A stretch of DNA of 64,000 nucleotides from Planctomycetota bacterium. GTDB lineage: Bacteria; Planctomycetota; Planctomycetia; Planctomycetales; Planctomycetaceae. Each line of letters begins with the position of its first letter. The stretch's first letter is position 1. The DNA lies in contig QQVO01000002.1 of NCBI GenBank assembly GCA_003388505.1, positions 62,001-126,000 on the forward strand, written 5' to 3'. Made by a program: the position numbers and the translations under genes. Below are positions 1 to 64,000 of the stretch, one piece after another. The notes under the pieces were generated by a model, which made no database searches, was not told the origin of the DNA, and saw only the letters and a list, made by a program, of their open reading frames with translations.

Positions 1-49
1 TAGGTTGCTTTGTTCCCAGAAGTCGTTGCGGTTGAGTCAAGTTTCAGCG
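1..49 (+). repeat. 49 bp dispersed word, copy 1 (left window edge)
   Basis: These bases match positions 51260-51308 at about 40 of 49 positions. The last 18 are identical and include the palindromic core TTGAGTCAA followed by GTTTCAGCG. The copy lies downstream of the large minus-strand gene that ends at 174. Nothing else is seen in 50-173. Whether this is a promoter, a repeat or the edge of a larger element cannot be decided because the window starts here. Confidence 0.5.
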
Positions 50-173
50 ACCAGCGGGAGCGGCGTTTTCAGGCGAGCGGCGCGGCGTGAGCCCGCCGAT
101 TTGTCCTTCTGCTTGATCCGTGCTTCCGAGCGAACCATTCAACTCAGAACATCGAATTTGACCGCCCGACTCG

Positions 174-3100
174 TCAGTCCGCGCCGCTTTCCAACTCCGG
201 CGATTGCCGTCGTGAGATCTCATCAAAGTAGAGCCGGATCAGACGGGCATAGTCTCCCTGCGGCCGGCGCCGCGAAGAACTCTGAAGTTCCGTCTGCAGC
301 GTCCCCGGCAATTCTCCCCAATCGCGCGTCGAAAGCTCCTGCAGGTGCAACTCCAGATCCGCCAGGCTGATCCCCTCCTGGGTTCCGGTTCCCGCATGCT
401 CCGACTCCTGCGGAGTCGATGGACTGCCGGCAGGCATTTCGCTTTGAGACTCCCGCGACGCCGACGCCTGTTGCGCCTGGCTGGATTGCGACGCCGGCTG
501 TAAGCGAGACACCGCCTGTTGCAGCGCCGTCGCGGCGTCCTGCAGCGACTGCGACGCGGAGTTTTCTGTGCCCGGTTCCCCCGGCTGCATGTTCTCTGCA
601 TCCGCCTGGGCCGTTTGCGGGTCGTTCGCCCCTTCGTCCGGCGCGCCGCGCGACGCCGCGTCGTCGGAGGCTTCTCCCGCCTCCGCAGTCTGCGTCGGCG
701 GCCCCGGGATCTCCAGCGGTTGATTCAAATGTTCACCCGCCTGCTGCAGCTCGCGCGACGCCTGCGCCACCTGGCTGCCTGCTTCGCCGGGAACGGGAGA
801 CTCCTGCGCATCAGCCGGACGCTCGGACGCCGAATTCGCCTGTCCCGCTGCCTGACGCAATGATTCCGCCGCCGCCTGCGCCGCCTGCGCCGCCCGATTG
901 AAGTCCCCCTCGGTTTGCTGATCCGCCGCCGCCCGCATCGACTCCTGCGCCTGCGACGAGGCCGACTGACTTTGTGAGGCCTGCTCCGCCCGATCCTGAG
1001 CGCTCAGCGGAGCGGACGAGAGTTGTTCAAACACCTCCTGAAAATCCTCGGCCAGTTGACGGGTCGCCTGTTCGAGTTGTTGTTGACCCTGCCGTTGAGC
1101 GGTCCTCCGCGCGTCCTGGGAATTGGCCGCGGTCATCAGATTCTCGGCAGCAGCCCGCTGCCGCTCGGCCAACTGGGCCGCCTGCCGCGACAACTCCGGT
1201 TGAGGTTCGCCTTCCTCCCCCTGTGGCGGATTCGCCAGACTCTCCGACGCCGCTTCCGCCGACGCACCGGCCTGCTCCGCCGACTCAGCCGCCGAGGCAA
1301 GTTGCCCCGTTGCAGCGCGCTCCGCCGCCATCGTCGCCTGTTGGGCGAATTCTCGCGCCTGTTTGGCGGCCGTGGATGCAGGACCACTCTGCCGCGCCGT
1401 TTGAACGGCCAACTCAGCCGCTTCTCGCGCGAGTTCCGTTTGTTCCCGGGCCGCGGCGGGCGTCGTCAAATCGTCGCCCATCGGCCTTTCATCTGACGCC
1501 GGCTGTCCGCGCTGGGCTGCCGTTTCCGCGGCCAGGTTGCGCTGAGATTCCGCCAGCTCCGCCGCCGCCTGAGCCAGTTCCCGCGCGTTCGAAGCCGGAC
1601 GCTGATTGTCGCTGCCCGGCGGTGTTTCCTGATCCGTTCCTTCTGCTACCTGCGGGTTCTCGGCAGCGCTCGGAGTCAACGCCTCCGCGAGTTGGTTCAG
1701 CGCTGCTTCCGATGCGGCGGCCGCCTGCATCGCCTGCCCGGACTGTTCACCGTCGTTCGCCGCCTGCTGCAGGGCCTGCGCCGCTTCGTCCGCAGACGCC
1801 TGCGCCGCTTGCCGCTCTTCACCGGCGGCGGGAGTTTGCAGCCGGCCCAACTCTTCCGCCAACTCTCCTTGCGCCGCCGCTTGATCGGCGAGCGCCTGCG
1901 CGTCGTTCGATTCCGCAGCCGTCTCCGCCGCGTCGGCAATCTGCCTCTGCTGCTGTTGGAGCCGGGCGACCGCCTCCGCTGCAGTCGGCTCGCCGCGGAG
2001 CGCCTGTTCAAGATCGGCCAAAGCCTGGTTCGCCTGCTGTTGCGACTCACTCGCTTCGCCCAGTCGTTCGGGATTCAAGTCGCCTTGAGCTTCTCCGGCG
2101 CGTGACGCCGCGCTCTGCCGCTCAGCCTCAGCGCCCGGAGCATCGAGCTGTTCCAATTGCTCCGCCACCTGTCGCTGCTGATCGGCGAGTTGCGCCACCC
2201 GTTCGGCCGTCTGCGCAGGATCCTCCGCCTGCCGGGCTGCTGCGTCGGCCGTTTCCGCAGTCAGACGCTCCTGCTCCTGCTGCAGCCGCTTCAATTGCTC
2301 CAGCGCTTCCGCCCGGCGCTCTTCGACCGGACCGATCTCATCGGCCAGTTGATTGAGCGCTGCCTGTGTTCGCTCCGCGGCCGCAATCGCGGCTTCATTC
2401 GGGTCTTCCTGCCGCAACGCTTCAAGTGCTTCACGAGCGGCGTTCACCGCCTGTTCCCGCTGCGGCTCAGCCGAGCGCGGCGCGGGAAGTTGCGAAGTCG
2501 CTGCCTGGATCGCCGCCTGAGCCGCGGCCAGTTCGCCCGGACTGGTCGGTTCGGGCGCATCGGCCGGCCTGTCGTCGTCGGTCTCAGCCAACGCGTCCCG
2601 CAACTCTTCATTCAGTCCCGCCTGCCGCTCCGCCAGTTGGCGGGCCGCTTCCTGCGGGTCGTCAGACAGTTCCGCATTCTTTGCCAGTTCTTCCGCAAAC
2701 CTTTCCAGCGCCGCCGCGGCCTCCTCTTGTCGCTGGGCGGCTTCATCAGCGTTACCCACATTGAGTTCTTCCAGCGCCTGCCGGAGTTCCTCGACGCTCA
2801 CCGGATCAGCCGGCAGCGACCCGGCGAATTCCGGATTCGCCGCCAGTTGTTCGGCCCGCTCCATCAACTCCTGCTGTTGCTCAGACAATGGAGCAAGATT
2901 CTCAGCGTTGCGTTGCGCTTCCTCCCGCAACGCCTCGCCGAGCGCCTCTTCCCGATTGGCGATCTCCCCGGCCCGTTCGGCCAGCTCACTGAGTCGTTCG
3001 AGTTGATCCTCCAGCGCCGCGTCCAGCAGTTCCGGCCGTCGTTTTAGCAAATCGTCCAGGTCGTGCGTCAGTTCCTGATGGTCCTGCTGCAATTGCTGTT

Positions 3101-5288
3101 GTTGCGTCGCAAGCTGCTGCTCGCGCGCTTGACGCTGCTGGTCGGTCTCGTCGGGACGCACCTCGGATCGCGCGGCGTCGAACTCCTCGACGTCGCCGGC
3201 CAGCCGTTCGGTCCGGTCCGCAAGCTGCTGCAGATCGAGCAGATCCCGCTCGAGGCCCGCCAGTTGCTCAAACTCCGCCTCCAGTTGCTCCAGCCGCTCG
3301 GCGGCCGCAGCCAATTGCTCCGCCGATTTCTGGAAATCGGTCGTCTTCTCTTTCAGTTCCGCGTCGGTGGAGTGCTCCATCTGCTCGGCGGCGTTCGTCA
3401 ACGGCTCGCTGGCCACTTCCCGTGTTCGCCGACCCAGATTCGCGTACAGCGGATGCAGTTCGAAAATCGCCGCCAGTTGCTCCGCTCGATCGATGAGGTC
3501 TCGCTGATCCTCCGCGAGGTCGGACGCATCAGCGTCGCGCTCGAAGGCCGCGTTCTCCTGCAGGTTCTTCTCCGCTTCTCCGCGCAGTTCCTCAACCTGT
3601 TCGCGGTTCTCGATGACGTCCTGCCGCAGTTCGCTGAGCGCGTCCTTGACCTTCCGCTGTTGCTCGGCCAGTTCTTGCGCCCCGTACGGGTCCGCCTCTT
3701 CGCTGATGCCGATCAGCCGCTGCTCGGTCCACGATTCGTTCGGCCCAGGAGCCGGCCGCTCGTCCACCGCCTTGCCGCGAACTGAGATCAGTCCCCCCTC
3801 CGTCAGGCCAAGGGAACTCAAGTCGAGTGTGAAAACATCCTCCACCGCCCGGCCGCCGAGCAAAGCCGGGTCCGTTTCCAGAACACCGGTCAGCGGCAGA
3901 TTGCTGTCGTCCCCTCCGGTGCGCAGCACTTCGTAGTGCAGTTCCAGCGCCGCCACACCGAGATCGTCGGAAGCAGTCAGTGGAATCCGCACCACGTCGT
4001 TCGGACGCGCTTCGGCCTCCGCTTGTGAATCGGCAAACGCGACAAGCGGCGGCTCATCGGCAATCACCCGAATCCGCCGGATCGGCTCATCCAGATTGTG
4101 CAGGCCGTCCCGATCGGTCAACACGATGGAGAAGACTCCGCCCGCCCCGGCGTCGAGTTCCAGCGCGCCCGACATCCCGTCCTCCGCGATATCGACAGGA
4201 CTCTTCACCGCGTGTGGTTCGGGAATGTCGTCGGTCGGGTCCGGCGTCCAGACGAACAGGGCGTCCGCCACCGGCTTGTTGAACTCCATCGACAGCGCGA
4301 GATCGCTCCCCTCGAGAACCACCATCTCGCCCACCGCACCGTCGATCAATTCCGCGTGACGCCCCGAATACGCCGGCGGATCGACGGCCAGCATCAACGC
4401 CATCAGCGCGGGCGCTTCGACCACGTTGACCTGATACGCACGCGTTCGCGCCGATCCGGAAACGACCTCGAACTGAAAACTGTGAAAAACATGCGGCAGC
4501 AGCGCAACATACCGTTCGCGATCTTCACTCCACGCCATCTGCCGGCGGTCCCGGTCCCCTCGTTCGTTCTTCCACTTCAGCCACACCTCGTCCGGCAGGC
4601 CGCTTTCCGTGTACCGCCACCCGACGGCAGCTGCGACCTCCACGTCGCTGCCTCGGGCCACGGTGCGATCGCCGTCATCCACGACGAAATAAAGATTCGA
4701 TGCTCGCTCCAGATTCTCCCACGGAGCGAAGAACCGCGTCAGCAGCAGGCCGTAACCGCCGACAAACAGAAACGGCGCCAGGAGTGCCAGAATCACGGCG
4801 ACGCCCGCGAATCCCCAACGCCCGACGTGCTCCGGCGACTCAGCGTCACCAACCGGCACGCGCTGCACCGACTCGTGCGCCTGCTTGAGCAGCAGTTCCC
4901 GCATCAGCAGCGATCCCCGGTAGTCGTCCGGCTCGTCCGGGTCGCTCAGTTCGATCGCGGAGGTGAGCCGCTCGTGAAGTTCCGGATGCCGGCTTTCCAC
5001 CAGAGCCGCAAGTTCCTCGCTGCTCGCGCGGCGGAATGCCGGACGGATCAACTGTCGCCACGCACAGACGATCGCCACCAGGGCTGTCAGCCCCAGCAGT
5101 CCCGCCCGGACGGCCAGCGGAAAATCCCAGGCGAAGTCGGCCAGCAACCCGAATCCGACACATGCGCCGACCGCCACGGCGAGCATGCCCGCCCCCTTCA
5201 CGAGAGACAGCAGTCGCACCCGGTGATCCACGCCCGAGAGTCGATCCGTCAACTCGTTCCGCCGCGTCAAGAGTTCCGCCTGCGACAT
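174..5288 (-). CDS. Giant DUF4175-type membrane/coiled-coil protein
   Basis: Predicted 1704-residue envelope protein. Near the N-terminus are hydrophobic segments at about residues 31-50 and 57-77, and a third near 155-180, followed by an extracytoplasmic beta-rich part up to about residue 530. From there to about residue 1600 it is almost entirely Ala/Gln/Glu/Arg-rich and should form long coiled coil. The C-terminus returns to ordinary sequence with a short conserved-looking tail (WGELPG, then YARLIRLYF). This layout fits the DUF4175-type proteins of planctomycetes, whose function is unknown. The ATG at 5286-5288 is chosen over the upstream extension to 5453 because GGGGAGCGG sits just before it and the extra 55 residues look non-coding. 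The coiled coil explains the many long shadow ORFs here. Confidence 0.85.
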   Translation of the reverse strand: MSQAELLTRRNELTDRLSGVDHRVRLLSLVKGAGMLAVAVGACVGFGLLADFAWDFPLAVRAGLLGLTALVAIVCAWRQLIRPAFRRASSEELAALVESRHPELHERLTSAIELSDPDEPDDYRGSLLMRELLLKQAHESVQRVPVGDAESPEHVGRWGFAGVAVILALLAPFLFVGGYGLLLTRFFAPWENLERASNLYFVVDDGDRTVARGSDVEVAAAVGWRYTESGLPDEVWLKWKNERGDRDRRQMAWSEDRERYVALLPHVFHSFQFEVVSGSARTRAYQVNVVEAPALMALMLAVDPPAYSGRHAELIDGAVGEMVVLEGSDLALSMEFNKPVADALFVWTPDPTDDIPEPHAVKSPVDIAEDGMSGALELDAGAGGVFSIVLTDRDGLHNLDEPIRRIRVIADEPPLVAFADSQAEAEARPNDVVRIPLTASDDLGVAALELHYEVLRTGGDDSNLPLTGVLETDPALLGGRAVEDVFTLDLSSLGLTEGGLISVRGKAVDERPAPGPNESWTEQRLIGISEEADPYGAQELAEQQRKVKDALSELRQDVIENREQVEELRGEAEKNLQENAAFERDADASDLAEDQRDLIDRAEQLAAIFELHPLYANLGRRTREVASEPLTNAAEQMEHSTDAELKEKTTDFQKSAEQLAAAAERLEQLEAEFEQLAGLERDLLDLQQLADRTERLAGDVEEFDAARSEVRPDETDQQRQAREQQLATQQQQLQQDHQELTHDLDDLLKRRPELLDAALEDQLERLSELAERAGEIANREEALGEALREEAQRNAENLAPLSEQQQELMERAEQLAANPEFAGSLPADPVSVEELRQALEELNVGNADEAAQRQEEAAAALERFAEELAKNAELSDDPQEAARQLAERQAGLNEELRDALAETDDDRPADAPEPTSPGELAAAQAAIQAATSQLPAPRSAEPQREQAVNAAREALEALRQEDPNEAAIAAAERTQAALNQLADEIGPVEERRAEALEQLKRLQQEQERLTAETADAAARQAEDPAQTAERVAQLADQQRQVAEQLEQLDAPGAEAERQSAASRAGEAQGDLNPERLGEASESQQQANQALADLEQALRGEPTAAEAVARLQQQQRQIADAAETAAESNDAQALADQAAAQGELAEELGRLQTPAAGEERQAAQASADEAAQALQQAANDGEQSGQAMQAAAASEAALNQLAEALTPSAAENPQVAEGTDQETPPGSDNQRPASNARELAQAAAELAESQRNLAAETAAQRGQPASDERPMGDDLTTPAAAREQTELAREAAELAVQTARQSGPASTAAKQAREFAQQATMAAERAATGQLASAAESAEQAGASAEAASESLANPPQGEEGEPQPELSRQAAQLAERQRAAAENLMTAANSQDARRTAQRQGQQQLEQATRQLAEDFQEVFEQLSSAPLSAQDRAEQASQSQSASSQAQESMRAAADQQTEGDFNRAAQAAQAAAESLRQAAGQANSASERPADAQESPVPGEAGSQVAQASRELQQAGEHLNQPLEIPGPPTQTAEAGEASDDAASRGAPDEGANDPQTAQADAENMQPGEPGTENSASQSLQDAATALQQAVSRLQPASQSSQAQQASASRESQSEMPAGSPSTPQESEHAGTGTQEGISLADLELHLQELSTRDWGELPGTLQTELQSSSRRRPQGDYARLIRLYFDEISRRQSPELESGAD

Positions 5289-5529
5289 CGACCGCTCCCC
5301 TATCGATGAGATTTCACGCCTGCCGTCGCCGGCAGGCGTCCCCGGAATTGTATCCTGCCGGGCAGCGCGGCGACAGGTTTCCCCGCCTTTCAACGCCACC
5401 TTTCGATGCCCACGGGCCGCACCCCGTCGGTCGCGACAAACAGCGCGACGCATTCCTCAACCTGGTCCTCTGTCGCGGCGACCCGGAGGGGAGCACGCTA
5501 CTTCAATCGCGATGAAGCCGTCCGAATCC

Positions 5530-6948
5530 TCAGCCGGCCGACTTCAGAAACAGGCTCACAACGACGCACCCCGCGATGACGACGACGGAAACCATCAACA
5601 ATACCGCAGACACCTTGCCCATCCGCACCCGCGAGTCGGTGCGAAAGGCCATCCCGCAGATCGCAATCATGAGCAGCGGCGTCCCGAACAGGCCGGAGAC
5701 GTACTGCCCGAAAATCACGAGATTGGCCGGCGTTTTTCCGGCAAACACGGCGATCCCGAGAAACGCCGCCAGATAAACCGTCTGAACGCCGCGCAGGCAG
5801 CGCCGCCAGGCCAGGCTGTTGTCGCGCGGCACCCAGCCCAGACTGACGAACATGTCGCACCACATGCGGGCGAACGCCGCCGTCCCCACGATCAACGTCG
5901 AGAACAACGTGCAGAACGCCCCCAGCAGAAACAGATTCTTCGACCATTCCCCGTAGGTATTCGTGTACATCATCGATAACTGCTTGACGATCTCGTCTCC
6001 GGCGAGTTCCTGGTTGCTGCCATAGAAAACAGCGGCGCCGATCAGGAAGTATCCGAGCGTCGTCAGAGTCGCGAGCGCCGTGCAGACAAACACGTCCACC
6101 TGCAACACGCGGATCCATCCTTTGGTCCGCTCGATCCAGCCCGGCTCGTCCGGCGTCCCGACGTCGCGCCCGTAACCCTTCTCCAGAATCCAGTACGGAT
6201 ACATGAACAGTTCGTTGCCGGTCGCTCCCAACGCGCCAAGCAGGCTGATGACCGCGAAAGCGGCCAGCTTCGGGTCGTGTCCGCCGAACGAGAACTTCAG
6301 GCCCGAAAAAAACTGCTCGGCCGTCACGCGGTACTCCGTCCCCTGAATCAGCACGAGACCGACGACTACGCTGACACTGAAAACTCCGACGAGCAGCGTG
6401 ATCACCTTCTCGATATGCCGGTACGTCCCCCCCCACAGCAACGCAAACGAGATGCCGACGACAATCACACACCACAGATCGACTGAATAACTCTGCGCAA
6501 CTTCTTCCGATCCTTCAGCCGAAGTCCACAATGGCACCAGCGTGTGCAGCAGCCCGGCCGTGGCGCGCAGAATTCCGACCAGCGCAGCCGCCGTCAGCAC
6601 CGACCCGAGCACGAAAATCGGCCCGATCCACGACGTTCCCCGCCACTTGGGCCCCGGCAGCGCGTTCAGCGCGTCGAACGGGGTTCGATTGTGCACCAGC
6701 GCATGCCGCCCGATTTCCACCTGCAGGAAGTACTTGATCACGCAGGAGAGAATCACGGCCCACAGCAGCACAAACCCGAACCGCGCCGCCTGCACCGGCG
6801 TGTTGATCAACTCGCCCGAACCGATGACCGAGCCGGTCACCACGATTCCCGGTCCAATCGCCGCCAGCGTTCCCAGAATCCCCGGCGGAGGAGCACGCCG
6901 GGTCGCGGCGTCCGCGTCGGTCTGTGAGTTGTGCGACTGATCGTTCAC
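5530..6948 (-). CDS. Nramp-like divalent metal transporter
   Basis: A 472-residue polytopic membrane protein with about eleven hydrophobic segments. Near the N-terminus it reads GPGIVVTGSVIGSGELI, which resembles the first helix of Nramp/SLC11 metal transporters, where the Asp-Pro-Gly-Asn metal site normally sits. Here that motif is not canonical, so the transported ion is uncertain and this may be a divergent planctomycete branch. The start is a GTG at 6946-6948 preceded by GGGAG at a 7-base spacing. An upstream ATG at 7026 would add 26 polar residues with no ribosome site. It lies 241 bp upstream of the large coiled-coil gene on the same strand, and a functional link is not evident. Confidence 0.75.
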   Translation of the reverse strand: MNDQSHNSQTDADAATRRAPPPGILGTLAAIGPGIVVTGSVIGSGELINTPVQAARFGFVLLWAVILSCVIKYFLQVEIGRHALVHNRTPFDALNALPGPKWRGTSWIGPIFVLGSVLTAAALVGILRATAGLLHTLVPLWTSAEGSEEVAQSYSVDLWCVIVVGISFALLWGGTYRHIEKVITLLVGVFSVSVVVGLVLIQGTEYRVTAEQFFSGLKFSFGGHDPKLAAFAVISLLGALGATGNELFMYPYWILEKGYGRDVGTPDEPGWIERTKGWIRVLQVDVFVCTALATLTTLGYFLIGAAVFYGSNQELAGDEIVKQLSMMYTNTYGEWSKNLFLLGAFCTLFSTLIVGTAAFARMWCDMFVSLGWVPRDNSLAWRRCLRGVQTVYLAAFLGIAVFAGKTPANLVIFGQYVSGLFGTPLLMIAICGMAFRTDSRVRMGKVSAVLLMVSVVVIAGCVVVSLFLKSAG

Positions 6949-7463
6949 CCAAGCGCTCCCGGCCAGGTTGCATGTCGTGCGCTTCCGCCGCGAGTTGCTG
7001 ACTTCCGTGCAGTCTGACGCGGCCAACGGACGAAAACCTGCCGGCCGTCACACGCCGCGAAGAGATGACTGGCGAGGATAACCGGCACGTTTCCGATTCT
7101 CCACCGCGACGCAGAAAGAGCCCGCAACCGGGCGCATGCGCGGATGCCCGTGCCCCCGGATCGATTACCCTTCACCAGACAGGACAGGATTCCATACTGC
7201 CTGGGACACACAACTCTTGCCGAAACCCTCGTGCGACATTGGCCAGAAATGCGCATTGCGATCGACTGCGAGCGACGCTGAAGGCGTCGCACAGCAAAGC
7301 CGGGGGTCGCGACGACAGGAGCGCACCCCCGGCTTTGCTGACAGCCTTCCAAGAGCGTGGCCCTGAACACACAATGGTCGTCTCTGATCGCCGGGAATTC
7401 GCGCAGCAAGACAAGACTTCGCACGTGACACGTTGGTAGCACAGCAGACCGCTTGGCAGATTC
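6949..7463. other. Gene-free interval with hairpins
   Basis: This 515 bp divergent spacer lies between the transporter and the acetyltransferase and must carry both promoters. No convincing ORF is present. It contains a small hairpin (CGACGC TGAAG GCGTCG, near 7273-7289) and the strong perfect inverted repeat listed at 7292-7340. Confidence 0.6.
7292..7340. repeat. Perfect 16 bp inverted repeat
   Basis: The arms CAGCAAAGCCGGGGGT (7292-7307) and ACCCCCGGCTTTGCTG (7325-7340) are exact reverse complements around a 17-base loop. There is no T-run afterwards, so a classical terminator is unlikely. It may be a solitary REP-like element or a structured RNA segment. Confidence 0.8.
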
Positions 7464-7970
7464 GTGAATCTCGCAGACGTCACCGTTTACTACCTCGAAA
7501 TGCACGCGCCGCCCCGGCGCGCTGTGCCGCCGCCGCGCGACGGTCTTCAGGTTCTGCACGCCCGGCGGCCGCCCGTCCCGTATTACCGATACCTCTACGA
7601 CGCCGTCGGCGCGGACTATCAATGGCTCAGCAAGCGGAAGCTCTCCGATGAAGAACTGGCCGCCGTCATTCACGATCCGCGCGTCGAAATCCACGTGCTG
7701 CACGTCGAGGGATCGCCCGCCGGCTTCGCCGAATTCGACCGCAGGCAGCCGGACGAAATCGAAATGGTCCAGTTCGGCTTGACGCGCGACTTCATCGGGC
7801 AGGGCCTCGGCAAATGGTTCCTCCAATGGACCATCGACAAGGCCTGGAGCTATCAGCCGCGCCGCTTCTGGCTGCACACCTGCACGCTCGACCACCCCGC
7901 GGCCTTGCCCAACTATAAACAGGCTGGATTCCGCCAGTACAAACAAGAGACAATCCAAAGAGAACCCTGA
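7464..7970 (+). CDS. GNAT-family N-acetyltransferase
   Basis: A 168-residue protein of usual GNAT size. The acetyl-CoA binding motif A is visible as LTRDFIGQGLGKWFLQW (about residues 105-121), preceded by the beta strand VEIHVLHVEGSPAGFAEFD. The C-terminal part (LPNYKQAGFRQYKQE) matches the usual end of the fold. Such enzymes transfer acetyl groups from acetyl-CoA to an amine; the substrate cannot be inferred. The start is GTG at 7464 without a strong ribosome site, so a slightly different start is possible. It stands alone between a long spacer and the cytochrome-like gene. Confidence 0.8.
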   Translation: MNLADVTVYYLEMHAPPRRAVPPPRDGLQVLHARRPPVPYYRYLYDAVGADYQWLSKRKLSDEELAAVIHDPRVEIHVLHVEGSPAGFAEFDRRQPDEIEMVQFGLTRDFIGQGLGKWFLQWTIDKAWSYQPRRFWLHTCTLDHPAALPNYKQAGFRQYKQETIQREP

Positions 7971-8121
7971 CGCAGACAAGTTCAAGCGGCAGAATCAGGC
8001 GCCGCTCTGCGGCCAACACGCGAGCCGCGAATGCGGCGCCAGCAGTCGTCGATCGCCCCAATCGATTCCGGGTGCACACCGACAAACGCGATCCGCGAAG
8101 CTCCATACCCCACCAAAGCCA

Positions 8122-11100
8122 ATGACGAATCGCGTACCCAACCAACTGCTGTCCTTTCTCAGTCTCGCGCTCCTCGTCGCGCCGGCAGCGGCCCAGGAGG
8201 ACCACCGCCGCGAATTCTTCGAACGCAAGATCCGCCCGGTCCTCGTTCGCCACTGCTACGAATGCCACTCAACCGCCAGCGTCGCTCTGAAGGGGGAACT
8301 CCTCCTCGACAGCCGCGACGGTCTCCTCAAGGGAGGCGAAAGCGGCGCAGCGATCGTCCCCGGCGAGCCGGACGCCAGCCTGCTGCTCGAAGCGATCCGG
8401 CATGAGTCCTACGAGATGCCCCCGGACGAAAAACTGCCGGACGCCGTGATCGACGACTTCGAACAATGGATCGCTGACGGCGCGTTCGATCCCCGCGACG
8501 CACCGCCCGACGCCGATTCCATCGCCTCGGAACTCTGGGAGAGACTCTACGCCGAGCGAACAAACTGGTGGAGCTATCAGCCGGTCGACGTCCCCCAGGT
8601 CCCCGACGTCGCCGCGTCGGGTTGGCCGGCCGGACCGATCGACCGCTTCATTCTCGCGCGACTGGAAGCCGACGGGCTCGCACCCGCCCCGCGCGCGGAT
8701 CCAGGTTCGCTTTACCGCCGGCTGAGTTTCGTCCTCACCGGCCTGCCCCCCGATCGAGCGGGCCTCGCAGACGCCGAAACAGAAGATTCCTCCGCTTCAT
8801 GGGAGCGGCAGGTCGACCGCCTGCTCGGTTCGCCCCGCTTCGGCGAGCGGATGGCGCGGCACTGGATGGACGTCGTCCGTTACACCGACACCTACGGCTA
8901 CGAATGGGACGTGCCGGCGAAAGGCGCCTGGCGGTATCGCGACTACCTCGTCCGCGCATTCAACGACGACGTGCCGTTCGATCGACTCATCCGTGAGCAG
9001 ATCGCCGGCGATCTGCTCCCCGACCCCCGCCTGGACTCTTACGAGCAGATCAACGAGGCGCTCATCGGCCCCATGTTCTACATGATGGGCGAGAAACGCC
9101 ACGGCGACAGCGCCATGTTCAACGGCATCCATCAGGAGATGCTCGACAACAAGATCGACGCCTTCTCGAAAGCCTTCCAGGCCACCACCGTTTCGTGCGC
9201 CCGCTGTCACGACCACAAGCTCGACCCGGTCTCGCAAAAGGAATACTACGCCCTCGCCGGCTGCTTCATGAGTTCGCGCTGGGTCACCAATACGGCCGAC
9301 CTGCCCGAACGAAACGCTCGCACGCTCGGCAAGCTGGAGGAACTGAAACAGGCCATCCGTCCGCTGCTGGCCGAACAATGGAGAGCAGACGTTGCGCGAC
9401 TGGCAGCCAGCCTCCTCGCCGCCGCCGGCCTGGCCGACGAGCAACAAGGCGAAGCGGATCAACCGCAAGTCGCCGCCTGGAAAGCGCTGCTCGACGCCCG
9501 CGCCGAGCAGCCCCCCCTCGAGGACATCCTCCACGGTTGGACGGCACTCGCGCAGGCTCACGCCGGCGACGGCAACGTTGAGGAGACCTGGCAGGCACTG
9601 CAGAACCAGTACCAGACCGAATCGGAGAAACGGGCCGCCGAGAACGCCGGGCACTTTCGGTTCGACGTCGACTTTCGCAATGGCGTTCCCGACGGCTGGT
9701 CGGTCGACGGCGTCGGACTGCGCGACGTCACGCCGTGCGGCGATTTCACCATTGCCCTGGAAGGTGACGCGGCGGTCGGTCGCATCCTGCACGGCGGGCT
9801 CTGCACGTCGTCACTCTCTCCCCGGCTGAACGGCGCCGTCCGCTCGCCGTTTCTCAACCAAAGCGATACCGGGCACGTCAGCTTCGAGTGCGCGGGGGGC
9901 GACTTTTCCGCCATCCGCACCATTGTCGACAATGCCTTTCTCGCCGAACGGCAGGCCTACATCGCGCAGCCCCATCCCGCCTGGATTCGACACGATACCC
10001 TCAACGGCAATCCCGACCAGAAGACCTGGATCGAACTGGCCACCAAGACCAGCAACCCGAACTTCCCGCCCCGTGTCGGCCTCGGCGGCGCTTGCAGCGA
10101 GGAGCAGGCCGCCGATCCCCGCAGCTGGTTCTGCCTTTCCCGCGTCGCGTTTCATAACGCACCGTTCACCCCCAAGGATGAACTGACCCGATTCAAGTCG
10201 CTTTACGACGGCGAGCCGCCCGCCACGCTCACCGAAGCCGCGTTGCGTTATGCGACCTGGTTTCTGGCGGCCATCGACAACTGGGCCGACGGAACAGCCG
10301 GGGACGACGATGTTCTCCTCATCAACTGGCTGCTCGACAACGGGCTGCTGACGAACCGAACGGCCGGCGCTCCCGAACTGGCCGCCCACATCAATCGTTA
10401 CCGTCAAGCCGAGGCGGAGATCGAACTCCCCTGGACCGTCAACGGCCTCGTCGACGTCGATCCCGGCTACGACTACCGCTTGAACATCCGCGGCGACTAC
10501 GACGCGCTCGGCGACGCCGTTCCCAGAGGCTTTCTCCGGCTCATCGAAGAGCGGCTCTCCGAAGTCTCGTATCACGAAGAACACAGCGAACCGCCGCACG
10601 ACTCATCCAGCGGCCGGCTGGAACTGGCCGAGCAGATCGCCAGTCCCGGCAACCCCCTCACGGCCCGCGTCTACGTCAATCGCGTCTGGCAGTGGCTGTT
10701 CGGAACCGGAATCGTTCGCACGCCGAATGACTTCGGACAACTGGGCGACCAGCCCTCTCATCCGGAACTGCTCGACTGGCTGGCCGCCCGCTTTGTCGCG
10801 CAGGGTTGGTCGACCAAACGACTGGTGCGCGAGATTCTGCTTTCCGAAACCTGGCGGCAAGCCGCCGTCGCAAACCCCGCGGCACTCGAAACCGATCCCG
10901 ACAACCGCCTGCTCCATCATTTCCCCCGCCGGCGTCTGCAGGCCGAAGAGATTCGCGATGCGATGCTCGCTGTCTCCGGAACGCTCGAACAGGGACTGTA
11001 CGGGCCGCCCGTCAACCCCTACCGCAGCAACGAAGACCCCCAGAAGCGGCTGTTCAGCGGCCCGCTCGACGGCGACGGTCGCAGATCGCTCTACATCAAG

Positions 11101-11487
11101 TCGACCATCATGGAGCCGCCCCGATTTCTCGCTCTGTTCAATCAGCCCGACCCCAAGATTCCCACCGGCCGGCGCGACGTCACGAATACTCCCGCCCAGT
11201 CCCTGGCGCTGCTCAACGACCCGTTCGTCACCGGGCAGGCCGAACAATGGGCGCACGCACTCGTCGGCCGTCCGCACTCCACGCCGGCCGACCGCATCAA
11301 CTTCATGTTCCAGGTCGCCTACGGGAGAACCCCCGCCTCCGACGAACTCACCCGCTGGTCGGCAGCCGTCTCCGATCTGGCGGTCCTGCACAAAGTCGAT
11401 CCCGGCGAGGTCATGAACAACACAACCGTCTGGGCCGACCTCGCCCACGCGCTCTTCAACACCAAAGAATTCATCTACCTCCGCTGA
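8122..11487 (+). CDS. Secreted PSCyt1/PSCyt2-DUF1549-DUF1553 cytochrome-like protein
   Basis: A 1121-residue exported protein of the planctomycete-specific multidomain type. A signal peptide (about residues 1-25, cleaved after APAAAQ) is followed by a PSCyt1 domain with haem-binding CYECH (Cys45, Cys48, His49). A DUF1549 region (starting at PIDRFILARLEADG) follows, then a second Cys-X-X-Cys-His motif, CARCH (about residue 357), in the PSCyt2 context HDHKLDPVSQKEYYAL. The middle holds a long insert, about residues 430-780, that I do not recognise. A DUF1553 domain (VYVNRVWQWLFGTGI) forms the C-terminal third. Family members are thought to act outside the cytoplasm, often next to DUF1501 sulfatase-like genes in polysaccharide-degradation loci. 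No DUF1501 gene follows here, which is unusual. Confidence 0.92.
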   Translation: MTNRVPNQLLSFLSLALLVAPAAAQEDHRREFFERKIRPVLVRHCYECHSTASVALKGELLLDSRDGLLKGGESGAAIVPGEPDASLLLEAIRHESYEMPPDEKLPDAVIDDFEQWIADGAFDPRDAPPDADSIASELWERLYAERTNWWSYQPVDVPQVPDVAASGWPAGPIDRFILARLEADGLAPAPRADPGSLYRRLSFVLTGLPPDRAGLADAETEDSSASWERQVDRLLGSPRFGERMARHWMDVVRYTDTYGYEWDVPAKGAWRYRDYLVRAFNDDVPFDRLIREQIAGDLLPDPRLDSYEQINEALIGPMFYMMGEKRHGDSAMFNGIHQEMLDNKIDAFSKAFQATTVSCARCHDHKLDPVSQKEYYALAGCFMSSRWVTNTADLPERNARTLGKLEELKQAIRPLLAEQWRADVARLAASLLAAAGLADEQQGEADQPQVAAWKALLDARAEQPPLEDILHGWTALAQAHAGDGNVEETWQALQNQYQTESEKRAAENAGHFRFDVDFRNGVPDGWSVDGVGLRDVTPCGDFTIALEGDAAVGRILHGGLCTSSLSPRLNGAVRSPFLNQSDTGHVSFECAGGDFSAIRTIVDNAFLAERQAYIAQPHPAWIRHDTLNGNPDQKTWIELATKTSNPNFPPRVGLGGACSEEQAADPRSWFCLSRVAFHNAPFTPKDELTRFKSLYDGEPPATLTEAALRYATWFLAAIDNWADGTAGDDDVLLINWLLDNGLLTNRTAGAPELAAHINRYRQAEAEIELPWTVNGLVDVDPGYDYRLNIRGDYDALGDAVPRGFLRLIEERLSEVSYHEEHSEPPHDSSSGRLELAEQIASPGNPLTARVYVNRVWQWLFGTGIVRTPNDFGQLGDQPSHPELLDWLAARFVAQGWSTKRLVREILLSETWRQAAVANPAALETDPDNRLLHHFPRRRLQAEEIRDAMLAVSGTLEQGLYGPPVNPYRSNEDPQKRLFSGPLDGDGRRSLYIKSTIMEPPRFLALFNQPDPKIPTGRRDVTNTPAQSLALLNDPFVTGQAEQWAHALVGRPHSTPADRINFMFQVAYGRTPASDELTRWSAAVSDLAVLHKVDPGEVMNNTTVWADLAHALFNTKEFIYLR

Positions 11488-11528
11488 CCCACAAACTCCG
11501 GACCACCGCCTTCCCAGGCTGCCGTTGA

Positions 11529-11619
11529 CACAGATCTCTCGATCCCCGTTCGAGTGACTCTGCGAGAGACTCGAATGGAACGCGGATGACCACGGATGAG
11601 ACCGATTTTCACGGATTGG
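11529..11619 (+). repeat. 91 bp dispersed repeat, copy 1
   Basis: This non-coding stretch is repeated in the same orientation and at the same length at 26374-26464, with only about seven or eight differences. It contains the imperfect hairpin TTCGAGT...ACTCGAA and ends with the quasi-periodic words CGCGGATGACCACGGATGA and CACGGATTGG. Confidence 0.85.
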
Positions 11620-11752
11620 TGTCTTGCGTGTCGACGCCCTCCGCGCCCGAATCGATGCGGTCCCGGCGCTGCCTCTTGAGGACAGGATGGGCACCCGGGT
11701 GGAATGGGTTTCGTTGGCGTGGGAACGGGAAAAGGTGGTTGGCCGGTAACGA

Positions 11753-12199
11753 TTATCCGTCAATATTGCGGTCGACGTTCTCAATACCATTGGTTGACCT
11801 TTTACCACCACGGAATGCATCCCGCACGTCGGAACGGCGGAGGTAGAAAAACATCGCCAACTTGGCCCCGACACGAAATGGCATTTTAATCAATTCTTCT
11901 GCTGGAGTTTTGTTTGCTGGTGCCTGAAACATTTCGGCAAATGCACCGATGTAATAAAAACTCAGTATGCCATCACCAACCAGCGCGATGCCCAACAAGA
12001 TTAGCAGGACAATTCGCACCGGATTAGACCGAAGTGCAAGTCCTATGCTGAACACCGCACAAATCGGCGCGAGTATCATTCCTGCCAACCGGCCCACATC
12101 CGAACCATTGATGAAGACCCAGATCAGGAGCAATGTCGCCGCACCATAAATCCCGGCGATCACGTCAATGCCCCAAAGTCGTCGTTTCGATTCGTTCAT
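11753..12199 (-). CDS. Small polytopic membrane protein, unknown function
   Basis: 148 residues with about three or four hydrophobic segments (IDVIAGIYGAATLLLIWVFI, LAGMILAPICAVFSIGLAL, VRIVLLILLGIALVGDGIL and a last weaker one near FRVGAKLAMFFYL). It ends in a charged tail. I do not recognise a family. Its base composition is clearly less GC-rich than its neighbours, which suggests relatively recent arrival in this pocket. It diverges from the aspartic-protease pair and shares the promoter interval 12200-12452. Confidence 0.6.
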   Translation of the reverse strand: MNESKRRLWGIDVIAGIYGAATLLLIWVFINGSDVGRLAGMILAPICAVFSIGLALRSNPVRIVLLILLGIALVGDGILSFYYIGAFAEMFQAPANKTPAEELIKMPFRVGAKLAMFFYLRRSDVRDAFRGGKRSTNGIENVDRNIDG

Positions 12200-12452
12200 T
12201 TATGTATGTTTTCGGGAGGGATAATGACCAAGATCACCGGGCGGTCGGACCAACACGAGTGAGCTGGGAAAAAGCAGAACCCTCAAACGAAGCGAACGAC
12301 GTCGAACAACCGAATACGCAGCTCGCGCCGGTGCATCGCTTGGTTATCCCGCGTTTTCGTGCTTCACTTTGTGCGACCTTTTCCCGGACCGTTGGCATCT
12401 GATAGAATGCAATCAGTCGGAAGACAGCGATAGTATCCCAGTGGCTAGAGCC

Positions 12453-12722
12453 ATGCCATACGCGAAGTACACGCCGGAAGAAGTCGAATCGCGCGGCGAA
12501 GAAATCTACGAACAGCAGATCCGCCAGAAGGTGGAATCCGGGAACAAGGGCAAATTCGTCGTCATCGACATCGAGACCGGCGAATACGAAATCGACGAAG
12601 ATGATGTGCAGGCAACCAAGCGGGCGTTGGCGAAGCGACCGCAAGGCATTCTTTATGGCGTGCGAGTAGGATATCCAACGGCGTACAATCTGGGCGGACA
12701 TATTGCGATGGACCAAGGATGA
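12453..12722 (+). CDS. Small acidic protein paired with retropepsin-like protease
   Basis: An 89-residue acidic protein beginning MPYAKYTPEEVESRGEEIYE and ending in a Gly/Tyr-rich segment (LYGVRVGYPTAYNLGG). The central part (GKFVVIDIETGEYEID followed by a helical DDVQATKRALAKR) looks like a small folded domain. Its stop codon overlaps the start of the aspartic protease gene in an ATGA junction, so the two are translated together. The size, acidity and coupling are what one expects of an antitoxin-like or substrate partner, but that is inference. The frame stays open upstream to 12369; I chose the ATG at 12453 because the sequence before it reads as non-coding. Confidence 0.65.
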   Translation: MPYAKYTPEEVESRGEEIYEQQIRQKVESGNKGKFVVIDIETGEYEIDEDDVQATKRALAKRPQGILYGVRVGYPTAYNLGGHIAMDQG

Positions 12723-13087
12723 TCAGCGGCAGCGTTCGCAATCGCGAAGCAATTATCGAGATTGAAGTGTCCGCTCCCGGTCAGCCGCCCCAACAAGTCG
12801 CGGCCGTCATCGACACGGGGTACAACGGCTATCTCACGCTTCCAGGCCAGTTGGTGACCGCGCTGCGGTTACCGTTTGTAGGCCATCGACGCGGGACGCT
12901 CGCTGACGGCAGTGTCACGCGGTTGGATGTCTATTTGGCAACGGTCCCTTGGCACGGACACCCCAAAGAGGTGCTGATTTCACAGGCAGCGGGCGCGCCA
13001 TTGATTGGCATGTCGTTGTTGGACGGAAGCCGGATGACGGTGGATGTCGTGGACGGCGGCGACGTGACCATCGACGAGTTGCCGTAA
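12719..13087 (+). CDS. Retropepsin-like clan AA aspartic protease
   Basis: A 122-residue protein with a single aspartic-protease half-site. The motif is AAVIDTGYNGYLTLP (catalytic Asp-Thr-Gly near residue 32), and the distal hydrophobic-Gly motif is APLIGMSLL. These are features of the retroviral-type clan AA fold, which is active as a homodimer. Bacterial single-domain members like this one are usually annotated as clan AA aspartic proteases and have no well-established role. The gene starts inside the stop codon of the preceding small acidic gene, so the pair forms one translational unit. Nothing in the sequence suggests a signal peptide, so both proteins are probably cytoplasmic. Confidence 0.8.
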   Translation: MISGSVRNREAIIEIEVSAPGQPPQQVAAVIDTGYNGYLTLPGQLVTALRLPFVGHRRGTLADGSVTRLDVYLATVPWHGHPKEVLISQAAGAPLIGMSLLDGSRMTVDVVDGGDVTIDELP

Positions 13088-13114
13088 CGCCGCGAATCCG
13101 AAGCGGGCACAACG

Positions 13115-13417
13115 TCAACGACCACCGGGCGGCGACGAAAGATTCTCCACTTCAGATCGCGTTTCATCGTCGGGCGTTTCAAGCAGCGGAACCGTATCAA
13201 TGACGTCCAATCGTTCCTGTGCAGCCGAAGGGTCTCCTGCAGAGCGTTCTTCGATCACGAGGTCGGACACGAACAGATCGTAGCGAGCTGCGGCGGTGTC
13301 CCACCACGCGCGAGTCTTCGCCTGCCGGGCAGCCATCAATGGGTCGGGGTGAATTCGACCCGCGATCAATGTGATTCTCCGCGCCTTCCTTTGCGACTTC
13401 GCGGCTTTGCGTGCCAC
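13115..13417 (-). pseudogene. Truncated PIN-domain (VapC-like) toxin remnant
   Basis: The open frame encodes MAARQAKTRAWWDTAAARYD, then LFVSDLVIEERSAGDPSAA and DVIDTVPLLETPDDE. This closely resembles the middle of a PIN-domain subfamily that normally begins with a strand carrying an acidic active-site residue and reads on into a helix after PLLE. Here the first catalytic segment is missing, because the frame runs up against the end of the kinase gene seven bases away. After TPDDE the sequence turns into unrelated residues. Only the central domain portion survives, so it should be inactive. No antitoxin gene is seen beside it. Confidence 0.65.
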
Positions 13418-13423
13418 GCGCGA

Positions 13424-14731
13424 TCACTCTCCCCCACCCTGCACCCAGTGACGCAACCGGCTCCAGGGCTTTCGCCGCGCCGCGACCGGAGTCTTGCCGT
13501 TGGCGCAACATAACAAATCAATCGCGAGCGCCTCTGCGGTCTGATACCGACGCTCCAAACGCCGATCGATCGCCGTCAGAATCACCGCCTCGAGTTCGCG
13601 GGGGATCTCCGGATTCAATTCACGAGGAGGCACCGGATTCGCATCGGCGATCCGCCGCACAAGCGTGTCCCGGTCCTCACCGACAAACGCCGGACGCAGC
13701 GTCGTCAACTCGTACATCGTCAGTCCGGCGGAATAAATGTCGCTGAGCGCGTCGGGCCTGCCGAGAAGTTGCTCCACCGACATGTACCGCAACGTCCCCC
13801 CCGTCGAGGACGCCTCCGCGTCTTCCCCGGCGTCGGCCGGTCGCGCCATCCCGAAGTCGGTGATCCGCACCACCCCCTCGGCGTCCAGCAGCACATTTGC
13901 CGGCTTGATGTCGCCGTGCACCACACCCCGCGAGTGAGCGTATTGCAGCGCCCGGGCGATCTGCGCGCCGATCCGCGCGATCCGCCTCCATGACGTTCTC
14001 CGCAGGCTCCGGTCGTTGCTCTCTCCGACCGTGGACGAGCCCGAATCGTGAGACGGACTCGCGTCGTCTGGAGTCTCAGCGGCCGCGCCCGATCCGTCCC
14101 ACTGCTGCGTTCGCCGGATCTCATCGGCATAGACGACCCCGTTCCGCTCCCGCAACCGCGCGATCACGGCCTCCAGCGAGATCCCTTCGATCAGCGGCAT
14201 CGAGTAATAGGCGACGCCGTCCACTTCCCCGTAGTCGAACACCGGGACGATATTGGGATGCAGCAGATCGGAGGCCGTCCGCGCTTCCTGCTCGAACCGC
14301 CGCCGCGCAGCCCCCGGGTCGCGGGCCCGCCACTGCATCACCTTCACCGCGACGCGCCGCCCCGATTCGAGGTCCACCGCCTCGTACACCACCCCCATGC
14401 CCCCCTGGCCGACCGTGCGCACCAGGCGGTAGACTCCCAATTCGGTCAGATTGCTCAGATCCTTCGGCGGCCGATTGAGCACCTCGGGCGCTTTTCGCGC
14501 CTTCCAGTGCTCCATCGCCGCGATCATCGGAAAGATGCGCCGAATCTCCTCGGCCAGATGCGGATACCGCATCGCATAATCGTCGACCGTCGGCTCTCCA
14601 CCTTTCTGCAACTCGGTCAGAAACCGGTCCGCCAGACGGTCAATCTCCGCGAATCCCTCCCGCTCTTCCGACGCGTGCGGAATCGGAAGTCCCAGAATCT
14701 CCGCATCAAACTCACCACTCTCGTCCGGCAT
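13424..14731 (-). CDS. Ser/Thr protein kinase of an ECF-kinase pair (HGD catalytic loop)
   Basis: A 435-residue soluble Hanks-type kinase. The N-terminal ~100 residues (IDRLADRFLTELQKGGEPTV...) form the domain common in planctomycete kinases. They are followed by the Gly-rich loop VGQGGMGVVYEA, the ATP-binding Lys in RVAVKVM, a ~60-residue polar insert, the catalytic loop VVHGDIKPANVLL and DFGMA. The usual HRD is HGD, so the Arg that senses activation-loop phosphorylation is absent, and the APE motif is replaced by SVEQ. The Lys and both key Asp are present, so it should be active but probably not regulated by activation-loop phosphorylation. It has no membrane anchor. It lies about 300 bp downstream of an ECF sigma gene on the same strand, a recurrent planctomycete pairing. 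Confidence 0.9.
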   Translation of the reverse strand: MPDESGEFDAEILGLPIPHASEEREGFAEIDRLADRFLTELQKGGEPTVDDYAMRYPHLAEEIRRIFPMIAAMEHWKARKAPEVLNRPPKDLSNLTELGVYRLVRTVGQGGMGVVYEAVDLESGRRVAVKVMQWRARDPGAARRRFEQEARTASDLLHPNIVPVFDYGEVDGVAYYSMPLIEGISLEAVIARLRERNGVVYADEIRRTQQWDGSGAAAETPDDASPSHDSGSSTVGESNDRSLRRTSWRRIARIGAQIARALQYAHSRGVVHGDIKPANVLLDAEGVVRITDFGMARPADAGEDAEASSTGGTLRYMSVEQLLGRPDALSDIYSAGLTMYELTTLRPAFVGEDRDTLVRRIADANPVPPRELNPEIPRELEAVILTAIDRRLERRYQTAEALAIDLLCCANGKTPVAARRKPWSRLRHWVQGGGE

Positions 14732-14764
14732 AATCCCGATCGCCCTGCTGCAACATGATACCTC

Positions 14765-14788
14765 GTTCCCAAATTTCCATTTGGGAAC
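14765..14788. repeat. Perfect inverted repeat GTTCCCAAAT/ATTTGGGAAC
   Basis: A 10 bp perfect inverted repeat with a 4-base loop lies 34 bp upstream of the kinase start, in the sigma factor-kinase spacer. It has no T-run. It may be a REP-like hairpin or a regulatory site for the kinase gene. Confidence 0.7.
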
Positions 14789-14865
14789 GCACCCCTGGAG
14801 TAACCAGCCTCCGGCACAACTCGTCAGTTCACGCGTCGCTTGTGGCTCATCCAGGTGGAATGGAC

Positions 14866-14968
14866 GGGTGCCACTGGCTCCGCCAGTGCGAACCGGAAAA
14901 GACGTCTACTTCGCGATGCACTGGCAAAGCCAGTGGCACCCAACCCGTCAATTCAGGATTGAACAACC
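14866..14968 (+). repeat. Twin-hairpin dispersed repeat, copy 1
   Basis: About 103 bp that recurs in inverted orientation at 25858-25957 with roughly 90% identity. It carries two hairpins, CACTGGC-TCC-GCCAGTG and CACTGGC-AAA-GCCAGTG, separated by about 25 bases, and ends in a shared tail matching GGTTGTTCAATCCTGA on the other strand. Paired hairpins of this kind are typical of REP/BIME elements. Confidence 0.85.
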
Positions 14969-15027
14969 GCTAGTGAACGCTCCGGTTTCGTTCCCAGACA
15001 CGCTCAGCGTCACCGCTCGTTCATCAC

Positions 15028-15657
15028 TCATTCGTCGCCGAAACCGGGAATGGTCACCAGAATATCACGAATCCGGCCCAGCGCCCGAATATACCGCATC
15101 GCGGCCGCCTGCTCCGAGATTTCGAGCGCCGCGGCGATCTCCGAATTGCTCAGTTCCTCAAAATGCCGCATGGCGAGCACTTCCTGGTCAAGTTCGCTCA
15201 TCGTGCTCAATGCGTCGTCGATCTTTTCAGACAGCTCCTCCCTCAGCGCCGCCTGGCTCGGTGACGTCAGATGGCCGATCAGGTGCACTGTCAGTGAAAG
15301 AGACGTCGAGTCCCCCATCGAAGCCGGACGGCTGCGCGCCTCCCGCCGCGCATCGCGGATCTGCGCCCCAAGATGCCTGCGGTGCACGTCCGCTAGCGTC
15401 TGATTCAGAATCAATCGCATCCAGATGAAAAACGAATGCGCTCCGTCGTGCAGAAACCGTCCCAGTCTCTGTGCGGCGTTCAGGTACGCTTCCTGCAAAA
15501 TATCGTCCGGATCGACGCGCGACCGCAGCTTCGGGTGCAATCGAAACGCCACCACCCGCCGCAGCCGCTCACGGTGCGCCGAAAACAGCAATGCCAGAGC
15601 CTCTTCATCGCCGTGGATCGCACGGTCAATCAGTTCGGCTTCGTTTTCGGTCGTCAT
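15028..15657 (-). CDS. ECF-family RNA polymerase sigma factor
   Basis: A 209-residue sigma-70 family factor of the extracytoplasmic-function type. Region 2 is seen in HRERLRRVVAFRLHPKLRSR with VDPDDILQEAYLNAAQRL. Region 4 is seen in LAMRHFEELSNSEIAAALEI with the recognition helix around SEQAAAMRYIRALGRIR. The region between is longer than in minimal ECF factors. The ATG at 15655-15657 is chosen; the frame is open to 15693 but the extra 12 residues are not sigma-like. The kinase gene follows on the same strand, which matches ECF groups in planctomycetes that are partnered with Ser/Thr kinases rather than anti-sigma factors. Confidence 0.9.
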   Translation of the reverse strand: MTTENEAELIDRAIHGDEEALALLFSAHRERLRRVVAFRLHPKLRSRVDPDDILQEAYLNAAQRLGRFLHDGAHSFFIWMRLILNQTLADVHRRHLGAQIRDARREARSRPASMGDSTSLSLTVHLIGHLTSPSQAALREELSEKIDDALSTMSELDQEVLAMRHFEELSNSEIAAALEISEQAAAMRYIRALGRIRDILVTIPGFGDE

Positions 15658-15876
15658 ACATCCGCTCGAACTGTGGAAGAGGGCAAGCCACACGATCGGC
15701 GACGATGTCCGGATCGCTCCTCAGATTTTCAGGATTCCCTGTGAATCCTCCGGAATTCGTCGCGTTTCCTGAGTATAGCCTGTTGAACGATCTTACGTCT
15801 GTGGCAGGCGCGCCACGCAGCGGTACGGGCGGCCGCGTGTGGTTCACCCATCTCGGCTCGATCAGGAGAATTCGCC

Positions 15877-16419
15877 ATGCAACGACGGCTCAAGTCAATT
15901 CGGCGCGCGTCGCGCCTCACCACGCTGGCGGCGGCTCTGGCCGCTATCATCGCCTTCGGAGCGTGTGACCGTGCATCTGCCCAGGCTTGTCCCAACGGCG
16001 GGGGAGGCGGCGGCGGCGTGCCAGGTGGAGGTGGAATTGGAATCCCGGGAGGCGGCGGATTCGGCGTTCCCGGCGGCGGTCTGCAGCAGGCATTCGCGCA
16101 AGCGCAGTTCGAATCAATGATGCGGCAGCAGACCATGCAGCAGATGGCCGCCCGTCAAACGGCCGCACAGATGCAGCAGCGACAGGCTGCCATGCTCCGG
16201 GAAGCTCAGCGGCAGCGCATGCAGGGCGAGTGTGATCGAAACTCCGGAGATCGTACCCGCAGCGCCAGAGTGGCCGGCCGATCCGATGCACCGCTCACCG
16301 ACCGGGAACAGCACATCGAACGATTGAGGCAACGGCAGCAGGAACGCGAAGCAGCGCTGCAGGCCCGGATCGAGGCCCGCGACGCCGACCTCGCGGCCAG
16401 ACGCCGCAGAGCAAACTGA
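15877..16419 (+). CDS. Secreted Gly-rich/Gln-rich protein, unknown function
   Basis: 180 residues with a clear signal peptide (basic MQRRLKSIRRASR, hydrophobic LTTLAAALAAIIAFGA, cleavage near ASAQA). A low-complexity glycine segment follows (GGGGGGGVPGGGG and similar, residues about 41-68), then a Gln/Met/Arg-rich helical segment (MMRQQTMQQMAARQ...), ending very basic. An AGGAGAA ribosome site precedes the ATG. I know no family; surface or envelope structural roles are plausible. It is transcribed away from the sigma factor gene. Confidence 0.7.
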   Translation: MQRRLKSIRRASRLTTLAAALAAIIAFGACDRASAQACPNGGGGGGGVPGGGGIGIPGGGGFGVPGGGLQQAFAQAQFESMMRQQTMQQMAARQTAAQMQQRQAAMLREAQRQRMQGECDRNSGDRTRSARVAGRSDAPLTDREQHIERLRQRQQEREAALQARIEARDADLAARRRRAN

Positions 16420-16444
16420 ACGACGGAAAGCATCGGCCCCTGGT

Positions 16445-16483
16445 GGAGGGACGCCGCACCCGGACCGACCGGGCCGTCCCTCC
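16445..16483. repeat. GC-rich stem GGAGGGACG/CGTCCCTCC
   Basis: Nine-base perfect arms surround a partly self-complementary loop in the spacer between two convergent genes. It lies directly before the terminator-like hairpin at 16496. Confidence 0.6.
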
Positions 16484-16495
16484 CCGTCAAATCCG

Positions 16496-16530
16496 AACCC
16501 CGGCCTGCCGCCCGCGGCCGGGGTTTGTTT
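16496..16530. terminator. Intrinsic terminator between convergent genes
   Basis: The stem AACCCCGGCC/GGCCGGGGTT (10 bp, 10-base loop) is followed on the plus strand by TGTTT. It sits between the end of the Gly-rich gene (16419) and the end of the oxidoreductase gene (16565) and could serve either direction. Confidence 0.65.
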
Positions 16531-16564
16531 CCACCCCCGGCTTGTCGTTTCGCACCAGAACCCT

Positions 16565-17668
16565 TTACAACTCGACCTCCACACCGCCTTCCCGCGCCGA
16601 ACGCAAACACGCATCCATCACGCGCTGCGTCTTGAGTGCAATCTCGCCCCACGTTCGGTCGGGCGCGCCGCGCAGCACCAGGTCGCCGAAATTCCGGAAC
16701 AGGTTCGTCTCCTGCGACGACGGATGGGAGTGGCTGTACTCACGCACGGAGTGCCGCTGCGGATGGGACTCCATCGTGAAGTCGCAGCCGCGAATGGCAA
16801 ACACTGAATTCTCGACAGTGAATGCCAGCTCGTTCCCGCACACAGGCAGCACGAAGTCGCTGACGGTCAGACAGCCTTTCGATCCGCTCACCGTGGCATA
16901 CTGCTGATGCTCCGTAAGAAACGAATTGTAGAACGCGGCTGAGACCCCGCCGTCGAAAAACAACTCGCCGGAGAACTCCGTCGGAACCGATTCCGGACTG
17001 TCCGGCCGCCCGTACTCCGAGAGGATCTTGCCCCGCACACGGACCGGCAGCGCGTAATTCATCACAAACAGGCTGAACCGGATCGTGTACCAGCCGAGAT
17101 CGCCCAGGCACCCCTGCGGTTCCAGGGCGCTGCTCACGCGGATGTTTCCCGCCAGAAAGTCCTCCGGCGCGCAAAAACTGAAATGCGATGCGATCCGCCG
17201 AATCCGCCCCACGCTCTCCCCGTCATCCAGCGCCTCCCGCACCTTCGGCATCCGGGCGCTGTGCATGTACATCACGCCGTCCATGAACTGCACATTCCGC
17301 TCGTTGCACGCCGCAAGCATCTCGCTCAGATCCGCCGCGCTCGCCGCGCACGGCTTCTCGCACATCACGTGCTTCCCCGCTTCCGCCGCGCGAATCACCC
17401 ACTCCTTCCGCAGCCCGGTCGGCAGCGGGATATACACCGCGTCGACATCGTCCCGTTCCAGCAGCGTCTCGTACCCCTCGCAAGCATGCGGCCGCGGATC
17501 GACCGGGGCCTCCCGCTGGCACTCATCGATGAACCGAAACGCCCGGTCCCCGTCCCGGCTGGCAACCGCCGTCACGCGCCCGTTCCCCGTATTCCGGATC
17601 GCCAGCCAGTTCTTCCGCGCAATCCCGGCCGTCCCCAGAATCCCCCAACGACAAAGCTGTTCAGACAT
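16565..17668 (-). CDS. Gfo/Idh/MocA-family NAD(P)-dependent oxidoreductase
   Basis: 367 residues, the usual length of the family. The N-terminal Rossmann domain starts with RWGILGTAGIARKNW and continues through AGKHVMCEKPCAAS, which holds the family's EKP motif with the catalytic Lys. The C-terminal alpha/beta substrate domain includes GCLGDLGWYTIRFSLFV. These enzymes oxidise or reduce sugars and inositols with NAD(P); the substrate cannot be told. The start at 17666-17668 begins directly at the Rossmann strand (MSEQLCRWGIL), whereas the upstream open frame is low-complexity. Neighbours do not suggest a pathway. Confidence 0.9.
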   Translation of the reverse strand: MSEQLCRWGILGTAGIARKNWLAIRNTGNGRVTAVASRDGDRAFRFIDECQREAPVDPRPHACEGYETLLERDDVDAVYIPLPTGLRKEWVIRAAEAGKHVMCEKPCAASAADLSEMLAACNERNVQFMDGVMYMHSARMPKVREALDDGESVGRIRRIASHFSFCAPEDFLAGNIRVSSALEPQGCLGDLGWYTIRFSLFVMNYALPVRVRGKILSEYGRPDSPESVPTEFSGELFFDGGVSAAFYNSFLTEHQQYATVSGSKGCLTVSDFVLPVCGNELAFTVENSVFAIRGCDFTMESHPQRHSVREYSHSHPSSQETNLFRNFGDLVLRGAPDRTWGEIALKTQRVMDACLRSAREGGVEVEL

Positions 17669-17912
17669 CTGATTGTGCGCCCGGTTCGAAGTCTCAAAGA
17701 TGCTCGGTTGATTCGGCTTCCGCGCCGTCCTCTTGGGCTTCCGGGATGACGAACGGCCCGAACCGCTCGCCCCGCGTGGTTCGTTCGGCACAGGCCTGAG
17801 ATCGCGAATCCGCCTCCGAGTCAGGCTCACTCTGCTCAATCAGACACTGCGGGGACCCATCCGCAACGTGCATTGGGCCACGGAACTCAACGGACGTGCA
17901 GCGTTAGATTGC

Positions 17913-18263
17913 CTACCGCTCATCTTCGCGCCACGCTCCGATAGCCGCCTCGAAGCATCGGACCGCCTCGGCGACCGAACCACCATGATACTCTCCCTCT
18001 GCACCCGCGTAGACGCTGAACACTGGTTCCAACCTGTCCGCTGCCGCGCGATTGACGTAGGCCTCTCCAATCTTCTTGTTCGACCTTAGTACCTCAGTGT
18101 GGACGACAGTCGGATCATCGTAGACAAGTCGAACGATCCACGATTCGCGGTGGCTGGTGATTGCGAGCGCCAAAGTTCGCAGTTGCTCGAACTCCCACAC
18201 CCCGTCACAGTCCTGGTGCCAGTCACTTGGACATACCCAAGTCGTCGGATCTGACAGCGACAT
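17913..18263 (-). CDS. Hypothetical protein
   Basis: 116 residues with normal amino-acid composition (MSLSDPTTWVCPSDWHQDCD...ESWIVRLVYDDPTVVHTEV). No motif, membrane segment or signal peptide is recognised. It sits in a less GC-rich accessory stretch next to an orphan antitoxin and an insertion-sequence remnant. It may be a small accessory or immunity-type gene, but that is a guess. Confidence 0.5.
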   Translation of the reverse strand: MSLSDPTTWVCPSDWHQDCDGVWEFEQLRTLALAITSHRESWIVRLVYDDPTVVHTEVLRSNKKIGEAYVNRAAADRLEPVFSVYAGAEGEYHGGSVAEAVRCFEAAIGAWREDER

Positions 18264-18370
18264 CTCGTGCCACTCTAACGATTGAGTAAACGCGGACCAT
18301 CACGATGGAGCCAGATCCGTCGAAACCCTTTCCAATAGTCTAACAACTGGATTATGTCGCGTTCTTCGCG

Positions 18371-18400
18371 TCAGGGTTCGCCCGTGTCGATGAAAATCAC
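18371..18400 (-). pseudogene. Vestigial first codons of a PIN toxin
   Basis: A GTG that overlaps the antitoxin stop codon (GTGA junction) opens a nine-codon frame, V-I-F-I-D-T-G-E-P, then stops. IFIDTG is the typical first strand of PIN-domain toxins and includes the first catalytic Asp. The rest of the toxin is gone; the sequence beyond 18371 shows no PIN features in any frame. Confidence 0.55.
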
Positions 18401-18624
18401 GACGCATCCCCATACAAGTAGTCATCGTGATTTGATGCGAGGTCATCAAGACCATCGTCACGATACACGGCGGTATCGGCGAACAAGGGATCATCGGCGG
18501 AATTCTGGGCAATCGCCCATTCGAGGGATTTGCAAACAAAGTCAGATAGCGACATTCCGCACGCATTGGCTTCGCGTATGATCTTGTCTTTGAGATCGGC
18601 TGGCAGTGAAATCGGCGTGTCCAT
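18397..18624 (-). CDS. Ribbon-helix-helix-like antitoxin, orphan
   Basis: A 75-residue protein with an N-terminal DNA-binding strand and helix typical of antitoxins (MDTPISLPADLKDKIIREAN then MSLSDFVCKSLEWAI). The acidic C-terminal tail (DPLFADTAVY...LASNHDDYLYGDAS) would wrap a PIN toxin. Its stop codon overlaps a GTG that starts only a nine-codon toxin stub, so the partner has been lost. It could persist as a solitary antitoxin able to neutralise related toxins. Family assignment rests on pattern resemblance only. Confidence 0.7.
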   Translation of the reverse strand: MDTPISLPADLKDKIIREANACGMSLSDFVCKSLEWAIAQNSADDPLFADTAVYRDDGLDDLASNHDDYLYGDAS

Positions 18625-18842
18625 GAGAGTGCCTCGCAGTTGGGCAAAGCGGATAAGATTATACTACCCGATCGGTCGATCGCGACCAATGTCCCGTCTT
18701 GCGGCCTGCAGGGCCATCGACCTTTTCAAGGTGGGAAGACTTTGACAGCGCCAACTGCCGGAACCGCACACAACCTCCCGCGCCCCGAATCCCCACTCGC
18801 ATCGAACGCCACGATTCCGATCGACGGCGAGCGGCGCGGCGT

Positions 18843-18946
18843 TAGAGCGCTTTGCAAGTCAGTGTTGGCGATCTGTCTCGCGGATTCTCGCCCTCGACAG
18901 TCCAAATGCCGCTCGACGCGGACACATGGTAGAGCAATTTGCTCTA
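18843..18946 (-). repeat. 105 bp palindrome-ended repeat, copy 1 (minus orientation)
   Basis: Reverse-orientation copy of the element at 40996-41100 and 59239-59343. It runs from TTAGAGCGCTTTGCAA to the palindrome TAGAGCAATTTGCTCTA (18930-18946). An IS630 derivative begins immediately after the terminal TA. Confidence 0.85.
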
Positions 18947-19696
18947 GTGGTCTGTCACAGCTTGATTTTGGGGTACACGGAGTTGAGTTTGATGCGGGCG
19001 TCGTCGAGCTTCATTTGCCAGTCAACACCGCGCTGTGTGGAGTTGATGTCTTCGTACCAGGCCGTGGTTTCTTCACGCAACTGTTCCTCACTCCCGATGC
19101 GACGGCCGCTGACGCATTGAGCGGTCACACAGCTCAGTTCGTTCTCCGCAATGTTCAGCCAACTGCCGTGTTTGGGTGTGTAGTGGAATTCAAGGCGACT
19201 CCCGCGCGACGATACTCATAGTCAACTCGCTTCGGATGCCATCGCGTGGCCGCAATGATCTGGTTGCCGAACCCTTTCGGCGGTTCCCCCAATCGCATGG
19301 CGATGATCCTTGCTTCCTGTTCTCCGTCGAGAAGTTTCGGCACGGGCGGATTTGCACGTTTCTTGCCGTTGAGGGTCTGTTCAAACCCGCATTCCACCAG
19401 TCGCCTGCGGACGTTTTCCACAGTCTGCCTGCGGCAGTTGAAGGCGTCCGCGATTTTCTCGTCCGTCCACCCCTCATCAGATTTCAACAGGATGTTGGCG
19501 CGTTTCACTTTCTGGCTGGTTCCTTTGAGCTTTTTGACCACTTCCCGGCAGACAGCTCTTTCCTCATCGGACAACTCAACGACATACTTCTTGACACTCA
19601 TGGCGACTTCCTTGCCGATTGGGAAACACGAAACCGACGAAGAAGACCATAATTTCAAAGACACCCCAACCCCAAAATCCATCTGGACCAGACCAC
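18947..19696 (-). mobile_element. IS630-family insertion sequence, internally deleted
   Basis: The element is flanked by TA dinucleotides (18945-18946 and 19697-19698), the target duplication expected for the IS630/Tc1 group. Its ends match as inverted repeats: GTGGTCTG...GATTTTGGGG on the left and the same words read from the other strand on the right (CCCCAAAATCCA...CAGACCAC). At 750 bp it is shorter than a typical ~1.1 kb member. It lies exactly at the end of a 105 bp dispersed repeat. Confidence 0.8.
18955..19601 (-). pseudogene. IS630-family transposase, deleted and frameshifted
   Basis: The N-terminal helix-turn-helix part is intact: MSVKKYVVELSDEERAVCRE, then WTDEKIADAFNCRRQTVENV and ARIIAMRLGEPPKGFGN. 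After PKGFGN the sequence jumps to HPKRVDYEYRRAG (near 19270), and then, with a frame change near 19196, to EFHYTPKHGSWLNIAENELS and the C-terminal end DARIKLNSVYPKIKL at 18955. Two internal deletions have removed the segments that carry the first two catalytic Asp residues of the DDE triad. Only the region of the final acidic residue remains, so the enzyme cannot be active. The 3' part is only visible when the frame is shifted. Confidence 0.85.
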
Positions 19697-20002
19697 TAGA
19701 GACCTGACGCGCCGGAGACTCCCCTTGCATCATTTGCATTTCCCCCTCTGCAGAATTGTCAAACAGTGGGGAATTCTGCCCGTCAGGCAAGCGGCAGACT
19801 CTGCCGGAGTTTCCTAATCCGACCCGGCTCAACAGGTTATGCAGCCTGGAATCACCGCGCCGCACGTTTGGCACGGCGTGTGCCTTTCCCATCCCGTGAA
19901 TGGGGGCGAAAGGGCCTCACAGCCCCGCACGGACAACTCACACGGAAACGGATTCCCGAGTCAGCGGCAGTCACGTCGCGTCTATTTATGGAGAAGAGAA
20001 CC
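19697..20002. other. Leader region upstream of csrA
   Basis: Just over 300 bp lie between the IS remnant and the csrA start. No gene is seen. The frame of csrA is open upstream to 19766 but has no ribosome site or protein-like composition there, so this is most likely promoter and leader. Confidence 0.5.
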
Positions 20003-20263
20003 ATGCTGGTTTTGACCCGAAAAAAATCGCAGATGATTCAAATCGGCGAAAACATCGTCGTTAAGGTGATCCAGACCGGTCGCGGCAGCGTGAAGATCGG
20101 CGTTGATGCTCCGGCCGACGTGCGCGTGCTTCGCGGAGAACTCTCCGAAGAACTGGCCAACCTGAAGGAGGGTGAGAGCCTCAACGCTCGCCACTCCTTT
20201 CGGCCCACGGTGAACCGGTTCACTCCGATGGCCGCCGAAGCCGTCGTCTACGAAGCGGTCTGA
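20003..20263 (+). CDS. csrA: Carbon storage regulator CsrA
   Basis: An 86-residue RNA-binding regulator that binds GGA motifs in mRNA leaders and alters translation or stability. The conserved core MLVLTRKKSQMIQIGENIVV, then IGVDAPADVRVLRGEL, is clear, and the tail is longer than in enteric CsrA (~61 residues). The ATG at 20003 is preceded by GGAGAAGAG; a second in-frame ATG at 19988 would add only MEKRT. The leader GGAGAAGAG itself contains a GGA, compatible with autoregulation. A terminator follows 17 bases after the stop, so the gene is monocistronic. Confidence 0.93.
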   Translation: MLVLTRKKSQMIQIGENIVVKVIQTGRGSVKIGVDAPADVRVLRGELSEELANLKEGESLNARHSFRPTVNRFTPMAAEAVVYEAV

Positions 20264-20280
20264 TTCGATCGCCGCACACA

Positions 20281-20314
20281 AAGCCGACGCGCAGGGGGGC
20301 GCGCCGGCTTTTTT
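20281..20314 (+). terminator. Intrinsic terminator of csrA
   Basis: The stem AGCCG-A-CGCGC paired with GCGCG-C-CGGCT has one mismatch and a short G-rich loop. It is followed by six T residues, just after the csrA stop. Confidence 0.85.
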
Positions 20315-20388
20315 GTTGCGCTCATTCAGATTGAGGAGTCTGAAACTGACGGAAATTCGCACAAGCGCGCTGCTGAAGCGTCGTCCAC

Positions 20389-21216
20389 CTACTCAAAGCA
20401 CCCGAACGACCGCAGATACTCCGCGCTCTTCACCGCCGCCTCCTCCGGACCCATCAGGTGCGCATAGGCCTGATGCACGGTGAAGTATCCCTCGTACCCG
20501 ACCGCCTTGAGTCCTGCGATCACGGAATCGAAGTCCACTCCGCCCCGTTCCCAGATCGGGATGTGATGAAACCGCCTCTCACCAAGGCACCACGTCTCCA
20601 GCGCCTCGGGGCCGTTCTCATCCAGCCGATGATTCTGCACATAGACGTTCATCAGGTACGGCAGGAACTGTTTCAACGTCGTCTCATCATACGGTTCGCC
20701 GCACAGCATCAGGTTGGCCGGCTCATAGATCAGCCCGAAGTTTGGACGGCCGATCTCCTCCAGCACGGCGAGTGAGGCGTCGACTTGCTCGAACAGCGTC
20801 GTCGTATGGCACTGGTGCGCCAGCCGGATGCCGCGCTCCCCCGCCCGATCGGCGGCCCGCCGTGCATGCTCAATATCCGACTCCTGCTTCAGGCAGACCC
20901 GGATCAGATCACAGCCCAGCGCCTCGGCGACGTCGAGGCTCGGGTCGATGTCCCGCAGACTGTCCGGGCCGCGCTCGTTGTTGAGCGGCACGTCCGAGTC
21001 GGCGGTGACCATGGAGACGACGATCCCCGCCGCCTCTACCTCGCTCCGCATCTGCTCCAGCCGATCGCGCGGCGTACCGATCCCCCCGGCACTCGCCCGC
21101 ATGCAAATCGCGCGATAACCCAGTTCCTTCGCCAGTTGCACGAGGTCGCCAAACGGGACGTTCAGCTTCGTCTTGCAAGCCGCTTCCGCGATCCGGACCG
21201 AGAGTGACAGTTTCAT
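20389..21216 (-). CDS. Sugar phosphate isomerase/epimerase (xylose-isomerase-like TIM barrel)
   Basis: 275 residues, typical for the AP-endonuclease-2-like TIM-barrel superfamily of sugar isomerases and epimerases. The N-terminal strand MKLSLSVRIAEAACKTK, GYRAICMRAS, the metal-site strands LAHQCHTTTLFE and FGLIYEPANLM, and the terminal GYEGYFTVHQAYA all fit. Substrate is unknown. Its ATG overlaps the TGA of the upstream membrane-protein gene (ATGA), so it is translationally coupled to it. Confidence 0.85.
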   Translation of the reverse strand: MKLSLSVRIAEAACKTKLNVPFGDLVQLAKELGYRAICMRASAGGIGTPRDRLEQMRSEVEAAGIVVSMVTADSDVPLNNERGPDSLRDIDPSLDVAEALGCDLIRVCLKQESDIEHARRAADRAGERGIRLAHQCHTTTLFEQVDASLAVLEEIGRPNFGLIYEPANLMLCGEPYDETTLKQFLPYLMNVYVQNHRLDENGPEALETWCLGERRFHHIPIWERGGVDFDSVIAGLKAVGYEGYFTVHQAYAHLMGPEEAAVKSAEYLRSFGCFE

Positions 21217-23303
21217 GCTTCCTCTCCCGCCTTCGTAGCGTGCTGCCCGGTCTTGCGACGGGACATCCGGAGCAACAGCATACCCGTCAACAGGGCGGCC
21301 GCCGCAATCCCCACTCCCCAATAAACGCTCTTCGGTCGATACTCCCAGACGATCGTATGCTCACCGGGCGGCGCCGACACGCCGCGGAACATCCCGTCCG
21401 CGCGAAACGACTCGGCCTCCTGATCGTCCACCGTGACGTCCCATCCCGGATAATCCAGATCGGTCAGCACGACCTCCCCTCCCGTTGTGGAGTCCACCTC
21501 AGCCACGATCCGTTCGGGTCCGTATTCAATCACTTCAGCCCGGTCCTCCCGCGCTGCTTCCTCCAGCCGGACACGCTCTCCCGGATTCTCGAGTTCATAG
21601 AGAGACAACGGCTCGCGTAACGCCCACGCCCGGTGCAGCAACTTGTCGTGGCCCGACCAGACCGGAATCACCGGCCAGATCGACTCGTTGAGCGGCCTCT
21701 CCGAGAGGATGTGCGTCACCCCCGCCCATCGCATCCACTCCACCTGGGCCGCTGCCTCTTCCGCCGTCGGTGGATCATGAGTCGCTTTCGGAATCGTCAA
21801 TTCCGGGTCGTAGTATTCAGCCGGTCCCAGGCCGAGATAGGTCGGCGTCATAGCGAATCCCGTCAGGGTCGGCATGTTCTGAAACGAACCCTGCATCCGG
21901 ACCGGACTCGGGTACTCATTGAGGATCTGCCGCACAATGCTCTCCGGCCGATGGTTGATCGGAGGATCGGGAATCAGATCGGCGTACCAGTTTGGTTCCC
22001 CCTGCACGGTTCGGTTCCAGTGAATCCGAACCACCCAGAGATCAAACGTCGTCAGCGCAATGACTGCAGCGATGACGATCTTCCCGGCTGGCGTCACACC
22101 GCCCGATTTCCGCGCGAACAAGCGGTCCAGCGTGTAACCCGCCAGTAATCCCACGGCCAGTGTCGTAACGATCCCGTACCGTCCCGGCCCCATGAAGAAA
22201 CTGAACCCCGGCAAATGACGCGTCACCGGCAGCAGCCAGCCGGTCGTGTAAACGGTTGCCGCCAGCCCCAGGATCACCCAGATCTGAAACACCCGCGGCG
22301 TTCCCGCCCCGCTGACTGCGCGCCACAACAGACCGCCCACTGCGAGCGCCAGAGGAACCAGCCCGAAGTAGAGATGCGCCTCCACTTTGTTGGTCAATGA
22401 GGCGATCGACCAGTTCTTCTTCTGGTTGAGCATCTTGTCGGTGTCGACGTCAGGCGCGTACCACCTCCACGGCATGACGACTTGCGACAGATACCAGGGC
22501 GGGATGTGCCCGTAGCCCGGGTCATGCCGGGCGCCCACGTCGGCCCGCTGGCTTCTCTGTTTGAGTTGCCAGGTCGGAAGAAGCTGCGGCGCCGCCAGCC
22601 CGAACCCGATTACGATCGCAAACAGCACCGCCGGCATCCCACGACCGCCGCGCCCCGAAAGCGACTCCGCCAACCGGTCCCGCGCAAACGTGACTCGCAG
22701 CGCAGCGTACGCAAGAACAGTCAGCACCTCGATAAACGCCAGATTGTAATGTCCCGCCAGCAGATGGAGTCCCAGTCCCGTCGCGAGCGCCGCCGGATAC
22801 CGCCGCTTCGCCGTCTGCAGAAAAGACTCCGCACACCACAATGTGAACGGCAGAAACACGCCCCCCAGGATCGCCCATTCCAGGCAGATACGCGGCGCGC
22901 ACCATCCGTAGACAAAGACGATCGTGGTCAGCAACGACGACAGCCCGCTCAACCCCATCCGCCGGCCCAGCAGCCAGGTGAACAGCACCGCCAGCACGTA
23001 ATGACCGAGCTGCGAGGCGTTGTACGCGGTGTTGACGTCAAGAACTCGGTACAGCAGCAGATTCGGCGGATAGAAGACTCCAGTCTGGCTCTCCGCCACC
23101 ACCGGATAGCCGTGACCCACGAGCGGGTTCCACAGGGAAATGCGTCCCGCCCTGAGTTCCTCGGCATAGAAGGTCTTCTGCGGGAAGTAGTACGTATAGA
23201 TGTCCCCGCCTACGAGTCCCCCGCCATGCCACAGCGGTCGCCAGAACAGGTACGTCAACCCGACGGCGACCAGGGCGATGGAGAGAAACTTGACAATACG
23301 CAT
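21213..23303 (-). CDS. YfhO-like polytopic membrane protein
   Basis: 696 residues with about a dozen hydrophobic segments in the first 450 residues and a soluble C-terminal domain followed by a last membrane helix (VYWGVGIAAAALLTGMLLL). The early motif GGDIYTYYFPQKTFYAEEL with SLWNPLVGHGYP is characteristic of YfhO/GT-C-like membrane glycosyltransferases, which use lipid-linked sugars to decorate envelope polymers. An Asp in the first loop (GGDIY) is the likely catalytic base. The start is at 23301-23303, with a normal basic-hydrophobic N-terminus. It overlaps a sugar isomerase gene by four bases, suggesting a shared sugar-related role. Confidence 0.85.
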   Translation of the reverse strand: MRIVKFLSIALVAVGLTYLFWRPLWHGGGLVGGDIYTYYFPQKTFYAEELRAGRISLWNPLVGHGYPVVAESQTGVFYPPNLLLYRVLDVNTAYNASQLGHYVLAVLFTWLLGRRMGLSGLSSLLTTIVFVYGWCAPRICLEWAILGGVFLPFTLWCAESFLQTAKRRYPAALATGLGLHLLAGHYNLAFIEVLTVLAYAALRVTFARDRLAESLSGRGGRGMPAVLFAIVIGFGLAAPQLLPTWQLKQRSQRADVGARHDPGYGHIPPWYLSQVVMPWRWYAPDVDTDKMLNQKKNWSIASLTNKVEAHLYFGLVPLALAVGGLLWRAVSGAGTPRVFQIWVILGLAATVYTTGWLLPVTRHLPGFSFFMGPGRYGIVTTLAVGLLAGYTLDRLFARKSGGVTPAGKIVIAAVIALTTFDLWVVRIHWNRTVQGEPNWYADLIPDPPINHRPESIVRQILNEYPSPVRMQGSFQNMPTLTGFAMTPTYLGLGPAEYYDPELTIPKATHDPPTAEEAAAQVEWMRWAGVTHILSERPLNESIWPVIPVWSGHDKLLHRAWALREPLSLYELENPGERVRLEEAAREDRAEVIEYGPERIVAEVDSTTGGEVVLTDLDYPGWDVTVDDQEAESFRADGMFRGVSAPPGEHTIVWEYRPKSVYWGVGIAAAALLTGMLLLRMSRRKTGQHATKAGEEA

Positions 23304-24138
23304 GTCACGAAACGTCGGCGAAGTGGAAACGGACGACCTGTCTCTCTGCTCAATCAATACCGCAGGGGGAACACGACTCGCTGGGCACTCCCAACACCTG
23401 AACTCAACACACCGACGCGCAGGAAATCGGGCAAGCAGAATCCCAAACCGGTTGAATCCGTTGCTGCGGTCTGGTGTGTCCCGACGCTCGGCAACTCCCG
23501 AAGACGTGCTGCTACCAGGCTTTCCGCAGTTCCTCGGAGAAGTAGCGCGCCCCACCTGTCAACTCTGCGTATCTCCGCGTCTTTGCGACTTTGCGTCGAA
23601 TACCCGAATGTATGAAGCGTCCCCCCCGGCGAGCCAATCGGCGAATCCTGCCGGATTGGAACGGATTGTGCATTTCTGCTGAACCGCGTCGCAACGACGC
23701 ACTCCCAGACCCATCACACGAGCAACGGAACGCAGAAAACCCGGCGAGACAGCAAGTCGCGTCGGTTTCCGGTGGCTCGTCTCCGTTTCAGCACTTGTAG
23801 GCATTTCAACCCGGCCTTGTAAATCCTGCAAGCCGGGCCCTTCGTAAGCGGCGTTCCGGTCGCCACCGGAGCAATTTGCTCCGGCACCGCGATGATGCGA
23901 GGCGCACCGGCACCCGCCGATTCCCCATCGACAATTCGGACCAGTCGAACGAGCGGCCTTCCCGCCGCCCGCGATCGCTGTCCGAACGACGCGTGAGGAG
24001 TCGTTTACGCTTTTTTTGGCATGGAGGCCAGCGATGTGGCGAAACTGCTTTCCGGCTCTCGGGATGGGGCCATCGCCGCTGCGTCTGTTCTCAGTCGCCT
24101 GCCCCTCCCCCCGCCCCTCTTTCAGCCGGAGTTGACCC
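23304..24138. other. 835 bp gene-free interval
   Basis: Divergent spacer between the YfhO-like and thioredoxin-protease genes. No convincing gene is seen: open frames through it lack ribosome sites and protein-like composition. It contains the words CTCCGCGTCTTTGCGACTTTG (split here by frame, near 23571-23591), a G/C-rich hairpin near 23812-23840 and the GAGCAATTTGCTC palindrome at 23866-23884. Confidence 0.5.
23866..23884. repeat. Palindrome CCGGAGCAA-T-TTGCTCCGG
   Basis: This 19 bp palindrome shares its core GAGCAATTTGCTC with the ends of the 105 bp repeats but has different flanks. It stands alone about 250 bp upstream of the thioredoxin-protease gene. Confidence 0.7.
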
Positions 24139-25788
24139 ATGTCCAATGCCGCCGCTCTCGTCGTCCTGCTTGCATCCTTCGGCGCCCAGCCGCGCGGCGA
24201 AGTCCTCGACTTCAGCGCCACCTGGTGCGGCCCCTGCCAGCAGATGAACCCGATTGTCTCGCGGTTGCAGCGGGAGGGATACCCGATCCGCAAGGTCGAC
24301 GTCGACAAGGAGCGGGCTCTCGCCAAGCAATACAACATCAGTTCCATCCCGGCGTTCGTGCTGGTCGTCGACGGTGAAGAAGTCGCCCGTTCGGTCGGCG
24401 CCACCACCGAGTCCAATCTCCGCCGCATGCTGGCCCGCATTCCCAGCCAGCCCGAACAAGGCCGCACGCTCCCCGAACCCCAAACGCTCATCGCCGACGA
24501 TGACACGAGCGAAGATCAACTTCCTCGCGACGGCACGCAGCATGCCATTCAAACCACGCCCGAACGCTCAACAGCCGCTGACGATTCCGACGGATCTCTC
24601 TTCGGACGCTTTTTCCCGAACCGCAACGAACCGGAAAACATGCTCGCCATGGGCCAGGATCCTGAAGCGACCCAGCCCGCCCAACCCCCGGCGCATCGCC
24701 CACTCGCCGCCAGCACCCGCATCCGGGTCGCGATCAACGGCAACCTCAATCTCGGCTCGGGCACCGTCATCTCCAGCCGGCCCGGCCAGACGCTCATCGT
24801 CACCTGCGGCCATATCTTCCGCGACATGACCGACGAGTCGAAGATCGAAGTCGACCTCTTCACGGGCGAATCCCATCGCACTTACATCGGAAAGGTCGTC
24901 CGCTACGATCTCGAAGCCGACGTCGGACTCATCGTCGTGCCGACCGACGCGGCCGTCCCGGCGACCGACATCGCCGGAGAAACGGTCGCTCTCGCGACCG
25001 GCGACCGGGTCGCCTGCATCGGCTGCAGCGGCGGCAATCCACCGACCCGAGAACAGATGCAACTCACGGCCGTCAACAAGTACAACGGTCCCGACAACAT
25101 CGAGTGCACCGGCACCCCCGTTCAGGGCCGCTCCGGAGGCGGACTGTTCAATCTCGACGGCGAGTTGATCGGCGTGTGCATCGCGGCCGACAAGGACGCA
25201 GGTCGCGGACTGTACGCCCACGCCTTCGCCGTCCACGATCTGCTCGACGACTGCAACCTGACCTACCTCTATCAACCGCGGCAGGAACCCGCCGTTATCG
25301 ATACGGCCGTCGCAGAAGCCGAGGCAGCCCCGGCCGACTTCGGCTCGGCAACGGAAGCCCCCGCCTGGAACGACCAGCCGGCTGCGATCGAAAACCCGCC
25401 GGCCGTCGCAGAGACTGATCTGACCGAAATCACCGCAGGCGACGCGGAAGTCGTCGTCATCATCCGTCCCCGCGGCCAACCGAACGCCGCCAGCCGGGTC
25501 GTCATCATCAATCAGGCCAGCCAGAAATTCCTGTCCTACCTGGACGGCGAACTTCCTACGGCAAGCGACAACATGACGGCCAATCGCATGCTGCCCACCA
25601 CGCAGACCGTGCAGAATCCGCAGGCCCGCTCGCGGCACGAGTCCCGCCGGACAAACTCAGACGCCCGCCCGTTTCCCGAAAGCCGGCCGACCCCCCGCCC
25701 CCGCGCGACAAAGGCCGGTTGGGAACCCACATCGTTCGCCAAGCCCGACGCCCCCGAACGCTACGTCCGCTCCGCACGCACCAGGTAG
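24139..25788 (+). CDS. Thioredoxin-trypsin-like protease fusion
   Basis: 549 residues. Residues 1-100 form a thioredoxin fold with the redox site CGPC (Cys30-Cys33) in FSATWCGPCQQM and the cis-Pro region ISSIPAFVLV. An Ala/Pro-rich linker follows. Residues ~190-375 form a trypsin-like serine protease domain with His225 (TCGHIF), Asp261 (LEADVGLI) and Ser332 (GRSGGG). The remaining ~170 residues are acidic, proline-rich and apparently disordered. The short hydrophobic start (AAALVVLLASFGA) may be a signal or anchor. Such a fusion would combine disulfide handling with proteolysis, presumably in the periplasm. GGAG precedes the ATG by eight bases. Confidence 0.85.
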   Translation: MSNAAALVVLLASFGAQPRGEVLDFSATWCGPCQQMNPIVSRLQREGYPIRKVDVDKERALAKQYNISSIPAFVLVVDGEEVARSVGATTESNLRRMLARIPSQPEQGRTLPEPQTLIADDDTSEDQLPRDGTQHAIQTTPERSTAADDSDGSLFGRFFPNRNEPENMLAMGQDPEATQPAQPPAHRPLAASTRIRVAINGNLNLGSGTVISSRPGQTLIVTCGHIFRDMTDESKIEVDLFTGESHRTYIGKVVRYDLEADVGLIVVPTDAAVPATDIAGETVALATGDRVACIGCSGGNPPTREQMQLTAVNKYNGPDNIECTGTPVQGRSGGGLFNLDGELIGVCIAADKDAGRGLYAHAFAVHDLLDDCNLTYLYQPRQEPAVIDTAVAEAEAAPADFGSATEAPAWNDQPAAIENPPAVAETDLTEITAGDAEVVVIIRPRGQPNAASRVVIINQASQKFLSYLDGELPTASDNMTANRMLPTTQTVQNPQARSRHESRRTNSDARPFPESRPTPRPRATKAGWEPTSFAKPDAPERYVRSARTR

Positions 25789-25857
25789 CCCGGATTATTC
25801 ATCAAGGATGTCACCACTGAGACACGGAGAGAAGAATTTGCAGCGAAATATCTGGCG

Positions 25858-25957
25858 GTTGTTCAATCCTGAGTGACGGGTTGGGTGCTACTGGCTTTGC
25901 CAGTGCATCGCGGAGTAGACGTCCTTTCTGGTTCGCACTGGCGGAGCCAGTGGCGCC
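25858..25957 (-). repeat. Twin-hairpin dispersed repeat, copy 2
   Basis: Inverted copy of 14866-14968. It holds the same two hairpins (CACTGGC/GCCAGTG-type) in the same order when read on the minus strand, preceded by GGTTGTTCAATCCTGA. It occupies most of the 317 bp spacer 25789-26105; the rest holds the word CTTGACTCTGAACCCTCAGC and no gene. Confidence 0.85.
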
Positions 25958-26105
25958 GGTTCTTGACTCTTGACTCTGAACCCTCAGCTCTTCACTCGAC
26001 ACTTTCCTCGATCGATTTCTCGACACCGGCGCCGCAATCCGTAAGAATAGGTCTCTGAACGCACTGCACCCCAATCAGCCGGCCCACGTCACCCACAGCA
26101 CACCC

Positions 26106-26300
26106 ATGAGTGACCAGAACGTATCCGAGACCGAAACTGCGGACGCCCCCCTCTTCACGCAGGCCGAACTCCGCGAGTTCGACGCGGACGACGTCGAGGC
26201 CGGCAAAAACATCTGCAAGATGCTCTCACTGTTCTTCTTCTACACAGTGATCGTCATGGGCATCTCCGTCTGGGTGACCTACACCTGGATCTTCGACTGA
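26106..26300 (+). CDS. Small single-pass membrane protein
   Basis: 64 residues: an acidic N-terminal half (SDQNVSETETADAPLFTQAE) and one hydrophobic helix near the end (MLSLFFFYTVIVMGISVWVT). The composition is protein-like and the ATG follows a short A-rich leader. No family is recognised. It might be a small accessory subunit of a membrane complex, but no partner lies beside it. Confidence 0.6.
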   Translation: MSDQNVSETETADAPLFTQAELREFDADDVEAGKNICKMLSLFFFYTVIVMGISVWVTYTWIFD

Positions 26301-26373
26301 AATCCGCACCGCAGGCGGATCTCCACGACTTCGGAAGGCCGTGGGACGGAGCAGGTAGACCGGCCTTCCAGGG

Positions 26374-26464
26374 CACACATCTCTCGATCCGCGTTCGAGT
26401 GACTCTCCGAGAGATTCGAATGGAACGCGGATGACCACGGATGGGACCGATTTTCGCTGATTGG
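26374..26464 (+). repeat. 91 bp dispersed repeat, copy 2
   Basis: Direct-orientation copy of 11529-11619 at the same length. It occupies the 434 bp spacer 26301-26734 between the small membrane protein and the ATPase; the rest of that spacer shows no gene. Confidence 0.85.
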
Positions 26465-26734
26465 ACAGTCCGCTGCTTCCTGTCCTTCGTGTCTTTGTGG
26501 TTGTTTCAACCAATGAACGGATTTGTGTGTCACTCGTAGCCTTCGAAGGCCGGTGCCCGGCAGCATTCAACAACCCAACACACGCTGCGGCGCCCGTAAG
26601 CCGCCTGCTCTACGGTCCGCGGCCCGATTCGCATCGGCCTGAAACAAGCGCTCGATATTTCCTGACTTCCCCGGCCTGTCATCTGGTCGCAGCCCGGCAT
26701 AAACTCGGCTGACTGCACAGATGAGGAAGGCTGC

Positions 26735-28243
26735 ATGAAAGTCCATCAGTTTCTCGACCACTACGGGATCACCGAAAACCCATTCGCACAGGAAGACGCG
26801 CTCTCGGACCGCGTCTTTCTCGACCATTGTCTCGCGGCCACCCACCACTCCGCCTGGGACAAGATCTTCGGCGACCCGCGCGCCGCGGCGACGTCGGTCG
26901 TTTTCGGAGAACAGGGCAGCGGCAAGACCGCGCTGCGGCTGCAGATCAAGCAGGAACTGCAGCGCTATAACCGGGAACATCCGGAAGCGCGGGCCTTCGT
27001 CGTCGAGTACGACGACTTCAATCCGTACCTCGACTGTTTTCGCGAGCGCCTCAATGGACGTCGCCGAAAACCCGAGAACGCTTTGAAGAACTGGCGGCTG
27101 TGGGACCACATGGATGCGATCCTCACGCTGGCCGTCACGCGCCTGGCGAATGCGATTCGCAACGACGGCCGAGATCCAAAGGACGAAACGCAGAACATCG
27201 ACATGGAGAAACTCCATGCCCTGCCCCGCGAACAGAGGCGGGACATTCTGCTCTTGGCCGCCTTCTACGACGACAACCGGGATCTGGCGCCCCGTCAGCG
27301 CTGGCAGAAACTTCGCTGGAAACTGCGCTATTTCAGTTGGAAAAAGTTCTGGGTCTGGGCGCTGGGACTGCTGGTGACGGTCGGCGTCGTCGCCGGAGTC
27401 ATCGCCTACCACGAGGGCGACTGGAAAAAACTCTTCGAATGGTGGGGCTGGTGGGCCATCATCGCGGCCGGTTGGCTCCCGTGTGTCTGGGACTCACTCC
27501 GCCGCACCTGGATCGGCTGGCGCGCCAGAAACCAGATCCGCGTGTTCGACCATCGCGTCCGCGCGCTGCGCAAGAACATCGGTGGATTCGAGACCTCCGA
27601 ATACGCCGGACAGCCGCTCCCCACCCGGCCGCGCGGCGACGACCGCTACGAACTTCTGCTCAAACTGCAGTCGGTGTTGAAATCACTCGGTTTCGAGAGC
27701 ATCTACGTTCTGATGGACCGCGTCGACGAGCCGCATCTCATTAACGGCGCCGCCGAACGTATGCGCGATTTCGTCTGGCCGATGTTCGACAACAAGTTTC
27801 TGAAGCACCCCGGGATTGCGTTCAAACTGTTGCTGCCGATCGCGATGTCCGGTTACCTGCAGCAACAGGAGCGAGAATTCTACGACCGCAGCCGCCTCGA
27901 CAAGCAGAACCTCGTCTCGTCGCTGACCTGGACCGGGCAGGGTCTCTACGACATTGCCAACGATCGGATCAGAGCCTGCGCGAAACTTGCCGAGGGCAAG
28001 CCGCCGGGGATCATGGACTTCTTCGACCCGTCGATCAACGAGACGGAGCTGATCGGAATCCTCGATCGGCTGCGTGTGCCCCGCAATCTGTTCAAGTTCC
28101 TCTATCGCCTGCTCGTCGATCACTGCAGCAAGTACACCGAGGACAACCCGGAGTGGAAAATCAAACGGGAAACGCTGCAATCGTCGCTGGCCGTCTTCCT
28201 CAAAGACCTGGAAGCCTACGAACAACGCCGGGGAACAGGCTGA
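26735..28243 (+). CDS. Membrane-inserted P-loop ATPase (KAP-like architecture)
   Basis: 502 residues. A Walker A motif, GEQGSGKT (residues 58-65), is followed by an Asp/Glu-rich sensor region and then by two hydrophobic helices at about residues 206-227 (FWVWALGLLVTVGVVAG...) and 235-252 (WWGWWAIIAAGWLP). After these the ATPase fold resumes with a probable Walker B strand, ESIYVLMDRVDEP (about 325-335). The C-terminal ~150 residues are helical. An NTPase split by a transmembrane hairpin recalls the KAP family, but the match is architectural only. Function is unknown; roles in membrane-linked defence or signalling are possible. The gene stands alone on its strand. Confidence 0.75.
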   Translation: MKVHQFLDHYGITENPFAQEDALSDRVFLDHCLAATHHSAWDKIFGDPRAAATSVVFGEQGSGKTALRLQIKQELQRYNREHPEARAFVVEYDDFNPYLDCFRERLNGRRRKPENALKNWRLWDHMDAILTLAVTRLANAIRNDGRDPKDETQNIDMEKLHALPREQRRDILLLAAFYDDNRDLAPRQRWQKLRWKLRYFSWKKFWVWALGLLVTVGVVAGVIAYHEGDWKKLFEWWGWWAIIAAGWLPCVWDSLRRTWIGWRARNQIRVFDHRVRALRKNIGGFETSEYAGQPLPTRPRGDDRYELLLKLQSVLKSLGFESIYVLMDRVDEPHLINGAAERMRDFVWPMFDNKFLKHPGIAFKLLLPIAMSGYLQQQEREFYDRSRLDKQNLVSSLTWTGQGLYDIANDRIRACAKLAEGKPPGIMDFFDPSINETELIGILDRLRVPRNLFKFLYRLLVDHCSKYTEDNPEWKIKRETLQSSLAVFLKDLEAYEQRRGTG

Positions 28244-28280
28244 ACTCCCCCCCTCCGTGATTTCTCGATCGTCCGGATTT

Positions 28281-29456
28281 TCAGCGGGAGTGCGGCGGCA
28301 TGCTTGTCACCCGTCCATCGTGTCGCGGCGGCTTCGGGCCCGGGAACTGGTAATACGTGCACGCAAGCGTCGAGTTGAACAGCTTGCGGCGCCGCTCCGC
28401 CCGGCGGCCGAACAACCGCTCGAACTGCGGATGCGCCGTCAGCACGTAGATCGACCACGTGTCGAGCGGCTCAAACAGACGCCCCATGTCGCGGTACAAC
28501 TGCTCGACTTCCCGTTCCTCGCCGATCCGCTCGCCGTACGGCGGATTCGTAATCAGCACACCGTACTTCCGCGGCGATCGAAACTCCGCCAGCGCTTTCC
28601 TCTGGAAATGGATGTCGTCGGCCACGCCCGTTGCCTCGGCGTGCTTCCGCGCCGCCAGAACGGCCCGCTCCTCAACGTCCGTGCCGATCAGTCTCTCCGC
28701 AAGTTGCGGCCTGACTTTCGCGGCGGCCGCCACGCGCTCCGCGTCCCACAGACCGCGGGGAAACTGCGGCCACTGCTCAGCGGCGAACGAACGCTTCAGC
28801 CCCGGCGCGATCTCCCGCCCGATCATCGCCGCCTCGATCAGGATCGTCCCCGATCCACAGCACGGATCGACCAGAGGCCGCTCCCGGTTCCAGTAACTGA
28901 GCAGCACCAGCGCGGCCGCCAGTGTTTCCCGCAGCGGCGCGGGTCCGGAGGCAGTTCGATAGCCCCGCTTGTGCAGCGCGTCTCCCGACGTGTCGATCGT
29001 CAAAGTCACCCGGTCCTTGAGCACGGCGACCTCGATGCCCCGAGCGGCCCCCGTCTCATCGAACCAGTCCCGCTGATGGACCGACTTCAGCCGCTCGACG
29101 ATCGCCTTCTTCACAATCCGCTGGCAGTCCGGCACGCTGTGCAGTTTGGACCGTGCACTGCGTCCCCGCACCGGAAACGCCGCGTCCACCGGCAGCCAGT
29201 CCTCCCAGGCAATCGCGGCAGTCCGGTCGAACAATTCGCCAAAGTCAGTCGCATCGAACTCGGCGACCTGAATCACCACGCGACTCGCGCAGCGCAGCCA
29301 CAGGTTGCAGCGGACGACCGCTGCCGCGTCCCCTGGAAATCGCACGCGACCGTCTTCAACTCGCTGCTGCGCGTATCCCAGCGCGTTCAGTTCGCGCGCA
29401 ACGACCGCCTCCAGTCCGAATGCCGTCGTCGCAATCAGGTTGTATTGGCCGCTCAT
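28281..29456 (-). CDS. THUMP-domain 23S rRNA (guanine-N2)-methyltransferase, RlmL/YpsC-type
   Basis: 391 residues. The N-terminal ferredoxin-like and THUMP RNA-binding part runs to about residue 165 (starting MSGQYNLIATTAFGLEAVVA). The Rossmann methyltransferase domain follows, with the SAM-binding site DPCCGSGTILIEAAMIG and the target-base motif TNPPYGER. This corresponds to the N-terminal half of E. coli RlmL, like the shorter Bacillus YpsC type, without the RlmK half. Expected substrate is a guanine in 23S rRNA. It is convergent with the ATPase gene, 37 bp away, and preceded by a repeat-bearing spacer. Confidence 0.9.
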   Translation of the reverse strand: MSGQYNLIATTAFGLEAVVARELNALGYAQQRVEDGRVRFPGDAAAVVRCNLWLRCASRVVIQVAEFDATDFGELFDRTAAIAWEDWLPVDAAFPVRGRSARSKLHSVPDCQRIVKKAIVERLKSVHQRDWFDETGAARGIEVAVLKDRVTLTIDTSGDALHKRGYRTASGPAPLRETLAAALVLLSYWNRERPLVDPCCGSGTILIEAAMIGREIAPGLKRSFAAEQWPQFPRGLWDAERVAAAAKVRPQLAERLIGTDVEERAVLAARKHAEATGVADDIHFQRKALAEFRSPRKYGVLITNPPYGERIGEEREVEQLYRDMGRLFEPLDTWSIYVLTAHPQFERLFGRRAERRRKLFNSTLACTYYQFPGPKPPRHDGRVTSMPPHSR

Positions 29457-29878
29457 CGGTGTTGCTGCGCAGGTCAGCCGAAGAGAACGATTATTGTCGA
29501 CAACATCAATTCGCCCTGCCTGCTGACGATTGCCCGAGATGACATTCGTTTTGCGAGAGCGACTGGTCGCTCAACGTTTAGTCTTTCGCGTCCCCCGCCC
29601 TGGCACAAGGGACGCATCAATTACGCTCCCAGCACGAGGAATCACGATTCCCGCTGCACAGCGCCGCCCAAAGAGGTACTTGACCGGTTCCGCGCAACTG
29701 CTCTAAACTCCGGCAGGCTATAGCGATTTGTGAATCAGTTCTCGCGATCTGTCTCGCGGAATCTCGCACGCAATTGTCCGAAAACCGCTCGACGCGGACA
29801 CTTGGTAGAGCAGTTTGCTCGAAACGGTTCTTGCGATAGGCCGCGCCCAGCCGGGCTTGCAAATAGAGGACGCGATTG
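29457..29878. other. Divergent spacer with a diverged 105 bp repeat
   Basis: 422 bp between the methyltransferase and the phosphoesterase. No gene is seen; the only recognised element is the repeat at 29719-29822. Confidence 0.5.
29719..29822 (-). repeat. 105 bp palindrome-ended repeat, diverged copy 2
   Basis: Same layout as the copy at 18843-18946: TAGCGATTTGTGAATCAG, then CGATCTGTCTCGCGGA, then CCGCTCGACGCGGACAC, and the end TAGAGCAGTTTGCTCGA. The palindrome is partly decayed, so this copy is older. Confidence 0.7.
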
Positions 29879-30622
29879 GTGCGCGCGATCATCAGCGACA
29901 TTCATGGAAACCTGGAAGCCCTTGAGGCCGTCTTCGCGGACATCGAGCAGCAGGATGTGTCTGAGGTCTACTGCCTGGGGGACGTGATCGGTTACGGACC
30001 GAATCCCCGCGAATGCATCGACCTCGTCATGGACCGCTGCGCCCTGACGATTCTGGGCAACCACGACCAGGCCGCGCTGTTCGATCCCGAAGGGTTCAAC
30101 GCGGGCGCCGAGCGGGCCATCTTCTGGACCCGCAGCGTCCTCGAATCCGGTGATTCCAAGTCCAACGAACGTCGCTGGGAATTCCTCGGCGAGTTGCCCC
30201 GCGTCCGTCGCGAGGATGACTTCCTGTTCGTGCACGGCTCCGCCCGCAATCCCCTGAACGAGTACGTCTTCCCGGAAGACATCTACAACCAGCGGAAGAT
30301 GGAGCGGATCTTCTCCCTGGTGGAGAAGTATTGTTTTCAGGGGCATACGCACATTCCCGGCGTTTTTACGGAGCAATTGAATTTTCTTTCGCCCGAAGAA
30401 ATTGAGTTCCATTACGAACTGGGGGAAGAGAAAGTGCTGCTCAACGTGGGGTCGGTCGGACAGCCCCGCGACGGCGACCCCCGCGCCTGCTACGTGCTGC
30501 TCAACGACAAGCAGGTGCAATACCGCCGGGTCCAGTACGACTTTGAAAAAACGATCGAAAAGATCTATCCCATTCCCGAGTTGGACAAGTTTCTGGGCGA
30601 CCGCCTGCGCGAGGGACGTTGA
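29879..30622 (+). CDS. Calcineurin-like metallophosphoesterase
   Basis: 247 residues of the YfcE/MJ0936-like phosphodiesterase type. Metal-binding motifs are in order: SDIHGN (D-x-H), [10 protein letters not shown] (G-D), GNHDQA (GNHD), VHGSA and the C-terminal GHTHIPG (G-H-x-H). All dimetal ligands are present, so it should hydrolyse phosphodiesters or phosphomonoesters; the substrate is unknown. The start is GTG at 29879, preceded by AGAGGA at eight bases. A TTG three bases earlier is an alternative. It begins the plus-strand run that contains yidC, lpxD and lpxI. Confidence 0.88.
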
Positions 30623-30743
30623 GTCGCGGCGGAGAGAGTGGGCCGAAGAGACTTCGTCAGACCGCTCTGCCGCAGGGTGGCCGGCGGCACGCTCGTGGAT
30701 CGATCAGATTGAGCCCCCTCGGGGGGGACGGAAGTGAGACGTC

Positions 30744-32879
30744 ATGGAACAGCGGCGATTCATCCTGTTTATCGCGTCATCGGCGCTGTTCATGCTGCTC
30801 TGGATGCGGTTCGGTCCGAAACCGGTCGTGCCCCCGCCCGGCCCCGCGAACAACGCGGCCGGGCAACAGGCTGAAGAACCGGCCGAGGACGAGAAGGCAG
30901 ACCCGGCAGACCCCGCTGTCGTCGCAGACGCAGCAGACGAGGAACCCACCCCCCCGGCGGATGACGAAGCCGCCGATCAGCCCCCTCCGGCCGACCTGAA
31001 ATTGCCCGAGTTTCCGCGGCGAACGGTCACCCTCGGTTCCGACGAACGGGATTCCGATTACTTTCTCCAGGTCGAACTGACCACCACCGGCGCGGCGATC
31101 GTCTCCGCAACGCTCTCGGATGAGCGGTACATCACCGCCGACGGGAAGCGCGAACCGCTCAAGGTCGTCGGCAACAACCCCGACACGACTCTCAAAACGC
31201 TCGCGGTCGAGGTCGAAAAGATCGAAGAGGCCCTCCCCGGCGATTTGACGCTCGCCGACGTCGACTGGGAGATCGTCGACAAGAGCGACACCTCCGTCAC
31301 CTTCCGCTATCCCGACCCGGCGGGCCGCTTCGAGATCCGTAAGCATTTTGAGATCCAGCCGGGCGACCCGGAGAATCCTGACGGCGACACGGCCGGCTAT
31401 CTCGTCCGGTTCGACGTTGAGTTCGTGAATCTCACCAACGAGACGCAAACGCTCAATTACCGGTTGCAGGGCCCCGTCGGCGTGCCGCTCGAAAACGCGG
31501 ACAACACCCGCACATTCACAGAGATCAAAGTCGGCACCGTCGAGGATCCCGGCGATCCCGTGCAACTTACTGCCAAGACGCTGGTCGGGCAGGTCGAAGA
31601 CAAGATCCAGAACAACGATCCGGCGGCGGTCGACACCTGGCGCGAACCGCTGAAGTACATCGGCGTCGACGTCCAGTACTTCGCGGCGCTGCTGTTCCCC
31701 CGGGATGAACAGGCGAAAGATCACGATGGCGACGGCGCGCCCGATCCCTACTTCAAGGAGTCGACGCCGCAACTTGTCCACCAGGCCCAGGAGCCGGAGC
31801 AGAGCGACATCAGCGTGACGATGCGGTCCCGCGATCTCATCCTCGCTCCCGGCGGCAGCGAACAGCACGAATTCGAACTGTTCCTGGGGCCGAAACGGTC
31901 CGAGTTGCTGCAACCGCTCGATGCCGGCGGAGTGATCACCTTCGGCTGGTTCACCCCGATCAGCATCGGCATGGTCTACATGCTGAACTTCTTTCACCAC
32001 GCGTTCGGGCTGCCGTACGCGCTGGCCATCGTCGTGCTCACGCTGATCGTCCGTGCCTGCATGTTCCCCATCACCCGCAAGCAGGCGGCCGGCGCGAAAA
32101 AGATGAAAGAACTGCAGCCGAAACTGCAGGAAATCAAAGCGAAGTACGCCAAAGAGCCCGAGAAGTTCTGGAAAGCGCAGCGGGAGCTGTTTCGCAAACA
32201 CAACTACAGCCCCATGGCCGGTTGCCTGCCGCTGTTCCTTCAACTCCCGATCTTCATCGGACTCTACAACGCCCTCAACTACGACGTCGACCTGCGAATG
32301 GTCGAGTTTCTCTGGATCGACAATCTGGCCGCGCCCGACGCCATCTTCTCATTCGGCTTTGAGGTGCCGTTCCTGCACTGGACCGATTTCAACCTGCTGC
32401 CCGTCATCACCATCGTGCTCTGGGTCATCCAGCAGAAGCTGTTCATGCCGCCGGCCACCAGCCCGGAGCAGGAACTGCAGTACAAGATGATGAGTTGGAT
32501 GATGATCGTCGTGGGCTTGATGATCTATCGCGTGCCGGCCGGTTTGTGCGTCTACTTCATCACCTCCACGATGTGGGGCATCACAGAGCGCAAAATCCTC
32601 GACTGGAAAAAGGACGACGAACCGTCGTCGCAACCCCAGGCCGCGATCGTCGAGAGCACGGTCTCCAAGACCTCGGACGAGCCGGAGCAGCCCAAACGTC
32701 AGGGGTTCTTCGCCAAGCTCATCGAAGCCGCCGACCAGGCCCGCGCAGAGGCCGCCCGCAACGGACGGAATGGGAATGCTGCGAATTCTCAGAACTCGGC
32801 TCGGGGAGCGACCGAACGGAACAGCCCCAACAGCGGCAAGAAGCGAAGCCGCAAGAAGGGGCGTTCGCGTCATCGCTGA
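30744..32879 (+). CDS. yidC: Membrane protein insertase YidC
   Basis: 711 residues, longer than the usual 540-620. An N-terminal anchor (RFILFIASSALFMLLWMRFG) is followed by an acidic, proline-rich spacer, the beta-rich periplasmic domain (about 100-390) and the conserved insertase core from about 400 to 620. The core contains MLNFFHHAFGLPYALAIVVL, MFPITRKQAAGAKKMKEL and SPMAGCLPLFLQLPIFIGLY. The tail is long and basic (KKRSRKKGRSRHR), as in YidC forms that contact the ribosome. The protein inserts and folds inner-membrane proteins, with or without SecYEG. The family's usual rpmH-rnpA neighbours are absent; a phosphoesterase precedes it. Confidence 0.95.
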   Translation: MEQRRFILFIASSALFMLLWMRFGPKPVVPPPGPANNAAGQQAEEPAEDEKADPADPAVVADAADEEPTPPADDEAADQPPPADLKLPEFPRRTVTLGSDERDSDYFLQVELTTTGAAIVSATLSDERYITADGKREPLKVVGNNPDTTLKTLAVEVEKIEEALPGDLTLADVDWEIVDKSDTSVTFRYPDPAGRFEIRKHFEIQPGDPENPDGDTAGYLVRFDVEFVNLTNETQTLNYRLQGPVGVPLENADNTRTFTEIKVGTVEDPGDPVQLTAKTLVGQVEDKIQNNDPAAVDTWREPLKYIGVDVQYFAALLFPRDEQAKDHDGDGAPDPYFKESTPQLVHQAQEPEQSDISVTMRSRDLILAPGGSEQHEFELFLGPKRSELLQPLDAGGVITFGWFTPISIGMVYMLNFFHHAFGLPYALAIVVLTLIVRACMFPITRKQAAGAKKMKELQPKLQEIKAKYAKEPEKFWKAQRELFRKHNYSPMAGCLPLFLQLPIFIGLYNALNYDVDLRMVEFLWIDNLAAPDAIFSFGFEVPFLHWTDFNLLPVITIVLWVIQQKLFMPPATSPEQELQYKMMSWMMIVVGLMIYRVPAGLCVYFITSTMWGITERKILDWKKDDEPSSQPQAAIVESTVSKTSDEPEQPKRQGFFAKLIEAADQARAEAARNGRNGNAANSQNSARGATERNSPNSGKKRSRKKGRSRHR

Positions 32880-33118
32880 TTTTCGCCCCCTCAGGCGTGA
32901 CCCCTCCGAGTGGATCGTCCGCAGCCGGAGACGCAAACGAGGGATTTTACTCATTCTTGCGAAACAACTTGCGGCGAACGTTCCGCCGCCCGAGTTCCCC
33001 TTCGGCGCACAAAACGGTGTTGCCCGGATTCGCCGCTTTTCGTTACAAGTCCCGGTTGCATGGCTGTAACAGGTCTCGGGCGCTCGCCCGGTCCCCCTCG
33101 GAAAGGACTCCGACTTCC

Positions 33119-34195
33119 ATGATGACCACCCGGGAAATAGCGCATCTGGTGAACGGCCGGCTTCACGGAGACGCCGACCGCACACTCTCCGACGTCGCCC
33201 CACTGGACGAGTGCGGCCCGCAGGAGATCGCCTACGTCGCCTCGGAAAAGCAGTTGCCCGCGCTGCGCAAGGTGCAACCCGGGGCCGTGCTCGCTCACGG
33301 CGATTTGCTCCCTCAACTGCCCGACCCGGCTCAAACGCCCGTCATCACCGTCGATGATCCGCAAGCCGCCTTCATTGAAGTGATGTTGCGGTTCCGGCCG
33401 CTCCCTCAGCGCGCGACGATCGGCGTCTCTCCGAATGCGACGGTCAGCCCCACGGCGAAGTTCGGCCCGGACTGCAACGTCCATCCCGGCGCCTACGTCG
33501 GCGACCGGGTGGTGCTCGGCGCTCGATGCGAAGTCGGCCCCGGAGCAGTCATCGGCGACGGCGTGATCCTGGCCGACGACGTGACGATTCACGCCAACGT
33601 CGTCCTGTACCACGATGTCCACGTCGGCCCACGAACGACGATCCATGCGGCGGCCGTCATCGGCGCGGATGGTTTCGGCTATCGACTGGTCGACGGCCGT
33701 TTTCTCCATATTCCGCACACGGGAACGGTCGTCATTGAAGAGGATGTCGAAATCGGCGCCGGAACCACTATTGATCGCGCGATGATCGGCAAGACGGTCA
33801 TCGGCGCCGGTACGAAGCTCGACAACCAGGTCATGATCGCCCACAACTGTGTGCTGGGCAAACACAATGTCTTCGCGTCGCAGGTCGGCTTGGCCGGCTC
33901 AGTCACCACCGGCGATTACGTCCAGTGCGGCGGACAGGTCGGCGTTGCGGATCACGCCCAGATCGGGGCCGGGGCGGCGCTCGGCGGAAAGGCCGGCGTC
34001 TCGGGAGTTGTCCCTGGAGGTCAGCGTTACGCCGGCCAGCCGGCACGTCCCGAGAAAGACGCGGTCAAGTCCTACATCGCCATGACCAAGCTGCCTGAGA
34101 TGCGCATTCAGTTGAAAACGCTCGCCTCTCAGGTCGAAAAACTGCAATCTCAGATCGATCAGCTCACCCGGTTCCCCGAGTCTCGCGCAGCCTGA
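33119..34195 (+). CDS. lpxD: UDP-3-O-acylglucosamine N-acyltransferase LpxD
   Basis: 358 residues. An N-terminal uridine-binding domain (MMTTREIAHLVNGRLHGDAD...) is followed from about residue 100 by the hexapeptide-repeat left-handed beta-helix (NATVSPTAKFGPDCNVHPGA onward). The catalytic His lies in TKLDNQVMIAHNCVLG, and the C-terminal helix includes KLPEMRIQLKTLASQVEKLQ. It adds the second acyl chain to UDP-glucosamine in lipid A synthesis, with lpxI immediately downstream (63 bp). The ATG at 33119 is chosen; the open frame extends far upstream into the yidC region without protein-like content. Confidence 0.95.
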   Translation: MMTTREIAHLVNGRLHGDADRTLSDVAPLDECGPQEIAYVASEKQLPALRKVQPGAVLAHGDLLPQLPDPAQTPVITVDDPQAAFIEVMLRFRPLPQRATIGVSPNATVSPTAKFGPDCNVHPGAYVGDRVVLGARCEVGPGAVIGDGVILADDVTIHANVVLYHDVHVGPRTTIHAAAVIGADGFGYRLVDGRFLHIPHTGTVVIEEDVEIGAGTTIDRAMIGKTVIGAGTKLDNQVMIAHNCVLGKHNVFASQVGLAGSVTTGDYVQCGGQVGVADHAQIGAGAALGGKAGVSGVVPGGQRYAGQPARPEKDAVKSYIAMTKLPEMRIQLKTLASQVEKLQSQIDQLTRFPESRAA

Positions 34196-34258
34196 CCGGC
34201 CGCGCTCGCAACGCATCGGCTGCGACGAACGATCGGTTCTGATTCCCCTCGCGATTTC

Positions 34259-35218
34259 ATGTCTTCCCCCACCATCCTCCGATTCGCGAACAGCGTCGCC
34301 GGCGAACTCGGCGCGGCGGGCGCCGTTCAACGCGCCGCCGGACGGGGAGTGCTTCCCAGAAACCGTAGAATCGGACTTCTCGCCGGCGGCGGGAGATTTC
34401 CGATTCTGTTCGCCGAGGCGGCCACCCGGCAGAACTACGCCGTCTACGGCGCCGGGATTCTCGGCATGGCGTCTCCCGACCTGGTCGATTGCTGCCACCG
34501 TTTCCGGGGAATCCCTCTCGCCCGCATTGGGGCGGCAATCCGTTTCTTCAAACGGTGCGGCGTCGAAAAAGTGGTGATGGCCGGAAAGGTCGAGAAGACC
34601 GAACTCTTCCAGCCGCGGCGCGTTCTGAGGCTCCTCCCCGACTGGCGAACGATTCACATGTGGCTCGGCTACTGCCGGGAAAACAAATCGGACGACACCA
34701 TTCTGCTGGCCGTCATTCGAGAATTCGAGCGGGACGGCCTCAAATTCCATTCCGCTCTCGATTTCTGCCCGGAGCTGCTCGTGAAACACGGATTCCTCAC
34801 CAAGCGCCGCCCCACTCCCGCCCAATGGAAGGACATTCGCTTCGGCTGGAAAATGGCCAAAGAGATGGGCCGGCTCGACGTCGGACAGTCAGTCGTCGTC
34901 AACGACACGGCGGTCATCGCCGTCGAAGCCATCGAAGGCACCGACGAGTGCATCCGCCGCGCCGGCCAACTCTGTCGCCGCGGAGGCTTCTCAGTCGTGA
35001 AGGTCGCCAAGCCGCAGCAGGACATGCGTTTCGACGTTCCCACAATCGGCGTCCAGACGCTGCAAACCATGCGCGAGTCGGGAGGCCGCGTCCTCGCCGT
35101 CGAGGCGGGAATGACGATCTTCCTCGATGAACCCGAGGTGGTCCAACTCGCCGACAAGCTCGGGATCGCAATCGTCTCCCTCAACGCGGACGAACTCCAA
35201 ATCCGCGCCGCCGCGTGA
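34259..35218 (+). CDS. lpxI: UDP-2,3-diacylglucosamine pyrophosphatase LpxI
   Basis: 319 residues, slightly longer than the ~270-residue LpxI because of about 37 extra N-terminal residues before RRIGLLAGGGRFPILFAE. Typical LpxI blocks are AGKVEKTELF, DDTILLAVIREFERDGLKF and GQSVVVNDTAVIAVEAIEGT near the C-terminal catalytic domain, and GRVLAVEAGMTIFLDE at the end. LpxI hydrolyses UDP-2,3-diacylglucosamine to lipid X and UMP, replacing LpxH. Sitting after lpxD, it supports an outer membrane with lipid A. The true start may be slightly downstream. Confidence 0.93.
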   Translation: MSSPTILRFANSVAGELGAAGAVQRAAGRGVLPRNRRIGLLAGGGRFPILFAEAATRQNYAVYGAGILGMASPDLVDCCHRFRGIPLARIGAAIRFFKRCGVEKVVMAGKVEKTELFQPRRVLRLLPDWRTIHMWLGYCRENKSDDTILLAVIREFERDGLKFHSALDFCPELLVKHGFLTKRRPTPAQWKDIRFGWKMAKEMGRLDVGQSVVVNDTAVIAVEAIEGTDECIRRAGQLCRRGGFSVVKVAKPQQDMRFDVPTIGVQTLQTMRESGGRVLAVEAGMTIFLDEPEVVQLADKLGIAIVSLNADELQIRAAA

Positions 35219-35380
35219 ACGGCTCGATCGAACCGCGCTACCCCGGACTCCACCATCGAGCCGCACGGACGATTCGCGTCCGACAATCGTCACAAACGGA
35301 ACGCGGTCAATTCCACCGGGTACGACCCGAACTGTTTCATCCCCGTCGAGGCCCTGATCGCGGGCTAAGGTAGTCGTGCC

Positions 35381-35785
35381 ATGAACGACACCACGAGTCC
35401 CCCCGCCGGCAGCCCCTCCGGATCTGAGCAGGATCGACGTCATCAGCGATTCCGCTATCACACCGCAGTCACCGTCGTGACCGACGGCCCCGAAGGGTTC
35501 GTCGCCGTCCGCGCCCGCTCGGACGATATCTCCGCCGGCGGAGCCAAAATCGTTTGTGATGAACGAATTACGTCGCAGCGCGTCTACCTGCGAATTCTGA
35601 TTCCCGAACTCGCCGACACATTCGTCGAAGCGGAAGTCGTCAATTCCCGCAACGAAACTGTGACGCGCCTTGGAACCGACGGAGGCGAGCGGTTCACCTA
35701 CAATACCCGTTTTCAGAAGTTCGTCTCCGACCGGGCAATGCTCGACGTCCTGCGAGTCGCCGCCGGGCTCCCGGCGACCGCATAG
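35381..35785 (+). CDS. PilZ-domain protein
   Basis: 134 residues consisting of one PilZ domain. The c-di-GMP signature is present as RRHQRFRYHTAVTV (RxxxR-type) and DDISAGGAKI (D-x-S-x-x-G). This fits a small cytoplasmic c-di-GMP receptor. The leading 20 residues are Ser/Pro-rich and probably disordered. It could instead be a PilZ-like protein that does not bind c-di-GMP, but both motifs look intact. Confidence 0.8.
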   Translation: MNDTTSPPAGSPSGSEQDRRHQRFRYHTAVTVVTDGPEGFVAVRARSDDISAGGAKIVCDERITSQRVYLRILIPELADTFVEAEVVNSRNETVTRLGTDGGERFTYNTRFQKFVSDRAMLDVLRVAAGLPATA

Positions 35786-35901
35786 CATCAGATGTTGCGG
35801 CTCCTTCGAGAATTCTGATAGCTTCCCCACCGCTGCTGAGTCAGCGGCTTCTCAACCCGCGCGGCAGCGCATTCCTCCCCGCTCCCGTCAAGGACGACGC
35901 G

Positions 35902-36753
35902 ATGGCGGCCTACCGCGAACATATCTCCGTCAGCGGCATGCTCGGCGCCGGAGTGGCTCTCGTTAGCACCCTTGGCTTCGGCTACACCCCTGTGCAAGGA
36001 CTTCTCGCCGGATGGTTGACCGCCATCGGCGGAATCCTGCCCGACCTCGATTCCGAAAGCGGGCGCCCCGTGCGAGAGATCTTCGGACTCACCGCTTCCG
36101 TCGCGCCCCTGCTGCTCATCGGCCGAATCCTCAAGTGGACCGGGTTGCAAGGCGACCCGGAAACCGTCATGGTCCTGTTTCTGGCCATGTACCTGCTCAT
36201 CAAGTACGGCCTGGCGTCCCTCATCGGAACCTTCAGCGTCCACCGCGGCATGTTTCACAGCATCCCCGCCCTCATCATCGCGGGAGAAATCACCTACCTG
36301 TTCTATCCCGGGGAGCAGGTCTCGGCGAAACTTCTCATGGCCGGCAGTGTGGGGATCGGTTTTCTCTCCCACCTGGTTCTCGATGAAGTCTACAGCGTCC
36401 AGTGGTCCGGAGTCCGAATCAGACTCAAGAAGTCGGCCGGCAGCGCCATGAAACTCTTCGGCGACAACTTCGGCTCAAACGCCGCCGCATACACGCTGCT
36501 CATCCTCTGCTCGCTGGCCATGCTCTCGGACGCCGGAATCATCGGCCCGCCCGACCAGAAGACACGCCACCGCGTCCACGACTCAACCGACCTCGGCGGT
36601 GAAGAAGGCCTCCCCGTCGAAGGCGAAGAGTTCCTCGCCGGCGAAACCGCGCCCGTCCCCGCAGAAGTCAACGAGGCGGACCAACACCGGTCGACGGGTG
36701 GTCCCGCCACCACCGCAGAAAACCCGCTCGACGAAGACGCCGTGCTGAGATAA
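35902..36753 (+). CDS. YdjM/DUF457-type membrane metal-dependent hydrolase
   Basis: 283 residues with several hydrophobic segments and the conserved polar signatures of the family: YREH near the N-terminus, GGILPDLDSESGRP, HRGMFHSI and GFLSHLVLDEVYS. The His/Asp residues are thought to bind metal. The C-terminal ~80 residues are hydrophilic and acidic. AAGGACGACGCG precedes the ATG. The nitrilase gene follows after six bases, indicating an operon. Substrate and role are not established for the family. Confidence 0.8.
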   Translation: MAAYREHISVSGMLGAGVALVSTLGFGYTPVQGLLAGWLTAIGGILPDLDSESGRPVREIFGLTASVAPLLLIGRILKWTGLQGDPETVMVLFLAMYLLIKYGLASLIGTFSVHRGMFHSIPALIIAGEITYLFYPGEQVSAKLLMAGSVGIGFLSHLVLDEVYSVQWSGVRIRLKKSAGSAMKLFGDNFGSNAAAYTLLILCSLAMLSDAGIIGPPDQKTRHRVHDSTDLGGEEGLPVEGEEFLAGETAPVPAEVNEADQHRSTGGPATTAENPLDEDAVLR

Positions 36754-36759
36754 CAGAGC

Positions 36760-37614
36760 ATGAAAATCGCCGGTTTCCAGATGGACGTCGCGATCGGCGA
36801 CGTGAAACAAAACGTCGACCGCATCAGTTCGGTGCTCCGCGAGACCGCGCGCGCCAGAGCCGAACTGACCGTCTTTCCGGAATGCGCCGCAACAGGCTAC
36901 TGCTTTTCAAGCCGCGCGGAGGCCCAGGAATTCGCCGAGCCCGTTCCGGGACCGATCACCGCGGAAATCGCCGAGGTCTGCCGGGAAACCGCTGCCTTCG
37001 CCGTCATCGGCATGCTGGAAGCGGACGGTGAAAAGCTCTTTAATGCCGCCGTCCTCATCGGCCCGGAGGGCGTGATTGGCTCCTACCGCAAGGTCCATCT
37101 GCCGTACCTGGGGGTCGACATGTTCACCGACTACGGCGATCGTCCCTTTGCTGCGCTCGACGCCGGACCGATTCGGATCGGATTGAACATCTGCTACGAC
37201 GCGTCGTTCCCGGAAGCGGCACGCTGCCTCGGCCTCGATGGAGCCGATCTGATTGTCCTCCCCACCAACTGGCCCCCCGGGTCCGAGTGCGTCGCCGAAC
37301 ACACGATTCGCTCCCGCGCCGTCGAAAACGGCGTCTACTACGCGGCGGTCAACCGCGTCGGCGTCGAACGCGAGTTTCGCTTCATCGGAATGAGCAGCAT
37401 CTGCGCGCCGGGCGGCGAAGTGCTCGCAGCCACAGACGGTGTTGACGAGCAGATCATATACGCCGAAATCGACCCCGCACGATCACGACGAAAACGAGTC
37501 GTCCGCGTCGCCGGCAAACACGAAATCGACCGCCTCGCCGACCGGCGTCCCGAGATGTACGGGCAGCTCACCCAACCGCACAACCTGTCCACCCCCCGCG
37601 CCGATCACGCATAA
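36760..37614 (+). CDS. Carbon-nitrogen hydrolase (nitrilase superfamily)
   Basis: 284 residues with the complete Glu-Lys-Cys triad: Glu41 in FPECAATGY, Lys111 in SYRKVHLPY and Cys145 in NICYDASFPEAAR. These cytoplasmic enzymes hydrolyse amides or nitriles such as omega-amides, N-carbamoyl amines or deaminated glutathione. The sequence alone does not decide the substrate. It is cotranscribed with the preceding membrane hydrolase (6 bp gap). Confidence 0.9.
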   Translation: MKIAGFQMDVAIGDVKQNVDRISSVLRETARARAELTVFPECAATGYCFSSRAEAQEFAEPVPGPITAEIAEVCRETAAFAVIGMLEADGEKLFNAAVLIGPEGVIGSYRKVHLPYLGVDMFTDYGDRPFAALDAGPIRIGLNICYDASFPEAARCLGLDGADLIVLPTNWPPGSECVAEHTIRSRAVENGVYYAAVNRVGVEREFRFIGMSSICAPGGEVLAATDGVDEQIIYAEIDPARSRRKRVVRVAGKHEIDRLADRRPEMYGQLTQPHNLSTPRADHA

Positions 37615-37713
37615 CGCGAGGCATGCATCAGTCCGGCCGCTCCGGCCTCTCAAGGAATTCAGCATCGCGGGAGGGTGAGGCTCTGCCGAGCCGAATCCGC
37701 TCTCAAGCGTCCG

Positions 37714-38322
37714 TCACTGATCCGATTCCGCCTCGTTCTCATCCTCACTCTCATCGCCCGAGTCCTCACTGGCGGGCCGATCAGGCGACGCCGGCTCAGC
37801 GGTCCCGGTCGGCGAAGCGGTGTCTCCCGTGAGTCCCGGCGGCTCCGCCCCCCGATCTGCGTTCGAAGCAGGCGGCGGAGCAGCCGTATCCGGCGCGTCC
37901 TTGGTCGTGACGCCAAGAATCGCCCGATCGCCCGGGTCGTACGGCAGACTCATCTCGTAGCTCGATCCCAGCCCGATCCATGAGAGTTTCAGCGCCTTGG
38001 CATTGGGCCGCTCCGCATCGTCAATCGTCTCTTGCGCCGGCCAGCCGACGATCAGCGGCGGCACTTCGCTCAGCATGAGTTGACGCGGGTTCGGCCCGTC
38101 GTCCTCTGCCAGCCGCTTCTGCACAGCGTCCAGCGTCCATTCATACCCGAAGCGTGCGTGTGCCTGGAAGGCGACCAGCAGCAGCAATAAGCCAATGCCT
38201 CCCCACACCAGCACCCGTTCCTTCGATGATCGCTCAGGCCTTTTCGGAGCGGAAGACTCTTCCGTCAGCTTTGGGTCGTCCGGTGGACTTTCGCCAGTCG
38301 GCTCATTGGCAGCGTCAGACAT
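37714..38322 (-). CDS. Single-pass membrane protein, unknown function
   Basis: 202 residues. An acidic N-terminal cytoplasmic part is followed by one helix (VLVWGGIGLLLLLVAFQ, about residues 38-54). A conserved-looking extracytoplasmic segment comes next (FGYEWTLDAVQKRLAEDD...PPLIVGWPAQETID...LGSSYEMSLPYDP), and the C-terminus is a long Pro/Ala/Glu/Asp-rich disordered tail. No family is recognised. It is divergent from the next small membrane protein. Confidence 0.65.
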   Translation of the reverse strand: MSDAANEPTGESPPDDPKLTEESSAPKRPERSSKERVLVWGGIGLLLLLVAFQAHARFGYEWTLDAVQKRLAEDDGPNPRQLMLSEVPPLIVGWPAQETIDDAERPNAKALKLSWIGLGSSYEMSLPYDPGDRAILGVTTKDAPDTAAPPPASNADRGAEPPGLTGDTASPTGTAEPASPDRPASEDSGDESEDENEAESDQ

Positions 38323-38537
38323 GAGAGACCTCCTCGATCAGAAAGGAAACGCGAATGCAGCCGGAGGAACCTGCCGCGTGAGTCATCCAGCATGCCCGAA
38401 GCCGGCGCGAACCACAACCGAGCAACCCCCGAAACCGGCTTGCGGCCCGCACCGGCCGCACCTACGGTAAGGTGGTGGGTGTCGAACCCCGAACATTCGC
38501 CACACACAGTTCTTCTCCGAAACCGAAAAGCTTCCTC

Positions 38538-39026
38538 GTGTCACCCGCGGAACTCATCGCTATCGGCGCGCCCGTCATTTCGATCGCCGGGTTTGCGCTC
38601 TGGTTCCGCGGACGCCGCAGCAGGGAAGAACGCCGAGCGATCCAGGAATTCCGTACGCAGCGCGAACGTCTCGAAGCCAAATTCTTTGATCTCGCCGCCG
38701 CATCCGGCAAACCGCGCGGCCTCCGCTGGGTCAACTGCGACTGGGGACGCGACGTCACCTTCGCCAGAGACGCCAGAACGTCCCTGCTCACCGCATTCGT
38801 CGCGGTGGAGATTCAGTTCGAAGCCGTCGAAGGCGGCGACATGGAAGATGTCGATGCGGTCGGAACAATCCGGGATGCCTCCGCCGTCTTCCACTACCAG
38901 GCGGGCCAGTGGGGCACCGGCGGCAAGGCGCTCTTCAACATGAACCCCCAGGAGGCGCTAAAGCGCCTCACAGACCAGTTCGAACCGATCGAGTCCCAGC
39001 CGGCCGGCGGCGACAACTTGTCATAG
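38538..39026 (+). CDS. Membrane-anchored protein, unknown function
   Basis: A hydrophobic anchor at the N-terminus (PAELIAIGAPVISIAGFALWF) is followed by a charged helix (RSREERRAIQEFRTQRERLEA) and a ~100-residue folded domain (LRWVNCDWGRDVTFARDART...). The GTG at 38538 places the anchor directly after the start. The frame is open back to GTG codons at 38472, but that extension is Ser/Pro-rich with no ribosome site, so 162 residues is preferred over 184. No family is recognised. Confidence 0.6.
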   Translation: MSPAELIAIGAPVISIAGFALWFRGRRSREERRAIQEFRTQRERLEAKFFDLAAASGKPRGLRWVNCDWGRDVTFARDARTSLLTAFVAVEIQFEAVEGGDMEDVDAVGTIRDASAVFHYQAGQWGTGGKALFNMNPQEALKRLTDQFEPIESQPAGGDNLS

Positions 39027-39143
39027 TCGCACCTCAACGACTCAACGAGACTCGTTGACAGGATTTACGGCGAGAATAGAATTGCACCGGAACGTCGCGC
39101 GGCGTTTCAAGAATACCGACCGTGTTCGCCGAATCACGTTGAG

Positions 39144-39163
39144 CCGCGACCCGCAGGGGAGCG
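39144..39163 (+). repeat. 20 bp word, copy 1
   Basis: Exact copy of CCGCGACCCGCAGGGGAGCG, also found at 41101-41120 and 42470-42489 in the same orientation. It lies in the mcsA upstream spacer; a small palindrome (CAACGAG-A-CTCGTTG, 39043-39057) lies just before it. Confidence 0.85.
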
Positions 39164-39278
39164 CTCTCACCCGAGCTTCGATCGCGAATCCAACCACCAG
39201 GCAATAGCGCCAATACAGACGACTGCGCGTGGCGACGAAGTCAGCAAAGGTCCAGACTGCAATCTGCACGGAGATGCA

Positions 39279-39800
39279 ATGAAGAAGTGCCGCCGATGCA
39301 CTAAACCCGCCACGTTGCATATCACCGAGATCCGCAACGGCGTCGCGCAGCCGCTTCACCTGTGCGAGAAGTGCGCCAAGAAGTACCTCAGTTCGGTGGA
39401 AGCCGGCGGAAACGTCGAGGATCCGGTGGGAGAGGGCGGCAACGAACTCGTCGCCGCACTCGCAGGGGAGGATTCGGCCGACGCCGACGCACTCACCTGT
39501 CCCCAATGCGGAATCACGTTCAAGCAGTTCCGCAGCCAGGGCCGTCTGGGGTGTCCGCACGACTACGTCGTCTTCCGCGATGAACTGATTCCATTGCTCG
39601 AGAGCATTCACTCCGAGACGCAGCATGTCGGGAAGATTCCCCAGCGAACACCGGCCATCAGTCGCAAGCAGCACGACCTCATCCGCCTGCGCAGCGACCT
39701 GAAGTCGGCCGTCCAGAACGAAAAGTACGAGGAAGCCGCCGATCTGCGGGACAGGATTCGCCGGCTCGAAGAGGAACTGGTCGAAGAACAATCGAATTGA
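39279..39800 (+). CDS. mcsA: McsA, activator of protein-arginine kinase
   Basis: 173 residues. Two zinc-binding modules are present: MKKCRRCTKPA with LHLCEKCAKKY, and TCPQCGITFKQFRSQGRLGC. A C-terminal UvrB/UvrC-type helical hairpin follows (KYEEAADLRDRIRRLEEEL). In Firmicutes McsA binds and stimulates the arginine kinase McsB. Here mcsB follows 86 bp downstream, supporting the assignment. GGAG lies five bases before the ATG. Neither ctsR nor clpC is seen nearby, unlike in Bacillus. Confidence 0.92.
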   Translation: MKKCRRCTKPATLHITEIRNGVAQPLHLCEKCAKKYLSSVEAGGNVEDPVGEGGNELVAALAGEDSADADALTCPQCGITFKQFRSQGRLGCPHDYVVFRDELIPLLESIHSETQHVGKIPQRTPAISRKQHDLIRLRSDLKSAVQNEKYEEAADLRDRIRRLEEELVEEQSN

Positions 39801-39886
39801 ATCCGCGCCGCGTCGTATGCTACTGCCGAAACTGATCGCACTCTCCGCCTCCGTCGTGCCGTTCCCCCAGCGGGAGGAAAACCGTC

Positions 39887-40951
39887 GTGGATCTTGAATC
39901 CCTGACCAGAACGAGCGGCGAATGGCTCCGGGGATCGGGGCCCGATTCGGACATCGTCATTTCCAGCCGCATCAGGCTGGCGCGCAACCTCGCGCAGTTC
40001 CCGTTCCCCCCGCGCACCGACGACGCGACGCGGGCCGAGATCGAGTCCCTGATCCGCGAACGCATCCGCTCGATCGAATCCAGCGAAAAGCTGACCTACT
40101 TCGACGTCAACACGCTCGACACGCTCGATCGCCAGTTGCTGGTCGAGCGGCAACTCATCAGCCGCGAACACGCCGAAACGCACGGATCGCGCGGCGTCAG
40201 CGTGGGGCCGATGGAAACGGTCAGCATCATGATCAACGAAGAGGACCACTTGCGCCTGCAAGTGCTCCGCAGCGGCTTTGCGCTGGATGAATGCTGGGAC
40301 GAAGTCAGCCGCATCGACGACGAGTTCGAAAAGCATCTCGAATTCGCCTTCAGCGAGGAATTCGGCTACCTCACCTCCTGCCCCACCAACGTCGGCACCG
40401 GCATCCGCGTCAGCGTCATGCTGCATCTGCCCGCACTCGTCCTCACCAAGGAAGTCCAGCGCGTCTTTCACGCCCTTCACAAGCTGAACCTCGCCGTCCG
40501 CGGCCTCTACGGCGAAGGCAGCCAGGCGATGGGGGACTTCTACCAGATCTCGAATCAGATCACGCTCGGACAGACCGAACAGCACATCATCAAAACCGTC
40601 AAGAGCGTCCTGCCGAACATCATCGACTACGAGCGCCGCGCCCGGAAGGCCCTTGTTAAAGACAGTCGCGAACAGCTTCACGACCAGGTCTCCCGGGCCT
40701 TTGGCATCCTCCGAAGCGCTCAGACGATCACCTCCGAAGAGACCATGCACCTGCTCTCCAGTCTGCGGATGGGGCTGAATCTCGGACTCGTCAGCGGCAT
40801 CGAAATGCCGACCGTCAACGAACTCTTCATCCACACTCAACCTGCGCACCTCCAGAAGATGCGGCAGGAAACACTCGGATCCTCCGAGCGAAACGTCGCC
40901 CGGGCGACCTACATCCGCCAGCGACTCGCGGGGCACGAATCCGAAAACTGA
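39887..40951 (+). CDS. mcsB: Protein-arginine kinase McsB
   Basis: 354 residues with a guanidino-kinase fold. The ATP-binding SSRIRLARNL, the family motif NEEDHLRLQ, the active-site Cys segment LTSCPTNVGTGIRVSVMLHL and RGLYGEGSQAMGDFYQISNQ are all present. It phosphorylates arginine side chains, marking proteins for the ClpCP protease in Bacillus. Translation starts at GTG (39887) after GGGAGG. It forms an operon with mcsA. The C-terminal region (HTQPAHLQKM...ARATYIRQRL) is complete. Confidence 0.94.
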   Translation: MDLESLTRTSGEWLRGSGPDSDIVISSRIRLARNLAQFPFPPRTDDATRAEIESLIRERIRSIESSEKLTYFDVNTLDTLDRQLLVERQLISREHAETHGSRGVSVGPMETVSIMINEEDHLRLQVLRSGFALDECWDEVSRIDDEFEKHLEFAFSEEFGYLTSCPTNVGTGIRVSVMLHLPALVLTKEVQRVFHALHKLNLAVRGLYGEGSQAMGDFYQISNQITLGQTEQHIIKTVKSVLPNIIDYERRARKALVKDSREQLHDQVSRAFGILRSAQTITSEETMHLLSSLRMGLNLGLVSGIEMPTVNELFIHTQPAHLQKMRQETLGSSERNVARATYIRQRLAGHESEN

Positions 40952-40995
40952 GCACGGCATTTCGGAATGACCCACACGGATTCACACACCAGGTT

Positions 40996-41100
40996 TAGAG
41001 CAAATTGCTCTACCATGTGTCCGCGTCGAGCGGTGTTTGGACTGTCGAGGACGAGAATCCGCGAGACAGATCGCCAACACTGATTTGCAAAGCGCTCTAG
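40996..41100 (+). repeat. 105 bp palindrome-ended repeat, copy 3
   Basis: Plus-oriented copy. It begins with the palindrome TAGAGCAAATTGCTCTA and ends TTTGCAAAGCGCTCTAG. It lies 64 bp upstream of the TPR gene and directly abuts the 20 bp word at 41101. Confidence 0.85.
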
Positions 41101-41120
41101 CCGCGACCCGCAGGGGAGCG
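41101..41120 (+). repeat. 20 bp word, copy 2
   Basis: Exact copy of CCGCGACCCGCAGGGGAGCG, fused directly to the end of a 105 bp repeat. Confidence 0.85.
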
Positions 41121-41163
41121 TTCCACCGCAGGTCGCTGAGCACAACGTGGCCGTACCATCTCA

Positions 41164-42420
41164 ATGATCCATTCCGCGACAACCGCTCGTTCAGGATCAT
41201 CCGGAATCGATCAGCAGGCCATCCTGCCGTTCTGTAAGCGCTCGCTCGCCGTACTCGCCCTGCTGACGGCATTCGCCTGCGTGACTCAATCGGTCAATGC
41301 ACAGGACGATACGCCCGCCGATGTCCCCTCGAAAGAGGAATGCAGACAGGTCGCCGAGGAGTTCGAGGAATTGATTCAGTCCGGCCGCAGCAGCCGCGCC
41401 ACGCGATTGGTCGATTGGGAATCCATCGTCGCCTCCGCCACCGACGGCTTCGAAGAGACGCCCCAACTGACGCTCGCCCGTCGCGGATTCAAACAGGGAT
41501 TCGTCTCCCGCATGCGGGATTCGGGCGGGCTCACCGCGCAGATTGTCGCCGCGCTCGATGCCGGTGGAACGTATCGCCTCCTGCGAATGCACGAAGTCGA
41601 CGGACGCCCCCGCGCCCTCTTTCGACTGCTGCTCCCCCAGGGCGGAGGCGTCAACTACCACGACCTCGAATTCCACCGGGGCCCCGGCGGCGCAGTCCGC
41701 ATCAGCGACCTGCATATCGCGCTCTCCGGCGAACGTTTCAGCGAAACGCTTCGCCGCGCATTCCTCCCCGTGGCGGCTGAGGCCTTGGGCGGCCAGAACA
41801 TCACCGAAGCCAACCGCCAGCATGTGGAGCATCTCGATGCGCTCACGAATATGGCGGAGGCCGCCCGCGCCCGCGACTACGCCCAGGCTCTGAGCATCTA
41901 TGCAGAACTCCCCGAGTCCCTGCAGCAGGACACGAACGTGCTGCTCGTCCGGCTCCAGGCGTCCCAGAACGCAAGCGACGAAGCCTATGCCGAGGCGATT
42001 GCAGATTTCAGCCGCTTTCACCCCGACGATCTCTGCGTCGAACTCCTCTCGATCGACGGCTACCTCCTCCGCGATCAGCACGAAGAGTCGCTCGCCGCAG
42101 TCGACCGGCTTGAGAAGAGCATCGGAGGCGATCCCTTCCTCCACGTGCTCAGGGCCGGCATCCTGTACGATGCAGGCCGGCTCGACGAAGCTGAACAATC
42201 CGCCCGCCAGGCGATCAAGGAAGAGCCCGGCCTCGAAAACGCCTACTGGCAGGTCATCAGCGTCTCGCTCGATCAGGCCGACTACAAAACCACCGTCGAA
42301 ATGCTGACGCTGCTCGAAGATCGGCTCGGAGTCGAATTCGTCGATCTCACCGAGGTTCCGGAATATTCGGAATTCGTAAAATCCAGAGAATTTCGCGACT
42401 GGAACCGCGAACGACAATAG
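41164..42420 (+). CDS. Secreted TPR-like repeat protein
   Basis: 418 residues. A signal peptide is visible (SLAVLALLTAFACVTQSVNA, cleavage near NAQDD), although with this start the n-region is unusually long (about 30 residues). The true start may be further downstream. A mixed domain (about 50-210) precedes tetratricopeptide-like helix pairs from ~225 to 390 (for example AEAARARDYAQALSIYAELP and ILYDAGRLDEAEQSARQAI). It is likely a periplasmic scaffold; the partner is unknown. Confidence 0.75.
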   Translation: MIHSATTARSGSSGIDQQAILPFCKRSLAVLALLTAFACVTQSVNAQDDTPADVPSKEECRQVAEEFEELIQSGRSSRATRLVDWESIVASATDGFEETPQLTLARRGFKQGFVSRMRDSGGLTAQIVAALDAGGTYRLLRMHEVDGRPRALFRLLLPQGGGVNYHDLEFHRGPGGAVRISDLHIALSGERFSETLRRAFLPVAAEALGGQNITEANRQHVEHLDALTNMAEAARARDYAQALSIYAELPESLQQDTNVLLVRLQASQNASDEAYAEAIADFSRFHPDDLCVELLSIDGYLLRDQHEESLAAVDRLEKSIGGDPFLHVLRAGILYDAGRLDEAEQSARQAIKEEPGLENAYWQVISVSLDQADYKTTVEMLTLLEDRLGVEFVDLTEVPEYSEFVKSREFRDWNRERQ

Positions 42421-42469
42421 CGACAATCGGGAGACCGGCAGCCGACTCGGTTTGACCGGCCCCGTTCCG

Positions 42470-42489
42470 CCGCGACCCGCAGGGGAGCG
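42470..42489 (+). repeat. 20 bp word, copy 3
   Basis: Exact copy of CCGCGACCCGCAGGGGAGCG, 80 bp upstream of the sppA start. Confidence 0.85.
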
Positions 42490-42569
42490 ATCCACATGAA
42501 CGCCCCCTAATGAACCGGTTTTCCATCGCGTCGCGCCGCGACCGATCAATCGAAAAAGGAGTCCGCTCG

Positions 42570-44462
42570 ATGTTTTCCTGTCTGCGTTTCGCCCTCGCGC
42601 TGGTCCTCACGGCAACCTGCTGGACGGCGCCCGCCTCCGCACAGTTCTTCGACTTCCCCGGCGCGGAGTCGAAGTCGAAAGAGACCGAATCGACCGGCCC
42701 CACCGTCCCGGTCTTCACGCTCAAGGGGACCATCACCGAGCAACCCAGGAGCATCGATCCCATCTTCGGACAGACGGGGGGCGAGTCGCTGCAATCGCTC
42801 ATTACCCGGCTCGACGCCGCCGCCGAAGACGACGACGTGAAAGGCGTCGTCCTCCTGCTCGGAGACGCCTCCTTCGGTTACGCCCAACTCGAAGAACTCC
42901 GCGCCGCCATGGAACGGCTCAAAGCGGCCGAGAAACCGGTCTACGCCCACGCCGATTCTCTCACCACGAAAAACTACGCCCTCCTCTGCGGCGCGTCGCG
43001 GCTGTCCGTCTCCCCCACCGGAGACGTGTGGGTCACCGGCATGTACGGCGAAGGCATGTACCTCCGCGGACTGCTCGACCTGCTCAAGGTGCAGCCCGAC
43101 TTCCTCACCTCCGGCGACTACAAGAGCGCTGGCGAGATGTTCACCCGCTCCGAGCCCAGTCCCGAAGCCCGGGAGATGGAGGACTGGCTCTACGACAGCC
43201 TCTATGCCTCCCTTGTGCAGCAGATCGCCGACGGACGCGGCGTCTCCACCGAACAGGTTCGCGAATGGATCAACACCGGCCTCTTCTCCGCCGAGTCCGC
43301 CTGTGAAACCGGCCTGATCGACGTCGTCGAACACCGGCAGGATTTCGCCAACTTCATCGAACGTGAATTCGGCGAGGACGCCCAACTCGACAAGTCCTAC
43401 GGCAAGTCGAAGTCCGCCGCACTCGACCTCTCCGATCCGTTCGCCGCCATGAACCTCCTGATGGGAAGCCAATCGAAGAAGAAAACCTCCTCCGGCAAGG
43501 ACGTGATCGCGATCGTCCACGTCGAAGGCGCGATCCAGTTGGGCGAGGCACAGCCTTCGATGCTGGGCATTGTCGAAGGCGCGTTCAGCGAACCCATCCG
43601 CCGCACGCTCGACCAGGTCGCCGAAGACGACGACGTCAAAGCCGTCGTGCTTCGCGTCAATTCCCCCGGCGGATCAGCCGTCGCCAGCGAAGTCATCCTC
43701 AACGCCACCAAGCGCGTCGCGTCGCGCAAGCCGATCGTCGTTTCCATGGGCGACGTCGCCGGCAGCGGCGGCTACTACGTCGCCTGCGGTTCCGAGCGCA
43801 TCTACGCCGACCGGGCCACCATCACCGGATCGATCGGCGTCGTCGCAGGCAAAGTCGTCACCACCGACATGTGGGCCCGCATCGGCATCAACTTCCATCC
43901 CATCGAACGCGGCGAGAATGCCGACATCTTCTCTTCCTCGGCGCCGTTCGACGAGGAGCAACGCCAACTCCTCCAGGACTGGATGACCGAGGTCTACGAT
44001 GTCTTCAAGGGCCATGTCGTCGACATCCGCGGAGACCGCCTCACAAAGCCGATCGACGAACTCGCCGGCGGCCGCGTCTACACCGGCGAACAGGCCCTCG
44101 AACTCGGCCTCGTCGACGAGATCGGCGGTCTTGAAGAGGCGATCACCTACGTCGCCGAAGAGGCCGGCCTCGAAGAGTACGAAGTCCGCTCCGTCCCCGA
44201 ACCTGAGAACTTCCTCGACCAGTTCCTCGCCAGCCTGCTCGGCGGAGAGAAGAAAGACGACGACCGTCTCTCCACCCCGCAATTGACAGGCCCCGGCGCG
44301 ACGCCCCGTCTCTCCTCAGCCCTGCTCGACAAGGTGCTCCCGGTGCTGGCCGAGGCTGATCCGCATCGCGTCCGCCTCCTCCAGCAGGCCGCCCGGCAGA
44401 TCGACATCCTCCACGCCGAACGAATCATGCTCACCATGCCCCTCTACGATCTGCATGACTAA
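42570..44462 (+). CDS. sppA: Signal peptide peptidase SppA, 67K type
   Basis: 630 residues of the long double-domain SppA form. An N-terminal signal/anchor (MFSCLRFALALVLTATCW) is followed by two ClpP-like domains. The catalytic Lys is Lys185 in SGDYKSAGEMF and the nucleophile Ser399 is in GDVAGSGGYYVA, as expected for the Ser/Lys dyad shared between the two halves. The enzyme degrades leftover signal peptides in the inner membrane. AAGGAG precedes the ATG at 42570; an ATG at 42510 lacks a site. The downstream DUF493 gene overlaps its end by eight bases. Confidence 0.93.
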   Translation: MFSCLRFALALVLTATCWTAPASAQFFDFPGAESKSKETESTGPTVPVFTLKGTITEQPRSIDPIFGQTGGESLQSLITRLDAAAEDDDVKGVVLLLGDASFGYAQLEELRAAMERLKAAEKPVYAHADSLTTKNYALLCGASRLSVSPTGDVWVTGMYGEGMYLRGLLDLLKVQPDFLTSGDYKSAGEMFTRSEPSPEAREMEDWLYDSLYASLVQQIADGRGVSTEQVREWINTGLFSAESACETGLIDVVEHRQDFANFIEREFGEDAQLDKSYGKSKSAALDLSDPFAAMNLLMGSQSKKKTSSGKDVIAIVHVEGAIQLGEAQPSMLGIVEGAFSEPIRRTLDQVAEDDDVKAVVLRVNSPGGSAVASEVILNATKRVASRKPIVVSMGDVAGSGGYYVACGSERIYADRATITGSIGVVAGKVVTTDMWARIGINFHPIERGENADIFSSSAPFDEEQRQLLQDWMTEVYDVFKGHVVDIRGDRLTKPIDELAGGRVYTGEQALELGLVDEIGGLEEAITYVAEEAGLEEYEVRSVPEPENFLDQFLASLLGGEKKDDDRLSTPQLTGPGATPRLSSALLDKVLPVLAEADPHRVRLLQQAARQIDILHAERIMLTMPLYDLHD

Positions 44463-44838
44463 TCAATCTTCACACGACCGGCACGATTTGAAGCATCTCA
44501 GTGAGCAAGATTCCACTTCGATGACACCGGCCGCCCACAGGAGTCAAGACCACATGGACTACGCAGCCCGGCTCGAACTGCTCGAAACCACCCACACCTT
44601 CCCGGGCAAATACACCTATAAGGTGATCGGCGCCGCCCGCAACAACTTCGTTGGACGCGTGCTCCAGACCGTCAGAACCCAACTGCCCGAAGACACCGAA
44701 CCCTCCTTCTCCACGCGCGAGACCGCAGCCGGCCGCCACGTCAGCGTCACCATCGAGCCCCATCTCGAAGACCCCGAGCAGGTCCTCGCCATCTACACCG
44801 CCCTCAGCCAACTCGACGACCTCGTCCTCCTCCTGTAA
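44455..44838 (+). CDS. DUF493/YbeD-like small protein
   Basis: 127 residues. The conserved part is a ferredoxin-like ~90-residue domain (LLETTHTFPGKYTYKVIGAA to VLAIYTALSQLDDLVLLL), as in E. coli YbeD. Members are small cytoplasmic proteins of unsettled function, possibly ligand-binding regulators. The start at 44455 overlaps the sppA stop by eight bases; in-frame ATGs at 44521 and 44554 are possible alternatives. It is cotranscribed with sppA. Confidence 0.85.
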   Translation: MTNQSSHDRHDLKHLSEQDSTSMTPAAHRSQDHMDYAARLELLETTHTFPGKYTYKVIGAARNNFVGRVLQTVRTQLPEDTEPSFSTRETAAGRHVSVTIEPHLEDPEQVLAIYTALSQLDDLVLLL

Positions 44839-44859
44839 CGCGCCGCAACGCCGCCTCCC

Positions 44860-45936
44860 TCACCCCCGCTCCAGCTCCTCAATCACCCCCCGCATCAACA
44901 ACGGCCACACCACCGTTGCGTCGGAGAGAACCTCCGCAAACCTCCCCCCCTCCGACGGCGGCACGAATTTCCCCCAGCTCACCCCCTCCGAATACGTGCA
45001 CCCCGACAGCCCCCCCCAGTGCACCGGCTCAGGGCAGATCCGCACCCCGTAGCGAAACCGCGGCGAGGGGAACTGCGTCCCCACCCGGTTGTTCGTAATG
45101 TCGATAAACGGCCCGATCTGCTGCGACCAGTTGCGCGGCACCCCGCCCCCGATCGTGAAGATCCCCATCCGCTCCGCCGACGCCATCAGCCGCGTGTACT
45201 CCAGCAGGTCAAGATACGGATTGAATGGCGGCGGCGACCTCAGCACTTCCTCATGCGTCAGCCCGGCCGCGTCCCGGTCCCCCAGCGACATCCGCATCGC
45301 CCACGTCGCCATATCGAGACCCACCTCGCTGTCGGTCATCGCCGGGATAAACACCGGAACGTCCTTCAGAAACGCGCTCCGCAGAATCCCCGGCCCCTGG
45401 TCCATCTCCTCCAGCCGACGCCCCAACTCTCGGCACAGCCGCGCCGAAGACCACACTCCGTCCTCCGGCTGCGCCTCGTGCAGCACGGCCCGCACCACCT
45501 TCTCCACGTCGTTCAGGTTCGACTCCATCTCCAGTGTGTCATAGATGCGGTTGTACCCCTGCTCGAACAGCGTCGCGTCCGACTTCGACGGATCGTACCG
45601 GTAGTGCGTCAGCCCGATCGATTCCGTCAGCCCGTGCGCAATCAGCGCCCCCGTCGAAACCACCGCCTGCACCATCCCCCGGTCGATCATGTCGCAGATG
45701 ATGCGGCCCATCTTGGCCACCGTCATCGCGCCGGAGAGCGTCATCACGACTTTGCAACGCTCATCGCGGACCATCTCCAGTAAAACGTCAAACGCCTCCC
45801 CCAACTGCCGCCCGCCGAACGCCGTGCGGGACATCCCCCGCAACAGATCGCCGAACGATTCCACCCGGCTCAGGTCCAGACTCTCCAGCGGCGATAACCC
45901 GTCCGCCCGCCCGTCATGCAGCTCCCGATGTTGCAT
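44860..45936 (-). CDS. speY: Deoxyhypusine-synthase-family protein, probable homospermidine synthase SpeY
   Basis: 358 residues of the deoxyhypusine synthase family. NAD-binding blocks include TLSGAMTVAKMGRIICDMID and VSTGALIAHGLTESIG. The segment SWGK carries the Lys (Lys323) that forms the enzyme-imine intermediate in the eukaryotic enzyme. Bacteria lack eIF5A, and bacterial homologues (SpeY, for example in cyanobacteria) transfer the aminobutyl group to putrescine, making homospermidine. The divergent neighbour is arginine decarboxylase (speA), which supplies agmatine for putrescine and supports that role. The ATG at 45934-45936 has GGGAGCGGG just before it. Confidence 0.85.
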   Translation of the reverse strand: MQHRELHDGRADGLSPLESLDLSRVESFGDLLRGMSRTAFGGRQLGEAFDVLLEMVRDERCKVVMTLSGAMTVAKMGRIICDMIDRGMVQAVVSTGALIAHGLTESIGLTHYRYDPSKSDATLFEQGYNRIYDTLEMESNLNDVEKVVRAVLHEAQPEDGVWSSARLCRELGRRLEEMDQGPGILRSAFLKDVPVFIPAMTDSEVGLDMATWAMRMSLGDRDAAGLTHEEVLRSPPPFNPYLDLLEYTRLMASAERMGIFTIGGGVPRNWSQQIGPFIDITNNRVGTQFPSPRFRYGVRICPEPVHWGGLSGCTYSEGVSWGKFVPPSEGGRFAEVLSDATVVWPLLMRGVIEELERG

Positions 45937-46794
45937 TCCCGCTCCCTCTCAGCAGTCGATTCATACCAGCGCCGCCGCAACGTAAGCTCACACCCCGCCC
46001 CGGTCAAGCAGCCGTCGGCACACCCTCGGCACACGCCCCGACCGCCCCGCGCACCCACCCCCGGCACTGCGCCAAGACCACCCCCATCGGCCATCAGCCA
46101 ACAGCAATGAGCCATGAGCAATCAACACGCGCACCACGAAACCCGTCCCCCCAACCCCCCAAAGTTCACTTCCTCCTCAACCGAAACCGAGACACCCGCA
46201 GCGCGCTTCCGGGTAGCGCATTTTCCCGTAGAGTTAAAGAGTTGCAATATTTCGCGGGGAAAAACAGCCGCCAACTCTTTAACCGCCCGCAACTTTTTGC
46301 AACGTTCACCGGAGCGATCCTCGCCACCGAGTTCCCCCCAGCGCAACCGATGCCCGCGCCCGCTCGATCGCCTTGGCGCATTCCACGCATTGCAATTGGT
46401 GACGCAAAGCCGCAAAGAGGCGAAGACCCGCAAAGGTCAGACGCGGAGCGCGGCGCGGCACATCGTAACTGGGGGACGGCTGACCAGAGCAATTTGCTTC
46501 ACTCTCTGCGGCCCTCTGCGTTTTTGCGCCTCAGCGTCGAAGAGAGATTGCTGCAAAGTGCGTCGTGCACCCCGATCGCCGGAGCGTCCCGATTCCCGCT
46601 TCAACCGGAAGTGCACGCAAGATATAGTGCCCTGCCAGGGCTTTGTTTTCGGGTTGGCCGGACCACAAATCCGCCCGAAACCCTGCGGGATTCGTGCTTT
46701 CGAACGAACCGCTCAACCTGAAGATTGTGGTTAGGCGAACCAAGAGGCTGCGGCGTCCACGGACGTCACTCCGCATCCGGGAACCCGAGCAGAC
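45937..46794. other. 858 bp divergent spacer, speY/speA
   Basis: No convincing gene is seen; overlapping open frames near 46107-46734 have unlike compositions and no ribosome sites. It contains low-complexity words (CAGCAATGAGCCATGAGCAA near 46100, GACGCAAAGCCGCAAAGAGG near 46401), a 12 bp inverted repeat at 46233-46283 and half of the GAGCAATTTGCT palindrome near 46487. Promoters for both genes must lie here. Confidence 0.5.
46233..46283. repeat. 12 bp perfect inverted repeat in speA leader
   Basis: The arms GTTAAAGAGTTG (46233-46244) and CAACTCTTTAAC (46272-46283) enclose a 27-base loop. The local sequence is AT-richer than the surroundings. It lies about 510 bp upstream of speA. It might be an operator, a riboregulatory stem or a repeat end; no T-run follows. 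Confidence 0.65.
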
Positions 46795-48720
46795 ATGATC
46801 GAAACTGAAATCGTCGCACACGGTTGGACCGCCGCCGACGCGAGCAGCGCTTATGACGTCTCGCGTTGGGGGCAGGGCTACTTCTCCGTCAGCGAGAACG
46901 GTCATTTGCTGGTCCATCCCGACCGAAATCCCGACCGCTCGATCGACCTCAAGGACCTCATCGACCGCGTCCAGCTCCGCGGGCTCGATCTTCCCGTTCT
47001 CGTCCGCTTCAACGGGATTCTGCGCGACCGCCAGCAGGCGATTTACGACGCATTCCAGCGATCGATCCGCGAGCACGACTACACCGGCGGCTACTCCTGC
47101 GTCTACCCGATCAAGGTCAACCAGCAGCGGGAAGTCGTTGAGCAGATCATCGAGAGCGGCCGGCCGCTCGGTTTCGGTCTGGAAGCCGGCAGCAAGCCGG
47201 AACTGCTCGCCGTCGTCGCGATGACCGATCCTTCGATGCCGATCATCTGCAACGGCTTCAAAGATGACGAATTCATCGAAATGGCGATGCTGGCCCAGAA
47301 GATCGGCCGGCACGTGATCCCCGTGGTCGAACGGGCCAGCGAACTCGGGCTGATTCTGAAGTACGCCGAGAAAGTCGGCGTGCGGCCGGCGATCGGCATG
47401 CGGGTCAAACTCGCCTCCCGCGGCTCGGGCCGCTGGCAGGCCTCGGCCGGGTATCGGTCGAAGTTCGGTCTCACCGTCAGCGGGCTGCTGTCCTGCTTCG
47501 AGGAACTGGAACGGCGCGGAATGGCCGACTGCTTCAAGCTGCTGCATTTTCATCTCGGCAGCCAGATCACCAACATCCGGCAAGTGAAAGCCGCGGTCAA
47601 CGAGGCGATCCGCATCTATGTCGACCTGCACCGCCGCGGCGCGGGCCTGGAATACATCGACGTCGGAGGCGGACTCGGCGTCGACTACGACGGATCGCAA
47701 ACCAATTTTGAATCGAGCATCAACTACAGCCTGCAGGAGTACGCGAACGACATCGTCTACCACATTCAGACCGTCTGCGATGAAGCCGAAGTGCCGCACC
47801 CCAACATCATTTCCGAGAGCGGGCGGGCGGTGGTCGCGTACCACAGCGTGCTGGTCTTCGGCACGCTCGGGGTCTCGATGCAGGGGGACGGCGGGCACAT
47901 CCCCGAGGAGATGCCGGAGGAGTACGAGCAGCCGCTGCACGACCTGCAGATGACCATCCGGCAACTCACCGGCCGCAACCTGCTGGAGAGCTACCACGAC
48001 GCGCAGCAGGCTCTGGAAATGGCGATGAGCCTCTTCAGCGGAGGCTATCTCCCGCTCGACCAGCGGGTGATCGCCGAGGAGCTCTATTTCAACATCATGC
48101 GGAAGATTCGCGGACTGCTCGACGACGTCGCCGAGGTTCCGGAAGAACTGACCGGTCTCGACCGGATGCTCTCGGACACCTACTTCTGCAACTTCTCGCT
48201 GTTCCAGTCGATGCCCGACAGTTGGGCCATCAAGCAGCTCTTCCCGGTGATGCCGATTCATCGGCTGCTGGAGCGACCGACCCGGCACGCCGTCATCAGC
48301 GACGTGACCTGCGACTCCGACGGCAAGATCGACACGTTCATCAGCCGGCGTGACATCAAGCGCACGCTGCTGCTGCACGAGTTCGACGGATCGCCTTATT
48401 ACCTCGGAACATTTCTGGTCGGCGCTTACCAGGAGATTCTCGGCGACCTGCACAACCTGTACGGCGATTCGAACGCCGTCCACGTCGATCTCTCGCCCGA
48501 CGGCGAAGTCCAGATCGAGGCGGTCGTCAAAGGGGACACCGTCAACGAAGTGCTCGACTACGTCGAGTTTCGCGGCAAGGAATTGATCGACCTGCTGCAG
48601 AACGCCGTCGAGCGCGCCGTCCGCGAAGGCCGCATCAACAATCAGCAGGCCGGGCGGATCGTTCGTTTCTACGAAGACGCCCTCGCCGGCTACACCTACC
48701 TGGAAGAACCGGGTGTCTGA
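46795..48720 (+). CDS. speA: Biosynthetic arginine decarboxylase SpeA
   Basis: 641 residues of the PLP-dependent alanine-racemase-fold decarboxylases. PLP Lys107 lies in YPIKVNQQREVVEQ. The barrel continues through GFGLEAGSKPELLAVVA, LLHFHLGSQITNIRQVK and YIDVGGGLGVDYDG. The C-terminal beta domain carries the Cys region of the second active site (VTCDSDGKIDTFI). It converts arginine to agmatine and CO2, the first step of the SpeA route to putrescine. A SpeY-like gene diverges from it. A 650-residue antisense frame also covers this gene and is a shadow. Confidence 0.95.
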   Translation: MIETEIVAHGWTAADASSAYDVSRWGQGYFSVSENGHLLVHPDRNPDRSIDLKDLIDRVQLRGLDLPVLVRFNGILRDRQQAIYDAFQRSIREHDYTGGYSCVYPIKVNQQREVVEQIIESGRPLGFGLEAGSKPELLAVVAMTDPSMPIICNGFKDDEFIEMAMLAQKIGRHVIPVVERASELGLILKYAEKVGVRPAIGMRVKLASRGSGRWQASAGYRSKFGLTVSGLLSCFEELERRGMADCFKLLHFHLGSQITNIRQVKAAVNEAIRIYVDLHRRGAGLEYIDVGGGLGVDYDGSQTNFESSINYSLQEYANDIVYHIQTVCDEAEVPHPNIISESGRAVVAYHSVLVFGTLGVSMQGDGGHIPEEMPEEYEQPLHDLQMTIRQLTGRNLLESYHDAQQALEMAMSLFSGGYLPLDQRVIAEELYFNIMRKIRGLLDDVAEVPEELTGLDRMLSDTYFCNFSLFQSMPDSWAIKQLFPVMPIHRLLERPTRHAVISDVTCDSDGKIDTFISRRDIKRTLLLHEFDGSPYYLGTFLVGAYQEILGDLHNLYGDSNAVHVDLSPDGEVQIEAVVKGDTVNEVLDYVEFRGKELIDLLQNAVERAVREGRINNQQAGRIVRFYEDALAGYTYLEEPGV

Positions 48721-48729
48721 TTCCCTGGG

Positions 48730-49926
48730 TTACCAGGTGACCTGCAGGCCGGCGTTGCCACCGTGGGCAACGAACAGTCCATGAGTGACGACCTGGTACT
48801 GCGTCGCTCCGATGAGGTTGGTTCCGACGCCCTGATGCTGGTCGGGCCCAAGCGCGATGTTGGTCAGCAGCATGCCTTCGTAGCCGGTCATGAAGCTGAT
48901 GTAGTCGGTCAACGGAACGAGAATCCGAAATCCGAGCGCCCCGCCGAACGAGGCCGTTGTCTTGCGGTTGCTCAACGTCCGCCGGTAGACGGAATTGTCA
49001 TTGATCAACCCCGCAACCGTTTCCTGAACCGAGCCGCTTGCCTCGTTGTGGTAGACGCCGAGTTTTCCGAAACCCTCGAGAATGACGAAGTCTGACGGCT
49101 GCACTCGGCCCCCCAAGGTCAACTGGACGCCGTCGAGGTCGTTCTGCGCCTGTCCCTGATACGCGATCCCGAGCGTGGTGATCGTCGGTGCGGCGGCGCC
49201 CGGGTCGTAACCGAAGAAACCGTTCGAGGTTCCGGCGATATGCGTGAAGCCGGCGCTGGTCAGGGCGGAGTTCGAGAGGGCGTCGTTCCCGCCGTTGCCG
49301 GCGTCCCCGATGAAGGCGCCGTCGTCGGCGTCCCTGACCTGAAAGGTTCCCGTGAGCAACGTCGTCGACGCCTCATCAAGTTCCATGTGGCGCCAGCCGA
49401 GCGAGAACCAGTACGGCCGCTTCGCGCGGTTGCTGCCGAGATTCAGTTCGAAGCTGTCGAAGGTGGAGGTGTAGGTTGTGGACGCTGTTGCGCCGGCTTC
49501 GAGGTACTCGATTTCATCGTCTTCGCCGAAGGCTGCGAGCGTCGCTGCATTGCGGAGCGCGCTGCCCGGTACGGCGATGTTGTTGGCCGGAGCGATGAAG
49601 GCGTTGGTGGGGTCGTCAAAGACGGTTGGCAGGGGAAGCGTGTAGTTCTCGCGGCTCTCCCAGTCGGGGATCTGCATGAACGACGCTTCGACGTCGAATT
49701 CGCCGAACGACCAGCCTCCGGTGAAGCGGAATCCGGAGTCGTACCCGAACTCGGAGTCGTCGTCGGAGAAACCGTTGGGGCCGTTGATGAGCGGTCCGTC
49801 GGCGTCCGCATTACGGTGCCAGAACAGCCATTGCGCTTCAAAGCGGCCCTGTGCGTTCGCGGACGATCCGCTCAGCAGAGTAATCAGCAGCACCAGGCCC
49901 GCTGCGACGAACTTGACAGATTTCAT
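48730..49926 (-). CDS. Outer-membrane beta-barrel protein (BBP7-like)
   Basis: 398 residues with a signal peptide (SVKFVAAGLVLLITLLSGSSANA, cut after ANAQ). The rest is alternating polar/aromatic beta strands rich in Gly, Asn and Asp (EAQWLFWHRNADADGPLING at the start; FELNLGSNRAKRPYWFSLGW, SFGGALGFRILVPLTDYISF). The C-terminus ends in an aromatic residue (LQVTW), typical of outer-membrane barrels. The layout fits the BBP7 family of planctomycetes. The ATG at 49924-49926 starts directly at the signal peptide. It is convergent with speA, ten bases away. Confidence 0.75.
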   Translation of the reverse strand: MKSVKFVAAGLVLLITLLSGSSANAQGRFEAQWLFWHRNADADGPLINGPNGFSDDDSEFGYDSGFRFTGGWSFGEFDVEASFMQIPDWESRENYTLPLPTVFDDPTNAFIAPANNIAVPGSALRNAATLAAFGEDDEIEYLEAGATASTTYTSTFDSFELNLGSNRAKRPYWFSLGWRHMELDEASTTLLTGTFQVRDADDGAFIGDAGNGGNDALSNSALTSAGFTHIAGTSNGFFGYDPGAAAPTITTLGIAYQGQAQNDLDGVQLTLGGRVQPSDFVILEGFGKLGVYHNEASGSVQETVAGLINDNSVYRRTLSNRKTTASFGGALGFRILVPLTDYISFMTGYEGMLLTNIALGPDQHQGVGTNLIGATQYQVVTHGLFVAHGGNAGLQVTW

Positions 49927-50191
49927 CCCACGCCCCTTGGATTCCATTCCGCCCGGCAGCGACTGGGCCCTCGCCGGAATTGGCTTGTCGACATCGAGTT
50001 ACAAGGACCATCTCCGCCTCCAATCGAAGTGTGCGGAGATCGGGAAACACCTGAGGGATGTTCCCCATCGTCCTACATCGGCAAGATTGCGGAAGAATCC
50101 GAAAGAAATGATCGTCGGACCTGCAACGATTTCGAGAATTGTGACGATCTCGCCGGTCAGAGAATCCGACGGGTGGTCGGGGGGCTGGACA

Positions 50192-50882
50192 GCTTGTCGT
50201 TACCCACAATTTGTCTGGCACTTGAGAGCAGCGAACCACCGGATCATTCGGAAATCCCGGCGGGTTATCGCCGCAATGAAGTGAACCTGTCACCCGTGGT
50301 CTTGGAACCATGCGACAGGATTGCCACGAGAAACACAAAAAGCCACAAAAAGTAAAACCGCGAGATCGTCACTTTTTCGTGCTACGAACGGTGACAATCT
50401 TCGCGTGGTGCGGACATTCTGCGAGCCCGTTTAGCATTCGAGTGCTCAATTGGACGACCACAAAGGCACAAAGAACACCAAGAAGTGCCATGAACGGGGA
50501 ATCTCACGGTCCGACAAGTTGCAGGACTGACTTACCTGGATGGTTGGCTTCGTATCCTTTGTGTCGTGATGGTTCACCAACGATGTGCGGTGTGTCGCGT
50601 TCAGTGAGGACTGCGCGAGGCGTCGTTCGAGAGGACTGGTCCGGTCGAGAGGTTGCTGCCGCCGCGTTCGCGGCTCACTTCATTTGTGAGCGGGATGTTT
50701 TCCATGAGCTTGCGCTCACGGCTACATGCTTTCGCGGCTTCGCCGCTCGCTGTCGATTCGTCTCCAGTTGGGTTGCGGGCGAGGCCCGCGCTGGGTCTCT
50801 TTGTGTTTTTTGTGGCCATTTTCCGTGGCTTCCGTGCATTCCGTGGTTGTTCACTGATCTGAAATTGTGGGTAACGCTAAGC
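50192..50882. repeat. Inverted 21 bp repeats bracketing 0.65 kb of non-coding DNA
   Basis: The left arm at 50192-50212 reads (on the minus strand) AAATTGTGGGTAACGACAAG and one more C. The right arm at 50862-50882 reads AAATTGTGGGTAACGCTAAG and C on the plus strand. They match at 19 of 21 positions in opposite orientation, as the termini of a transposable element would. The 649 bp between them contain no recognisable transposase. Confidence 0.6.
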
Positions 50883-51259
50883 GCTCCAACCCCGGCCACG
50901 CCGATCAGGCAGATTGCAGCCGAGTTGTGTGTCAACGACAGCACTCGGGGATTCCCCCAGGTTGCAGGCTTGTCGGCCCCGGTTCGGTTTTACGGCCTTC
51001 CCTGACGTGCTGCTGACGAGATCGCGGTATCGTTGGTGGCTCGCGAAATACGGTTTGCGGATTTCGCCGTTCGCCTTGCCGTAGAATACGGGGCCGCATC
51101 GGTCATGCAGGCTCGATAGCAACGGCCGGTGAATGCCCAACGCCTGCCCCATCAGAAATCAGAGAGACGTGTTGGAAAGAAGGCGACACGGCGCGTCGCC
51201 GCATCTGTTCGCCTGCCGGGAGACTGAACCGATCAGTTGAACGCCCTCCTCCGGCGGGT

Positions 51260-51308
51260 TAGGTTACTTTCTGCCTGGAAGTTGTTCTGCTTGAGTCAAG
51301 TTTCAGCG
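51260..51308 (+). repeat. 49 bp dispersed word, copy 2
   Basis: Matches 1-49 of the window at about 40 of 49 positions, with identical TTGAGTCAAGTTTCAGCG. Here it lies 106-154 bp upstream of the methyltransferase start, so it may carry a promoter. Confidence 0.5.
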
Positions 51309-51413
51309 GCGGGCGGGAACGGGTTCCCGCTTTCGAGCGGTCGCTCGCATGGTCTGAGGCCCTGCCTCGTTTGCGCTTTGGTCCGCGTCACCACCGAGGA
51401 GTTCGATTGCAAC

Positions 51414-52190
51414 GTGAGCACTCGCCGCCGAAGCCCGGAAACACACAATCGAAAATCGGCCCGCAAGGCCGTCCGCAACCTGGTCGAGTTCAAAGGCATC
51501 CGTCGGCAGGGCGATCGCCAGTATCGCAGGACGGTGCGGCATCTCTATGACGGCCCCGCCGGGGCGATGCTCAAGGTGGGGAGCAAAATCTGCCTTCACG
51601 AACCGCTGGTGGGGCGCATGCTGCGCAGCGGTCAATTCGACGTCAGCCGGTTTCGCAGCATCCTGGACGTCGGATCGGGGGCGGGGCAGATTCTGGGTCA
51701 CTTGGTCAACGTCGTGGACCCCGAGACCCGTCTGGTCGCCAGCGATCTTTCGCCCAACATGCTCAAGCGGGCTCGCCAGCGGGTCAAGAGCGATCGTCCG
51801 GTGTACGTTGCGGCCGACATGACGCGGCTTCCGTTCGCCGACGATTCCTTCGAATGCGTCACCTGCGGTTGGGTGATCGAGCATCTGCTTGATCCGCGAC
51901 CCGGGTTGAAGGAACTCTGTCGCGTCTTGAAGCCGGGCGGCAGTCTGCTGCTGCTGGCCACGGAAGACACGTATCCCGGAGCGCTGGTCAGTCGAACCTG
52001 GAAGTGCCGGACGTACAATCGCGACGAACTCTGCGAGGCTTGCCGGGAGGCCGGTCTTCCCTGGGAGAAAGAACTCTGGTTCACGCCGGTGCACCGATTG
52101 TTCCGGATGGGAGGAATCCTCGTCGAGGCTCGAAAGCCTTGCCAGCCGGCAGTCGAATCAGTCGTCGCTGATTCACACTGCGACGCGTGA
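51414..52190 (+). CDS. Class I SAM-dependent methyltransferase
   Basis: 258 residues with a UbiE/Methyltransf_11-like fold. SAM-binding motif I is LDVGSGAGQILGHLV, the acidic loop follows in LVASDLSPNMLKRARQR, and the later motifs are AADMTRLPFADDSFECVTCG and LKPGGSLLLLATEDTYPGAL. The N-terminal ~40 residues are very basic (RRRSPETHNRKSARKA), unusual for the group and suggestive of nucleic-acid or lipid-surface contact. The start is GTG at 51414; the open frame reaches 51237 but the extension covers a repeat. Substrate unknown. Confidence 0.85.
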   Translation: MSTRRRSPETHNRKSARKAVRNLVEFKGIRRQGDRQYRRTVRHLYDGPAGAMLKVGSKICLHEPLVGRMLRSGQFDVSRFRSILDVGSGAGQILGHLVNVVDPETRLVASDLSPNMLKRARQRVKSDRPVYVAADMTRLPFADDSFECVTCGWVIEHLLDPRPGLKELCRVLKPGGSLLLLATEDTYPGALVSRTWKCRTYNRDELCEACREAGLPWEKELWFTPVHRLFRMGGILVEARKPCQPAVESVVADSHCDA

Positions 52191-52711
52191 CAGACGGTCG
52201 GAGAGCAAGTCAGCTCAGCGCCCATCCATCGCTTCCGATGGGTTCTCACTCGCGCGTGAAACAACCCTCGATGCGAGTGGATTTCCCGCCGATCCCGCAC
52301 AATCGGGAGGGTGTCTCGCCCCGGTTTTCACAATCGGGATAGACGGTGCAAAGCGCCCGGTCCCGGCCGTCTGGTACGACCGGCCCGATGCCGCCGGAAT
52401 TCCTTTCCAAACGCGGAATCGCTTCAGTTCCAGGCTTGGCACGCTTTGCGTTCGGTGGCATCGTAGCCTATGTTGAAGTGAGTTCGACCCGCCGCAGCGC
52501 GGCAACGTCGAAGCCGGCCGGCACACAGTTCACGTCGCCGTCCGCCGGCAAGCTGCTCTGGGCGTCCGGCCCTTGCGGTCCACTTCATTCGCCGCTCTCA
52601 AGACGAGCCGGCCAACATCAGCACAATTGACGGCCCGTGCATTCGCACGTCCCGTCGCGGTCCGAGGGGGGATCGCGGGCGGGTTGCCGTCGCGTAGGAG
52701 GGGGGAGTTCA
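52191..52711. other. Gene-free spacer
   Basis: 521 bp between the methyltransferase and the S41 protease. Short words such as CACAATCGGGA recur twice (52309-52350). No gene or clear terminator is seen. Confidence 0.5.
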
Positions 52712-54337
52712 ATGGCGCGAAAACTGGCGCGCTTGTGGATCGTAATTCTCTTGCTGACGACCGTCTTCGGGGCGGTCGACGTTGCTCGCTCCGAGGCGGC
52801 GCTGCCGCCGACCAGGGACGAGGCGGTTTCTCTCGGCCGGCAACTGGAGCAGACCCGCAAGTGGCATGACGCCATCGACTTCTACGAAGAAGTCCTGGAA
52901 GCCTGGCCCGACGACGAAAACCTCTCGTACGGATTGCGGCGATCGAAATTCCAGTTCAGCATCGAGCGGCGTTACACCGACGAGTCGTTTCGCTCCAACC
53001 TGCTGGCTCTCCCGCGGGCTGAGGCGCTGGACGTTCTGGAGGGAGTGCTGAACAAGATCGAAGCGAACTTCGTCGAGCCGATCAGCGCGCAGTCCGTGGT
53101 TGCTCACGGAACGGAGAGCCTCTGGCTCGCCCTGGCCAACGACAAGTTCCGGGAACTGCATTTGAGCGGCGTGAGTCGCGACCGCATCCGCCAGATGCGG
53201 ACCGCGCTCCGCAGAGAATACTGGAACAAGCCGATCGCCGGCCGTCAGGACGTTCGCCGCACGGTGGGCGAAGTCTGCGACATGGGTGAGCGGCTGTTGG
53301 GCCTGGACGCCGGCGCGGTTGTCATGGAGTACGTGTTCGGCGCCTGCAACTGCCTCGACGATTACAGCAGCGTCCTGACGCCGACCCGCTACGCCGACCT
53401 GTTCAGCAACATCGACGGCGAGTTCGTCGGCATCGGGATCGTGATGGAAGGTGAGCTGGGACGCGGGATGGCGCTGATCGACGTGCTTCCGGAAAGTCCC
53501 GCCGAAGAGGCCGGCTTGCTGCCGGGCGAGTGGATCATCGCCGTCGATCGCGTCGACTGCCGGTTCCTGGCAACCGAAGAGGCGGCCACGATGTTGACCG
53601 GTCCGGAAGGAAGTCGCGTTCGACTGGAAATCGAGGCCGAGGACGGCAGCACTCGGGAAGTGGCCTGCCGTCGCCGGGAGGTCAAGGTAAAGAGCATTCC
53701 GGTCGCCACCATGCTCGACACGCAGTGCGGCGTCGCCTACATCCGGCTCACCGCCTTCCAGAAGACATCGACGGTGGAGCTTGACGAAGCGCTGAACAGA
53801 CTCAAGCGGCAGGGAATGCGCTCGCTCGTCTGGGATCTGCGGGGCAATCCGGGCGGGCTCCTCAACGAGGCCGTCTCCGTCCTTGATCGCTTCATCGACG
53901 ACGGAGTGCTGGTCTCCACGCGGGGGCGGCAATCGACGCAGGACGAAACGTTTCGCGCGTTCGGTCCCGGAACGTGGCGGATGCCGCTGGTCCTGCTCAT
54001 TGACGGCAACAGCGCGAGCGCGAGCGAAATCGTGGCGGGCGCCATTCACGATCATCAACGGGGAACGATCATCGGTCGGCGATCGTACGGCAAATGGTCG
54101 GTGCAGAGCATCTATCCCACGACCAACGGCATGGGACTGCGGTTGACGACCGCGAAGTTCTACTCGCCCAACGGCGACTCATTCAGTAAAATCGGGGTCA
54201 AACCCGACATTGTCGTGCCGCTTCCCGAGGGCCGGGACGCCGTGCGGCGCTCGTCCGCTCCGGTCGATCCCGAGACCGACCCGGACCTCAAAGCCGCCCT
54301 GGAGCACCTCTGCGGGCAATCCTACACCCGACGATGA
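52712..54337 (+). CDS. S41-family carboxy-terminal-processing-type protease
   Basis: 541 residues. The signal peptide or anchor is LARLWIVILLLTTVFGAVDV. A TPR-like helical N-terminal part (DEAVSLGRQLEQTRKWHDAI...) is followed by a CTP N-terminal region, a PDZ domain (FVGIGIVMEGELGRGMALID...SPAEEAGLLPGEWI) and the S41 catalytic core. The catalytic Ser is in GNSASASEIVAGA and the Lys in RSYGKWSVQ. It cleaves proteins at their C-termini in the periplasm. GGGGGAG lies four bases before the ATG at 52712. The N-terminal helical extension before the PDZ is longer than in E. coli Prc relatives. The next gene overlaps by four bases. Confidence 0.92.
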   Translation: MARKLARLWIVILLLTTVFGAVDVARSEAALPPTRDEAVSLGRQLEQTRKWHDAIDFYEEVLEAWPDDENLSYGLRRSKFQFSIERRYTDESFRSNLLALPRAEALDVLEGVLNKIEANFVEPISAQSVVAHGTESLWLALANDKFRELHLSGVSRDRIRQMRTALRREYWNKPIAGRQDVRRTVGEVCDMGERLLGLDAGAVVMEYVFGACNCLDDYSSVLTPTRYADLFSNIDGEFVGIGIVMEGELGRGMALIDVLPESPAEEAGLLPGEWIIAVDRVDCRFLATEEAATMLTGPEGSRVRLEIEAEDGSTREVACRRREVKVKSIPVATMLDTQCGVAYIRLTAFQKTSTVELDEALNRLKRQGMRSLVWDLRGNPGGLLNEAVSVLDRFIDDGVLVSTRGRQSTQDETFRAFGPGTWRMPLVLLIDGNSASASEIVAGAIHDHQRGTIIGRRSYGKWSVQSIYPTTNGMGLRLTTAKFYSPNGDSFSKIGVKPDIVVPLPEGRDAVRRSSAPVDPETDPDLKAALEHLCGQSYTRR

Positions 54338-55266
54338 GAGAAGACGTGTCCCCGCCGGCAGGTTCCGACTGGATTCGCGCCGGACGGGGAAACGCACCGC
54401 TCGCCCGCTGGACGTGCGCGACGGAAGGGCCTCTCACTGCGTTGGCGCTGGCCGCCGAGACGGGAGAGGTGTTCGCCGCCGACGAAACCGGCGCGCTGCT
54501 GAGGCTTGACCGGCAAGGGCGAATCGCCGCCTTCACCCGTTTCCCTCACCCTGTCCGCATCATGGACTGGGGCGAAGACGGATCATCCGGGGTCGCCGTC
54601 GTCGGCGAGGGGACGCTGCATCGGCTCGATCGCGAGTTTCAATCGTTGTGGAAGCTGAACCTTCCCGAGGTCTGTGTGTCGGTGGCGCTTGCTCCCTACG
54701 GAACACACATCGCCGCGGGCCTCGCCAACGGGCGCAATTTCGTCTATTCGCAGCACAAACGGCGTGAGGCGGAGTTTGAGACGCTCCGACCGCTTTCGTT
54801 TCTCAGGTTGTGCAGCAATCGCCCGCAACTCGTCGGCGCCGCAGAACATGACCTGCTCTGTTGCCACGCTCTCAATGGAGAACAGATCTGGCAGGAGAAA
54901 CTGTGGTCGAACGTCGGGGGCGTCGCGCTGACGGGGGAGGGAGACATGATCTACCTCGCCGCCTATCACCACGGCGTGCAGACCTTTGATGACGAAGGGC
55001 AGAACGTCGGCTCGTACGTCGTCGAGGGAACCGTCAGCCGGGTCGCCGTCAGTTACGAGCCGCATCGCGTTGCGGCCTCGACGCTCGAGAGACACCTCTT
55101 CTGGCTCGACGTCGACGGCGAACTGCTCTGGGCGACGTCCACGCCCGATGAAGTGGCCGCACTGCAGTGTGATCCGCTCGGCGAATGGATCGTGTGCGGC
55201 TTCGAGTCGGGCCAGTTGATTCGACTCGACTGGGAGAGCCAGTCCGAAAAACAGCCGGACGAATAA
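54334..55266 (+). CDS. WD40/beta-propeller-like protein
   Basis: 310 residues without signal peptide. It is built of repeated ~40-residue beta units (PLTALALAAETGEVFAADET, GALLRLDRQGRIAAF, VSVALAPYGTHIAAGLANGR, EVAALQCDPLGEWIVCGFES), consistent with a six- or seven-bladed propeller. Its ATG overlaps the protease stop codon (ATGA), so both are made together. A role as cytoplasmic sensor or scaffold is inferred only from the fold. The frame also contains several Cys (LLCCHAL), which are not arranged as a known motif. Confidence 0.75.
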   Translation: MREDVSPPAGSDWIRAGRGNAPLARWTCATEGPLTALALAAETGEVFAADETGALLRLDRQGRIAAFTRFPHPVRIMDWGEDGSSGVAVVGEGTLHRLDREFQSLWKLNLPEVCVSVALAPYGTHIAAGLANGRNFVYSQHKRREAEFETLRPLSFLRLCSNRPQLVGAAEHDLLCCHALNGEQIWQEKLWSNVGGVALTGEGDMIYLAAYHHGVQTFDDEGQNVGSYVVEGTVSRVAVSYEPHRVAASTLERHLFWLDVDGELLWATSTPDEVAALQCDPLGEWIVCGFESGQLIRLDWESQSEKQPDE

Positions 55267-55455
55267 TCGAATAATCCATCTTAACAGTTTCCGTTTTCCC
55301 TTTGCGGGAGATCGAGCTATACTTACGGGCAAGTCGGGCCGCCGCGATTTCTTGCATATCTTTCCCACGTTCTTTTCTCCGCAGCGTTCGACGAACGAGT
55401 CTGACGGCTCACGCCGCGAACTCGCGATGCGCCAGTCCGTGCGGAGGACCACCTC

Positions 55456-57159
55456 TTGCCCACATCCCTTGCCACGCTTGTCGACGCCATCGAGCGCAGC
55501 GGCGTCATTCCCGCCTCGCTTGCGGCGGAAGTGCGCAAGCTGTCTCAAGCGACCGGGATCGACGACGACGACGCCCTGCTCCAGCGGCTGGTCTCGACAA
55601 ATCTGCTGACGCAATTCCAGGCCGGGGAACTTCGCGAGGGACGTTATCGCAGGCTCCGGATCGGGGACTATGTGCTTTGCGATCTGCTCGGCGTCGGTGG
55701 AATGGGAACCGTCTACCGGGCGCGGAACGTTCGCAACGGGGCAATCGTCGCTCTGAAAGTGCTGGGGGAGCGGTACAAGCACGACGCCGGGATGAGGGCT
55801 CGATTTCGCCTCGAAGCGAAAACCGGAATGGCTGTTCAGCACCCCGGACTCGTGCGGACCCTCTTTCTGGGCCAGACCGATGACGTCTTCGGGGAAGTCG
55901 ACTATGTCGTGATGGAACTGTTTGAGGGAATCGCGCTGCACGAACTGGTTGGAACGCGGGGACCGCGAACCTGGCCGGCCGCCTGCGACTTGATCGCTCA
56001 GGCCGCCGAAGCCCTCGGCTGCCTGCACGACGCGGGGATGGTTCACCGTGACATCAAGCCCGACAACCTGCTCGTCGACCGACACGGGACGGTCAAGCTC
56101 GTTGATTTCGGACTCTCGTTTCTCGGGACGAGGCTCTGTGAAGAAGAGTTTTCCCTGGCCATGATCTTCGGCCACGACTGTCTCGGGACGGCCGACTACA
56201 TGCCGCCCGAACAGGCGGACGACAGCATGCAGGCTGACGTTCGATCGGACATTTACTCGCTCGGCGCGACGCTGTTCACCCTGCTCACCGGGCGGCGTCC
56301 GTTTGAAGAGACGACGCGAAAAGCTCAGATCGAGGCGCACCGCACGCAGGCCGTTCGATCCGTCTGCGAACTGAATCCGGAGCTGCCGCAGTTTGCAGAG
56401 ACGCTGATCGGGCGGCTGATGTCCAAGTCTCCGTCAGATCGTCCTGATTCGACGCAAGCGTTGCTGGCGGCGTTGCGTCCTCACGCCCGGCGCGAACCGG
56501 TTCCGTTCGATTTCGAACGGCTTCTCCGGGGCCGGGCCCGGCTTGCCGCCAGGAAAATCTCCGGCGGTGGCACGTCAACCGGGAGTTCTCGCAAGAGTAG
56601 TGCGACCAGGGTCGATTCCTCAATCGTCTCGCCCACATCCGGGCAGGCGACTCTGGAAACGGACGTTGCGCGGCCTGCCGTCCGCCGCAAGCGTCAGACG
56701 GAAACGACCCCGCGCATTCGCACGCAGGCCGACGGCGAATCCGGCCTCAATGCCGCCAGGCTCGGCGATGGGTCGGCCCCCCTCGGCGGAGCGGGGCCAG
56801 CGAGCCTGATCTTCGACGATGGCAATGTCTTTCATCTCGCGAAGTCCGGATACGCTATCGGTCGCGGCGACGACAACGACCTGCAACTCGACGCGGCCGA
56901 CCTCTCCTCGCGGCACGCGCAACTCTCCTTTGACGGTCGCCGCTGGTGGATCTCTGATCAGAACAGCAAGAACGGAGTCCGCGTCAACTCGCGCCGCGTT
57001 CAGGAGTCACCGCTCGAGTCGGGAGACCGGATCACGCTGGGCGTCAGCGTGACATTCCGCTTCGCGGCCGGCCGTTCCCAGGCGCTGCGCGACGGGCTGC
57101 TGTGGGCGTCGGTCGCAGCCGCAGCGCTGCTGGCGGGACTGCTGATCTGGCTGTCCTGA
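55456..57159 (+). CDS. Ser/Thr protein kinase with FHA domain and C-terminal membrane anchor
   Basis: 567 residues. After a ~60-residue N-terminal helical part, the kinase domain shows LLGVGGMGTVYRARN (Gly loop), VALKVLG (Lys), MVHRDIKPDNLLV (complete HRD loop), DFGLS and a normal PEQ segment. A Ser/Thr-rich linker leads to an FHA domain (YAIGRGDDNDLQLDAADLSS, RHAQLSF, DQNSKNGVRVN; about 460-530), which reads phosphothreonine. A last hydrophobic helix (LLWASVAAAALLAGLLIWL) anchors the protein. The start is TTG at 55456, unusual, but GGAGG lies eight bases upstream. It follows the propeller gene by 189 bp and may be cotranscribed. Confidence 0.93.
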   Translation: MPTSLATLVDAIERSGVIPASLAAEVRKLSQATGIDDDDALLQRLVSTNLLTQFQAGELREGRYRRLRIGDYVLCDLLGVGGMGTVYRARNVRNGAIVALKVLGERYKHDAGMRARFRLEAKTGMAVQHPGLVRTLFLGQTDDVFGEVDYVVMELFEGIALHELVGTRGPRTWPAACDLIAQAAEALGCLHDAGMVHRDIKPDNLLVDRHGTVKLVDFGLSFLGTRLCEEEFSLAMIFGHDCLGTADYMPPEQADDSMQADVRSDIYSLGATLFTLLTGRRPFEETTRKAQIEAHRTQAVRSVCELNPELPQFAETLIGRLMSKSPSDRPDSTQALLAALRPHARREPVPFDFERLLRGRARLAARKISGGGTSTGSSRKSSATRVDSSIVSPTSGQATLETDVARPAVRRKRQTETTPRIRTQADGESGLNAARLGDGSAPLGGAGPASLIFDDGNVFHLAKSGYAIGRGDDNDLQLDAADLSSRHAQLSFDGRRWWISDQNSKNGVRVNSRRVQESPLESGDRITLGVSVTFRFAAGRSQALRDGLLWASVAAAALLAGLLIWLS

Positions 57160-57213
57160 CGGTCCAGCCCGGCCGACCGTCGCGGCGGTCGACTCTGACG
57201 GTTGCCCCCATGC

Positions 57214-58215
57214 TCAATTGAGCCGGAACACGTCGCAGCCGATCCGCTCGAGTGTTTGCTTGAGCGCGGTGAACATCGCATCGTCGGTGTAGGAGCCGAT
57301 GATCGCTCCCCCGGAACCGGAAAACTTGGCGCTGGCGCCTGCAGCGCGGGCCGCCTCGACCATTCGCAGGTGCCCCGGCGACAGATCCATGATGCGTCGC
57401 CGCTCGTCGAAATTCTGGTCCAGCAGTTCCCCCAGTTTTTCCGGCTCCCCGTTCTCCAGGACCGCCCTTGCGCGGACGGTCAACTCGGCGAAGCGGTCCA
57501 TCGCGGCGTGAACCTCCAGATCCCCCTGCCGGTAGCGTTCGCTCAGCGGTCCGTGCGTCACTTCCGTCGGCTCGCCGACACTGGTGCTGAAGGCGAGATA
57601 CAGGGGCGGCAACAGATCGGGATCCAGCGGTTCATACTCGCCGCATTGAAAACCGTGGTGGTCTTTCATGCGGTCTCGGGCAAAGTCCATGTAGACCAGC
57701 CCTTCGTAGACCTGGATCACCCGGTCCTGCAACCCGGCCGAGATTCCGAGTTCGTCCGTCTCGACGCTGAGCGCCAGCGACGGTTGAACCTGTCTCGGAA
57801 TGTCCACGTTGTAGAACTCCATGAGAGCGCGGAGCGTGGCGATGATGATCGCACTCGAGCCGGCGAGCCCCACCTGCCGCGGAATATTCGATTCGTATCG
57901 GATCGAGAATGTTCGCTTGTGCAGTTCGAGTCCCTGCGCGTCGCAGTAGTCGACGAATCGACGGATCGTGGCCTTGACCAGTCGCACGCCGCCGTAGTAG
58001 CCGTGCAGTTCGACGTCGCGCGTCAGTTCTCGCAGCGAGCGGAACCTTCCCTGGTCTTCCTGGCTCCAGAGGATCTCGAGGACCGGCCATTCGTACAGCA
58101 CGACGTCTGCGTGAAAGCGAGGCACGATCAGTGAGATCGTTTTTCCGAAGTAACCGTCCGACGGGTTGCCGATGAGGCCGGCCCGGGCGTACGCCCGCTT
58201 GCGAAGGATTTGCAT
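57214..58215 (-). CDS. GHMP-family sugar kinase (glucuronokinase-like)
   Basis: 333 residues with the three GHMP motifs: N-terminal ARAGLIGNPSDGYFGKTIS, the phosphate loop PRQVGLAGSSAIIIA and the C-terminal GASAKFSGSGGAIIGSY. GHMP kinases phosphorylate galactose, homoserine, mevalonate, fucose or glucuronate. The shape of the first motif and the neighbouring galU favour a sugar-1-kinase such as glucuronokinase, which would feed a UTP-dependent pyrophosphorylase. This is inference. The ATG at 58213-58215 is chosen over a GTG at 58227 that directly abuts GAGGA. Confidence 0.82.
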   Translation of the reverse strand: MQILRKRAYARAGLIGNPSDGYFGKTISLIVPRFHADVVLYEWPVLEILWSQEDQGRFRSLRELTRDVELHGYYGGVRLVKATIRRFVDYCDAQGLELHKRTFSIRYESNIPRQVGLAGSSAIIIATLRALMEFYNVDIPRQVQPSLALSVETDELGISAGLQDRVIQVYEGLVYMDFARDRMKDHHGFQCGEYEPLDPDLLPPLYLAFSTSVGEPTEVTHGPLSERYRQGDLEVHAAMDRFAELTVRARAVLENGEPEKLGELLDQNFDERRRIMDLSPGHLRMVEAARAAGASAKFSGSGGAIIGSYTDDAMFTALKQTLERIGCDVFRLN

Positions 58216-58317
58216 GGAGCCCGTCACTCCTCAGAGCGCATTTCGTTTCACTGGAGCGGTTCCGGCGGCGTCAATTGCCGCACACAATGGAAAAAACGCG
58301 ACCAAACGCCGCTACGA

Positions 58318-59220
58318 TCAAGTGCCACTCGCACGATCATCGAGGAGCGACCGCACGAACTCGGTCAGTCCGGGGCCGTATTGCGGGTCGGAGAGCGAAA
58401 ACTCGGCGAACGCCCGGAAGTAACTCTCGAAGTTTCCGATGTCGAATCGCCGCTCGCCGGGATTCAATCGCAGACCGACCCCCTTGCCGCCCGACTTCAA
58501 CAGCCGGCGAATCGCGTCGGTCAACTGAATCTCGCCTTTCTTGCCCGGCTCCGTCTGTTTCAGGTGTTCGAAGATCGACGCATTGAAGACGTAACGGGCC
58601 GCCACTGCGAGACGGCTCGGGGATTCGTCAACGTCCGGCTTCTCGATCACGTCTTCCAGGTCGAACACGTCGTCGGCATCGCCTTTGGGCTGCGCGATCC
58701 CGTAGTGCACGACGTCGCCCGGATCCTCCAGTTCCTCGAATGCGATGACCACGTCCGCGCGGGCCCGCTCGAATTCCGAGATCATCCGCTCCACGATGTT
58801 CGACTCGGCGTGCCGGCCGATAATCGAATCCCCCAGCGCGACCACGAACGACTGGTCGGCGACGAACGGTTCCGCGCACAACACGGCGTGCCCCAGTCCG
58901 AGTTGCTCGCGCTGCCGGGTGTAGGCGTACTCGATCGGCTGGCGTTCAAACTCCAGCGTCTCCAGCAGTTCCTCACGACCGGTCTGCCGCAGAAACTGGA
59001 TCAACTCCTTGTTGACGTCGAAGAAGTTCTCGATCGACTCTTTGCCGTTGCCCGTCACGAACAGAATCCGGTGGATCTCGGAGTTCATCAACTCCTCCAC
59101 CACGTACTGCACGACCGGCTTTCGGCCGACCGGCAGCATCTCTTTCGGCTGGCTCTTGGTGGAAGGCAGCAGTCGCGTGCCCAGACCGGCAACCGGCACG
59201 ACGGCCAGATCAATGCTCAT
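58318..59220 (-). CDS. galU: UTP-glucose-1-phosphate uridylyltransferase GalU
   Basis: 300 residues, the normal length. The nucleotidyltransferase signature is VPVAGLGTRLLPSTKSQPKE with MLPVGRKPVVQYVVEEL. Later conserved blocks are GLGHAVLCAEPFV, VALGDSIIG, VIEKPDVDESPS and ARYVFNASIFE. It makes UDP-glucose (and in relatives other UDP-sugars) from UTP and the sugar-1-phosphate. It is upstream of the GHMP kinase on the same strand (102 bp gap), so the pair could form a kinase-uridylyltransferase module. A 105 bp repeat lies 18 bp upstream of its start. Confidence 0.93.
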   Translation of the reverse strand: MSIDLAVVPVAGLGTRLLPSTKSQPKEMLPVGRKPVVQYVVEELMNSEIHRILFVTGNGKESIENFFDVNKELIQFLRQTGREELLETLEFERQPIEYAYTRQREQLGLGHAVLCAEPFVADQSFVVALGDSIIGRHAESNIVERMISEFERARADVVIAFEELEDPGDVVHYGIAQPKGDADDVFDLEDVIEKPDVDESPSRLAVAARYVFNASIFEHLKQTEPGKKGEIQLTDAIRRLLKSGGKGVGLRLNPGERRFDIGNFESYFRAFAEFSLSDPQYGPGLTEFVRSLLDDRASGT

Positions 59221-59238
59221 TGTTGTTCATTCGTCGCT

Positions 59239-59343
59239 TAGAGCAAATTGCTCTACCATTTGTCCGCGTCGAGCAGTGTCTCGACTGTCGAGGACGAGAA
59301 TCCGCGAGACAGATCGCCAACACTGTTTTGCAAAGCGCTAGAG
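59239..59343 (+). repeat. 105 bp palindrome-ended repeat, copy 4
   Basis: Plus-oriented copy very similar to 40996-41100. It starts TAGAGCAAATTGCTCTA and ends TTTTGCAAAGCGCTAGAG. The remaining spacer to 59719 contains no gene, only tandem-like phrases such as GGACTCTTGACTCTCAGCCC (59623-59642), similar to a phrase near 25968-25990. Confidence 0.85.
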
Positions 59344-59719
59344 TGTCAGCTTCGCCGAAGTCCTGCATCGTGGCGGTTCGTCCGACCTGCGGCAAGACTG
59401 AGTTTGGCGTTCCGTGGCAAAAAATCTGATCTCCGGACGACGAGGTTCGTCTTATCCGGCGACGCCTGCCGCGACCGCGGCGGTCAGATGAGAGCGATCT
59501 GCTGAACTGTGTTTGTGCTGAGGGGGCAGTTTGGCTGGAGTCCGTCATCTCCGCCGAAGCGGCGGGTCGAGAGCCGAGAGTCAAGGGACCGAAATCGGTG
59601 ACGCGTCGTTGGCCAGGTCTCTGGACTCTTGACTCTCAGCCCTCAGCTCATTCGCGGTGATGCATCCGCGAATCAAGAACGGATCGTTCCCGAAACCACA
59701 TACCGAACTGCAGAGCGCT

Positions 59720-61201
59720 CTACCCTCCGATACAGAACAGCCCGGTTCGGGTGCGGATGAACAGGCGCCCGTCGGAGACGGCCGGAGTTCCGAGAATGTC
59801 GTCGCCCATGTCATTGACCGCGAGCACGTCCAGTTCCGGCCCTTCACGCAGCACAACCACCATGCCGTTCTCCGCGCCGATATAAACCTTGCCGTCTCCG
59901 TAGATCGGCGACGCGAAGTATTCGCTCGCGTTGTCAATCCGCGCCGGTCCGAATACGGGCGTCCCGTCCTCGGTGTCGAAACAGGTGGCGATTCCGCCCC
60001 CCTTGATCAGCAGCATGCGGCCGTTGACGACGAGCGGCGAGACGATGTGGTCGGTGTGTTTCGTCCGGTGCTTCCAGAGCAGGTGCGTGTCGGTCACGTC
60101 GCCCGTGCCCCCGCCGCGCACCGCCAGAATGTACTCGTCGGCCGGTTCTTCGTCGTCGAAACTGGCGCCGGCATGATTTCCTTCGGGAAGGAAGGCGACG
60201 TCGAGTTCCTTCCCTTCCAACTGGCCGTCGTTGTTCAGGTCGCCGCGATCAAACGTCCGCTCATAGAAGGCTTCCGGAACGGGCGCGCTCCCGACAAAGG
60301 CCTGAATCTCCTCTTTGGTCACCTTGCCGTCGCTGTTGCCGGTCTCCCACTGGTCGATCGACGCCAGCCACTGATTGGCAATGCCCCCGCTTTGCAACGA
60401 GACGTAGATCACGCCGTCTCTCGCCACCGGCGTGGTCTTGATGTTGCGGAGCAGCGTGCGGGCGTGCCATTTCCGCTCACCGGTCTCGATGTTGTATCCG
60501 ATCAGCAGGCCGGTCCCTGCGACCACCAGTTCCGGACCGTCCTCCGTTTCGTTGATCACCGGGTGCGAGTAATTGACGCACATGTCCCCCCGGTCGTCGC
60601 GCCAACGGAGTTCTCCCGTCCGCTTGTCGAAGGCGTACATCGCCGGCGCAAGATCGTCGTCCTGACAGAAGATCAACAGATCCTCGTGCAGGATCGGAGA
60701 CATTCCCGCGCCCCATTTGAAGATGAAGAACGGCGTCGGCAACTCGTACTGCCACACGTCCTCTCCGGTTTCGGCGTCGACGCACATCATGCCGAGCGAA
60801 CTGAAATAGAAGTAGACCCGTTCGTCGTCTGCCGCCGGGGTCGTCGCCGCGTGGCTGTTGGTTTTGTGAATCTCCGGCAATGGGCCGGTTTCCCAGGTCC
60901 GCTCCCAGAGTCGCTCGCCGGTCTCGGCGTCGAACCCGTACAGCGCCACGGTCTCCTCATCGACCATGGCCGAGGTGAATACGCGGTTCGCTGCGACGAT
61001 GGGACTTCCAATTCCGTCCGCCAGTTCGACCGACCACTGCACGCCTTCCGTCGACGAAAACTCGACAGGCAGTTTCGCGTCGGACGCCGCGATGCCGGTG
61101 CAGTTCGGTCCGCGAAACTGAGGCCAGTCGTTCGCCGCAAGGGAGCCCGAAAGGAGAACAGCCGACGCGACAATTACTGCAGAACAATGGGGGGTCAGCA
61201 T
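59720..61201 (-). CDS. Secreted PQQ-type beta-propeller with EF-hand-like loops
   Basis: 493 residues. A signal peptide (SAVIVASAVLLSGSLA) is followed by NDWPQFRGPNCTGIA, the usual beginning of planctomycete PQQ-like propeller proteins. Blades with the A-x-D-x-x-T-G-x-x-x-W pattern follow (FDAETGERLWERTW, VDAETGEDVWQYEL, FDKRTGELRWRDD). At about residues 287-345 two loops resembling EF-hands interrupt the propeller: GNSDGKVTKEEIQAF and RGDLNNDGQLEGKELD. GAGGAG lies six bases before the ATG at 61201. Enzymatic PQQ residues cannot be confirmed, so it may be structural or a Ca-bound enzyme. Confidence 0.85.
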   Translation of the reverse strand: MLTPHCSAVIVASAVLLSGSLAANDWPQFRGPNCTGIAASDAKLPVEFSSTEGVQWSVELADGIGSPIVAANRVFTSAMVDEETVALYGFDAETGERLWERTWETGPLPEIHKTNSHAATTPAADDERVYFYFSSLGMMCVDAETGEDVWQYELPTPFFIFKWGAGMSPILHEDLLIFCQDDDLAPAMYAFDKRTGELRWRDDRGDMCVNYSHPVINETEDGPELVVAGTGLLIGYNIETGERKWHARTLLRNIKTTPVARDGVIYVSLQSGGIANQWLASIDQWETGNSDGKVTKEEIQAFVGSAPVPEAFYERTFDRGDLNNDGQLEGKELDVAFLPEGNHAGASFDDEEPADEYILAVRGGGTGDVTDTHLLWKHRTKHTDHIVSPLVVNGRMLLIKGGGIATCFDTEDGTPVFGPARIDNASEYFASPIYGDGKVYIGAENGMVVVLREGPELDVLAVNDMGDDILGTPAVSDGRLFIRTRTGLFCIGG

Positions 61202-61285
61202 CGCAATCTCCTCATAGATAGTTATGTGCCACGATGGAGTCGCTGGCGAAGTAACGAGACGACACATTGACGCGGCTGCGGTCGG

Positions 61286-62512
61286 CTACTCTCCAGCCGT
61301 CGGCGCGGCGATCATGTCGATGGTTACGTGTCGACCAGGAAATCCGACTCCGTAGACCAACGCCTTCGACGCGGCCGGAGGCCGCTGGGGATCGTAAAGA
61401 GTGGGCCGGATTTCGTTCACCCGCCCGCTCGCTTCCTCATTCGACACGTAATACGTCGCCTTGGCCATATGCCGCAGGTCGGAGCCTCCGAGTTCCAGGG
61501 TTCGCTGAAGCTGACCAAACACATCCGCGACTTGCTCGGATTCGTTCGATCTCATGTCCCCGAAGAATCCGGACGTGTAAATCAAAGTCCCTCCGCGAAC
61601 CCGCGTCAACCGGCAGTACACCGGCGACTCCGACAACCACGGCAGCCAGGCATAATCGACCGTCTCGCTCGATTCCGTCGCCGGGGCGTGGACGACCATT
61701 TCAATCTCGTTGGGGTAGGACGAAATCCACTCCACGCACGAAATCGGAGGCACCAATTGATCGCCGAAGAACTCTTCGGCGGCACGGTAGGCGGCGTCTG
61801 CATCGGACATCGGCTGCAGGAAGCACTTCACCTGCGCGACATCATCCAGGTCGAGGTCGAGATGCTCCAGCGTCCGCGCCAGCCCGGCGAGTGTCTTCTG
61901 AGTCGCTTCTTCGAGGTTGTCGGCCGGTTCCGCCTGCCCGGAAATGAAGATTACATCACCCTGAGGAACGACCGAAACGTGAGCCAGTTTGTCCCGGCCC
62001 CCGGAGGTGTCGACGTGCCGTCGCTCGACCTGGTTGGAGTCGGCCTGGGGAGTCCGCGCGGCGACCGCGTCGACCGCTATCAGCGCGCCCTCCACAGGCA
62101 GCTTCGTCGTGACGAACGTCACCGCTGGCCGCGAATGATCCCCAAACTGTCGCTTCAGGGAGGTCAGTGTTGCCTCAGAGGCCGATTCGTCGGCCAGGTA
62201 GACGTTCAGTTTGACAATGTCTTCCGGACGTGCATCGCACGCCGCCAGCACGTTCACCAGGTCATTCATCACCCGGTCGATCTGCGTCGCCGGGTCGCCC
62301 CCGCCGATCAGTTCGGAGTCTTGCGAGATCGGAAACAACTGCGTCGTATGGATCAACTCCGCGTCGCTGACAACGACGGCCGGAGCGAACCCCCCGCCCC
62401 CGTCTCCAATCACCCGGATGTGATCATCGGAGTAGGAGGCGTCGCTGAAGAACGGCCCGATCACAATTGCAAGAACCATTCGAGACAGCATTCGGCGAGA
62501 CGTCATCTGCAT
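61286..62512 (-). CDS. Secreted protein with three RidA-like domains
   Basis: 408 residues: a signal peptide (MLSRMVLAIVIGPFFSDASY) and three successive RidA/YjgF-like units. The first (about 40-150) includes LIHTTQLFPISQDSE and RPAVTFVTTKLPVEGALIAV. The second (about 170-270) includes VIFISGQAEPADNLEEATQK and PISCVEWISSYP. The third (about 290-405) includes TLIYTSGFFGDM and PPAASKALVYGVGFPG. Single RidA enzymes deaminate reactive enamines and imines; the Arg of the active site in typical RidA is not clearly present in each unit. An exported triple form is unusual. An ATG six bases further in is an alternative start. It is divergent from the next gene. Confidence 0.8.
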   Translation of the reverse strand: MQMTSRRMLSRMVLAIVIGPFFSDASYSDDHIRVIGDGGGGFAPAVVVSDAELIHTTQLFPISQDSELIGGGDPATQIDRVMNDLVNVLAACDARPEDIVKLNVYLADESASEATLTSLKRQFGDHSRPAVTFVTTKLPVEGALIAVDAVAARTPQADSNQVERRHVDTSGGRDKLAHVSVVPQGDVIFISGQAEPADNLEEATQKTLAGLARTLEHLDLDLDDVAQVKCFLQPMSDADAAYRAAEEFFGDQLVPPISCVEWISSYPNEIEMVVHAPATESSETVDYAWLPWLSESPVYCRLTRVRGGTLIYTSGFFGDMRSNESEQVADVFGQLQRTLELGGSDLRHMAKATYYVSNEEASGRVNEIRPTLYDPQRPPAASKALVYGVGFPGRHVTIDMIAAPTAGE

Positions 62513-62858
62513 GGCATTGGTCAGTTTGGGAGTGAGGAGAGCTGAGCATCATGCTACTGCGGATTGCGCTCTCTCGCCACACCCGCTCGAATCGAGCGGC
62601 TTCTTGAACGCTTTTCGGCTCAGGGATACACTGGCCCGCACTGCGACAGTCGTTCGAGTTGACTCGGCGACAGGCTTGCAGGCGGGCAATTCGGCGCTGA
62701 GCAGCCGGCCGAGTCAAAGTCGGCTCCGAGGCGCCGAAGAACGACGGACACGCTCAACCTGCCGGCTCAAATGCCGCTTTCCGGGAGTTGATGGTCGGAT
62801 CAAGTTCGCACCCCGCGTTCTGCCGGGGGACGTCCTGTGGAGAAATCGGGGAATCGAT
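62513..62858. other. Divergent spacer, no gene seen
   Basis: 346 bp between the RidA-like and GH10-like genes. It should contain promoters for both; no repeat or hairpin stands out. Confidence 0.5.
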
Positions 62859-64000
62859 ATGGGGTTGATGCGATTCCTCGTCTATCCCGAAGAAGCGCTG
62901 GACGACTGGCCGGAGGTTCGCAGCGCATATGTGAGTGGTGTGGACGGGCGCGTCTACCCCACTCGAATCGATGTCGAGGGGAACGTGGTGACCTGTCGGC
63001 GGCCCCACTCCGACAGCGGCAAGCTGCACGTCCCCTGGCCGGTCCCCGGACGGGGACGACCGGTGGTCTCCACCGCTTCGCTCCGGGAACGGGACGAACC
63101 GTATCTGCTGACGCTCGAACTGGCCCGCGGCGCTCTGGCACAACTCCGCGATCAATGCGCCGCCTGGCAATTGCTCCAGATGGCGACCCCGGCAGAGTAT
63201 CACGAGGCCGAGAAGGCCGCGTTCCTTCTCTTCAGCCAGGCGGCGACGGCTCAAGACGATCCTCGCGAGTCCGGCCGGCTGGCCACGGAGGCGATCGCAC
63301 GGACGTTTTCCGCGGCGGACATCCTGGTTGAGTGTTACGTGGAACAACGGCAGGCGATGTTGAAGTATTCCCCGGGGCACTCCTCGAAACTGCTGGGGTG
63401 CAAACTCGATCGCGCGTTCTGGGACAGCGACTTCGCCGCGACCGTTGGCGACGTCTTTAACGCGGCCATGATTCCCGTGGAATGGAAGAACATCGAGCCG
63501 CGCGAGGGCGACTACGACTGGGAGGGTCTCGATCGTCTGGTCGACCACTGTGACAAGCAGCGATTGATCCTCGGCGCCGGTCCGCTGATCGACTTGGGGC
63601 CGCGCGGGATGCCGGAGTGGCTCAGCCAGTGGCAGGACGACTTCATCAATCTCCAGAGCTTCGTCTGCGACTTCATTGAAACAGCCGTCAGTCGTTACAC
63701 CGGTCGCGTCCGCATCTGGGAAGTCTCGGCCCGGGCCAATACCGGGGTGGCCCTGGGACTCGGCGAGGAGAACCGGTTGGCCCTCGCCGTCCGCAGTCTC
63801 GAAACGGCCGCCCGCACCGATTTCGAATCGCAGTTCTTCATTCGTGTCGATCAGCCCTTCAGCGAATACCAGGCGCGGGGACAGCATCGGCTCTCGGCGT
63901 TTCAATTCGTCGATACGCTGATTCGCTCAAACATCGGCGTGCGGGGAGTGAACCTGGAGATGTCGATGGGCTTCCGGCCCCGAGGCACGCTGCTGCGCAA
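62859..64000 (+). CDS. GH10-like glycoside hydrolase, partial at right edge
   Basis: The reading frame is open from the ATG at 62859 to the window end (380 residues visible, no stop). The first ~170 residues form an N-terminal domain I do not recognise (MRFLVYPEEALDDWPEVRSA...). A GH10-type TIM barrel then begins near residue 185, with AAMIPVEWKNIEPREGDYDW and LDRLVDHCDKQRLILGAGPL, typical of the first strands of xylanase-like enzymes. The segment RVRIWEVSARANTG stands where GH10 usually reads W-D-V-V-N-E; the acid/base Glu is absent there. The protein may be inactive, use another residue or act on an unusual substrate. GGGGA lies six bases before the start. Confidence 0.78.
   Translation, partial: MGLMRFLVYPEEALDDWPEVRSAYVSGVDGRVYPTRIDVEGNVVTCRRPHSDSGKLHVPWPVPGRGRPVVSTASLRERDEPYLLTLELARGALAQLRDQCAAWQLLQMATPAEYHEAEKAAFLLFSQAATAQDDPRESGRLATEAIARTFSAADILVECYVEQRQAMLKYSPGHSSKLLGCKLDRAFWDSDFAATVGDVFNAAMIPVEWKNIEPREGDYDWEGLDRLVDHCDKQRLILGAGPLIDLGPRGMPEWLSQWQDDFINLQSFVCDFIETAVSRYTGRVRIWEVSARANTGVALGLGEENRLALAVRSLETAARTDFESQFFIRVDQPFSEYQARGQHRLSAFQFVDTLIRSNIGVRGVNLEMSMGFRPRGTLLR

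Follow-up and report, generated by a model that had tools for sequence, protein, structure and literature searches.

A 105-bp intergenic repeat of Planctomycetaceae, probably a non-autonomous transposon of IS630 type

The window analysed here, 64,000 nucleotides of a planctomycete contig, contains several look-alike segments of about 105 bp, and the segment starting at 40996 raises the question of whether they are mobile elements or sites that the host keeps for its own use. The initial annotation had claimed four copies and had proposed a MITE, a REP-like element or a dispersed operator. All four copies were recovered at the places given there within one base, two on the plus and two on the minus strand, and each was 104 bp long when counted from TA to TA inclusive. 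These are the reported copy at 40996-41099 (+) and the copies at 59239-59342 (+), 18843-18946 (-) and 29719-29822 (-). The copies at 18.8, 41.0 and 59.2 kb were 91-95% alike, and the more diverged copy at 29.7 kb showed a likeness of 77-83%. The reported copy starts with a 5' end hairpin or palindrome, TAGAGCAAATTGCTCTA, with a 7-bp stem (40996-41012, +). It is followed by a central conserved stem, of which the 5' arm TGTCCGCG occupies 41018-41025 (+; element positions 23-30) and the 3' arm CGCGAGACA, with one bulged A, occupies 41060-41068 (+; element positions 65-73). The right end of the element lies at 41076-41099 (+) and its reverse complement, TAGAGCGCTTTGCAAATCAGTGTT, is like the terminal repeat found in an IS of the IS630 family on contig 73 of the same genome.

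Chance palindromes were ruled out as the origin of the copies: the pattern TAGAGCAAWTTGCTCTA, with up to 3 mismatches, matched the window five times (the four copies and 46485-46501) and had no match in 100 shuffles. The palindrome core had also been said to stand alone at 23866-23884 and as a half at 46486-46498. Both strings are present, the second as 46485-46501, and neither was found by the element profiles. The first is a perfect 19-bp palindrome, CCGGAGCAATTTGCTCCGG, without the remainder of the element, and is perhaps a terminator.

The genome to which the window belongs (G000; 6.78 Mb in 78 contigs) contains far more copies than the window. A search with the element gave at least 40 matches at E ≤ 1e-3 when 40 of 214 first-look candidates were scored, and the reported copy was 96-100% identical to 39 other copies among the matches listed. 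A 20-base pattern of the left end occurred 109 times with at most 1 mismatch, and its reversed control did not occur, so the proposal withstood the objection that there might be fewer than a handful of copies. A profile search of five stretches, the window included, found 31 copies in 864 kb and none in the reversed sequence. If these stretches are typical, the genome would hold ∼240 copies, an extrapolation from a non-random sample consisting of contigs with known copies and the window. As 18 of the 31 copies were at least 94% identical to the consensus, many of the copies in G000 appear to be young. With 104-105 bp the element is too short for a transposase gene, and at 31 copies in 864 kb it is repeated, as expected of a MITE by size.

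The ends of the element read TAGAGC...GCTCTA. Among 54 full copies, the base before TAGAGC was T in 27, C in 20, G in 7 and A in none, and the base after the terminal TA was A in 35, G in 15, C in 4 and T in none. In G004, a genome from another genus of the same family, a pyrimidine preceded 30 and a purine followed 33 of 36 full copies. These flank counts take the element to be 104 bp long, and a few of the copies counted differ from this length by one base. The target site is Y-TA-R. The reported copy interrupts the repeat GTTTAGCCGCGACCCGC, and the filled site reads GTT-TA[element]TA-GCC. The TA duplicate together with the separate host repeat GCCGCGACCCGCAGGGGAGCG, the insertion target, lies at 41098-41121 (+). 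Elsewhere the commonest form of this host repeat is GTTTAGCCGCGACC, and 6 of the 16 other listed copies read exactly GTTTAGCC. Since the host repeat is short on its left, what this site establishes is chiefly the right side and the TA. A second copy, at G000:C1:167021-167124, stands inside another repeat, which is 270 bp or more in length and occurs many times in the same genome. Of 13 matching rows for this repeat, the best 11 were aligned as empty copies (the two left out come from one place), and the filled site minus the element plus one TA equalled the empty site within one base. The target duplication that the initial annotation had advised looking for was thus seen for two copies, the reported one included, as a TA that is doubled relative to the related empty site, with the short left repeat in one case and the one-base difference in the other as caveats.

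A transposase with matching ends was searched for in G000, and the best IS630 match was found on contig 73 (NF033545, 190.9 bits with a curated cut-off of 100; DDE_3, 3e-27). This IS is 1,084 bp long and has the terminal repeats TAGAGCGCTCTGCAYAACA, given as TAGAGCGCTCTGCACAACAGCG / TAGAGCGCTCTGCATAACA. The transposase gene has an apparent frame break near its end and the IS may therefore be inactive. G000 shows this one copy and one partial relative on contig 9 (71% identity, end TAGAGCGCTTCGCAGAACAGCGTTTGC). Of the 20 positions past TAGAGC, the right end of the element shared 15, 13 and 15 with the three IS ends, whereas the left end shared only 9, 10 and 8 with them. A control set of 129 TAGAGC sites outside element copies gave means of 5.1-5.9 of 20 against the IS ends; 4 or 5 of these sites scored 12 or more against an IS end (best 16), and at least two of the high-scoring ones seem to be termini of a different short element. 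Compared with each other, the left and right ends of the 105-bp element agree at only 8 of 20 positions past TAGAGC.

The high copy number, the TA duplication at two empty sites and the right end held in common with an IS630-family element together make it very probable that the element belongs to the non-autonomous transposons (MITEs) of IS630 (Tc1/mariner) type. An IS630-family transposase would act in trans on the ends of the element and would join it to a new TA, and intragenic insertions would be lost by selection, so that intergenic copies remain.

Several further units were observed. A 199-bp unit at G000:C9:28160-28358 has IS630-like ends, TAGAGCGCTTTGCAG.. and TAGAGCGATTTGCAG.., and is perhaps another MITE of this IS with more symmetry between its ends. 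The window has a similar end, TAGAGCGCTCTGCAGTTCGG, at 59722 (-), at a distance of ∼380 bp from the copy at 59.2 kb. At L052:1220-1317 lies an element copy without the outermost bases of its left end; ∼50 bp separate it from the left end of the contig 73 IS. The window also holds a different IS630-like element at 18945-19698 (-), with the ends TAGTGGTCTG...CAGACCACTA and family matches below the curated cut-off; it is not a member of the element family and was inserted at a CTAG formed at the end of the 18.8-kb copy.

The search of related planctomycetes that had been suggested showed that the element extends well beyond its own genome. In G004, a single contig whose sampled part has ∼50% G+C, a diverged version is present that was first detected as a 28-base match. 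An iterated profile search found 92 copies or fragments in 400 kb (none in the reversed control), and extrapolation gives a total of ∼1,460 copies or fragments, an estimated density that makes the element a noticeable share of the intergenic DNA. The G004 copies split into subfamilies, each with different 5' hairpins, and some stand in head-to-tail arrays with a terminal dinucleotide in common. One such tandem array, at G004:C1:1016912-1017325, consists of four copies; at L071:1918-2554 a 270-bp unit is present three times with one element copy in each. A covariance model built from 51 G004 copies was positive, under strict filters, in 21 of 150 genomes and 10 of 58 genera, all of the same family, and a scan of the phylum with strict filters was positive in 7 of 343 genomes, again all within this family. 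An exact-pattern scan had been positive in 2 of 397 class genomes only. A restriction of the family to two genomes was rejected in view of the letters of the 5' hairpin, which vary among genera, and of the ten genera reached by the covariance model. Full-length relatives occur in 10 genera, and the 5' hairpin and the central stem are kept in 50 copies from 8 genera while their letters change. The core pattern was also matched by L226 (JAGRHK010000156.1), a contig labelled Candidatus Competibacteraceae, which could be mis-binned planctomycete DNA or the result of a transfer.

The distribution of possible mobilisers was analysed as well. At E ≤ 1e-10, relatives of the contig 73 transposase were present in 61 of the 198 genomes searched in the class. 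Across the class, 22 IS loci were searched for terminal repeats starting with TA only; 14 had a terminal repeat and 10 of the 14 (L052 included) had at least one end starting with TAGAGC. An IS630 transposase scored above the cut-off in 5 of the 16 other positive genomes and below it in 11, G004 among them; G294, G020 and G266 gave sub-cut-off IS630 matches only. In G004, no IS630 transposase above the cut-off was found, and none by DNA search or, at E ≤ 1e-10, by protein search. The two weak IS630 matches of this genome (24.5 bits) were rejected as partners, as they are identical stretches that look IS3-type by their letters alone. Matching IS630 elements in the other positive genomes were likewise rejected: in the 12 of 28 fetched loci that were examined, from 7 genomes, 6 had a candidate end pair and G062 alone had TAGAGC at both ends. 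A search of the wider contig collection for transposase relatives matched 37 stretches, of which none was confirmed.

The folded core was investigated in an alignment of 50 copies from 8 genera, taken mainly from the best-scoring matches. In the central stem 82.9% of the cells were paired (77.9% in shuffles), 58 cells were changed on both sides (25.1 in shuffles) and the covariation score was 0.177 (0.085 in shuffles); for each measure 0 of 500 shuffles reached as high, and versions of the stem slid along the alignment were lower. Copies within one genus are related, so the shuffle controls overstate the significance of these values. There was no excess in the number of pairs in which both partners had changed (6 against 5.0 in shuffles; 134 of 500 as high) or in further pair types (15 against 15.5; 441 of 500 as high). 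Pair 25:71 was C-G in 19 copies, U-A in 19 and G-C in 12, being of a single type in each of 7 of the 8 genera and of two types in the genus of G004. Pair 29:66 was U-A in 16, C-G in 17, C-A in 16 and U-C in 1. Over the whole stem, 18 C-A cells stood against 2 G-U cells. Since C-A corresponds to G-U on the opposite strand, this imbalance suggests that the minus strand is the one that folds. RNAalifold predicted six central pairs from the 50-copy alignment and missed the 5' hairpin, because the hairpin shifts register. When scored copy by copy, this hairpin had 5 bp or more in 45 of the 50 copies, with a mean of 6.2 against 3.2 for shuffled letters, and its letters varied (UAGAGCA, AAAGCGU and CAGCGU stems). 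Over the 6 outermost positions (TAGAGC/GCTCTA), 86.3% of the end-to-end cells pair; no covariation was found in this end-to-end pairing.

Within G004 alone, a consensus fold was not predicted, and the central stem of 51 copies was paired in 83.5% of cells against 82.5% in shuffles (49 of 500 as high), with no excess of covariation; the structural claim is thus drawn from the multi-genus alignment only. Single copies fold somewhat better than shuffles, and equally so on both strands (mean z -1.52 each). No Rfam family reached its gathering score in the window, and five element loci searched at E ≤ 1 gave only mir-2796, below gathering score and ∼1.3 kb from the element.

A stronger reading of these data holds that the minus-strand fold is needed for spread, so that the element would be more than a passive IS630 derivative and its amplification would include an RNA or single-stranded step. 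The pair 25:71, canonical in 50 of 50 copies through three pair types, speaks for it, as do pair 29:66, which pairs in 49 of 50 copies on the minus strand only, and the near-constant length of the element across the 8 aligned genera. However, most of the signal comes from one pair, neither a covariation excess nor a consensus fold was obtained within G004, folding energy has no strand preference (a further folding comparison gave a mixed picture), and known bacterial MITEs are, in the accessible text of PMC2229807, generally described as having a stable transcript structure. We consider this reading unlikely. Similarly doubtful is its evolutionary extension, in which a MITE lineage would have outlived its transposases as a 105-bp unit passed through ten genera, with selection on its fold on the minus strand (a 3' hairpin and the central stem) because it would spread through an RNA or single-stranded intermediate, instead of being a deletion derivative formed anew from each local IS. 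In the preferred reading as an IS630-type MITE, the fold may serve the element's own amplification or its harmlessness in transcripts, and not the regulation of particular genes, since the copies show no significant preference for one orientation to their neighbouring genes. Having persisted in several genera while undergoing compensatory changes, the element supplies naturally occurring data on the question of whether folding is necessary for the spread of small mobile repeats.

The hairpins could also belong to a REP- or REPIN-like element, with a Y1 (RAYT) transposase that recognises them and moves the element in single-stranded form, as the REP-like half of the original proposal would have it. 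The frequency of the 5' hairpin and the covarying stem would suit such an element, and G000 has 10 Y1_Tnp matches. None of these 10 Y1 loci, however, had a copy in the fetched flanks of ∼1.5 kb, whereas two IS630 sites have one. Copies near 2 of 5 Y1 loci in G004 are about as many as estimated from copy density, and both the TA duplicated at the empty sites, that of the window included, and the IS630-like right end are at odds with a Y1 mechanism, which we regard as very improbable.

The genes around the copies were predicted with a custom hexamer predictor, and a copy was called intergenic if it overlapped a gene by less than 60 bp. All 119 placed copies were intergenic (31 of 31 in G000, 88 of 88 in G004), where ∼82% of the DNA is predicted to be coding. 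Orientation with respect to flanking genes showed no significant bias: (+,+) and (-,-) placements numbered 14 and 7 in G000 (p 0.19) and 28 and 23 in G004 (p 0.58). For gaps of at least 100 bp in G004, with gap lengths that include the copies, convergent gaps held 26 of 87 copies on ∼11% of the gap length and divergent gaps 10 of 87 on 31%. The corresponding values in G000 were 4 of 31 in convergent gaps (12% of length) and 6 of 31 in divergent gaps (34%, p 0.09). The gap pattern of G004 fits a loss of copies from promoters better than a regulatory role, and in G000 it is at most a trend. The initial annotation had placed three copies just upstream of genes, and this held in part. A calcineurin-like phosphoesterase starts ∼57 bp past the 29.7-kb copy, and a nucleotidyltransferase (PF00483; 58318-59220, -) starts ∼19 bp from the 59.2-kb copy and would be the gene named as galU; the TPR protein was not confirmed, as no Pfam match at E ≤ 1e-3 was obtained for the ORF downstream of the 41.0-kb copy (from 41164).

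A cis-acting RNA or operator that is dispersed but not mobile and is retained by the host (a regulator, terminator or mRNA-stability element) would account for the exclusively intergenic placement, the covarying central stem and the surplus in convergent gaps of G004, but it is highly unlikely given the two interrupted repeats with empty copies, the existence of decayed copies, the lack of a significant orientation bias or of any enrichment in divergent gaps, and the lack of an Rfam match at the element.

By their published descriptions, the closest known systems appear to be the RUP, ERIC and Correia elements; in what follows these are compared as far as the accessible text of the cited sources describes them. 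RUP is ∼107 bp long and intergenic, occurs in 108-110 copies and has IS630-Spn1-like ends and TA targets (PMC3049150; PMC2229807). By this description it resembles our element in size, intergenic placement and TA target, and shares with the right end of our element the likeness to an IS630-family element; RUP, however, belongs to the pneumococcus and thus to another phylum, while the planctomycete element is present in 10 genera and has only one clearly IS-like end. ERIC is interspersed and intergenic, has TA termini and is found in two bacterial families with 30 to 711 copies per genome (PMC2229807; PMC10969869). Going by this description, both are intergenic, have TA termini and are spread over genera, but the hosts of ERIC are Enterobacteriaceae/Vibrionaceae and those of our element are planctomycetes. 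Correia/NEMIS elements are MITEs with TA at their termini and forms of ∼107 and ∼155 bp, for which filled and empty sites have been aligned (PMC2229807). Both they and our element are MITE-like with TA termini, and the ∼107-bp form is close in size; the Neisseria elements are described with a 24-bp terminal repeat, whereas the ends of our element agree weakly and their pairing does not covary.

Compensatory changes have been described for REPINs (PMC3116915), and REP sequences carry the tags GTAG or CGTC (PMC3733652) in a layout of two inverted REP hairpins (PMC3116915), in the accessible parts of these sources. REPINs, or GTAG repeats with RAYT, are described as high-copy hairpin elements, as is the present one, but the latter has a TA duplication, an IS630-like right end and no link to Y1 genes in G000. 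Two inverted hairpins with GTAG or CGTC tags were not found in the element; it has one end hairpin, and the adjoining bases vary by genus. A 2007 review states, in its accessible text, that such elements except CIR form a stem from their two ends (PMC2229807). In contrast to the elements as described there, the end pairing of the planctomycete element does not covary and its central stem does, and compared with the descriptions of RUP and ERIC its ends are asymmetric and an internal stem is conserved. The element lineage is unusually widespread and structured, and we regard it as the planctomycete counterpart of RUP and ERIC. No earlier description of the family was found in the accessible text of the open-licence literature, which is weak evidence.

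Other repeats were noted as well. A separate repeat, (GTTT)AGCCGCGACCCGCAGGGGAGCGCTC, lies in the window at 41098-41121, 39116-39166 and 42442-42492, with 17 copies at up to 2 mismatches in 864 kb of G000. Two ∼90-bp repeat pairs, 11529-11619/26374-26464 and 14864-14950/25874-25960, are 92-93% alike, and no resemblance to the element was reported for them. In G004, the copy at G004:C1:3468307-3468490 and four others carry, as judged by eye, an insert of ∼80 bp with the ends TAGAAC...GTTCTA at a CTAG inside the element, which is either a second MITE or the mark of a composite subfamily.
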